Assembly (NCBI GenBank): GCA_003220335.1
Contig: QHSB01000054.1
Location: 1-39,084, forward strand
From: Candidatus Rokuibacteriota bacterium
GTDB lineage: Bacteria; Methylomirabilota; Methylomirabilia; Rokubacteriales; CSP1-6
Length of the DNA stretch: 39,084 nt
Direction of reading: 5' to 3'
Shown here: in pieces, positions 1-39,084 of the stretch
How the letters are laid out: each line of letters begins with the position of its first letter
Numbering within the stretch: position 1 is the stretch's first letter
Made by a program: the position numbers and the translations under genes
Notes under the pieces: generated by a model
Seen by the model: the letters and a program-made list of their open reading frames with translations, nothing else
What the model was told of the DNA's origin: nothing
The model's database searches: none

Positions 1-117
1 GAGGTCGGTGATCGTCTTTTCCTTGAGTTCGGACAGGTTCATGCCGTTCACGGGGTTCTGCGGTTGGTCCGGCTGGGTCGGGTTCGGTTGACCTCGTTGC
101 TCTCGGCGGGCGCTCAT
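1..117 (-). CDS. rho: Transcription termination factor Rho, N-terminal fragment (truncated by window edge)
   Basis: Reverse complement reads MSARREQRGQPNPTQPDQPQNPVNGMNLSELKEKTITDL; MNLSELKEKTITDL matches the start of the Rho N-terminal domain. Only about 39 codons are visible. Confidence 0.8.
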   Translation of the reverse strand, partial: MSARREQRGQPNPTQPDQPQNPVNGMNLSELKEKTITDL

Positions 118-249
118 CAACGGGCTCCGGGCGCGGCACTCAGGGCCGCATGACGTTAGGGTTCTGCGCTTTTTGCAGGGCTTCTACGGGGTTGGAGCTA
201 CTACGTTGGATGTCATCCTCGCATCGCGAGGGGGCGCTGTCAATATTTT

Positions 250-1326
250 TCACATACGGACCTCGATGATCGCCCGCTGCTTGATCTCCTTCAGCCACGC
301 CTCCAGCCGGGCCTCGTACTTCTGGCGGAACAGGATCTCGCGGATTTGCTGCTTCACCCGGACGAGCCCGTCGCCCTCCAGGGAGTCCTTCGACTCCAGC
401 CGGAAGACGTGGTATCCGAGCGACGACCGGTAGGGCCTGGAGATCTGTCCCGGCTCCAGCCGTAGGATCTCGGTCTCGATGTCCTGGGCGAGCTCGCCAC
501 GCTTGAGGGTGCCGAGATCGCCGCCGTCCTTGGCGCTGGCGTCCTTGGAGTTCTGCTGGGCGACGGCCACGAAGTCGCCGCCGGCCAGGATCTGCTCGCG
601 GAGCATGTCGGCCCTGATCCGCGCGCCCTCCCACGCGGCATCGTTGTCGCCGTCGGGGACGACGAGGATGTGGCGCGCGTGGTAGGACAGACCCGTCTCG
701 AGCTTCTGCCGGTTTTCTTCCACGTACTGCACGATCTCGGTGTCCGTCACCGACACGCGGAGGGCCACCTTGCGCCGGACCACCTTCTGCACGCGGAGGC
801 CCTCCCGCACGCGCTTCTTGATGGACTCCATCGTGATGCCCTGCTCCCGGACCAGCTTCTCGAATTCCTCGAGGGTCTTCGTGTTGTAGATCTTGATCCG
901 CTCGAGCAGCTCCTCGGAGACTTCCTGGTCCTCGACGATGATCTTCTCGCGGTCCGCCTCCTGCAGCTGCAAGCGGTTGTTGATCAGCTTCGGCAGGAAC
1001 TGCTTGGCCAGCTCGTCGTCGCTGAGGCCGGCGCCGCGGCCCTGCCGATTCTCGGCGCGGTAGGCGACGATGGACTCCTGCAGCTCGCTCAGCGTGATCG
1101 CGTCGTTGTTGACGACGGCGACGACGCGGTCGGAGACCCCCTCCTCGTGCTCGGGCGGGCGGACGCGCACGTCGCCGGGCATCGGCATGTCCGGCGAGAG
1201 CGGCTTGCCGGCCACGGGCGCCGGCGGCGGCGGGCCCTTCGGCTTGCCGATGAGCGGCATCCACGAGGGCACGGCGCAGCCGCCCAGGGCCAGCGCGAGG
1301 GCGACCACACGAAACGCGCGCCTCAT
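250..1326 (-). CDS. SurA/PpiC-type peptidyl-prolyl isomerase, predicted lipoprotein
   Basis: ORF start trimmed to MRRAFRVVALALALGGCAVPS (lipobox-like LGGC); SurA_N-like VVAVVNNDAITLSELQ; parvulin-like YHARHILV...DGGDLGTLKRGEL...SLGYHVFRLE. ATGA overlap with the mfd stop. Confidence 0.88.
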   Translation of the reverse strand: MRRAFRVVALALALGGCAVPSWMPLIGKPKGPPPPAPVAGKPLSPDMPMPGDVRVRPPEHEEGVSDRVVAVVNNDAITLSELQESIVAYRAENRQGRGAGLSDDELAKQFLPKLINNRLQLQEADREKIIVEDQEVSEELLERIKIYNTKTLEEFEKLVREQGITMESIKKRVREGLRVQKVVRRKVALRVSVTDTEIVQYVEENRQKLETGLSYHARHILVVPDGDNDAAWEGARIRADMLREQILAGGDFVAVAQQNSKDASAKDGGDLGTLKRGELAQDIETEILRLEPGQISRPYRSSLGYHVFRLESKDSLEGDGLVRVKQQIREILFRQKYEARLEAWLKEIKQRAIIEVRM

Positions 1327-4300
1327 GAGCGGGCCAGCTCGTCGAGCGTGCGGAGGATGGAGTCGCGGACGGCCGGCCACGAGCCCTTCGCGATCGACGC
1401 CTCGATGGTGAACTCGCGCTTCATCTTGAGCCGGCCGCGGCTGTCGTGGATGGCGTGCACGAGCCGCGCGGGATCGAGCCGGGTGGTGGCGGCGAAGGTG
1501 ATCAGCGCGCGGCCCTCGCCGGCCTCGATCTTCTCGACGTGCAGGGCGCGGGCGGCCACGCGGATGCGGACGATGTCGAGCAGGCGCCGCGCGGGCTCCG
1601 GCAGGGCGCCGAAGCGATCGATGAGCTCGGCGCGGATGTCCTCGACCTCGGCGTCGTCGGTGGCGCCGGCCAGGCGCTTGTAGAACGCGAGCCGCTGATT
1701 GACCTCGGGCACATAGTCTTCGGGGACGAAGCCTTCCTCCGCGACGCTGATCACGGGCTCCACGCTCGCGGCGGCCGGCTCGCCGCCCAATTCTCGCACG
1801 GCTTCGGCGAGGAGCTTCGCGTAAAGATCGTACCCCACGGCGGCAATGTGGCCGTGCTGCTGGGCGCCCAGGAGGTTGCCGGCGCCGCGGATCTCGAGGT
1901 CCCGCATGGCCAGCTTGAACCCCGAGCCCAGCTCGGTCAATTCTTGAAGGGCGCGCAGCCGCCGCTGGGCCTGCTCGTCGACACGCCCGTCGGCCGGCAC
2001 CAGCAGATAGGCGAACGCCTGCTGGCGCTCGCGACCCACGCGGCCGCGCAGCTGGTAGAGCTGGGCCAGACCGAAGCGGTCGGCGCGGTTGACGATGATC
2101 GTATTCGACGCCGGGATGTCGAGCCCCGACTCGATGATGGCGGTGGACACCAGAACGTCGGCCTGGCCGTCGATGAAGCGCACCATGGCGCCCTCCAGCT
2201 CGCGCTCGTTCATCTGGCCGTGCGCCATGATCACGCGCGCGTCGGGCACCAGCTCCTGGACGAAGCGCACCATCGACGGCAGCGACTGCACGCGATTGTG
2301 CACGAAGAACACCTGGCCGCCGCGCTGCAGCTCACGCTCGAGCGCTTCCTTGATGACGGCGCGGTTGAAGCGGCGCACGACCGTCTCGATGGGCAGCCGG
2401 TCCACCGGCGGCGTCTCGATCACCGACATGTCGCGCACGCCCGAGAGCGACATATAGAGGGTGCGCGGGATCGGCGTGGCCGTCATGGCCAGCACGTCCA
2501 CCGAGGCGCGCAGCTGCTTGACGCGCTCCTTGTGGGCGACGCCGAAGCGGTGCTCCTCGTCCACGATCAGCAGGCCGAGGTTCTTGAACTCGACGTCCTT
2601 GCCGAGTAGCCGGTGGGTGCCGATGACGACGTCCACCGTGCCGTTCTTCAAGCCCTCGACGATCTTCTTCTGCTCCTTCGGCGAGCGGAACCGCGAGAGC
2701 AGCTCCACCTTGGCCGGGAACGGCGTGAAGCGCTCGGCGAACGTCGACCAGTGCTGCTGGGCCAGCACCGTCGTCGGTACCAGCACGGCCACCTGCGTAC
2801 CGTCGGCGACGGCCTTGAACGCCGCCCGCAGCGCGACTTCGGTCTTGCCGTAGCCGACATCGCCGGCCACCAGCCGGTCCATCGGGCGCGGGCTCTCCAT
2901 GTCGCGCTTGACGTCCTTGATGGCGCGCAGCTGGTCCGGCGTCTCCTCGAACCGGAACGAGGCCTCGAATTCCCGCTGCCACGGCGAGTCGCCCGCGAAG
3001 GTGTGCCCCTGGGCCACCGAGCGCCGCGCGTAGAGCTTCAGCAGCTCCTCGGCCATCTCGCGCAGCGCCGCGCGCACCGACTCCTTCACGCGCTGCCACG
3101 ACGCGCCGCCCAGGCGGTCCAGGCGCGCGGCGCCGGAGTCGGCGCCGAGGTACTTCGAGACGAGGTCGAGACGATCGACGGGGACGTAGAGCTGGTTTCC
3201 GTCCGCGTATTCGAGCAGCAGGAAGTCGGCGTCCTTGTCGCCGATGCGCATCGTGCGCAGCCCGAGATACTGGCCGATGCCGTGGTCCTCGTGCACCACG
3301 AGGTCGTTGACGGCGAGATCGGTGAACGCGGTCAGCGCGGCGCCGCGCTGGTACTTCGGCCGCCGCAGCGTGCGCCGGCGCGCGCCGAAGACCTCGGTCT
3401 CGGCCAGCACGACCAGCCCCACCGCGGGCACCGCAAAGCCGCCCGACAGCTCGCCGACCACGATGGCGATCGAGTCGGGCGACTCGAGCGCATCGACCAC
3501 GCGCGTGTCGAGGTCGTGGTCGTGGAGGATCTCGCGCAGGTGCTCGGCCTGGCCGGGATCGGCGGCCACGAGGCGGACGGTGAAGCCCTCGGCGCGCCAG
3601 CGGTTGGCGTCGTCGACGAGCCGATCGAACTTGCCGGAGTAGGAATCGACGGAGAGCGCCTCGAGGGTGACATCGGCCTCCCCGGCCGCGAGCACTTCGA
3701 GCTCCACACGCGGTCGCCCGGCGATGATCTCCGCCAGCGGGCGGCGGCCCGGCGCGTCCTCGGAGGTCTCGTCGAGCAGCCGCGGCGCGTCGACGATCAC
3801 CGGCGCGCCGGCGGGCAGATACTGGAGGAGGCGCGTGGCGCCGGCGTCGGCCGTCTCCGGCACCGCCACCAGCGGCAGCACGAGCAATTCATCGAGCGAT
3901 CCGGTCGAGCGTTGCGTCGTCGGATCGAAGAGCCGGATCGATTCGATGTCGTCGCCGTCGAACTCGAGCCGCGCGGGGCTCGGGTGCATCGGCGAGAACA
4001 CGTCGACGATGCCGCCGCGCGCGCTCCACTGCCCGACCTCGACGACGGTATCCACGCGCTCGTAGCCGGCCTTCTCCAGGGCCTCCAGCAGCAGCTCGCG
4101 ATCGAGGCTGTCCTTCGTCGCCAGCCGCAGCGTGCCCTCGCGGAACTCGCCGGGCGCCGGCAGCGGCGTGTCCAGCGCCGCCGGCGTCACCACGACCGCG
4201 ATCGGCTCGCCGGCGGTCAGCCGCCGCACGATCATCGCGCGCTCGGCCTCGGCTTCGCGGTGATGGCCGCCCTTCCAGAGCTGCGGCTCGCGCTCCGGGA

Positions 4301-4520
4301 ACTCGAACGCGGGGGCACCGAAGAACTTGAGGTCCTGCGCGAAGCGATGCGCGTCGGCGAGGCTGGCGACGATGACGAGGACGGGCCGCGGATGGATCTG
4401 GAGCAGCTCGGCGACGGCGAGCGCGCGGGCCGATCCGGCCAGCCCGGCCACGCGGAGGCAGACGTCTCCCCCGGCGAACCTCTTTGCCAGGTCCTGGAAC
4501 GCCTGCCAGTTCCTCAACAT
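1323..4520 (-). CDS. mfd: Transcription-repair coupling factor Mfd
   Basis: 1065 aa; UvrB-like N-terminus, CarD-like RNAP-interaction region (DLVVHEDHGIGQYLGL), RecG-like helicase motifs (GDVGYGKTEVALRAAF, DEEHRFGV, TATPIPRTLYMSLSGVRDMSVIETPP), C-terminal TRCF region. Confidence 0.97.
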   Translation of the reverse strand: MLRNWQAFQDLAKRFAGGDVCLRVAGLAGSARALAVAELLQIHPRPVLVIVASLADAHRFAQDLKFFGAPAFEFPEREPQLWKGGHHREAEAERAMIVRRLTAGEPIAVVVTPAALDTPLPAPGEFREGTLRLATKDSLDRELLLEALEKAGYERVDTVVEVGQWSARGGIVDVFSPMHPSPARLEFDGDDIESIRLFDPTTQRSTGSLDELLVLPLVAVPETADAGATRLLQYLPAGAPVIVDAPRLLDETSEDAPGRRPLAEIIAGRPRVELEVLAAGEADVTLEALSVDSYSGKFDRLVDDANRWRAEGFTVRLVAADPGQAEHLREILHDHDLDTRVVDALESPDSIAIVVGELSGGFAVPAVGLVVLAETEVFGARRRTLRRPKYQRGAALTAFTDLAVNDLVVHEDHGIGQYLGLRTMRIGDKDADFLLLEYADGNQLYVPVDRLDLVSKYLGADSGAARLDRLGGASWQRVKESVRAALREMAEELLKLYARRSVAQGHTFAGDSPWQREFEASFRFEETPDQLRAIKDVKRDMESPRPMDRLVAGDVGYGKTEVALRAAFKAVADGTQVAVLVPTTVLAQQHWSTFAERFTPFPAKVELLSRFRSPKEQKKIVEGLKNGTVDVVIGTHRLLGKDVEFKNLGLLIVDEEHRFGVAHKERVKQLRASVDVLAMTATPIPRTLYMSLSGVRDMSVIETPPVDRLPIETVVRRFNRAVIKEALERELQRGGQVFFVHNRVQSLPSMVRFVQELVPDARVIMAHGQMNERELEGAMVRFIDGQADVLVSTAIIESGLDIPASNTIIVNRADRFGLAQLYQLRGRVGRERQQAFAYLLVPADGRVDEQAQRRLRALQELTELGSGFKLAMRDLEIRGAGNLLGAQQHGHIAAVGYDLYAKLLAEAVRELGGEPAAASVEPVISVAEEGFVPEDYVPEVNQRLAFYKRLAGATDDAEVEDIRAELIDRFGALPEPARRLLDIVRIRVAARALHVEKIEAGEGRALITFAATTRLDPARLVHAIHDSRGRLKMKREFTIEASIAKGSWPAVRDSILRTLDELARS

Positions 4521-4593
4521 CTCGACGGCTTACGGTACCACGGGCGGCGAGCGGCCCGGGGGCGTGACGCGGCCCTCCGAGGAAGCCCGGCGC

Positions 4594-5244
4594 TTACCGC
4601 GCCCCCTGCGCGAGATAAAACGACAGCGTCTCCAGCTCGATCGAGAGATCGACGTTCTTCAGGCGCACCTCGCGCGGCACCTTGAGGCGTGCCGGCGCGA
4701 AATTCAGGATCGCGCGGATGCCCGCGGTGACGAGCTTGTCGCTGACGCCCTGGGCGGCCTCGCCGGGTACGGCGACGATGGCGATCTGGATGCCGCGCGA
4801 CTTCACCTCGCGCGCCATGTCGCGGCTGTGGACGACGGGCACGGAGTCCACCTCGCGCGCGACCTTGGCGGGATCGTCGTCGACGATGGCGGCGATGCGA
4901 AAGCCCTGGCGGCCGAAGCCCTTGTAATGGAAGAGGGCGGAGCCGAGATTGCCGAAGCCGACCAGCACGACGGGCCACTGGCGATCGAGCCCGAGAATCC
5001 GCCGCAGCTCGGCCTTGAGGCCGGCGACGTAGTAGCCGATGCCGCGCACGCCGAACTCACCGAAATAGGCGAGGTCCTTGCGCACCTGCGCGGAGTTCAG
5101 ATTGAACCGGTCCGCCATCTCCTGCGAGGAGATGGTCTTGACGCCGTCCTCCTCCAGCTGGAGCAGGCACCGCGTGTAGACGGAGAGACGATGGATCGTC
5201 ATCTCCGGGATCCTCGACGCGCGGTATGCGGGCCGTCGTGGCAT
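4594..5244 (-). CDS. rex: Redox-sensing transcriptional repressor Rex
   Basis: TISSQEMADRFNLNSAQVRKDLAYFGEFGVRGIGYYV winged-helix followed by VVLVGFGNLGSALFHYKGF Rossmann motif. Confidence 0.93.
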   Translation of the reverse strand: MPRRPAYRASRIPEMTIHRLSVYTRCLLQLEEDGVKTISSQEMADRFNLNSAQVRKDLAYFGEFGVRGIGYYVAGLKAELRRILGLDRQWPVVLVGFGNLGSALFHYKGFGRQGFRIAAIVDDDPAKVAREVDSVPVVHSRDMAREVKSRGIQIAIVAVPGEAAQGVSDKLVTAGIRAILNFAPARLKVPREVRLKNVDLSIELETLSFYLAQGAR

Positions 5245-5249
5245 GTCTG

Positions 5250-5285
5250 AAAAAGGCCGGGCGCCGTCGGAACGGACGCCCGGCC
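5250..5285 (-). terminator. Intrinsic terminator downstream of atpE
   Basis: Perfect 9-bp stem GGCCGGGCG (5255-5263) / CGCCCGGCC (5277-5285), followed on the minus strand by TTTTT (AAAAA at 5250-5254 on plus), just after the atpE stop at 5308. Confidence 0.85.
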
Positions 5286-5307
5286 GAATCACCCTACCCG
5301 AGTGGCA

Positions 5308-5622
5308 TCACGCGAAGTTGATGCCTTTCCCGAACAGCAGGATCAAGGCGATGACCAGCGTGTAGATGGCCAGCGACTCGATCAGGGCGAGACCGATGAC
5401 CATGGCCAGCTGGATGCGCGCCGCCGCGCCCGGCTGCCGCGCCATCGCCTCGACGGCCGCGGCCACGGCCCGACCCTGCCCCAGTCCGCACAGTCCGGCA
5501 GCGATCGCCATGCCGATGGCGGCGGCGATGACCGTGAACGGTGCGAGCCACCCGCCGGTGGCAGGGGCATCGGCCGCGAGGGCCAGGCCGGGGAACGCCA
5601 GAACGAACAGAGCTCCCAACAT
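5308..5622 (-). CDS. atpE: F-type ATP synthase subunit c, with an N-terminal signal-like extension
   Basis: Hairpin proteolipid: GLGQGRAVAAAVEAMARQPGAAARIQLAMVIGLALIESLAIYTLVIALILLF; preceded by MLGALFVLAFPGLALAADAPATGG. Confidence 0.93.
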   Translation of the reverse strand: MLGALFVLAFPGLALAADAPATGGWLAPFTVIAAAIGMAIAAGLCGLGQGRAVAAAVEAMARQPGAAARIQLAMVIGLALIESLAIYTLVIALILLFGKGINFA

Positions 5623-5669
5623 CGATGAACGTCGCACGACCGTCCTCCTCTTGTACGTGTGATGCGCGG

Positions 5670-6455
5670 CTAGTGCTGACCCGCGTCGTGATGCTGCGCA
5701 CCCTGACCGTGGTCCGCCTCTTCGATCGCTCCCGCGATGTACAGCATCGTCAGCATGACAAAGATGAACGCCTGGAGGAAGGACACCAGGAGCTTCAAGG
5801 GATAGAGAAAGCCCACCGTGAACGCGATGGTGACGGCCGCGCCGAAGCCGCCGACGAGCGCGCCGGCCACGCTGCCCGACAGCGCCCAGCCGATCAATCC
5901 CTGCAGGCCCATAAGGAAAAAGATGACGGCGAGCAGGATGTGCCCGCCCACCATGTTGCCGAAGAGCCGGAGCGTGAGCGACAGCGGCCGGGCAAGGTGG
6001 CTGATGATCTCGATCGGCATGATGAGCCAGGCGAGCCACCACACCGGCCCCATGAAGTGCTTGATGTAGTTGACGACGCCCTGCTTGCGAACGCCGACCG
6101 CGTGATAGGTGAAGAAAACGATCAGGGCGCAGGCTGCCGTCGTGTTGAGGTTCGTGGTGGGCCCGGCCAGGCCCGGCACCAAGCTCATGAGGTTCGCGGT
6201 GAAGATGAACAGACCGAGGGTCGCGATCAGCGGCAGGTAGGGACGCCCAGCGGGCCCCATGACGTCCTCGATGGTCTGCTGCAACTGCTCGAGCACGATC
6301 TCCATCGCGTTCTGGGCTCCGCGCGGCACCAGCTCCAGCCGGCGCGTCGCCATGAACGCGATCCCGGCCAGGATGATCATCACCAGCCACGTGTAAGTGA
6401 CGTGGTCGGGGATGCCGGGCAGATGGAAGATCGGCGGATGCTCGATGGCCTCCAC
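5670..6455 (-). CDS. atpB: F-type ATP synthase subunit a
   Basis: 261 aa; hydrophobic; FIFTANLMSLVPG, SLTLRLFGNMVGGHILL, conserved essential Arg in the SLTLRLFGN motif. Confidence 0.95.
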   Translation of the reverse strand: MEAIEHPPIFHLPGIPDHVTYTWLVMIILAGIAFMATRRLELVPRGAQNAMEIVLEQLQQTIEDVMGPAGRPYLPLIATLGLFIFTANLMSLVPGLAGPTTNLNTTAACALIVFFTYHAVGVRKQGVVNYIKHFMGPVWWLAWLIMPIEIISHLARPLSLTLRLFGNMVGGHILLAVIFFLMGLQGLIGWALSGSVAGALVGGFGAAVTIAFTVGFLYPLKLLVSFLQAFIFVMLTMLYIAGAIEEADHGQGAQHHDAGQH

Positions 6456-6821
6456 TCAGGCCTCCGCGCGCACGCCGCGCAGACCGTGGGCGACGACGAC
6501 GACCGGCAGCACGCTTAGCCCGCACACCACCGCGAGCGGATGCGCATGGCCGCTGACGAGCACCAGCCCCACCGCCGCCGCCAGCGCGGCAAGCCGCAGC
6601 ACGGCGGCGAGCGTCCACACCGCGCGGACCGTGGAGCCGGCGTCGAGCCCTCCCGTGACCCGCGACGCGAGCCAACGAAAGTTGCCGACGGCGATGACGG
6701 CGCCGGCGGCGGCGCCCAGCGCGCCGTCGAGCCCGCCGAGCCACGCGGCCGGCCCAGCCACGGCCACGCCCAGCACGCACGCGTCGCGCGACACGCGCGA
6801 CGTCAGGTCATTTGGAGTCAT
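6456..6821 (-). CDS. AtpI-like small membrane protein of the ATP synthase operon
   Basis: 121 aa with about 4 hydrophobic segments, directly upstream of atpB in the same orientation; overlaps the preceding gene. Confidence 0.65.
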   Translation of the reverse strand: MTPNDLTSRVSRDACVLGVAVAGPAAWLGGLDGALGAAAGAVIAVGNFRWLASRVTGGLDAGSTVRAVWTLAAVLRLAALAAAVGLVLVSGHAHPLAVVCGLSVLPVVVVAHGLRGVRAEA

Positions 6822-7044
6822 CGATCTCCCGTCCGGCTTTGCTGACCGATCGAAAGAACATCACGAACCCCGCGGCGATCCCGAGGCCGAGCCCGATCAG
6901 CAGGAGCCACGGCTCGGTGCCGAGCCACGTGTCGGCATAGTAGCCGCCGACGAATCCGATCACGGTCGCGAGCACCATCGCGATGCCGATCGAGGACAGC
7001 TCGGCGAGCGCGGTCCAGGGCGATTTCTTCCCGGGCGGCGCCAT
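6808..7044 (-). CDS. AtpZ/AtpI-type FoF1 ATP synthase accessory protein
   Basis: MAPPGKKSPWTALAELSSIGIAMVLATVIGFVGGYYADTWLGTEPWLLLIGLGLGIAAGFVMFFRSV; typical two-TM AtpZ-like protein at the head of the Fo operon. Confidence 0.8.
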   Translation of the reverse strand: MAPPGKKSPWTALAELSSIGIAMVLATVIGFVGGYYADTWLGTEPWLLLIGLGLGIAAGFVMFFRSVSKAGREIDDSK

Positions 7045-7124
7045 GTGACGCGAAACACTAGCACAGGCCCCGGGGCTTGTGAAGAGATCGCACAACCGCG
7101 TCTCGCTCGGGTAGAGTCGCGCCC

Positions 7125-7772
7125 GTGAGCAACCCCGTCCGTCTCGTGATCTTCGATTGCGACGGCGTCCTGGTGGACAGCGAGCGGATCACGGTGCGGA
7201 TCGACGTCGCCGTGCTCGCGCAACTCGGCTGGGCGCTGACGGAGGACGAGGTGCTCGAGCGCTTCCTCGGCCGGACGGACGAATACATGGCGTCGCAGAT
7301 CGAGGCCCACCTCGGCCGGCCGCTTGCCGCGAACTGGGACGAGCCCTTCCAGCGCTTGTATCGGGACGCGTTCGAAGCCGACCTCAAACCGGTGCCCGGG
7401 ATTCTCGAGGCGCTCGACGAGATCGTCATTCCGGCGTGCGTCGCGTCGAGCGGGACCCACGAGAGGATGCGCTACACGCTGGGCCTCACCGGGCTCTACA
7501 GCCGCTTCGCAGGACGCATCTTCGGCGCCGGCGACGTCGTCCGGGGCAAGCCGGCGCCCGATCTCTTCCTCCACGCGGCGGATCGCATGGGCGTGCACCC
7601 CGCACACTGTGCCGTCGTCGAAGACAGCCGCTACGGAATCGAGGCCGCGCGCGCGGCCGGCATGCGTGCCTTCGGTTATGCCGGCGGGTTGACGCCCAGG
7701 CACTGGCTCGAGGGACGCGGAACCGTGGTGTTCCACGACATGCGCGAGCTTCCCCGACTCCTCGGCGCCTAA
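7125..7772 (+). CDS. HAD-superfamily hydrolase, beta-phosphoglucomutase/phosphatase-like
   Basis: VIFDCDGVLVDSE, CVASSGTHERM, GKPAPDLFLHAADRMGV, VVEDSRYGIEAARAAGM: HAD motifs I-IV. GTG start. Confidence 0.92.
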   Translation: MSNPVRLVIFDCDGVLVDSERITVRIDVAVLAQLGWALTEDEVLERFLGRTDEYMASQIEAHLGRPLAANWDEPFQRLYRDAFEADLKPVPGILEALDEIVIPACVASSGTHERMRYTLGLTGLYSRFAGRIFGAGDVVRGKPAPDLFLHAADRMGVHPAHCAVVEDSRYGIEAARAAGMRAFGYAGGLTPRHWLEGRGTVVFHDMRELPRLLGA

Positions 7773-9328
7773 CCGAACATGCCGCCCATGCGCGCGCCGG
7801 CCACCCGGTTGATGGCGAGCACGCTGACGGCGGCCACGACGATCAGGATCACGCCCAGCGCCGCCGCCTCGTTGGCACTGCCTGCGATGTAGAAGGCGAA
7901 GATGCCGACGGGGATCGTCTCCCAGCCGCCGAGCGACAGAAAGAGCACGGCCGAGGCCTCCTGCAGCGACGTCATGAACGAGAACAGCGAGCCGACGAGC
8001 ACGCCGCGCCAGATGAGCGGCAGCGTGATGTCGCCGAACGAGCGGAGCCCGCGCGCGCCCACGCTCGCCGCCGCCTCCTCCATCGAACGGTGCACGAGGA
8101 GCAGCGACGCGTACGAGCCGCGCACGGTGTACGGCAGCCGGCGCACGGCCAGCACGATCGGCAGGATGATCCAGAAGCTGGTAAGCGGCACGCCGAGCCA
8201 CGGCAGCTCGACATGGAACGCGCGGATGTAGGCGATGCCGATGGCGGTGCCGGGCACGGCGAGGATCAGCGTGTTGAGCCCGTCGAGCGTGTCGCGGCCG
8301 GGCAGGCGCGTGCGGGCGAGGACCCAGGCGATCGGCACGCCGATGACGATGCAGAGCAGGACGGCGAGGCCCGCATAGAGGAAGCTGTTCACGATGTACT
8401 TCGGCGTCTCGACGATCACGCGCTCGAGGAACGTCACGGCCGCCGTCGCCCCCAGCGGGCCCAGCCGCCGCCGGGGCACGCGCGAGTAGGACAGCGAGGA
8501 GTAGTCCTTGATCGCGACGTAGCGCCGCGCCGCCACCAGGAAGACGACGGCCAGCGCCACCATGAGCGCGGAGATCACCAGCCCCATGCGGAACAGCCGG
8601 CGGTCGACGAACTGCACGATGTTGAGGTAGGCCTGCGAGGCCAGCAGGTCGTGGACGCCCAGCACCAGCGGCGTCGCGAAGTCCGAAAACGTCCAGATGA
8701 AGACGAGCAGCGCACCCGCCACGTAGCCCGGCGTCGTGAGCGGCAGCGTGATCGTGGAGAGCTTGCGCCAGCCGCGCGCGCCGACGGATTCGGCCGCCTC
8801 CTCCAGCGAGGGATCGATCTTGCTCAGCGCGTCGACCACGTTGAGCGTGATCATCGGGAAGAGGTGCAGCGTCTCCACCAGCAGCACGCCGTGCACGCCG
8901 TAGACGAAGTTGATCGGCTTGGCCAGCCCGAACCAGTCCTCCAGCACCATGTTGACGGTGCCCGCCTTGCCCATGATGAAGGTGAAGCCCAGCACGCCGA
9001 CGAGCGGCGGCGAGATGATCGGGATCAGCGTGAGAAAGCCGAAGAGGCCGCGCCCGGGAAAGTCGTAGCGCACCAGCAGCAGCGCGATCGCGAAGCCGAG
9101 CACGGAGGTGGCCGCGACGGTGCCGGCGCCGAGCAGCAGCGAATTCCAGAGCGATCGCCGGTAGAAGGCGTCGGCCCCGAACGCCGCGAAGTTCTCGAGC
9201 GTCAGGCGTCCCGCCTCGTCGCTGAACGCGTCGTAGAACACGCGCAGCAGCGGGTAGACGAGGAAGACCGCCAGGAACGCCCAGATCAGCGCGATGCCGA
9301 GGGCCGGCAGCGCCCTGTCCCTCTTCAC
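7769..9328 (-). CDS. ABC transporter permease, fused two-module FbpB/ThiP-like
   Basis: About 519 aa from the GTG at 9328 (VKRDRALPALGIALIW); two permease EAA regions (EEAAESVGARGWRKLSTITLPL and EEAAASVGARGLRSFGDITLPL). GTGA overlap with the ATPase gene. Confidence 0.9.
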   Translation of the reverse strand: MKRDRALPALGIALIWAFLAVFLVYPLLRVFYDAFSDEAGRLTLENFAAFGADAFYRRSLWNSLLLGAGTVAATSVLGFAIALLLVRYDFPGRGLFGFLTLIPIISPPLVGVLGFTFIMGKAGTVNMVLEDWFGLAKPINFVYGVHGVLLVETLHLFPMITLNVVDALSKIDPSLEEAAESVGARGWRKLSTITLPLTTPGYVAGALLVFIWTFSDFATPLVLGVHDLLASQAYLNIVQFVDRRLFRMGLVISALMVALAVVFLVAARRYVAIKDYSSLSYSRVPRRRLGPLGATAAVTFLERVIVETPKYIVNSFLYAGLAVLLCIVIGVPIAWVLARTRLPGRDTLDGLNTLILAVPGTAIGIAYIRAFHVELPWLGVPLTSFWIILPIVLAVRRLPYTVRGSYASLLLVHRSMEEAAASVGARGLRSFGDITLPLIWRGVLVGSLFSFMTSLQEASAVLFLSLGGWETIPVGIFAFYIAGSANEAAALGVILIVVAAVSVLAINRVAGARMGGMFG

Positions 9329-10386
9329 TCGTCGCGCAGCACGAGTGTGACCGACGCGGGAAACGCCACGCGCACCGGCCGGCCCGCCGGCAGCACCTCG
9401 TGGTGCCACGGGTCGCCGACGTCCACCTTGAGCACGAGACCGGTCGCCGTCTCGATGTCGTAGCGCAGCGTGTTGCCGAGATAGGCGGCCAGGCGCACCC
9501 GCCCCGCGACGACGTTCTCGCCCGCGCCGTCCAGCGCCACGTTCTCCGGGCGCACGGCGAGCACGCAGGCGGCGCCCGGCGCCAGCTCCACGGCGGGGCG
9601 CGCGCACACGGGACCGAGGGCCGTCGCCACCAGCACGTGGGCGCCGGCGCGCTCGGTGACGACGCCGGGGATGAAGTTGTTGGTGCCGACGAAGTCGGCC
9701 ACGAAGCGGTTCGCCGGCCGCTCGTAGAGCGCCTTGGGCGACGCCACCTGCTGCACGCGTCCGTCGCGCATCACGGCCACGCGATCCGAGAGCGACAGCG
9801 CCTCCTCCTGATCGTGCGTGACGTAGATCGTCGTGATGCCGAGATCCTTCTGCAGCGCGCGGATCTCGCCGCGCACCTGCACGCGGATCTTCGCGTCCAG
9901 GTTCGACAGCGGCTCGTCGAGCAGCAGGATGTCGGGGTTCAGCACGAGCGCGCGCGCCAGGGCCACCCGCTGCTGCTGGCCGCCGGAGAGCTGGCCGGGA
10001 TACCGGTCCTCGAGGCCGGTGAGGTTCACCTTGGCCAGACCGGCGGCCAGCCGTCGCCCGATCTCGGCGGCCGCCAGCTTGCGCAGGCGCAGCCCGTACG
10101 TCACGTTGCCGCGCACCGTCATGTGGGGCCAGAGCGCGTAGTTCTGGAAGACCATGCCGATATTGCGCGCGTACGGTGGCAGCCCGTCCACGCGCCGCTC
10201 GCCGAACCGGATGTCACCGCCGTCGACGGGAGAGAAGCCCGCGATCATGCGCAGCAGCGTGGTCTTGCCGCAGCCGGACGGGCCGAGCAGCGTGAACAGC
10301 TCGCCGTCGCCGATCTCGAGCGTGACGCGGTCGACGGCGGTGGCGGCGCCGAACCGCTTGGTGACCTCCCGCAGCGTGATCCTCAT
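9325..10386 (-). CDS. ABC transporter ATP-binding protein (FbpC/PotA-like)
   Basis: Walker A GPSGCGKTT, signature LSGGQQQRVALARAL, Walker B ILLLDEPLSNLDA, TOBE-like C-terminus. Confidence 0.95.
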   Translation of the reverse strand: MRITLREVTKRFGAATAVDRVTLEIGDGELFTLLGPSGCGKTTLLRMIAGFSPVDGGDIRFGERRVDGLPPYARNIGMVFQNYALWPHMTVRGNVTYGLRLRKLAAAEIGRRLAAGLAKVNLTGLEDRYPGQLSGGQQQRVALARALVLNPDILLLDEPLSNLDAKIRVQVRGEIRALQKDLGITTIYVTHDQEEALSLSDRVAVMRDGRVQQVASPKALYERPANRFVADFVGTNNFIPGVVTERAGAHVLVATALGPVCARPAVELAPGAACVLAVRPENVALDGAGENVVAGRVRLAAYLGNTLRYDIETATGLVLKVDVGDPWHHEVLPAGRPVRVAFPASVTLVLRDE

Positions 10387-10390
10387 CCGC

Positions 10391-11512
10391 TCAAGGTTTC
10401 TTCCAGACCGCCTCGATGTCGCTGCGGAACCGCGTCTTGAGCGCCTCCGAGCGCTTGGCGGCCACGGCCTCGTCGTAGACGTTCGACACGTCGCGGTCGA
10501 AGTACGAGCGGACGCCGCCGGTGAACTCCACCGCCATCTCCGCCGTCGAGCCCGGCGGGCCCTGCACCTTGTATCTCGGCGTGATCGGGAACAGGCCGCG
10601 CTCCATGAAGACCTTCTGGCCGCGCTCGGTCAGGAGAAACTCGATGAACGCGCGCGCCGCCTTTGGATTACGCGCGCCGGCGAGGATGGCCATCGGCTCC
10701 GGCGTGACGAAGGCGTTCTTCGGCGCCACGAACTTCAGCTCGAAGCCGGCGAGCTTCTCCTCGAAGGCCATATACGATGGCACCGCGAACCCGGCCGTAT
10801 ATTCTCCCTTCGCCACCACGGTCGGAACGTCGCGACTTCGCGCGGTGAAGTGGCCGGTGTTGGCGGCCAGCTTCTTGAGCCAGTCCCAGCCCTTCTCCTC
10901 CCCGTACATCGACAGGATCACCTCGTACGTCGCGTTCGACGACGACGAGCGCGTGGGCGCGCACTGCGCGACCTCGCCCTTGAGCCTGGGATCGAGCAGA
11001 TCGTCCCACTCCTTCGGCTCGGCCATGCCGAGGCGCTGGATCTTCTTGGGGTGATAGACCAGGCCGTAGGGCTCCAGCGCGGTGCCGACCCAGTAGCCGT
11101 CGCGGTCCTTCAGCGGGATCGGCTTGGGCTTGCCGATCGACGCGGGGATCGACTCCCACGACTCGCGCGAGATCTCGACCTTCTGGAGGAGCTTCTGGTC
11201 GGCGAGCTTCTCGAAGAGCGCCGACTCGCCGCCCCAGAGGATGTCCACCTCCGGCTTGCCCTTCCATTCGACGACGCGGCCGTATGCGATCGGCGTGCCG
11301 GCGGGGATCGCGCTCACTTTCACCGCCACGTTCCACTTTTCCTTCGCGTACTCGGCGAAGGCCTTCAGGGCCGCGTCGTGGATGAACTTCGATACCGGCG
11401 TGATGAGGTTCAGCTCGCTCTCGATCGGCGCCGGCGTCTGCGCGCGCACGCCGCTTCCCCCGGCCATCGCCATCAGGAGGGCGAGGGCCGACAGCATCAT
11501 TCGTCGCGTCAT
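10391..11512 (-). CDS. ABC transporter extracellular solute-binding protein (iron/polyamine-like family 1)
   Basis: Signal peptide MTRRMMLSALALLMAMAGGSGVRA; DILWGGESALFEKLA, EPYGLVYHPKKIQ..., ending KTRFRSDIEAVWKKP; located immediately upstream of the ATPase and permease genes. Confidence 0.88.
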   Translation of the reverse strand: MTRRMMLSALALLMAMAGGSGVRAQTPAPIESELNLITPVSKFIHDAALKAFAEYAKEKWNVAVKVSAIPAGTPIAYGRVVEWKGKPEVDILWGGESALFEKLADQKLLQKVEISRESWESIPASIGKPKPIPLKDRDGYWVGTALEPYGLVYHPKKIQRLGMAEPKEWDDLLDPRLKGEVAQCAPTRSSSSNATYEVILSMYGEEKGWDWLKKLAANTGHFTARSRDVPTVVAKGEYTAGFAVPSYMAFEEKLAGFELKFVAPKNAFVTPEPMAILAGARNPKAARAFIEFLLTERGQKVFMERGLFPITPRYKVQGPPGSTAEMAVEFTGGVRSYFDRDVSNVYDEAVAAKRSEALKTRFRSDIEAVWKKP

Positions 11513-11522
11513 TGATCGCTCC

Positions 11523-13019
11523 TTAGGTCGCCCAGGCGCGGGCGCGTTCGACCGCTCGCTTCCACGTCTCGTACCGCGCGGCCCGCTCGTCCCCCGCCAT
11601 CGCCGGCGTGAACGTGCGCTCGACCGCATGGCGCTCGGCCACCGCGTCGAGCGAGCGCCAGAGGCCGACGCCGAGCCCGGCGAGATAGGCGGCGCCGAGA
11701 CCGGTCGTCTCGATGACGGCCGGCCGGTCCACCGGCGCATCGAGCACGTCGGCCTGGAACTGGCAGAGGAAGTGATTGGCGACGGCGCCGCCATCCACGC
11801 GGAGCCGCGGCAGCGTCGCCTTGGCGTCGGCGGCCATCGCCTCCAGCACGTCGCGGCTCTGGAAGGCGATCGCTTCCAGCGCGGCGCGCGCCAGATGCGC
11901 CCGCGTGGTGCCGCGCGTGAGCCCGAGGATGGTGCCGCGCGCATGCTGATCCCAGTACGGCGCGCCGAGCCCGACGAAGGCCGGCACGAAGTACACGCCT
12001 CCCGCGTCGGGCACCGAGCGCGCCAGGGCGTCGGTCTCGGCGGCATTCGCGATGATCCCGAGGCCGTCGCGCAGCCACTGCACGGCGGCGCCGGCGACGA
12101 AGACGGCGCCCTCGAGCGCATAGGTCGTCCGCCCACCGATGCGCCAGGCGAGCGTCGTCAGCAGCCCGTGCGACGAGACCACCGGCCGCTCGCCGGTGTT
12201 GAGGAGGGCGAAGCAGCCCGTGCCGTACGTGTTCTTGGCCTCGCCCGGCTTGAAGCACGCCTGCCCGAAGAGCGCGGCCTGCTGGTCGCCCGCGATACCG
12301 GCGATCGGCACACCGCGCGGAAGCCAGCCGAGGTCCGCCGTCTCGGCGCACGGCCCGGACGAATCCACGAGCGTGGGCAGCACCTCGGGCGGCACGTCGA
12401 GCAGGGCGCACATGCGGTCATCCCAGTCGACGCTGGCGAGGTTCAGGCAGAGCGTGCGCGAGGCGTTGCTGACGTCGGTGGCGTGCACGCGGCCGCGGGT
12501 CAACTTCCACAAGAGCCACGTGTCGACGGTGCCGAAGGCCAGCTGGCCGCGCGCGGCACGACGACGCGCGTCGGGGGCCTGGTCGAGGATCCACGCGATC
12601 TTCGTCCCGGAGAAATAGGCGTCCAGCACCAGGCCCGTGCGGGCCCGCACCATCGCCTCGTGACCCTCGGCCCGCAGCCGGTCGCAGACGGCGGCGGTGC
12701 GGCGGCACTGCCAGACGATGGCGCGATGGAGCGGCGCGCCGGTGGTGCGGTCCCAGACGATCGTCGTCTCGCGCTGGTTGGCGATGCCGATGGCGGCGAG
12801 GTCGTCTCCGGTGATGCCCGCCGCGCTGAGCGCCTGCCGCGCCGCGCGCTCGACGGTCGTCCAGAGATCCTGGGGATCGTGCTCCACCCAGCCCGGCCGC
12901 GGATAGTGCTGCGGGACTTCCGCGTAGCCGCGCGCGCGCACGGCGCCTTCGGGGTCGACGACGAGTGCCGTCGAGCCGGTCGTCCCCTGGTCGAGCGCGA
13001 GCACGAAGCCGGGCGGCAT
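11523..13019 (-). CDS. glpK: Glycerol kinase
   Basis: 498 aa; [97 protein letters not shown]. Confidence 0.97.
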
Positions 13020-13064
13020 CGTAGCGGGAGGCTATCATATGGCCTCCTGAAGGAGGCTGGCGCG

Positions 13065-14603
13065 ATGAGACTCGTTCGACGACTCCTCGTCACGTTGCTG
13101 CTGCTCGCCCTCCCGGCCGCCGGCGCGCCGCCGGGCCACGCGGCGCCGGAGGGCCAGCTGACCTGGGCGGTGCACTTCGCCCTCGCGCCGACCTGGTTCG
13201 ACCCGGCGGAGACCTCCGGCATCATCACCCCGTTCGTGGTGCTGTACGCGCTGCACGACGCGATGGTGAAGCCGCTGCCGGGCCACCCCATGGCGCCGAG
13301 CCTGGCCGAGTCGTGGAGCGCGTCGCCGGACTGGGTCGTCTACGAATTCGTGCTCCGCAAAGGCGTGCGCTTTCACAATGGCGAGCCGGTCACTGCCGAG
13401 GACGTCAAGTTCTCGCTGGAGCGCTATCGCGGCGCCTCCCACAAGATGCTCAGGGACCGCGTGCTGACGATCGAGACCCCGGACCCGGCGCGGGTCCGCA
13501 TCCGCCTCAGGCAGCCGTGGCCGGACTTCATGACCTTCTACTCGATCGCCACCGGGGCGGGCTGGATCGTGCCGAAGAAGTACGTCGAGAAGGTCGGCGA
13601 GGACGGGTTCAAGAAGGCGCCGATCGGCGCCGGGCCGTATCGGTTCGTGTCGTTCACGCCGGGCGTCGAGCTGGTTCTGGAGGCGTTCGACCAGTACTGG
13701 CGCAGGACGCCGAGCGTGAAGCGCCTGGTCTTCCGGGCCATTCCGGACGACACCACGCGGCTGGCCGCGCTCAAGCGGGGTGAGGTCGACATCGCCTATG
13801 CGTTCTTCGGCCCGGTGGCCGAGGAAGTCCGGCGAACGCCGGGACTCACGCTCAAGGCGACCGTGGTCCCGACACCCTTCTGGGTGTACTTCGCCGACCA
13901 GTGGGATCCGAAATCGCCCTGGCACGATCGGCGGGTGCGCCTGGCCGCGAACCACGCCATCGACCGGCAGGCGATCAACGAGGCGGAGAACCTCGGCTAC
14001 GCGAAGATGACGTCGAGCATCGTCCCCGCGAGCTTCGACTTCTACTGGCAGCCCCCGGGGTACGCGTACGATCCCGCCCGCGCCCGGCAGCTCCTGGTCG
14101 AGGCCGGGTACCCGAACGGCTTCGACGCCGGCGACTACTTCGTCGATGCGGCGTTCGTCAACGTGGCGGAGGCGACGGTCAACTATCTCCAGGCCGCCGG
14201 CATCCGGACCAGGGTCCGGCCGCTCGAGCGCGCGGCCTTCTTCAAGGGCTTCGCCGACAAGAAGCTGAAGAACCTCGTCCAGGGCGCCAGCGGCGCGTTC
14301 GGCAATGCCGCCACGAGGATCGAGGCCTTCGTCGCCTCCGGCGGCGCCTACGTGTACGGAAGCTATCCGGATATCGACGGTCTGTTCCGCGAGCAGGCCA
14401 CCGAGCTGGACCGGAAGCGACGCGAGGCGACGCTGCACCGCATCCAGCAGCTCGTGCACGACAAGGCGATCTTCGCCCCGATCTGGCAGCTGGCCGCCAT
14501 GAGCGGTGTGGGACCGAGGGTCGAGGAGCCGGGCATCGGACTCGTGGCCGGCTACGCGTTCTTCTCTTCGCCCTACGAGGACGTGCGACTGAAGAGCCGG
14601 TGA
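13065..14603 (+). CDS. ABC transporter substrate-binding protein, family 5 (oligopeptide/nickel type)
   Basis: 512 aa; signal peptide; MAPSLAESWSASPDWVVYEFVLRKGVRFHNGEPVTAEDVKFSLERY, GAGPYRFVSF; strong AGGAGG ribosome-binding site. No cognate permease or ATPase genes adjacent. Confidence 0.93.
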   Translation: MRLVRRLLVTLLLLALPAAGAPPGHAAPEGQLTWAVHFALAPTWFDPAETSGIITPFVVLYALHDAMVKPLPGHPMAPSLAESWSASPDWVVYEFVLRKGVRFHNGEPVTAEDVKFSLERYRGASHKMLRDRVLTIETPDPARVRIRLRQPWPDFMTFYSIATGAGWIVPKKYVEKVGEDGFKKAPIGAGPYRFVSFTPGVELVLEAFDQYWRRTPSVKRLVFRAIPDDTTRLAALKRGEVDIAYAFFGPVAEEVRRTPGLTLKATVVPTPFWVYFADQWDPKSPWHDRRVRLAANHAIDRQAINEAENLGYAKMTSSIVPASFDFYWQPPGYAYDPARARQLLVEAGYPNGFDAGDYFVDAAFVNVAEATVNYLQAAGIRTRVRPLERAAFFKGFADKKLKNLVQGASGAFGNAATRIEAFVASGGAYVYGSYPDIDGLFREQATELDRKRREATLHRIQQLVHDKAIFAPIWQLAAMSGVGPRVEEPGIGLVAGYAFFSSPYEDVRLKSR

Positions 14604-14607
14604 GGGA

Positions 14608-15402
14608 TCACGCGCGGCCGAGCGCGCGCAGGGCGAGGTCGGGCCGGTCGCTCGTCAGCACGTCCACGCCCAGCGCGATGAGCCGCCGCATGTCCGGCTC
14701 CTCGTTCACGGTCCAGACGCCCACGGCCACCCCCGCCGCGCGCGCCGCCTCGATCACGGTCTCGTCGACGAGTGTGTACTTGAGCCCGACATCGGTGGCG
14801 CCGTAATGGCGCGCCCACGCGACCGTGTCGGCCGGCCGGGCGCGGGCGAGCCGGACGTGCATCCGGGACACCAGCAGCGTCGTGCGCAGCCCCGGCACCA
14901 GCTCGCGCGCGCGCTCGATCACGGCCGGGTTGAACGACATGAGGTTGGCGCGTTCGAGCAGGCGCGCGCGCGACAGCGCCGCAATCACCCGCTCCTCGAT
15001 GCCCTTGTAGCGGGCGCCGGGCCGGATGCGCGAGCCCGGAAAGTAGCGCACGCCGAGGCCCCGGCCCGGCACCTTGACCTCCACCAGCACGCCGCCGCCG
15101 GCGGCGGCGATGATCGCCAGCGCGTCGTCGAGCATCGGCAGATGCTCGGTCGTCAGCCGGCGGTCGGGCCCGCGCAGCCGCGCGCGCCGCAGCTCGGCGG
15201 CCGTGCGCGTGCGCACACGGCCGAGCCGGTCGGTCGTGCGCCGGAGCGTGGCGTCGTGGATGACGGGAAGCGCGCCGTCGGCGGCGAGGTGGACGTCGAG
15301 CTCGACGAGGTCGGCGCCGAGGGCCAGCGACTCGCGGAAGCCGCGCAGGCTGTTCTCGGGCCAGAGGCGCGCGCCGCCGCGGTGCGCGGCGAGCCGCGTC
15401 AT
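14608..15402 (-). CDS. ugpQ: Glycerophosphodiester phosphodiesterase
   Basis: AAHRGGARLWPENSLRGFRESLALGADLVELDVHLAADGALPVIHDATLRRTTD; GDPD catalytic HR/E/D/H motifs. Confidence 0.93.
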   Translation of the reverse strand: MTRLAAHRGGARLWPENSLRGFRESLALGADLVELDVHLAADGALPVIHDATLRRTTDRLGRVRTRTAAELRRARLRGPDRRLTTEHLPMLDDALAIIAAAGGGVLVEVKVPGRGLGVRYFPGSRIRPGARYKGIEERVIAALSRARLLERANLMSFNPAVIERARELVPGLRTTLLVSRMHVRLARARPADTVAWARHYGATDVGLKYTLVDETVIEAARAAGVAVGVWTVNEEPDMRRLIALGVDVLTSDRPDLALRALGRA

Positions 15403-15417
15403 CTATCTTTCTGGGGG

Positions 15418-15514
15418 CCCCGACATGGCCCCCAGACCCCCCACGCTCGGACGCGCCCCGGCGCAGCCGTGGCGCGCCTCGGCCTTCCCCGACATGGCCC
15501 CCAGACCCCCCACG
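15418..15514 (-). repeat. Two-copy G-run hairpin repeat (same family as 34250-34404)
   Basis: Identical 28-mer CCCCGACATGGCCCCCAGACCCCCCACG at 15418-15445 and 15487-15514, flanking an imperfect 13-bp stem-loop (15450-15462/15466-15478, 11 of 13 pairs by eye). Confidence 0.85.
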
Positions 15515-15527
15515 GATTCATCGCAGG

Positions 15528-16301
15528 CTACTCCGGCAGCTGCGAGGTGCGCGGCACCAGCGTCTCGATGCCGATCACGGCCGTGCGCATCTCCGGCGTG
15601 TTGGTGATCATCAGCGGCCACAGGTAGTCGTTCCAGCCGTAGACGAAGAGGATGACGAAGAGCGCGGCCATGTTGGCCTTCGACAGCGGGAGCAGGATCG
15701 TCCATAGAAATCGCATCGGCCCCGCGCCGTCCAGCTGCGCCGCCTCCGCCAGCGAGTCGGGGATCGTGCGGAAGAACTGGCGGAACAGGAACGTCCCCGT
15801 GGCCGACGCCATGAGCGGCACCGTGAGCCCCCAGTACGTGTTGACCCAGCCGAGCACGCTGACCACCTGGTACGTCGAGACGATGCGCACGGGCACCGGC
15901 AGCATCAAGGTGACGAAGATCATCCAGAAGACGAGGTTCTTGCCGCGGAAGTCGAAATAGACGATGGCAAACGCGGAGAGGAGCGAGATCGCGATCTTGC
16001 CGACGGCCACGCCCAGCGCCACGATCGCGCTGTTGACGAGCATGCGGCCCATGTGGGCGCGCTGCCAGGCCTCCGCGTAGTTCGCCACGATCGCCGTGGA
16101 GGGCCAGGGCTTGGGCGGCATGGCGGTCACCTGCGAGAGCGTCTGCGTGCTGATGACGAACGCGTAGTAGAGGGGGAACGCCAGCACCACCACCGAGGCG
16201 AGCAGGATCGCGTGGGCGGTGAACGCGTGCCAGTCCCTGCGCCGCCCGCGCCGCGTCGCGGTGACGCCGACGGTGACGGGCCGAGCGAGCGTGAGCGCCA
16301 T
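15528..16301 (-). CDS. ugpE: ABC transporter permease, carbohydrate/glycerol-3-phosphate type (UgpE/MalG-like)
   Basis: 257 aa; LRQFFRTIPDSLAEAAQLDGAGPMRFLWTILLPLSKANMAALFVILFVYGWNDYLWPL. Confidence 0.88.
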   Translation of the reverse strand: MALTLARPVTVGVTATRRGRRRDWHAFTAHAILLASVVVLAFPLYYAFVISTQTLSQVTAMPPKPWPSTAIVANYAEAWQRAHMGRMLVNSAIVALGVAVGKIAISLLSAFAIVYFDFRGKNLVFWMIFVTLMLPVPVRIVSTYQVVSVLGWVNTYWGLTVPLMASATGTFLFRQFFRTIPDSLAEAAQLDGAGPMRFLWTILLPLSKANMAALFVILFVYGWNDYLWPLMITNTPEMRTAVIGIETLVPRTSQLPE

Positions 16302-17182
16302 CAGTAGGTCACCTTCTTCTCCGCGAAGCGGAACTGGAAGGCGGTGAGCACGATCACCAGCGCCATCAGCACCACCGACTGCGCCGCGGAGTAGCCGAGC
16401 TGCAGCCCCTCGAAGCCGTCCTTCCACGCGCGGTAGACGAGGATCGAGGTGGCGTCGCCGGGGCCGCCCTGCGTCACCGCGTGTACGAGGCCGAAGGTGT
16501 CGAAGAACGAGAACGTCATGTTGAGGGTGAAGAGGAAGAAGGTCACCGGCGACAGCAGCGGGAACGTGATCGCGAAGAAGCGGCGGATCGGCCCCGCGCC
16601 GTCGACGCTGGCCGCCTCCAGCACCGAGGTCTCGACCGCCTGCAGCCCGGCCAGGTAGAAGGCCAGGTTGTAGCCGAACTGCTTCCAGATGGCGGCGACG
16701 ATCAGCAGCATCATGGCCACCCAGCCCTGGAGGAACCAGTTGAGCTGGTAGGCGGTCACGAACGAGAGCAGCCACGGCAGGATCCCGTACGACGGGTGGA
16801 ACACGAAGAGCCAGATGATGCCCGCGATGGCCGGCGCGATGCCGTACGGCCACAGCAGGAGCGAGCGATAGACGGCGAGCCCGCGGATCCGGGCGTTGGC
16901 GAGCGAGGCGAGCAGCAGGGCCAGGGCCAGCCCCACGAAGGTCACCGCGAACGAAAACGCGAAACTGGTGAGCGCGGAGCGCAGGTAGGCGTCGTCGCGG
17001 AACAGCCGCTCGAAGTTGGTGAGCCCGACGTAGATGAGGCGGTCGCCGAACGGCGAGGCGCGATAGAGCGACAGCCGCAGCGAGTCGAAGGCGGGCCAGA
17101 AGAAGAAGACGAGCGTGATGATGACTTGAGGACCGACGAGCGCGTAGGGCAGCCACCGGTTCGGAAAGACGCTGCGCTTCAT
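16301..17182 (-). CDS. ugpA: ABC transporter permease, carbohydrate/glycerol-3-phosphate type (UgpA/MalF-like)
   Basis: 293 aa; NRWLPYALVGPQVIITLVFFFWPAF, VETSVLEAASVDGAGPIRRFFAITFPLLSPVTFF. Confidence 0.9.
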   Translation of the reverse strand: MKRSVFPNRWLPYALVGPQVIITLVFFFWPAFDSLRLSLYRASPFGDRLIYVGLTNFERLFRDDAYLRSALTSFAFSFAVTFVGLALALLLASLANARIRGLAVYRSLLLWPYGIAPAIAGIIWLFVFHPSYGILPWLLSFVTAYQLNWFLQGWVAMMLLIVAAIWKQFGYNLAFYLAGLQAVETSVLEAASVDGAGPIRRFFAITFPLLSPVTFFLFTLNMTFSFFDTFGLVHAVTQGGPGDATSILVYRAWKDGFEGLQLGYSAAQSVVLMALVIVLTAFQFRFAEKKVTY

Positions 17183-18489
17183 TTATACAGGGCGGCGAAC
17201 TCCTTCAGGATGTCGGTCGACTTCGCCACCGCGTCGTCGAGGCCCTGCTTCGCCGTCTTCTTGCCGCTGAAGATGTTCTCCATCTGCTCTTCGATGGCGT
17301 CGCGGACGGAGGGAAAGTTGCCGAGCCGGATGCCCTGGCTGTTCGGCGTGATCTTGCCCGACTGCATCTGCTTGATCGCGGTGCGCTGCTCGGGATGCTT
17401 GACGAAGTGCCCGGAGGCCTCCATTGCCTTCACCGCGCTGTTCGAGATCGGCAGGTAGCCCGTCACCCCCGCCCACCATGCCTGGTTATCGGTGGACGCC
17501 AGGTACTTGAAGAACTGCGCGACGCCCTTGTATTCCTCGGGCTTGGCCCCCTTGAGCACCCACAGCGTGGCGCCCCCGATGATCGAGTTGCCCTGCGGGT
17601 AGCCGCCCAGGCGCGGCAGCGGCCCCGTCGCCCACGTGAACTTGCCCTCCGAGGCGCGCGTGAGGTTGCCGATGTACGCCGACGAGCTGAGGAACACGCC
17701 GCACTCGCCGTTGCCCATGTTGGACTCGGCCCGGTTGAGGCGGCCGTTGTAGGTGAACCAGCCTTCCTTCGCCCCCCGCTGCAGCAGCTCCATCATCGTC
17801 ACCCCGAAGGAGCCGTTGATCCTCAGCGTTGTCGCGAGGCCGTCGAAGCCGTTGGCGTGGTCGGAGAACGGCTGGTCGTGGATCGCGTGCATGTTCTCCA
17901 TCAGCGTCCACGACGGCCACGCCGCGCTGAACCCGCACTTGGCGCCGGAGGCGACGAGCTTCTTGGCGGCGGCCTCGACCTCGTCCCACGTCGCCGGCGG
18001 CTTGTCGGGCAGTCCCGCCTTCTTGAAGAGGTCCTTGTTGTAGAACAGCACGGGCGTGGAGGAGTTGAACGCCATCGAGTACAGGTTGCCGCCCTGCGAG
18101 TAGTAGCTCTTCACCGGCCCGATGACGTCGTTCCAGTCGATGGTCACGCCGTGGTCCTTCACGAGCTGATAGACGGGATAGACGGCGCCCGACGAGAGCA
18201 TCGTCTGCGTGCCGACCTCGTACACCTGCACGATGTGCGGCGGCTGCTTGGCGCGGTAGGCGGCGATGGCCGCGTTGAGCGTGTCGGGATAGGAGCCCTT
18301 GTAGACGGCCTTCACCTCGTAGTCGTTCTGCGAGGCGTTGAACTTCGCGGCGATCTCGTTGACGCGCTCGCCGAGCACGGCCGTGAGCGCGTGCCACCAC
18401 TGGATCTCGGTCTTGGCGAGCGCCGCGGACGGGCTCACGAGGACGGCGACCGCGACGAGCGCGACGATGCGCGCGAGGAGCGCCTTCAT
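17179..18489 (-). CDS. ugpB: sn-glycerol-3-phosphate-type ABC substrate-binding protein
   Basis: Signal peptide MKALLARIVALVAVAVLVSPSAALA; TEIQWWHALTAVLGERVNEIAAKFNASQNDYEVKAVYKGSYPDTLNAAIAAYRAKQPPHIVQVYEVGTQTML is UgpB-like. Confidence 0.92.
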   Translation of the reverse strand: MKALLARIVALVAVAVLVSPSAALAKTEIQWWHALTAVLGERVNEIAAKFNASQNDYEVKAVYKGSYPDTLNAAIAAYRAKQPPHIVQVYEVGTQTMLSSGAVYPVYQLVKDHGVTIDWNDVIGPVKSYYSQGGNLYSMAFNSSTPVLFYNKDLFKKAGLPDKPPATWDEVEAAAKKLVASGAKCGFSAAWPSWTLMENMHAIHDQPFSDHANGFDGLATTLRINGSFGVTMMELLQRGAKEGWFTYNGRLNRAESNMGNGECGVFLSSSAYIGNLTRASEGKFTWATGPLPRLGGYPQGNSIIGGATLWVLKGAKPEEYKGVAQFFKYLASTDNQAWWAGVTGYLPISNSAVKAMEASGHFVKHPEQRTAIKQMQSGKITPNSQGIRLGNFPSVRDAIEEQMENIFSGKKTAKQGLDDAVAKSTDILKEFAALYK

Positions 18490-18574
18490 GCGTGCCTCCA
18501 TGATCGGAGTTCGGCAACGGCGGTGCCGCAATATAGCACAGCGCCCGTGAGCCCGAAGCGACGGAGCGCCGCCC

Positions 18575-20200
18575 TCACGCCAGCGCGCGGCGCGAGCGTT
18601 CGACGTATGTGTGATACGCCTCCAGCTCGGCGTCGAGGCGGCGTCCCGACCAGCCGAGCAGCGTGGCCATGCGGCCCCCGATGGCGTCGGCGCAGTCCTC
18701 GCCCTGGCAGCGGCTGGTGCCGATGCCCGTGCGCCGGAGCAGGAAATCCTGGAGCGACACCGTCAGCTCCTCCTGCACGGCGTGATGCAGCTGCGCGACG
18801 ATGTCGGCGTTGTGAGGGCACAGGCGCTCGGTGCCGCCGGGCACCTTGCCGGCCAGCTCGACCACGCGCGGGTAGACGCGGCCGTACGTCGTCACCAGCG
18901 TGTGCAACGTTCGTCGATCGAGGCCGGTGGCCGCCATCTCGCCCGACAGGTCCAGCCACGCGCGCGCCTCCACCTGCCCGACGGCTTCGTCCACGCCGTC
19001 CAGCGTGCGCTGGGCCGTGAGACTGCGCCGCGGACGCCCGAGCGCCCTGGACACGCGGTCGCCCAGCTCCTCGGCGAGGCTGCGGAAGCACGTGAGCTTG
19101 GTGCCGGTGATCGACAGGAAGCGCCCGCCCTCCTCCTCGACGATGCGGTGCGCGCGCGACACCTTGGAGGCCGAGGTGCCCTCCTCGTAGGAGAGCGGCC
19201 GCACGCCGGCGTACGTGTAGACGACCTCCTCACGGCACACGCGCGGATCGGGCAGGGACTTGCGCGCCTCGCCGAGCAGGTAGTCCACCTCGTCGCGCGT
19301 GGCGTGCAGGCGATCGAGATCGCCGTCGAAGTCGGTGTCGGTGGTGCCCACCAGCGAAAACTCGCGCCACGGGATGATGAAGATCATCCGGTCGTCGCTG
19401 GTGGACTGGTAGATCGCGCGCTCGGTCACGCGCGGCAGCACGCAGTGGATGCCCTTGGTGCGGCGCAGGATGCGCGCGCCGCGCTCGGTCACGCCGGCCG
19501 CCGCGCGCACGGCGTCCACCCAGGGGCCGGAGGCGTTGACCACGACGCGCGCGCCGAGCCGCGCCGTCTGGCCCGTCAGCAGATCGCGCGCCGTCACGCC
19601 GGCGACGGCTCCGGCAGCGTCGCGCGTGACCTCCTCCACCTGGCAATAGTTGAAGGCGCGCGCGCCGTGACGGCCGGCGGAGAGCACGTTCTCCAGACAG
19701 AGCCGCTCGGGCGAGAGCAGCAGGTCGTCGAAATAGTAGCCGGCGCCGCGCAGGTCGTCGGGGCGCAGCCGGGGCTCGAGGCTGAGGGCGTCGATGGGCG
19801 GCAGCACACGATAGCGCTCGCGATCGCGGCCCGGCGTGAGCCAGTCGTAGAGCCGGAGCCCGATGCGCACCTTGACGAGGCCGCGCGTGGAGTCGCGGTA
19901 GATCGGCACCAGGAACGGCAGCGGCCGTACGAGATGCGGGGCCAGCCGGCGCAGGCGCTCGCGCTCGGTGAGCGACTCGCGTACGAGCGCGAAGTCGAAC
20001 ATCTCGAGGTAGCGCAGGCCCCCGTGCACGAGCTTGGAGGAGCGCGAGGTGGTGGCGGCGCCGAAGTCGCCGCGGTCGAGCAGGGCCACCGAGAGGCCCC
20101 GCATGGCGAGGTCGCGCGCGACGCCCGCACCCGCGATGCCGCCGCCGATGATGACGACGTCGAAGTCGGCGTCGACGAGCGGCTGGGGACGCGGCGTCAT
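18575..20200 (-). CDS. glpD: FAD-dependent glycerol-3-phosphate dehydrogenase
   Basis: 541 aa; DVVIIGGGIAGAGVARDLAMRGLSVALLDRGDFGAATTSRSSKLVHGGLRYLE; AGVRPLSYE; C-terminal DAO_C-like region. Confidence 0.96.
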   Translation of the reverse strand: MTPRPQPLVDADFDVVIIGGGIAGAGVARDLAMRGLSVALLDRGDFGAATTSRSSKLVHGGLRYLEMFDFALVRESLTERERLRRLAPHLVRPLPFLVPIYRDSTRGLVKVRIGLRLYDWLTPGRDRERYRVLPPIDALSLEPRLRPDDLRGAGYYFDDLLLSPERLCLENVLSAGRHGARAFNYCQVEEVTRDAAGAVAGVTARDLLTGQTARLGARVVVNASGPWVDAVRAAAGVTERGARILRRTKGIHCVLPRVTERAIYQSTSDDRMIFIIPWREFSLVGTTDTDFDGDLDRLHATRDEVDYLLGEARKSLPDPRVCREEVVYTYAGVRPLSYEEGTSASKVSRAHRIVEEEGGRFLSITGTKLTCFRSLAEELGDRVSRALGRPRRSLTAQRTLDGVDEAVGQVEARAWLDLSGEMAATGLDRRTLHTLVTTYGRVYPRVVELAGKVPGGTERLCPHNADIVAQLHHAVQEELTVSLQDFLLRRTGIGTSRCQGEDCADAIGGRMATLLGWSGRRLDAELEAYHTYVERSRRALA

Positions 20201-20976
20201 CGAATCAAGTCTCGAATCGATGGTAGCACGAGGTCCGGCGCGATCTCGGCGAGCCGCGGGTCATCGGCGCGCGTCACGCCGGTGAGCACGAGCACCGTCG
20301 CCAGACCGAGGCGCTTGCCCGCTGCGATATCGGTCTCGATGCGGTCGCCGACGATGACGCTGTCCGCGGCCGGCACGCCGAGTCTCGCCAGCGCGACCTC
20401 GAGGATGATCGGCGACGGCTTGCCGACGATCACCTCCACCGTCGTGCCCGTCACCGCCTCCACCGCCGCCGTCATGCCGGCGCAGTCCGGGATCTCGCCG
20501 CCCTCGACGGGACAGGTGCGGTCGGGGTTGGTGGCGATGAGCCGCGCGCCCTGCCGCACCGCCTGCAGGGCGGTGTTGAGCTTGGCGTAGTCGAACGTCC
20601 GGTCGAACGCGATGACCACCCAGCGCACGCGGTGATCGGGTCGGACGTCGAAGCCGTGGGCGCGCAGCTCGGCGACGAGCGGCGGCTCGCCGATGGCGAA
20701 GACGGGCGCGCCGGGATCGAGGGTCGCCAGGTGGCGCGCCAGCACGAGCGAGGAGTTGATCACGTCCTCGGCGGCGGCGGGCACGCCGAGACGGGTCAGC
20801 TTGGCCGCGTAGTCGGCGCGCGTCTGCAGCGGCTTGTTCGAGAGGAACGCCACGCGGCGGCCGTCGGCGCGCAGCGCGGCGAGGGTCTCGGCGGCGCCCG
20901 GGATCAGCGCCTCGCCGAGGTACACGGTGCCATCCAGATCGAACAACCACCCCCGATGCGGCAGGCGCACCGCCAC
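20197..20976 (-). CDS. HAD-IIA family phosphatase (NagD / phosphoglycolate-glycerol phosphate phosphatase-like)
   Basis: GWLFDLDGTVYLGEALIPGAAETLAALRADGRRVAFLSNKPLQ; GKPSPIILEVALARLGV; VIVGDRIETDIAAGKRLGLATVLVLTGVT. ATGA overlap with glpD. Start uncertain (GTG 20976 or 20970). Confidence 0.88.
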   Translation of the reverse strand: MAVRLPHRGWLFDLDGTVYLGEALIPGAAETLAALRADGRRVAFLSNKPLQTRADYAAKLTRLGVPAAAEDVINSSLVLARHLATLDPGAPVFAIGEPPLVAELRAHGFDVRPDHRVRWVVIAFDRTFDYAKLNTALQAVRQGARLIATNPDRTCPVEGGEIPDCAGMTAAVEAVTGTTVEVIVGKPSPIILEVALARLGVPAADSVIVGDRIETDIAAGKRLGLATVLVLTGVTRADDPRLAEIAPDLVLPSIRDLIR

Positions 20977-20998
20977 TACCGTGTCGCCCCGCGTGTGG

Positions 20999-21224
20999 CA
21001 CGCGCGCGTCCGGCGTGCGGGGGCCGTGCGTGTGCCGTGATGGCGAGCCGTGTCGCCGCCGCGAAGCGCAGGGCACGACGAGCGCGCCGCCAACGGTTGG
21101 CTGCCCATCGCGCGACCCCCGCTGGGGGATGGGGGGTCGCGCGAGTCGCGCCCGAGCGAGCGAGCGGCGTACAGGCGAGCCATTCCGGCGCGCGCACGGC
21201 CCCCGCACGCCGGGCGCGCGCGTC
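20999..21224. repeat. Large nested inverted-repeat element (REP/MITE-like) between nuoN and the HAD gene
   Basis: 51-bp arms 20999-21049 and 21174-21224, about 43 of 51 complementary by eye; inner perfect 13-bp stem 21108-21120 / 21132-21144; (GAGC)x3 just downstream. Confidence 0.75.
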
Positions 21225-21244
21225 GCCGACCACCGGGATACGCA

Positions 21245-22696
21245 CTAGCGGACGAGGGGGGCGACGGCGACCTGGGCGAGCTCGGCGAAGGGCGCGGGCA
21301 TCACTCCCAGGAGGACGATGCCGACGACGGCGATGGCGAGCGCGATGCCGCCGGCGAAGGACGGTACCAGCCGCACCTCCACGCCCTCCGGCTCGTGCAT
21401 GTACATGTAGACGATGACGCGGAGGTAATAGTAGGCGGCGATCGCCGAGTTCAGTACGCCGAGCACGGTCAGCCAGACGTAGCCGGCGCGGATGGCGGAG
21501 CCGAACAGGTAGAACTTGCCGACGAACCCGGCCAGGGGCGGGATGCCGACGAGCGACAGCAGGAAGAGGCCCAGCGTGGCCGCCAGCACCGGGTTGCGCC
21601 GCGCGAGGCCGGCGTAATCGCCCACCTCCACCGCCTCGCCGTCGGAGCGCTCGACGAGGAGGATGGCGCCGAAGGCCCCGGCGGTGGTGAACGTGTACGC
21701 GAGCAGATAGAACAGGACGGCGCCCGCGCCGGCCGCGCCGCCCGCCACGAGCCCCACCAGCATGTAGCCGACGTGCGCGATAGACGAGTAGGCCAGCATG
21801 CGCTTGAGGTTCGACTGGGCGATGGCGATCACGTTGCCGGCGGTCATCGTCAGCGCTGCCACCGCCCACAGCAGCACGCTCCAGTCCGGCTGCGCGGCCC
21901 GGAGAGCCACCGTCAGCACGCGGATCAGCGCGGCGAAGGCCGCCGCCTTGCTGCCCGTCGCGATCAGCGCCGTGACCGAGGTCGGCGCGCCCTCGTAGAC
22001 GTCGGGCGCCCACATATGGAACGGCACCGACGAGATCTTGAAGCCGAAGCCGACCAGGAGCAGGCCGAGACCGATCGTCAGCAGGGTGTCGCGCGGGCGC
22101 GCGCCCGCGGCGGCGGCGATGCGGTCGAAGTTGGTCGAGCCCGTCGCGCCGTAGATCAGCGCGATGCCGTAGAGCAGGAAGCCGGTGGCGAAGGCCCCGA
22201 GCAGGAAGTACTTCATCGACGCCTCGCCCGAGGCCAGGCGCATCTTGAAGAGCCCGGCCAGCACGTAGAGCGAGAGCGACATCAGCTCGATACCGAGGAA
22301 GACCACCAGCAGATCGCCGGCCGAGGCCAGCAGCATCATGCCGGTCGTCGAGAAGAGCAGCAGCGCGTAATACTCGCCCGACTCCACGCCGTTGCGTCGC
22401 AGGTAGTCGATGGAGAGCAGCACGGCGAGGGCGGCCGCGTAGCAGATCACGAAATGGAAGAAGAGCGCATAGCGGTCGAGCAGCACCATGTCGCGGAACG
22501 CACGGACGTCGGTGCCCCCCGCCCACAGCCACACCGAGGCGAGGAGCGCCAGCACGATGCCGGCCAGCGCCACGCCGCCCAGGTGGTCCTTCGTGCGCGG
22601 CGGCAGCAGGTCGAGCAGCAGCACGAGCGCGCCGGCGCCGAACACGATCAGCGCGGGCAGCAGCGCACCGAGGGCGATCGGCGGCGCCGGGATCAT
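21245..22696 (-). CDS. nuoN: NADH-quinone oxidoreductase subunit N
   Basis: 483 aa antiporter-like; ATGFLLYGIALIYGATGSTNFDRIA, FKISSVPFHMWAPDVYEGAPTSVTALIATGSKAAAFAALIR, NLKRMLAYSSIAHVGYMLVGL. Confidence 0.95.
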   Translation of the reverse strand: MIPAPPIALGALLPALIVFGAGALVLLLDLLPPRTKDHLGGVALAGIVLALLASVWLWAGGTDVRAFRDMVLLDRYALFFHFVICYAAALAVLLSIDYLRRNGVESGEYYALLLFSTTGMMLLASAGDLLVVFLGIELMSLSLYVLAGLFKMRLASGEASMKYFLLGAFATGFLLYGIALIYGATGSTNFDRIAAAAGARPRDTLLTIGLGLLLVGFGFKISSVPFHMWAPDVYEGAPTSVTALIATGSKAAAFAALIRVLTVALRAAQPDWSVLLWAVAALTMTAGNVIAIAQSNLKRMLAYSSIAHVGYMLVGLVAGGAAGAGAVLFYLLAYTFTTAGAFGAILLVERSDGEAVEVGDYAGLARRNPVLAATLGLFLLSLVGIPPLAGFVGKFYLFGSAIRAGYVWLTVLGVLNSAIAAYYYLRVIVYMYMHEPEGVEVRLVPSFAGGIALAIAVVGIVLLGVMPAPFAELAQVAVAPLVR

Positions 22697-24243
22697 CGGA
22701 GCGAGAGCCGCGAGACCGGCGGGATCTTGCTCTGGGCGACGCTCGCTTTGCTCTCGACCTGGGCGATGAGCGCCTGCACGGAGGCCTCCGTCTTGGACGT
22801 GAACGCCTTGGGGTAGACGCCGATCCAGACGATGAGGACCAGCACGGGCACCAGCACCGCCCACTCGCGCGGCGTGAGATCGCGGAGCCGGCGGTTGGCC
22901 TCGTGCCGGATCTCACCGAGGGCCACCCGCTGGTACATCCACAGCAGATAGACGGCGGCGAAGACGATGCCGGTGGTGGCGACGGCCGCCAGCCACTTGT
23001 CGACCTGGAACGCGCCGACGAGGATCAGGAACTCGCCGACGAAGCCGTTGAGGCCGGGCAGACCGAGCGACGAGAGACACACGATCAGGAAGAGCGCGGA
23101 GAAGGCCGGGATCACCGCCCACAGCCCGCCGAACTCCGAGATGAGCCGCGTGTGGCGCCGCTCGTAGATCATGCCGACCATCAGGAAGAGGGCGCCGGTC
23201 GACAGCCCGTGGTTGACCATCTGGATGACGGCGCCCACGAGCCCCTGCGGCGTGAGCGTGAAGAGGCCGAGCATCACGAAGCCCAGGTGGCTCACGCTCG
23301 AATAGGCGACGAGCTTCTTGAGGTCGGGCTGCACGGTGGACACGAGGGCGCCGTAGACGATGCCGATCACGGCCAGCGCGTACACGAACGGCCCGTAGTC
23401 CACGCTCGCGTCCGGGAACAACGGCAGGCAGAAGCGCAGGAAGCCGTACGTGCCCATCTTCAGCAGCACGCCGGCCAGGATGACCGAGCCCGCCGTCGGC
23501 GCCTCCACGTGCGCGTCGGGCAGCCACGTGTGGAGCGGGAACAGCGGGACCTTGATGGCGAAGGCGAGCGCGAAGGCGAGGAACATGAGGGTCTGCGCGC
23601 GCCCGGGCGCCAGGACGAACCGCGTCAGCGTCGGCAGGTCGAAGGTGTAGGTGCCGGTGGCCGCGCCGTGCTGGTAGTAGAGGGCGAGGATGGCCACCAG
23701 CATCAGCGCGGAGCCCACCATCGTGTAGAGGACGAACTTCACCGCGGCGTAGACGCGGTTGGCGCCGCCCCACACCCCGATGACGAAGTACATCGGGATC
23801 AGCATGGCCTCCCAGAACACGAAGAAGAGGAAGAGATCGAGCGACACGAACACGCCCACCATGCCCGTCTCCAGCAGGAGCATGGCGATCATGAACTCCT
23901 TCGTCCGGTCCTCGATCGCGTGCCAGGCGGAGGCGAGCGCCAGCGGCATGAGGAACGTGGTGAGGAGCACGAGCAGCACGCTGATGCCGTCGACGCCGAC
24001 GTGGTAGCCGACGCCCAGCCCGGGCATCCAGCGCAGGAATTCCTCGAACTGCATGTCGGCATCGCCGGCGTCGAACTGCGCCCACAGCGGCAGCGAGACC
24101 GCGAAGGTGGCCAGGCTCACCAGCAGTCCGCCCCAGCGCAGGGCCGCGTCGTGGCGGCGCGGCACCGCCAGGAGGATGACGAGCGCGCCGAGGGCGGGCA
24201 GGAAGGTCACGGCGGTCAGCAGGCCGATGGGCGGCAGGCTCAT
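22693..24243 (-). CDS. nuoM: NADH-quinone oxidoreductase subunit M
   Basis: 516 aa; FFVFWEAMLIPMYFVIGVWGG, KVPLFPLHTWLPDAHVEAPTAGSVILAGVLLKMGTYGFLRF, DLKKLVAYSSVSHLGFVMLG. Confidence 0.96.
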   Translation of the reverse strand: MSLPPIGLLTAVTFLPALGALVILLAVPRRHDAALRWGGLLVSLATFAVSLPLWAQFDAGDADMQFEEFLRWMPGLGVGYHVGVDGISVLLVLLTTFLMPLALASAWHAIEDRTKEFMIAMLLLETGMVGVFVSLDLFLFFVFWEAMLIPMYFVIGVWGGANRVYAAVKFVLYTMVGSALMLVAILALYYQHGAATGTYTFDLPTLTRFVLAPGRAQTLMFLAFALAFAIKVPLFPLHTWLPDAHVEAPTAGSVILAGVLLKMGTYGFLRFCLPLFPDASVDYGPFVYALAVIGIVYGALVSTVQPDLKKLVAYSSVSHLGFVMLGLFTLTPQGLVGAVIQMVNHGLSTGALFLMVGMIYERRHTRLISEFGGLWAVIPAFSALFLIVCLSSLGLPGLNGFVGEFLILVGAFQVDKWLAAVATTGIVFAAVYLLWMYQRVALGEIRHEANRRLRDLTPREWAVLVPVLVLIVWIGVYPKAFTSKTEASVQALIAQVESKASVAQSKIPPVSRLSLR

Positions 24244-26108
24244 CGCGACAGGAAATACACCACGAAGATCACGGCGCCCGCGAGCATGGTGAGCGCGTAG
24301 TTCACGACGTACCCGGTCTGGAGCCGGCGCAGGCTCGCCGACCACCAGGCCACCGCGCGGCCGAGGCCGTTGACGGCACCGTCGATCACGCCGAGGTCGA
24401 ACGCGTTCGCGAGCAAGACCGACAGCGCGTAGAGCGGCCGCACGATGGCGCGGTCGTAGAGCCAGTCCACGTACCACGCGTTCAGCAGCAGGCGGCGCAC
24501 CACCGTCTTCGGCTGGCCGATCGTCTCCGCCCTCACCGGCCGCGTCATGTACATGAACCACGCGAGCAGGATGCCGGCGGCCACCACGATCATCGACAGC
24601 ACCAGCAGCATGATGCCGGCGGCGCCGCTGTGCTCGCCCTCGTGCAGGGGCAGCACGGGCGACAGGAAGCGCGCGAAGGGCGTGCCGTGCTCGAACGGAA
24701 TACCGACGGCGGCGCCGGCCACCAGGGTGAGCGCCGCCAGCACGATGAGCGGCCACGTCATCACGCGCGGCGACTCGTGCGCGTGGTGCGCGACGTCCTT
24801 GGACATCCGTGGCCCCGTGAAGAAGGCCAGGAAGACGAGCCGGAACGTGTAGAAGGCCGTCATGAACGCGCCGACCACCAGCAGCGCCCACGCCGCGCGG
24901 CTGCCGAAGAACGCTGCGGCGAGGATCTCGTCCTTCGAGAAGAAGCCGGCGAGGCCGGGGAATCCCGAGAGACCGAGGGCGCCGATCGTCATCGTCATCG
25001 CCGTCACGCGCATCCGTGGCCCCAGCCCGCCCATCTTGCGGAGATCCTGCTCGCCGTGCAGCCCATGGATGACCGAGCCGGCGCCGAGAAAGAGCAGCGC
25101 CTTGAAGAAGGCGTGGGTCACCAGGTGGAAGATGCCGGCCGCGTAGGCGCCGAGCCCGAGCGCGGCGAACATGTAGCCGAGCTGGCTCACCGTGGAATAC
25201 GCGAGCACCCGCTTGATGTCCGTCTGCACGAGGCCGACGCTGGCCGCGAAGACGGCGGTGATCACGCCGACCCAGAGCACCACGTCGAGGGCCACCCCCG
25301 AGCGCTCGAACAGCGCGTGGCTACGGGCGACCATGTAGACGCCGGCCGTCACCATGGTGGCCGCGTGGATCAGCGCGGAGACCGGCGTGGGCCCCTCCAT
25401 CGCGTCGGGCAGCCAGACGTGCAGCGGGATCTGCGCCGACTTGCCGCACGCGCCCATGAAGAGCAGGAGCGCGATGCCGGTGGCCGTGGCCGGCGCCAGC
25501 GTCTCGGCGCCCTTGAAGACGGCCGCGTAGTCGAGGGTGCCGAACGCCGTCCAGATCCACATGATGGCCAGCCCGAAGCCGAAGTCGCCCACGCGGTTGA
25601 CGATGAACGCCTTCTTGCCGGCGGCGGCGGCGCTCTCACGCGTGTACCAGAAGCCGATCAACAAGTACGAGCAGAGACCGACGGCCTCCCAGAAGACGTA
25701 GAGGAGCAGGAAGTTGCCGGCGAGCACGAGCATGGTCATCGAGAACACGAAGAGGTTGAGATACCCGAAGTAGCGCGCGTAGCCCGGATCGTCGTGCATG
25801 TAGCCGATCGAGTAGACGTGGATGAGCGTGCCGACACCGGTGACCACGAGCAGCATGACGCCGGTGAGCGGATCGACGAGGGCGACCACCGATGTCTCGA
25901 AGTCGCCGGCGACGATCCACGTGAAGAGCGTCGAGGTGAACGCCGCGCCCGACCACACGCGCGCGAACACGATGCACGAAGCGAGGAACGAGGCGGCCAG
26001 TGCCGGCACCGCGATCCAGTGCGCGCGCCGTCCGATCGCGCGTCCGAACGCCATGTTGACGAGCGCGCCCGCGAGCGGGAAGGCGGGAATCAACCAGACG
26101 GTGGACAC
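24240..26108 (-). CDS. nuoL: NADH-quinone oxidoreductase subunit L
   Basis: 622 aa; YVFWEAVGLCSYLLIGFWYTRESAAAAGKKAFIVNRVGDFGF, SAQIPLHVWLPDAMEGPTPVSALIHAATMVTAGVYM, GGLGPRMRVTAMTMTIGALGLSGFPGLAGFFSKDEIL. Confidence 0.97.
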   Translation of the reverse strand: MSTVWLIPAFPLAGALVNMAFGRAIGRRAHWIAVPALAASFLASCIVFARVWSGAAFTSTLFTWIVAGDFETSVVALVDPLTGVMLLVVTGVGTLIHVYSIGYMHDDPGYARYFGYLNLFVFSMTMLVLAGNFLLLYVFWEAVGLCSYLLIGFWYTRESAAAAGKKAFIVNRVGDFGFGLAIMWIWTAFGTLDYAAVFKGAETLAPATATGIALLLFMGACGKSAQIPLHVWLPDAMEGPTPVSALIHAATMVTAGVYMVARSHALFERSGVALDVVLWVGVITAVFAASVGLVQTDIKRVLAYSTVSQLGYMFAALGLGAYAAGIFHLVTHAFFKALLFLGAGSVIHGLHGEQDLRKMGGLGPRMRVTAMTMTIGALGLSGFPGLAGFFSKDEILAAAFFGSRAAWALLVVGAFMTAFYTFRLVFLAFFTGPRMSKDVAHHAHESPRVMTWPLIVLAALTLVAGAAVGIPFEHGTPFARFLSPVLPLHEGEHSGAAGIMLLVLSMIVVAAGILLAWFMYMTRPVRAETIGQPKTVVRRLLLNAWYVDWLYDRAIVRPLYALSVLLANAFDLGVIDGAVNGLGRAVAWWSASLRRLQTGYVVNYALTMLAGAVIFVVYFLSR

Positions 26109-26169
26109 CGCGTCAATCTAGCGGGGGGTGCGGGGGGTGTCAAGCCAACGGCGTGGTATCATTCGCGTC

Positions 26170-27582
26170 GTGCCTCCGCGGTCGCGCTTCAAGGCCGGGT
26201 TGCTCGCGGTCGTCCTGCTGATCCTCGCCATCGTCGCGCCGATCTCGTACCTCGGCTGGCGCCAGACGGTACCCGACGTGCGCGCGTCGCTGGCCGCTCC
26301 GCGCTTCCTCGGCCACACGCCGGCGTTCACGGTGACGCTTCACGCCTCACGCGGCAGCGTCGCGCGCGCCGAGGTCCGCGTCGTGCAGAGCGGGCGTCCG
26401 CTGACGGTGGCGAAGTCCGACACGCCGCGAGGCTCGCGCGTGGAGCTGCCCGTCACGTTCCAGACGGCCGCCCTCGGTCTGCGCGAGGGCCCGGCCACGC
26501 TGGAGGTGTGGGCGCGCGACGATTTCTGGCGGCCATTCCGGCGCGGCGAGCGCCCCATCGTCAGCGCGCCGGTCACCATCGACCTCACGCCGCCGAAGCT
26601 CGACATCCTCGCCGCCACGCGCTACGTGTCGCCGGGCGGCGTCCAGCTCGTCGCCTTCCGCGCGAGCGATGCCCAGCGCACCGACGTCACCGTCGGCCCG
26701 CGCGCGTTCCCGTCGTTCGCGTACGGACCGCCCGACAAGGGCGCGCGCGTCGCGCTGGTCGCCCTGCCCTACGACTACGCGGCCGGCACGCCGATTGCGA
26801 TCACCGCGCGCGACGAGGCGGGCAACGTAGCGACGCGCGGCGTGGCCGGCGAATTGAAGCCGCGCGCCTTCCCGCGCGACACGATCAAGCTCAGCGAGGC
26901 ATTCTTGCAGATGAAGGTGCCCGAGCTGCTGCCGCAGCGCCCGCCCTCGCAGTCGCTGCTCGACGGCTTCCTCGTCATCAACCGGGAGCAGCGCAAGCAG
27001 GCCGAGGCCACGAAACGGGAGATCGGGGCGCGGACAGCGGAGACGCCGCTCTGGCAGGGTGCCTTCACCCAGCCGCGCAACACGAAGGTGTTCTCGAACT
27101 TCGCGGAGACGCGCACGTACGTGTACGACGGCCGCGCCGTCGACACGCAGGTCCACTACGGGTACGACCTCGCCTCCACCAAGCAGTCGCCGGTGCCGGC
27201 CGCCAATGCCGGCGTCGTCGCCTTCGCCGGTCCGCTCACGATCTACGGCAACGCCGTGATCCTCGACCACGGGCTCGGGCTGCAGACGCTCTACGCGCAC
27301 CTGTCGTCGATCGAGGTGAAGGTCGGCGACCGGGTGACCAAAGGCCAGGAGATGGGACGCACGGGCGCGACGGGGCTGGCCATCGGCGATCATCTGCACT
27401 TCGAGGTGCTCGTCTCCGGCGTATCGGTCACGCCGCTCGAGTGGTGGGACGCGAAGTGGATCCGGGACCGCGTCAATCGTCCGCTGAAGGAAGCCGGTCT
27501 CCCGGAGATCGGCGGCGTGGGCGCCGTCGCCGACGACGAGCCCGCGCGACCCGTCCGCGCCGCGCGCCGCCGCGCGCGCTGA
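26170..27582 (+). CDS. M23-family metallopeptidase (LysM-less, single membrane anchor)
   Basis: N-terminal TM (FKAGLLAVVLLILAIVAPISYL); C-terminal HYGYDLAS...NAVILDHGLGLQTLYAHLSSIEVKVGDRVTKGQEMGRTGATGLAIGDHLHFEVLVSG peptidase M23 motifs. Start inferred as the GTG at 26170. Confidence 0.92.
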   Translation: MPPRSRFKAGLLAVVLLILAIVAPISYLGWRQTVPDVRASLAAPRFLGHTPAFTVTLHASRGSVARAEVRVVQSGRPLTVAKSDTPRGSRVELPVTFQTAALGLREGPATLEVWARDDFWRPFRRGERPIVSAPVTIDLTPPKLDILAATRYVSPGGVQLVAFRASDAQRTDVTVGPRAFPSFAYGPPDKGARVALVALPYDYAAGTPIAITARDEAGNVATRGVAGELKPRAFPRDTIKLSEAFLQMKVPELLPQRPPSQSLLDGFLVINREQRKQAEATKREIGARTAETPLWQGAFTQPRNTKVFSNFAETRTYVYDGRAVDTQVHYGYDLASTKQSPVPAANAGVVAFAGPLTIYGNAVILDHGLGLQTLYAHLSSIEVKVGDRVTKGQEMGRTGATGLAIGDHLHFEVLVSGVSVTPLEWWDAKWIRDRVNRPLKEAGLPEIGGVGAVADDEPARPVRAARRRAR

Positions 27583-27633
27583 CGTCGCCGCAGATTCTTC
27601 GCGCCTGACTCGCTCGTAGGAAAATTTTTGCCT

Positions 27634-27687
27634 ACTCCGTGCACCTACGGAGTGACTTCGCTCTGCCCCGCCTCTATACTCCGGAGT
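27634..27687 (+). promoter_or_regulatory. Candidate promoter with overlapping inverted-repeat operator(s) for the stressosome locus
   Basis: GTGACT (27652-27657) N17 TATACT (27675-27680); inverted repeat ACTCCGT-N6-ACGGAGT (27634-27653) touching the -35; perfect palindrome ACTCCGGAGT (27678-27687) on the -10. Confidence 0.55.
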
Positions 27688-27729
27688 CTCGCCCGACGAG
27701 CATCCGAACGATCCTCGAGGAGTGAACGC

Positions 27730-28611
27730 ATGGGTCAGAAGACGATGATGCGGCTGGCCACGATCTTGGAACGTCACGAGAAGGACGTCCTCAACGAGTG
27801 GGTCGACCAGCAGCTGGCGGCCGTGACGCGTCGCCGCGACCTGGTCAACGACCAGGAGCTGCGCGAGGACTCGCGGCGCTTCCTCGCGATCTTTCGCCAG
27901 GCCGCACAGAACGAAAGTGGAGCCGACGCCGACTGGGGCGAGGCCCGCGCCTTCCTCGAGGACCTCTCGCGCACCCGCGCGCGTCAGGGCTTCTCGCCGT
28001 CGGAGACGGCGACCTTCGTGTTCTCCCTCAAGCAGCCGCTCTTCGCGCGGCTGCGGCAGGACCTCGGCCGCGATCCGGACGCCCTCGCCGGCGAGATGTG
28101 GAGCACGTCGGTCGCCCTCGACCGCCTCGGGCTCTACACCACCGAGGTCTACCAGAAGAGCCGCGAGGAGGTCATCGTCCACCAGCAGCGCGAGATGCTG
28201 GAGCTGTCCACGCCCGTCGTCCAGCTCTGGCAGGGCGTGCTCGGCCTGCCGCTCATCGGAACGCTGGACAGCGCGCGGACGCAGGTGGTGATGGAGAATC
28301 TGCTGCGGAGCATCGTGGAGACGGGCGCCACCATCGCCGTCATCGACATCACCGGCGTGCCCACCGTGGACACGCTGGTCGCCCAGCACCTGCTCAAGAC
28401 GGTGGCGGCGGCGCGGCTGATGGGCGCCGACTGCATCATCAGCGGCATCCGGCCCCAGATCGCGCAGACGATCGTGCACCTCGGGGTCGACCTGAACGCG
28501 GTCACGACGAAGGCCACGCTGGCCGACGCCTTCGCCGTTGCCCTGCAGCGCACGGGCTTCGCCGTGACCCGCGCCGCCTCCGCCAGGTCCGCGTCGCCCG
28601 CGAAGCACTGA
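27730..28611 (+). CDS. rsbR: RsbR-type stressosome co-antagonist (RsbRD_N-like N-terminus + STAS)
   Basis: STAS: LELSTPVVQLWQGVLGLPLIGTLDSARTQVVMENLLRSIVETGATIAVIDITGVPTVDTLVAQHLLKT...ISGIRPQIAQTIVHLGVDLNAVTTKATLADAF; both canonical phospho-Thr contexts (VDT and AQT) present. Confidence 0.92.
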   Translation: MGQKTMMRLATILERHEKDVLNEWVDQQLAAVTRRRDLVNDQELREDSRRFLAIFRQAAQNESGADADWGEARAFLEDLSRTRARQGFSPSETATFVFSLKQPLFARLRQDLGRDPDALAGEMWSTSVALDRLGLYTTEVYQKSREEVIVHQQREMLELSTPVVQLWQGVLGLPLIGTLDSARTQVVMENLLRSIVETGATIAVIDITGVPTVDTLVAQHLLKTVAAARLMGADCIISGIRPQIAQTIVHLGVDLNAVTTKATLADAFAVALQRTGFAVTRAASARSASPAKH

Positions 28612-28618
28612 GCCGCGG

Positions 28619-29017
28619 ATGGACCGGATCCCGATCATCAAGATGGCGGAGTTCCTCCTGGTCTCCATCCAGGTGGACATGCACGACAAGCTCGCGCTCA
28701 CGCTGCAGGACGATCTCACCAACCAGATCGTCAAGACTCACGCCCGCGGCGTGCTGATCGACATCTCGTCGCTGGAGATCGTGGACTCCTTCATCGGGCG
28801 CATGCTCGCCAACATCGCCGCCATGTCGAAGGTGCTCGACGCGGCGACGGTGGTGGTCGGCATGCGGCCGGCCGTCGCCATCACGCTCGTCGAGCTCGGC
28901 ATGTCGCTCACCGGCGTGCGGACCGCGCTCAACGTCGAGCGCGGCATGGACCTCCTGCGCGACGCGCTGGGGGCGCCGGCCGCCGTGGACGGCGTGAATG
29001 CGAACGCTCAGGACTGA
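28619..29017 (+). CDS. rsbS: RsbS-type STAS antagonist
   Basis: IPIIKMAEFLLVSIQVDMHDKLALTLQDDLTNQIVKTHARGVLIDISSLEIVDSFIGRMLANIAAMSKVLDA; phospho-Ser context IVDSF conserved. Confidence 0.93.
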   Translation: MDRIPIIKMAEFLLVSIQVDMHDKLALTLQDDLTNQIVKTHARGVLIDISSLEIVDSFIGRMLANIAAMSKVLDAATVVVGMRPAVAITLVELGMSLTGVRTALNVERGMDLLRDALGAPAAVDGVNANAQD

Positions 29018-29402
29018 AAAGCTGCCGCTCGCGAGCTCGGACGACGTCGTGGCCGTCCGGCAGGCCGTTCGGATGCAGGCGCAGGGCCTCGGCTTCAGCC
29101 TCGTGGACCAGACGAAGCTCGTCACGGCGGCCAGCGAGATCGCGCGCAACACCGTCCTCTACGGCGGTGGCGGCATCGTGGAGATCGAGGTGCTCGAGAA
29201 CGCGCCGCGCCGTGGCGTGCGATTGACGTTCGAGGACCACGGCCCCGGGATCGGGGATCTCGCGCAGGCCATGCGCGACGGCTACACGACCGGCAGCGGC
29301 CTGGGACTCGGCCTCGGCGGCGCCAAGCGGCTCGTGAGCGAGTTCGAGATCCGCTCCCAGCCGGGCACGGGCACGTGGGTACGGCTGGCGCGATGGATAT
29401 GA
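28998..29402 (+). CDS. rsbT: RsbT-type serine/threonine kinase (switch kinase)
   Basis: DDVVAVRQAVRMQAQGLGFSLVDQTKLVTAASEIARNTVLYGGGG...FEDHGPGIGDLAQAMRDGYTTGSGLGLGLGGAKRLVSEFEIRSQPGTGTWV; overlaps the rsbS end. Confidence 0.94.
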   Translation: MRTLRTEKLPLASSDDVVAVRQAVRMQAQGLGFSLVDQTKLVTAASEIARNTVLYGGGGIVEIEVLENAPRRGVRLTFEDHGPGIGDLAQAMRDGYTTGSGLGLGLGGAKRLVSEFEIRSQPGTGTWVRLARWI

Positions 29403-30295
29403 CCCGGGACCTCCGCTTCGAGGTGGACCACGCGAGCCACGTGGCCGACGCACGCCAGACCGCGCTCGACCTGGCCGCGCGGCTGGGCTTCGACGAGGAA
29501 TGCGGGGGCCGGCTCGCGCTCGTCGTCACGGAGGCCGGCACGAACATCGTCAAGCACGCGCGCGGCGGCCAGCTTCTCGTCCGCGTGCTCACCGCCGGCG
29601 ATACGCCGCTGATCGAGGTCCTGGCCCTCGATCGGGGGGCCGGTATCGCCGACGTCGCCCGAAGCCTCGCCGATGGCTATTCGACGGCCGGCAGCCCGGG
29701 CACGGGGTTCGGCGCGCTCTACCGCCTGTCGAGCACGTTCGACATCTACTCGCGCGCGGGTGCCGGCACCGCCGTCCTCGCGCGCGTGGGCGCGCGGCGA
29801 ACACCGGCCGCCGCCCCCAGGGGGCTTCGCACCGAGGGGCTGGCCATCGCCAAGCCCGGCGAGGACGTCTGTGGCGACGCGTGGGCGGCGCAGCCGAGGA
29901 TCGACGGCACGATGATCCTGGTCGCCGACGGGCTCGGCCACGGCCCGGGCGCCGCCGAGGCCTCGCGCGCGGCCGTCGCCGCCTTCCTCGGCTCGCGTGA
30001 CCCGTCGCCCGCCAACCGCCTTCAAGACGTGCACCACGCGCTGCGCAGCACGCGCGGGGCGGCCGCCGCCATCGCGGACATCGATGCTGCGCGCGGCGTC
30101 GTACGCTTCGCCGGGCTCGGCAACATCGCGGGCGCCATCGTGACTCCCGAGACCACGCGCCAGATGGTGTCGCGCGACGGCACCGCGGGCGTGAGCGCGG
30201 CGCGCCTGCCGGAGTTCAGCTATCCCTGGTCGCACGACGCCGCGGTCATCCTCTACTCCGACGGTCTCACCAGCCACCTCTCGCTGTCGGCGTGA
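29393..30295 (+). CDS. RsbX-like protein: anti-sigma-type HATPase fused to SpoIIE/PP2C phosphatase domain; C-terminus appears shortened
   Basis: HATPase: VVTEAGTNIVKHARGGQLLVRVL...LDRGAGIADVARSLADGYSTAGSPGTGFGALYRLSS; PP2C: DVCGDAWAAQ...ILVADGLGHGPGAAEASRAAVAAF...YSDGLTS then stop. Confidence 0.87.
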   Translation: MDMTRDLRFEVDHASHVADARQTALDLAARLGFDEECGGRLALVVTEAGTNIVKHARGGQLLVRVLTAGDTPLIEVLALDRGAGIADVARSLADGYSTAGSPGTGFGALYRLSSTFDIYSRAGAGTAVLARVGARRTPAAAPRGLRTEGLAIAKPGEDVCGDAWAAQPRIDGTMILVADGLGHGPGAAEASRAAVAAFLGSRDPSPANRLQDVHHALRSTRGAAAAIADIDAARGVVRFAGLGNIAGAIVTPETTRQMVSRDGTAGVSAARLPEFSYPWSHDAAVILYSDGLTSHLSLSA

Positions 30296-32433
30296 GCCTG
30301 CCGCTGCTGTCGGTGACGGTGTCGCGCGAGCACGACGTCGTCGGCGGCCGCCAGCGCGCCCGCCAGCTGGCCGCGCTGCTCGGCTTCGACCTTCAAGACC
30401 AGACGCGGATCGCCACCGCGGTGTCCGAGATCGCGCGCAATGCCGTCGGCTACGGCGGCGGCGGGCGGATCGACTTCTCCGTGGAAGGCCAGACGCGGCC
30501 CCAAATTTTCACCATCCGCGTCTGGGATCGCGGTCCCGGCATCGCCGACCTCGACACGATCCTGAGCGGCCGCTACCAGTCCTCCACGGGCATGGGCCTC
30601 GGCATCATCGGCGCCAAGCGGCTCATGGACGCCTTCGACATCGACTCGGCGCCGGGCCGCGGTACGAGCGTGATCTTGAGGAAGCTCATGCCGCGGCGCG
30701 CCGACATGGTGACGCCGGCCGCCGCCGCCCGGATCGCCGATTCGCTGGCGAAGCGGACGCCGCGCGACGCCGTCGAGGAGGTGCAGCAGCAGAACCAGGA
30801 GCTGCTGCGGATGCTCGAGGAGCTGCGCCGGCGGCAGGACGAGCTGGTGCGGCTCAACGCCGAGCTGGAGGACACGAACCGCGGCGTGGTGGCGCTCTAC
30901 GCGGAGCTGGACGAGAAAGCCGACCATCTACGCCGCGCCGACGACCTGAAGTCGCGCTTCCTGTCGAACATGAGCCACGAGTTCCGCACGCCGCTGAACT
31001 CGATTCTGGCGCTCTCGCGACTGCTCCTCGATCACGCCGACGGGCCCCTGAGCACCGAGCAGGCGACGCAGATCGGCTTCATCCGCCGCGCCGCCGAGGA
31101 CCTGTTCGAGCTGGTCAACGATCTGCTCGACACGGCGAAGATCGAGGCGGGCAAGATTGTCATCCGCCCCGTCGAGTTCACGGTGGAAAACCTCTTCGGC
31201 GCGCTGCGCGGCATGCTGCGGCCGCTGCTGGTCAACGAGTCGCTGATCCTCGCCTTCGACGACGTCAGCGCGCTGCCGGCGCTGCACACCGACGAGGCGA
31301 AGGTCTCGCAGATCTTGCGCAACTTCATCTCGAACGCGCTCAAGTTCACGGAGCGCGGCGAGGTGCGCGTGAGCGCGCGCCCGAGCGAGGACGGCCGCGC
31401 GGTGGTGTTCGCCGTGGCCGACACCGGCATCGGCATCGCGCCGGAGGACCACGAGGCGATCTTCCAGGAGTTCGCCCAGGTCGAGAGCCGGCTGCAGCGG
31501 GTGGTGAGGGGCACGGGGCTGGGCCTGCCGCTCACCCGAAAGCTCGCGCACCTGCTCGGCGGCTCGGTGGCCGTGCACAGCACACCGGGGGTCGGCTCCA
31601 CGTTCTCGGCGACGATCCCGCTCGTCTATGCGCCGCCGGCGACCACGCCGGGGGAGACGCCGGTGACCGTGGAGTGGCGGGTGGCGCCGGGCAAGGTGCC
31701 GATTCTCCTGCTGGAGGACAACCTGGAGACCGTGCTCGTGTATCAGACGCTGCTGCGCCACACGGAGTTCCAGCTGCTCCACGCGCGCTCGGTGGGCGAG
31801 GCGCGACGCGCGGTGTCACAGGTCGAGTTCCGCGCCGCCATCCTCGACATCCTGCTGCGCGGCGAGGACGCCTGGGCCTTCCTGGCCGAGCTCGGACGCG
31901 ACGAGGCGACGAAGAGCCTGCCCGTTCTCGTGGTCACCGACGTCGACGACCACAGCAAAGCGCTGGCCCTGGGCGCGCGCGCCTTCGCGCAGAAGCCGGT
32001 GGACCGCGACTGGCTCCTCGAGTCGCTGCGCGCATTCACCACCGGGCGGCGCCGGCGCCAGGTCCTCATCATCGACGACGATCCCGTGTCCCGGTACCTG
32101 CTGCGGGGCGTGCTCCGCGATTTTCCGTGCGCCGTCGTGGAGGCGTCGAACGGCGCCGAGGGGGTGGCGATGGCCCGGCGCGACCGACCCGACGTGATCT
32201 TCTGCGACGTCGTGATGCCGGGATTCTCCGGTCTCGACGTCCTGCGCGAGCTGTCGTCCGATCCGGCGACGCGCGACATCCCGATCGTCATGAACACGGC
32301 AAAGGTGTTGACGTCCGAGGAGCGCCGGGAGCTCGCCCGCGCCGCGGCCGTCCTCTCCAAGGAGTCGTACGCCTCGGGCGGGGCGGCGGCGGAGATCCAC
32401 AAAGCGCTCGAGAAAGTAGGGTTCGCGGCGTGA
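30292..32433 (+). CDS. Hybrid sensor histidine kinase with N-terminal RsbT-like HATPase: [RsbT-like HATPase]-coiled coil-HisKA-HATPase_c-REC-REC
   Basis: N-term RQRARQLAALLGFDLQDQTRIATAVSEIARNAVGYGGGGRI...GMGLGIIGAKRLMDAFDIDSAPGRGTSV; HisKA FLSNMSHEFRTPLNSILALSRLLL; HATPase NFISNALKFTERGEV...GTGLGLPLTRKLAHLLGG; REC1 ILLLEDN...AILDILLRGEDAW...QKPVD; REC2 VLIIDDDP...IFCDVVMPGFSGLD...LSKESY. GTG start overlapping the previous stop. Confidence 0.92.
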   Translation: MSLPLLSVTVSREHDVVGGRQRARQLAALLGFDLQDQTRIATAVSEIARNAVGYGGGGRIDFSVEGQTRPQIFTIRVWDRGPGIADLDTILSGRYQSSTGMGLGIIGAKRLMDAFDIDSAPGRGTSVILRKLMPRRADMVTPAAAARIADSLAKRTPRDAVEEVQQQNQELLRMLEELRRRQDELVRLNAELEDTNRGVVALYAELDEKADHLRRADDLKSRFLSNMSHEFRTPLNSILALSRLLLDHADGPLSTEQATQIGFIRRAAEDLFELVNDLLDTAKIEAGKIVIRPVEFTVENLFGALRGMLRPLLVNESLILAFDDVSALPALHTDEAKVSQILRNFISNALKFTERGEVRVSARPSEDGRAVVFAVADTGIGIAPEDHEAIFQEFAQVESRLQRVVRGTGLGLPLTRKLAHLLGGSVAVHSTPGVGSTFSATIPLVYAPPATTPGETPVTVEWRVAPGKVPILLLEDNLETVLVYQTLLRHTEFQLLHARSVGEARRAVSQVEFRAAILDILLRGEDAWAFLAELGRDEATKSLPVLVVTDVDDHSKALALGARAFAQKPVDRDWLLESLRAFTTGRRRRQVLIIDDDPVSRYLLRGVLRDFPCAVVEASNGAEGVAMARRDRPDVIFCDVVMPGFSGLDVLRELSSDPATRDIPIVMNTAKVLTSEERRELARAAAVLSKESYASGGAAAEIHKALEKVGFAA

Positions 32434-32579
32434 CGACCGAGACCGCATTCAAAATCCTCAACGTCGATGACTACCGGGCGGCGCTGTACTCGCGGAGCAA
32501 GATCCTGCGCCAGGCTTCGAGGTGTGCAAGCAGATCAAGGGGGATCCCGACCTCGCGGTCATCCAGGTCGTCCACATGA
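32430..32579 (+). pseudogene. N-terminal receiver remnant of the following kinase, out of frame with it
   Basis: GTG at 32430 (GTGA overlap) gives MTTETAFKILNVDDYRAALYSRSKILRQA, then the frame runs to a stop; the continuation FEVCKQIKGDPDLAVIQ is in a different frame from about 32513. Confidence 0.75.
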
Positions 32580-34237
32580 CCGCGTCCTCCGCCGGCACCG
32601 ACGACCAGGTGCGCGGCCTGGACCAGGGTGCCGACGGCTACCTGATCGAGCCGCTCGAGCCGAAGGTCCTGCTGGCGACCGTCCGCTCGCTCGAGCGCGC
32701 GTACCGCGCCGAGGCGAAGGTGCGGACGGCCGCCTGGCACTGGGAGCAGACCTTCGAGGCCATCAGCGACGGCGTCTGTCTGCTCGACGCCGACGGCCGC
32801 ATCCTGCGCGCCAACGCCGTGTTCGCGCGCCTCGCCGGCATCGAGAGCGGCGCGCTCGCCGGCCGCCGGCTGCGTGACATCATCCCCGGGCTCGACACCA
32901 ACGTGGGGCCCGCATCGCGCGTGATCTACGAGCTCGAGCGCGGCGGACGCTGGCTACGCATGAGGATCGACCCCGTCCGGGACGCCGACGGTGGCGCCGA
33001 GGGCGCCGTCTGCATCGTGGCCGACGTGACGGACGCGAAGCTCGCCGAGCGCGCGCGGCAGGACCTCCTGCGCAGCGAGCGGGTGGCCCGCACCTCGGCC
33101 GAGGCGGCCAATCGCGCAAAGGACGAGTTCCTGGCGGTTGTCTCGCACGAGTTGCGAACGCCGCTCACCGCGATGCTCGGCTGGAGCGGCATGCTGCGCT
33201 CCGACGATCTTGCCACCGAGAAGGCGCGGCGCGCCTTCGACGTCATCGTTCGCAACACCCGGATGCAGGCGCAGCTGGTCGACGATCTCCTCGACGTCTC
33301 GCGGATCGTGTCCGGCAAGCTCAGCCTCGAGATCGGCGTCGTGAACGTCGCGCGAATCGTGGACGGCGCGCTCGACGCCGTGCGCGGCGTCGCCCTCGCC
33401 AAGGGCATCGAGGTGCGGGCGAGCGTCGAGGGGACGCTCCGGTCGATCGCCGGCGACGCCGCCCGCCTGCAACAGGTCGTCTCGAACCTGGTCTCCAACG
33501 CCGTCAAGTTCACCCCGAAGGGCGGCCGGGTCGACGTCGCCGTGCGCGCGGAGCCGGACGCGGTCACGATCGAGGTGCGCGATACCGGCATCGGCATCGC
33601 GCCCGAGGTCCTGCCCCGAATCTTCGAGCGATTCCAGCAGGGCGACGCGTCGAGCCGCCGCTCGCAGGGCGGACTCGGCCTCGGCCTGGCCATCGTGCGT
33701 CACCTCACCGCGATGCATCACGGCAGCGTGGTGGCCGCGAGCGAAGGCCCGGGGAAGGGCGCGACGTTCACGCTCCGCCTGCCCGCCGAGCCTCCTCCGG
33801 CGACGAGCCAGGCCGCCGGGGACCGGTCACCGCGCTCCGCGACGTCGATGGAGCCGGACCTGACGGGCGTCCGCGTCCTTCTCGTGGACGACGAGAGGGA
33901 CACGCTCGAGCTCTTCGCGACGGCGCTCGGGCAGTGGGGGGCGACCGTCGTGAGCGCCGCCGACGCCTCCGCCGCGCTGCGCGCCTTCGAGCGCGAGGTG
34001 CCCGACGTGCTCGTCAGCGACATCGGCATGCCCGGCATCGACGGCTACGATCTCATCCGGCAGGTCCGCGCGCGGCCCGCCGCGCAGGGCGGTCAGGTGC
34101 CGGGCATCGCGCTGACCGCGTACGCAATGGGCACCGACTCGGGACGGATCGCCGACGCCGGCTACCAGCGCCACGTGACAAAGCCGCTGGACCCCCTGGT
34201 CCTCGCCCGCGCCATCGCCGACGTCGTCCGCGGCTGA
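32522..34237 (+). CDS. PAS-containing hybrid sensor histidine kinase (partial REC-PAS-HisKA-HATPase_c-REC), 5'-disrupted
   Basis: 571 aa; C-terminal part of a receiver (MTASSAGTDDQVRGLDQGADGYLIEPLEP), PAS (FEAISDGVCLLDADGRILRANAVFARLAG), HisKA FLAVVSHELRTPLTAMLGW, HATPase NLVSNAVKFTPKGGRV...GLGLGLAIVRHL, REC VLLVDDERD...VLVSDIGMPGIDGYDLI. Confidence 0.88.
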   Translation: MCKQIKGDPDLAVIQVVHMTASSAGTDDQVRGLDQGADGYLIEPLEPKVLLATVRSLERAYRAEAKVRTAAWHWEQTFEAISDGVCLLDADGRILRANAVFARLAGIESGALAGRRLRDIIPGLDTNVGPASRVIYELERGGRWLRMRIDPVRDADGGAEGAVCIVADVTDAKLAERARQDLLRSERVARTSAEAANRAKDEFLAVVSHELRTPLTAMLGWSGMLRSDDLATEKARRAFDVIVRNTRMQAQLVDDLLDVSRIVSGKLSLEIGVVNVARIVDGALDAVRGVALAKGIEVRASVEGTLRSIAGDAARLQQVVSNLVSNAVKFTPKGGRVDVAVRAEPDAVTIEVRDTGIGIAPEVLPRIFERFQQGDASSRRSQGGLGLGLAIVRHLTAMHHGSVVAASEGPGKGATFTLRLPAEPPPATSQAAGDRSPRSATSMEPDLTGVRVLLVDDERDTLELFATALGQWGATVVSAADASAALRAFEREVPDVLVSDIGMPGIDGYDLIRQVRARPAAQGGQVPGIALTAYAMGTDSGRIADAGYQRHVTKPLDPLVLARAIADVVRG

Positions 34238-34249
34238 GCGGAGAATCGA

Positions 34250-34404
34250 GGAGCGCCCCGGGTTTCCCGGGGCGCTCCGAGCGTCGGGGGGCTTGGGGGG
34301 CCATTTCGGGGCCCCCATAGGCTGGCGCGATCTAGAGGAGCGGCACGGCTTCGCCGGGACGCTCCGAAGGCTGGGGGGTTTGGGGGGCCATTTCGGGGCC
34401 CCCC
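34250..34404 (+). repeat. Tandem two-hairpin intergenic repeat, 87-bp period, 2 units
   Basis: Unit 1: GGAGCGCCCCGGG-TTT-CCCGGGGCGCTCC (34250-34278), then GGGGGGCC-ATTTCGG-GGCCCCC. Unit 2: GGAGCGGCACGGC-TTC-GCCGGGACGCTCC (34337-34365), then GGGGGGCC-ATTTCGG-GGCCCCCC. Hairpin starts 34250/34337 and 34295/34382 are each 87 apart. Confidence 0.88.
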
Positions 34405-34406
34405 AT

Positions 34407-35075
34407 TTAAAAAGCCCCGAATTTCTCGTAGGCGGCCAGCGGCGTCATCCCGCGCTTGACCGCGGTGCGCACCTTGTTCTCGGTGCCCACCAGCCGCTCG
34501 CAGCGCTGCAGCACCTCGTGCGCCACGCGCCGCGGCACGACCACCACGCCGTCGAGGTCGCCCACCACGATGTCGCCGAGGCTCACGCGCACGCCGCCGA
34601 CCGTCAGGGGCTGGCCCCAGTCGGTGACGCGCCAGCGCGGCACCGAATCTTGAGGACTGCGATAGCGCACGAAGGTCGGAAAGCGGGTGCGCGCGATGGA
34701 AGCGGCGTCGCGCGTGCTGCCGTCGATCACGGCGCCGCGGACCTTCCGCCCACGGAACCACTCCGCCGACAGCTCGCCGAAGTGCGCGGCCTCCTGGTCG
34801 TTGGCGGCCAGCACCAGCACCGAGTCGGCCGGCACCGCGCCAAGCATGGCCAGGAACTTTCGCAGCGTGGCGTCGCGCTCGCGCGGCGAGCCGCGGTGCG
34901 TGCGGCCGCGCGCCGTGAACGCGTAGCCGGCCAGCCGCATGTCCGGCGTGAGCGGCTGGATCGCGTGCGGCAGCGTCTGCCGCAGCAGGCCCATCTCGTC
35001 CATGACGTCGGTGATGGCGGCCGTGTAGATCTTCGCAAAGCGGCGCGGCAGATTGTCGGAGCGTCGCGAGGCCAT
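34407..35075 (-). CDS. RraA-like / 4-hydroxy-4-methyl-2-oxoglutarate aldolase-like protein
   Basis: TAAITDVMDEMGLLRQTLPHAIQPLTPDMRLAGYAFTARG; GAVIDGSTRDAASIARTRFPTFVRYRSPQD; GDIVVGDLDGVVVVPRRVAHEVL. Confidence 0.88.
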   Translation of the reverse strand: MASRRSDNLPRRFAKIYTAAITDVMDEMGLLRQTLPHAIQPLTPDMRLAGYAFTARGRTHRGSPRERDATLRKFLAMLGAVPADSVLVLAANDQEAAHFGELSAEWFRGRKVRGAVIDGSTRDAASIARTRFPTFVRYRSPQDSVPRWRVTDWGQPLTVGGVRVSLGDIVVGDLDGVVVVPRRVAHEVLQRCERLVGTENKVRTAVKRGMTPLAAYEKFGAF

Positions 35076-35086
35076 GGCCCGGGATT

Positions 35087-36286
35087 CTACGACAAGAGCA
35101 GGCGGGGCAGCGCGCGCGGCGGCACATAGTCGCCGATCACGCCGAGGAGCGTGTCGAGCAGGCGCGGCCGGGCCGCGAGCCACCGCGCGGCGAGATTCGC
35201 CAGACGACGGCGGCCGATCAGCGCCTGCAGCGCGCGCGTCACGCGCTCCTTGTCGGCGAAGGCGGCGCGGCGGGCCCGTCCGTAGGCGGCCAGGGCCGCC
35301 GCCGAGACGTCATCGGCGCGCAGCGCGGTGACCAGCGTGTCCGCCGCCAGCTCCGCGGAGCGCAGCGCGGTGAAGATCCCCTCACCGGTGAACGGGTCAT
35401 AGAAGCCCGCCGCGTCGCCGACGAAGAGCACGCCGCCCTCGCGCGGCGGCGTCACGCGATACGCGAGCGGTCCCATCGACGAAAGCGGCGCCACGCGCCG
35501 TGCGCAGGCGAGCCGCCGCGCCAGGTGCGGCAGCTGCTTCACCCGCGCGGCGAAGAAATCCTCGAGGCGCGACCGCCACGGCACCGCATGGGCAAGCGGC
35601 ACCACGAGGCTGAGGTTGACGCGGTCGGGCGCGAGCGGGTTGAGGATCGCGTAGTCGGGCGGGTCGACGAAGATCTCTCCGACGTCGCGGCAGTCCGGCA
35701 CGCCGACGACGTAGGTGACGAGGGCCATCCGGGCGAGCCGATGCGGATGGCGACAGCCGAGCGCGTGCGCGATCGCCGAGGCGCGGCCGTCGGCGGCCAC
35801 CACGACGCGCGCGCGCATCTCCACCCGGGCGCCCGCGCCGTCCACGCCGACCACCCCCACCACGTCGCCGTGCTCGACCACGACGTCGGTGACCCGCACC
35901 CCGAGGTACAGGTCCACCGGCTGCGCGCGCACGCGGTCGAGCAGGGCCCCGTCGAGCGTGGCGCGGGAGACGCCGATCGCCTGCTCTCGATACGGGCGGA
36001 AGCCGCCGACGGCGCCGTAACGGCCGGTGAGCACGGTGCCATCGGGGGCGGTGATGCGCATGCCGGCCAGCGCGACGGCGCCCCCCGCGTCGAGCACCTT
36101 CAGCGCACCGAGCCGGTCGAGGACGCGGCCGGCCTCGGGGCTCAGGTACTCGCCGCAGACTTTGGGCCGCGCGCGCGGGCCGCGCTCGAGCACGGTCACG
36201 GCCAGCCCCTGCTCAGCGAGCAGGATGGCCGTGGCCGCGCCGGCGGGCCCGGCGCCGACGACCAGGACGTCGGCGGCGCGCATCAT
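35087..36286 (-). CDS. FAD-dependent oxidoreductase, geranylgeranyl-reductase/RebH-UbiH-like
   Basis: ADVLVVGAGPAGAATAILLAEQGLAVTVLERGPRARPKVCGEYLSPEAGRVLDRLG; GDAAGFYDPFTGEGIFTALRSAELAAD. Confidence 0.9.
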   Translation of the reverse strand: MMRAADVLVVGAGPAGAATAILLAEQGLAVTVLERGPRARPKVCGEYLSPEAGRVLDRLGALKVLDAGGAVALAGMRITAPDGTVLTGRYGAVGGFRPYREQAIGVSRATLDGALLDRVRAQPVDLYLGVRVTDVVVEHGDVVGVVGVDGAGARVEMRARVVVAADGRASAIAHALGCRHPHRLARMALVTYVVGVPDCRDVGEIFVDPPDYAILNPLAPDRVNLSLVVPLAHAVPWRSRLEDFFAARVKQLPHLARRLACARRVAPLSSMGPLAYRVTPPREGGVLFVGDAAGFYDPFTGEGIFTALRSAELAADTLVTALRADDVSAAALAAYGRARRAAFADKERVTRALQALIGRRRLANLAARWLAARPRLLDTLLGVIGDYVPPRALPRLLLS

Positions 36287-36981
36287 GTGGCCTCCACCAC
36301 GAGCCGCGCGAGCCACGGATAACGCGTGACCGTCGCCCGCGTGACGCCGGCGGCGCCGAACAGGGCGCCCAGCTCCGAGGGCGCGTAGGCGCGCCGCACG
36401 GAGAGCGGCCCGTCGTGGCGCGACATCGGGTGCACCGGCAGCAGCCGCGTGGCGAGCCAGACGAGACCGAGCGCCAGCGGCGTGCGGGCGAGGTCGTTCA
36501 CCACCACCCGGCCGCGGCACGCGCGACGCATCTCGCGCAGCGCCGGCACGGCCGCGTCGGGCTCGAGGTGATGGAGCGTGAGCCCCGCGTGCACGACGTC
36601 GGCCGCGCCCGCCGCCAGCGGCAGCGCGGTGGCGTCGGCGCGCAGGACCGCGATGTCCGGGTACGCGGCGCACGCCGCGATGGCCAGTCGTGCCGTCTCC
36701 GCATCGTCATCGACGACGAGCACGCGCACGCGTCGCCCCGCGCGGCGCGCCCAGCGCACCACGCGCCGCGCGAAGGCACCGTCGCCGCCGCCCACGTCAA
36801 CGATGCGCAGCGTGCGCTCGGGCGGCGCGTGCGCCGCGACGCGCCGCACCCGCGCGAGCGACAGCGCGTGCCCTCCGAACCAGGCGTTGAGACGGTCGAG
36901 GTCGGCGAGGGTGGCGGCGAGATCGGCCGGAGGCACACGGCCGTCGAGATACTCGCGCGCGCCCTCCGCCCGCCGCATCAC
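36283..36981 (-). CDS. Class I SAM-dependent methyltransferase
   Basis: LRIVDVGGGDGAFARRVVRWARRAGRRVRVLVVDDDAETARLA...VLRADATALPLAAGAADVVHAGLTLHHLEPDAAVPALREMRRACRGRVVVND. Confidence 0.9.
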   Translation of the reverse strand: MMRRAEGAREYLDGRVPPADLAATLADLDRLNAWFGGHALSLARVRRVAAHAPPERTLRIVDVGGGDGAFARRVVRWARRAGRRVRVLVVDDDAETARLAIAACAAYPDIAVLRADATALPLAAGAADVVHAGLTLHHLEPDAAVPALREMRRACRGRVVVNDLARTPLALGLVWLATRLLPVHPMSRHDGPLSVRRAYAPSELGALFGAAGVTRATVTRYPWLARLVVEAT

Positions 36982-38003
36982 CAGCGGAGCAGCGCGCCTT
37001 CGGCCGCGAAGCCGGGGCCGAGGCCGATCATGAGTCCCCAGTCGCCCGGCACGGGATGCTCGAGGCGCAGCAGGCGCTCGAGGACGAAGAGGATGGTCGC
37101 CGAGGACATGTTGCCCTGCTCGCGCAGGACCGCGCGTGCGTGAGCCATCTGGGCGTCAGTGAGGTCCAGCAGGTCGCGCGCGCGGTCCAGCACGCGGCGG
37201 CCCGCGGAGTGCAGCACCCAGTGCGCGATGTCGTCGCGCTTGAGGCCCTGTGTCTCCATGAGCGCGCGCGCCATCTGACCCATCATCGAGGCCCCGATGC
37301 GCCGGACCTCCTTGGAGAGCACGACGCGCGGCCGGCCGCCCGGATACTCGAACCCCATCGCGGGCAGATGCTCGGAGCTGAACAGCGTGCGGTGCCCGAT
37401 GATCGCGGGCCCACGCGCGTCGTCGCCGCCGAGCGCCACCGCGCCCGCGCCGTCGGCGAAGATGGCGTGAGCGACGGCGCTCTCGAGCCGGTCGTCGAGG
37501 AAATACGCGGCCGAGCAGATCTCGACGGCGGTCACGAGCGCGCGGTGGCCGGGGAACGTCTGCAGGTGATTCCACGCCTGCTGCAGCGCGACCATGGCGG
37601 AGGCGCAGCCGGTGTCGCCCACGTGCACGCGCTGGACCTCTGCGCGGCAGCCGAGGCGGGCGACCAGATGGGCGTCGAGGCTCGGCGTGAGCCGTCCCGT
37701 GCACGTCGTGGTGGCGATGAAGTCCACATCCTCCGGCGTCCAGCCCGCCCGCGCCAGCGTTGCGCGGGCGGCCGATTCCGCCAGCGCCAGCGCGCCCTCG
37801 CAGAACCGCGCGTTGAGCTCGTCCACCGTCTCGTTCGGCGTGAAGCGCGCGGGGTCGATCCAGAGGTGACGGCCCTCGATGTCGCTGGCCGCGAAGAACC
37901 CGCGCCGGCGCTCGTCGGCATATCCGGCGAGCGCCAGGATCTGCGCCTGCGTGTAACGATAGGGCGGCACGGCGGTGGCAACGGCAGCGATGCGGGGCGT
38001 CAT
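36978..38003 (-). CDS. Type III polyketide synthase (chalcone/stilbene synthase-like)
   Basis: Catalytic Cys in VGDTGCASAMVALQQA; catalytic His in HWVLHSAGRRVLD; catalytic Asn in GNMSSATILFVLERLL; C-terminal GLGPGFAAEGALLRW. Confidence 0.9.
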   Translation of the reverse strand: MTPRIAAVATAVPPYRYTQAQILALAGYADERRRGFFAASDIEGRHLWIDPARFTPNETVDELNARFCEGALALAESAARATLARAGWTPEDVDFIATTTCTGRLTPSLDAHLVARLGCRAEVQRVHVGDTGCASAMVALQQAWNHLQTFPGHRALVTAVEICSAAYFLDDRLESAVAHAIFADGAGAVALGGDDARGPAIIGHRTLFSSEHLPAMGFEYPGGRPRVVLSKEVRRIGASMMGQMARALMETQGLKRDDIAHWVLHSAGRRVLDRARDLLDLTDAQMAHARAVLREQGNMSSATILFVLERLLRLEHPVPGDWGLMIGLGPGFAAEGALLRW

Positions 38004-38047
38004 ATAAGATGAAGCTCAACGTCGAGCATACTGCGAGGGTCGAGCCC

Positions 38048-38578
38048 ATGCCACTCTTCAGCTTCGAAGGCAAAAGTCCGAACGTGCATCCGACCGCATT
38101 CATCGCGCCGACGGCCGTCCTCATCGGCGACGTCACGATCGAGGAGCGCGCCTCGGTCTGGTACAACGCCGTGCTGCGCGGCGACCTGAACCCGATCGTC
38201 GTGCGCGCCGGCGCCAACGTGCAGGACTGCTCCGTCGTGCACGTGACGGCGCGCGCCGGCGTCGAGATCGGCCGCGGCGCCACCGTCGGCCACAACTGCA
38301 CCATCCACGCCGCCTGGCTCGGCGAGGAGGCCCTCGTCGGCAACGGCAGCACCGTGCTCGACGGGGCGCGCATCGGGGTGCGCGCGATGATCGCGGGCGG
38401 CGCGCTCGTCACGCCGGAGACGGAGGTGCCCGACGGCATGCTGGCCATGGGCACGCCCGCGAAGGTGAAGGGCCCGCTCGCCGGCACCCCCGCCGAGTTC
38501 TGGGTGAAGGCGAATCCGCAGGGCTACCAGAAGCTCGCGCAGCGCCACCTGGCGGGCATCGCGGAGGTCCCGCGATGA
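38048..38578 (+). CDS. Gamma-class carbonic anhydrase-like protein (left-handed beta-helix)
   Basis: MPLFSFEGKSPNVHPTAFIAPTAVLIGDVTIEERASVWYNAVLRGDLNPIVVRAGANVQDCSVVHV...GATVGHNCTIHAAWLGEEALVGNGSTVLDGA; hexapeptide repeats and metal-ligand His residues. An upstream ATG at 38009 is possible. Confidence 0.92.
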   Translation: MPLFSFEGKSPNVHPTAFIAPTAVLIGDVTIEERASVWYNAVLRGDLNPIVVRAGANVQDCSVVHVTARAGVEIGRGATVGHNCTIHAAWLGEEALVGNGSTVLDGARIGVRAMIAGGALVTPETEVPDGMLAMGTPAKVKGPLAGTPAEFWVKANPQGYQKLAQRHLAGIAEVPR

Positions 38579-39084
38579 CGCCGCGGCGCTTCGCGCTGCT
38601 CGCATTCCCGAAGCTGACGTTCCTCGACCTCATCGGCGTATACGATGCGCTCCGCCGGGTGGCGCCCATGGGCGTCGCGCCGGGCGTGAGCGTGACCATC
38701 GTCGGCACCGAGCCCGAGGTGGCCGATGACAGCGGGCTCGTCATGCAGGCGCAGGCGGTGTACCCGGCGCTCGCGGGCTACGATGTGCTGTTCCTGCCGG
38801 GCGGCGTCGGCACGCGCCCACTCATGTACGACGCGCGCTTCGTGCAGTACCTCGCGACGTGGGGCGACACGCGACCGCTCGCCTCCGTGTGCACGGGCTC
38901 GCTGCTCCTGGGTGCGGCGGGCTTCCTGAAGGGCCTTCGCGCGACGACGCACCACAACGCGTTCGACGCGCTGAAGCCGCTCTGCCGCGAGGTCGTCACC
39001 GATCGGCGCATCGTCGAGGACGGGCGCGTGGTCACCGCGGGCGGGGTGGCCTCGTCGCTCGACCTCGGGCTCTACCTCGTCGAG
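38575..39084 (+). CDS. DJ-1/PfpI family protein (truncated by window edge)
   Basis: FALLAFPKLTFLDLIGVYDALRRV...YDVLFLPGGVGTRPLMYD...LASVCTGSLLLGAAGFLKGLRATTHHNAFDAL; nucleophile-elbow Cys in SVCTGS. Confidence 0.9.
   Translation, partial: MTPRRFALLAFPKLTFLDLIGVYDALRRVAPMGVAPGVSVTIVGTEPEVADDSGLVMQAQAVYPALAGYDVLFLPGGVGTRPLMYDARFVQYLATWGDTRPLASVCTGSLLLGAAGFLKGLRATTHHNAFDALKPLCREVVTDRRIVEDGRVVTAGGVASSLDLGLYLVE

Follow-up and report, generated by a model that had tools for sequence, protein, structure and literature searches.

A stressosome operon of a Candidatus Rokuibacteriota genome in which an RsbT-fused histidine kinase is the probable output

In Bacillus subtilis and Listeria, the stressosome proteins RsbR, RsbS and RsbT act within an RsbRST-UVW-SigB system, and RsbT activates RsbU through the ordering of a coiled-coil linker (PMC12143880). 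In the RsbRSTX stressosomes of Vibrio vulnificus and others, sensor kinases lie immediately downstream of the RSTX core, and a sigma factor is absent (Heinz et al. 2022, PMC9237108). Histidine kinases bearing an RsbU_N domain are found in stressosome operons (PMC12143880, PMC9237108), and in these, RsbT-type control of the effector via a helical linker is expected (eLife 2025, PMC12143880), while the V. vulnificus study did not detect an interaction between RsbT and the kinase VvD1 (PMC9237108). In Deinococcus radiodurans, the MP1 operon DR_RS15570-15595 encodes RsbR, RsbS, RsbT, T.PP2C, an RsbT-HisKA-HATPase-REC protein and a REC-HisKA-HATPase protein. Mapped by gene order, these genes apparently correspond to the old tags DR_B0024-DR_B0029, of which DR_B0026 has been named RsbT (PMC7143949), and co-regulation of the kinases DR_B0028/0029 with the operon of an antisigma factor-regulation system has been presumed (PMC6501615, citing Makarova 2001).

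Here, we analyzed a 39,084-nt contig of a Candidatus Rokuibacteriota genome (the window), where Pfam assigns each of six plus-strand genes at 27730-34237 as RsbR, RsbS, RsbT, T.X, K1 or K2 (Table 1). The successive junctions are +7, -20, -10, -4 and -3 nt, and such spacing indicates one operon; the start of T.X is uncertain within 29375-29393. An earlier note on this DNA had described RsbR, RsbS and RsbT followed by an HATPase-PP2C fusion and kinases, all on the plus strand with tight junctions, and both Pfam and the coordinates agree with that description, as do the Pfam matches for RsbR, RsbS and RsbT with its STAS and RsbT assignments. Farther along the window, at 35087-38003, genes for a methyltransferase and an FAD-dependent oxidoreductase come after a type III polyketide synthase-like gene, likely forming a small biosynthetic cluster.

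Table 1. Features of the stressosome operon and its upstream region (window coordinates)
Feature	Coordinates	Strand	Description	Basis
Candidate operator/promoter	27634..27686	+	Inverted repeat, second palindrome and weak sigma-70-like site	
RsbR	27730..28611	+	RsbRD_N sensor domain and STAS, Thr sites VDT/AQT	Pfam PF14361 E 2.9e-28, PF01740 E 1.2e-13
RsbS	28619..29017	+	Lone STAS, IVDSF Ser site	PF01740; phmmer E 6.4e-32 to RsbS 6jhk
RsbT	28998..29402	+	Stand-alone switch kinase; N, G1 and G2 boxes complete	PF02518/PF13581; motifs, tree
T.X	29393..30295	+	RsbT/RsbW-like HATPase_c_2 fused to SpoIIE-type PP2C (RsbX-like feedback phosphatase)	PF13581 + PF07228
K1	30292..32433	+	RsbT-like HATPase_c_2, HisKA, HATPase_c and two Response_reg	Pfam
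K2	32431..34237	+	Open frame from GTG 32522: PAS, HisKA, HATPase_c and Response_reg	Pfam; relatives L053, L055, L057, L059

The predicted stressosome comprises a sensor-STAS RsbR with its Thr residues, a single-STAS RsbS with its Ser and an RsbT with N, G1 and G2 boxes. RsbR can be aligned over its full length to RsbR of solved stressosomes, with VDT and AQT matching 7b0u, and in the corresponding alignment the DSF of RsbS matches 6jhk/6qcm. These sites are kept in related operons of the same type, the exceptions being AHT in L099 and AQA in L053, where the second Thr context of RsbR (8218-9090, minus strand) is altered; the proposal that the RsbR VDT/AQT and RsbS IVDSF contexts are intact is thus borne out by both alignment with solved stressosome proteins and conservation. 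The PP2C gene lies directly after RsbT, as in an RSTX module, with the metal-binding motifs GD.W, DGLGHG and SDGL conserved and an extra N-terminal HATPase_c_2 domain. In the window, the RsbT-like domains of RsbT, T.X and K1 all retain the E, N and D residues and the nucleotide-binding box glycines, with a single exception at a position that is Ser/Thr in all X-type domains.

Upstream of RsbR, whose ATG is preceded by a GAGGAG ribosome-binding site, we found a perfect inverted repeat, ACTCCGT-N6-ACGGAGT, at 27634-27653 and a second palindrome, ACTCCGGAGT, near 27677. The first is the sole such repeat in the window at ≤2 mismatches, against a chance expectation of 0.11, and the palindromes overlap a weak sigma-70-like site at 27652-27680. 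The repeats could possibly serve as an operator, and the predicted RNA folding of this stretch is ordinary (z -1.3).

Compared with the described systems, the window shares its RsbR, RsbS and RsbT core and Ser/Thr contexts with B. subtilis and Listeria, but RsbU, RsbV, RsbW and SigB were not found in its assembly. Unlike the Vibrio-type RSTX modules, its RsbR sensor is RsbRD_N rather than a globin, and its phosphatase has an RsbT-like domain. The kinases in the survey of Heinz et al. carry RsbU_N domains or none (PMC9237108), whereas K1 has an RsbT-like domain; thus, compared with the RsbU_N-kinases, K1 lacks RsbU_N and has the RsbT domain itself covalently attached. A Pfam search of both K1 and K2 found no RsbU_N (PF08673), which argues against a hidden copy in K1. 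The D. radiodurans operon matches in all six genes and their order but has one K1 receiver instead of two and a K2 that lacks PAS and the terminal receiver.

Well-known bacteria such as D. radiodurans thus have this six-gene layout as well, and the suggestion that the gene complement is distinctive is not supported: D. radiodurans MP1, Caballeronia and others share both gene order and fusions. When 57 genomes of the same family and 38 others of the phylum were surveyed with the K1 N-terminus as query, the RsbT-K1 fusion was present in 11 of the former, across 8 genera, and in none of the latter. In a broader sample of 388 genomes, the same family alone matched K1 at E 1e-36, a filter that divergent cases may escape, and a K1 scan of genome contigs returned unrelated kinases only. 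The R-S-T-T.X-K1 operon is conserved in the relatives wherever the contig reaches, and K2 is present in most family copies. Among plasmid proteins, K1 was matched over ≥96% of its N-terminal 450 residues in Caballeronia (55%), D. radiodurans (50.5%) and others. The same operon occurs in Deinococcus, Caballeronia, Sphingomonas, Paraburkholderia and Nonomuraea, with variation in the receivers and K2. A second stressosome type is also found in the phylum as RSTX loci, at L066 (10279-13065) and in L064, L069 and L071; by Pfam on the L066 genes, RSTX is followed there, in the same family as the window, by an RsbU_N-PAS-HisKA_3 kinase and NarL-type regulators.

A tree of 57 RsbT-like domain sequences resolved the K1-T domains (support 100/99), the X-T domains (100/100) and, from operons of this type, the stand-alone RsbT (100/99) as clades that each span phyla. 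These three separate clades indicate that the triple set is ancient and exclude a recent RsbT duplication within the lineage. The T, K1-T and X-T of the window all pair with G003, which belongs to another genus, and K1 is 58.5% identical to that of G001 from its own genus (g1) versus 63.6% to that of genus g2, while G002, also of its own genus, has no K1 copy. This patchy inheritance suggests exchange or differential loss within the family.

K1 is composed of an RsbT-like domain (residues 1-134), a helical linker (~157-228), HisKA with His229, HATPase_c and receivers with Asp519 and Asp639. E46, N50, D79, H229, D519, K568, D639 and K690 are invariant in an 11-way alignment, and E46/N50/D79 and the G-box residues of the RsbT domain are present in 15 of 16 sequences. 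A single-sequence AF2 model of K1 1-450 has one continuous helix at 157-247 with pLDDT mostly 60-93, while the folded domains in this alignment-free model are of low confidence (mean pLDDT 50 overall). The linker carries a motif, ELE(D/E)TN(R/Q)GV(V/L)ALYAELD, that is conserved across phyla, although Paraburkholderia D15 K1 lacks it or has a shortened form, and among plasmids every record with the linker plus HisKA segment at ≥66% identity encodes a close RsbS as well. The K1 proteins of Xanthomonas vasicola and Variovorax are short HisKA-HATPase proteins that start almost at the conserved linker and lack the RsbT domain, with a stand-alone RsbT adjoining. Since fused and unfused forms of the same RsbT-K1 pair exist, these arrangements suggest that RsbT-type domains act on the K1 linker helix. 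The Nonomuraea K1 has a degenerate RsbT domain. In Caballeronia, K1 (L093 7001-8749) keeps the linker and kinase, and its RsbT-like domain has no G1 box, so catalysis by this domain is not always needed; here it is apparently a non-catalytic adapter.

From the gene order, the domains, the intact catalytic and phosphorylation residues, the lack of a detectable sigma switch and the conservation across phyla, we infer that this stressosome, with its RsbR/RsbS scaffold, RsbT kinase and RsbT-PP2C reset phosphatase, probably signals through the histidine kinase K1, with RsbT-type domains acting on the linker, and not through RsbU-RsbV-RsbW-sigma. In resting cells, the stand-alone RsbT and the RsbT domain fused to K1 would be held on the RsbR/RsbS core, the latter presumably by docking on RsbS. 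Stress sensed at the RsbR N-domain would lead to phosphorylation of the RsbR Thr and RsbS Ser residues and the release of the RsbT-type domains, which could then order the helical linker before the K1 HisKA, as the likely switch point, and turn K1 on. T.X would strip the phosphates and reset the core, while the K1 signal may pass to its own receivers, K2 and, as a presumed final target, response regulators encoded elsewhere. Counting against this scheme are the undetected RsbT-VvD1 interaction in V. vulnificus (PMC9237108), the lost G1 box of the Caballeronia domain, the shortened or absent linker motif of Paraburkholderia D15 K1, the damaged K2 and the lack of a close NarL-type ortholog. More tentatively, the RsbT domain of K1 may itself be a genuine ligand of the stressosome, so that K1 would compete with RsbT and T.PP2C for the RsbR/RsbS core, which would hold the kinase and let it go.

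Among the alternatives, the one that survives best, although we consider it rather unlikely, is activation in trans, in which the released stand-alone RsbT binds the K1 linker as it does RsbU and the K1 RsbT-like domain serves for dimerization or as a pseudo-partner instead of docking on the stressosome. The Xanthomonas and Variovorax kinases without an RsbT domain, the Caballeronia domain without G1 and the RsbT-linker precedent with RsbU (PMC12143880) would all fit such a scheme. However, the catalytic residues of K1-T are strongly conserved in the family of the window, Deinococcus and Sphingomonas, and in the tree K1-T lies nearer to RsbT than to the RsbW-like domain of T.X, as expected if an RsbS-like partner is still handled.

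The K1 RsbT domain could also be an extra kinase for RsbR/RsbS, in which case the two-component system would deliver a second signal to the stressosome, and the output would lie elsewhere. Its ATP-binding motifs are intact, and the K1/K2 receivers and PAS could serve as inputs, but the literature treats the downstream kinases of comparable operons as outputs, and the STAS, SpoIIE and SigBFG searches revealed no other RsbT target (RsbV, SigB or an RsbU-type phosphatase) in the genome; we therefore regard this reading as improbable.

K2 is damaged in the window. Intact K2 proteins of relatives have a REC-PAS-HisKA-HATPase-REC architecture, and the natural K2 start is GTG 32431, which overlaps the K1 stop. 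DNA and protein comparison with the intact L053, L055, L057 and L059 revealed that ~109 nt are lost after ~32513 (2 nt in the window versus 111 in L057) and the reading frame is interrupted, with a short GGC repeat at the break (window 32431-32580). The open frame from 32522 thus begins inside the N-terminal receiver, and the phosphoacceptor Asp is gone. The two hybrid kinases named in the earlier note are supported in that both K1 and K2 have HisKA, HATPase and receiver domains, but the first receiver of K2 is broken. Little credence is due to the view that the whole system is decaying, with K2 a pseudogene, the output regulator gone and the locus doing little. The K2 frameshift and deletion, the absence of a NarL-type ortholog from the genome and the uneven holdings of the same genus (G002 without K1, G001 with K1 and without K2) are what it would predict; on the other hand, all genes besides K2 are intact, with their active sites conserved, the rest of the operon persists without K2 in G001, Sphingomonas and Paraburkholderia, and misassembly of a metagenome bin of 743 contigs may account for the break.

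The preferred reading, output through K1, does not amount to a phosphorelay. A NarL-type regulator lies upstream of RsbR in five relatives, as orthologs in four (62-73% identical) and as a different type in the fifth, but this genome has no close ortholog (best match, 45%), which argues against such a regulator as an obligate output, and there is no response regulator gene at the locus. An Hpt-based phosphorelay is ruled against by the absence of a free Hpt protein from this genome, where Hpt domains occur in two CheA-type kinases only, although the draft assembly may hide one. Since Hpt is confined to CheA-type kinases and an ortholog of the NarL-type regulator is lacking, the term phosphorelay is unearned, and kinase output is safer. 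The proposal of a phosphorelay in place of a sigma switch thus stands in its second half, as no sigma switch is detectable, and not in its first, for want of a free Hpt or cognate output regulator in the genome.

The assembly searched for a sigma partner switch is a 5.5-Mb draft of 743 contigs (95% complete, 7% contamination). Its only STAS domains are those of RsbR and RsbS, it has no SpoIIE phosphatase besides T.X, and no SigBFG-type sigma factor was found above the cut-off; other HATPase_c_2 matches above the cut-off lie in frames of at least 322 aa, as expected of histidine kinases. The absence of RsbU, RsbV, RsbW and sigma factor genes reported for the locus therefore extends genome-wide by these searches, and the sigma/anti-sigma pair named as evidence to the contrary was sought in the draft without a STAS, SpoIIE or SigBFG candidate. 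Although a fragmented draft leaves some room, the lack of a third STAS, a second SpoIIE or a SigBFG match and the length of the other HATPase_c_2 frames argue against a switch in trans and make a conventional sigma partner switch elsewhere in the genome highly improbable as the real output.

If the K1 RsbT domain is indeed a stressosome ligand, Ser/Thr partner switching would feed directly into His-Asp signaling, with no RsbU-like adaptor. The presence of this operon type in the tractable D. radiodurans makes SigB-independent stressosome output testable, and the natural fused and unfused RsbT-kinase pairs, together with the conserved linker at which switching likely occurs, offer a concrete test of a SigB-free signaling route.
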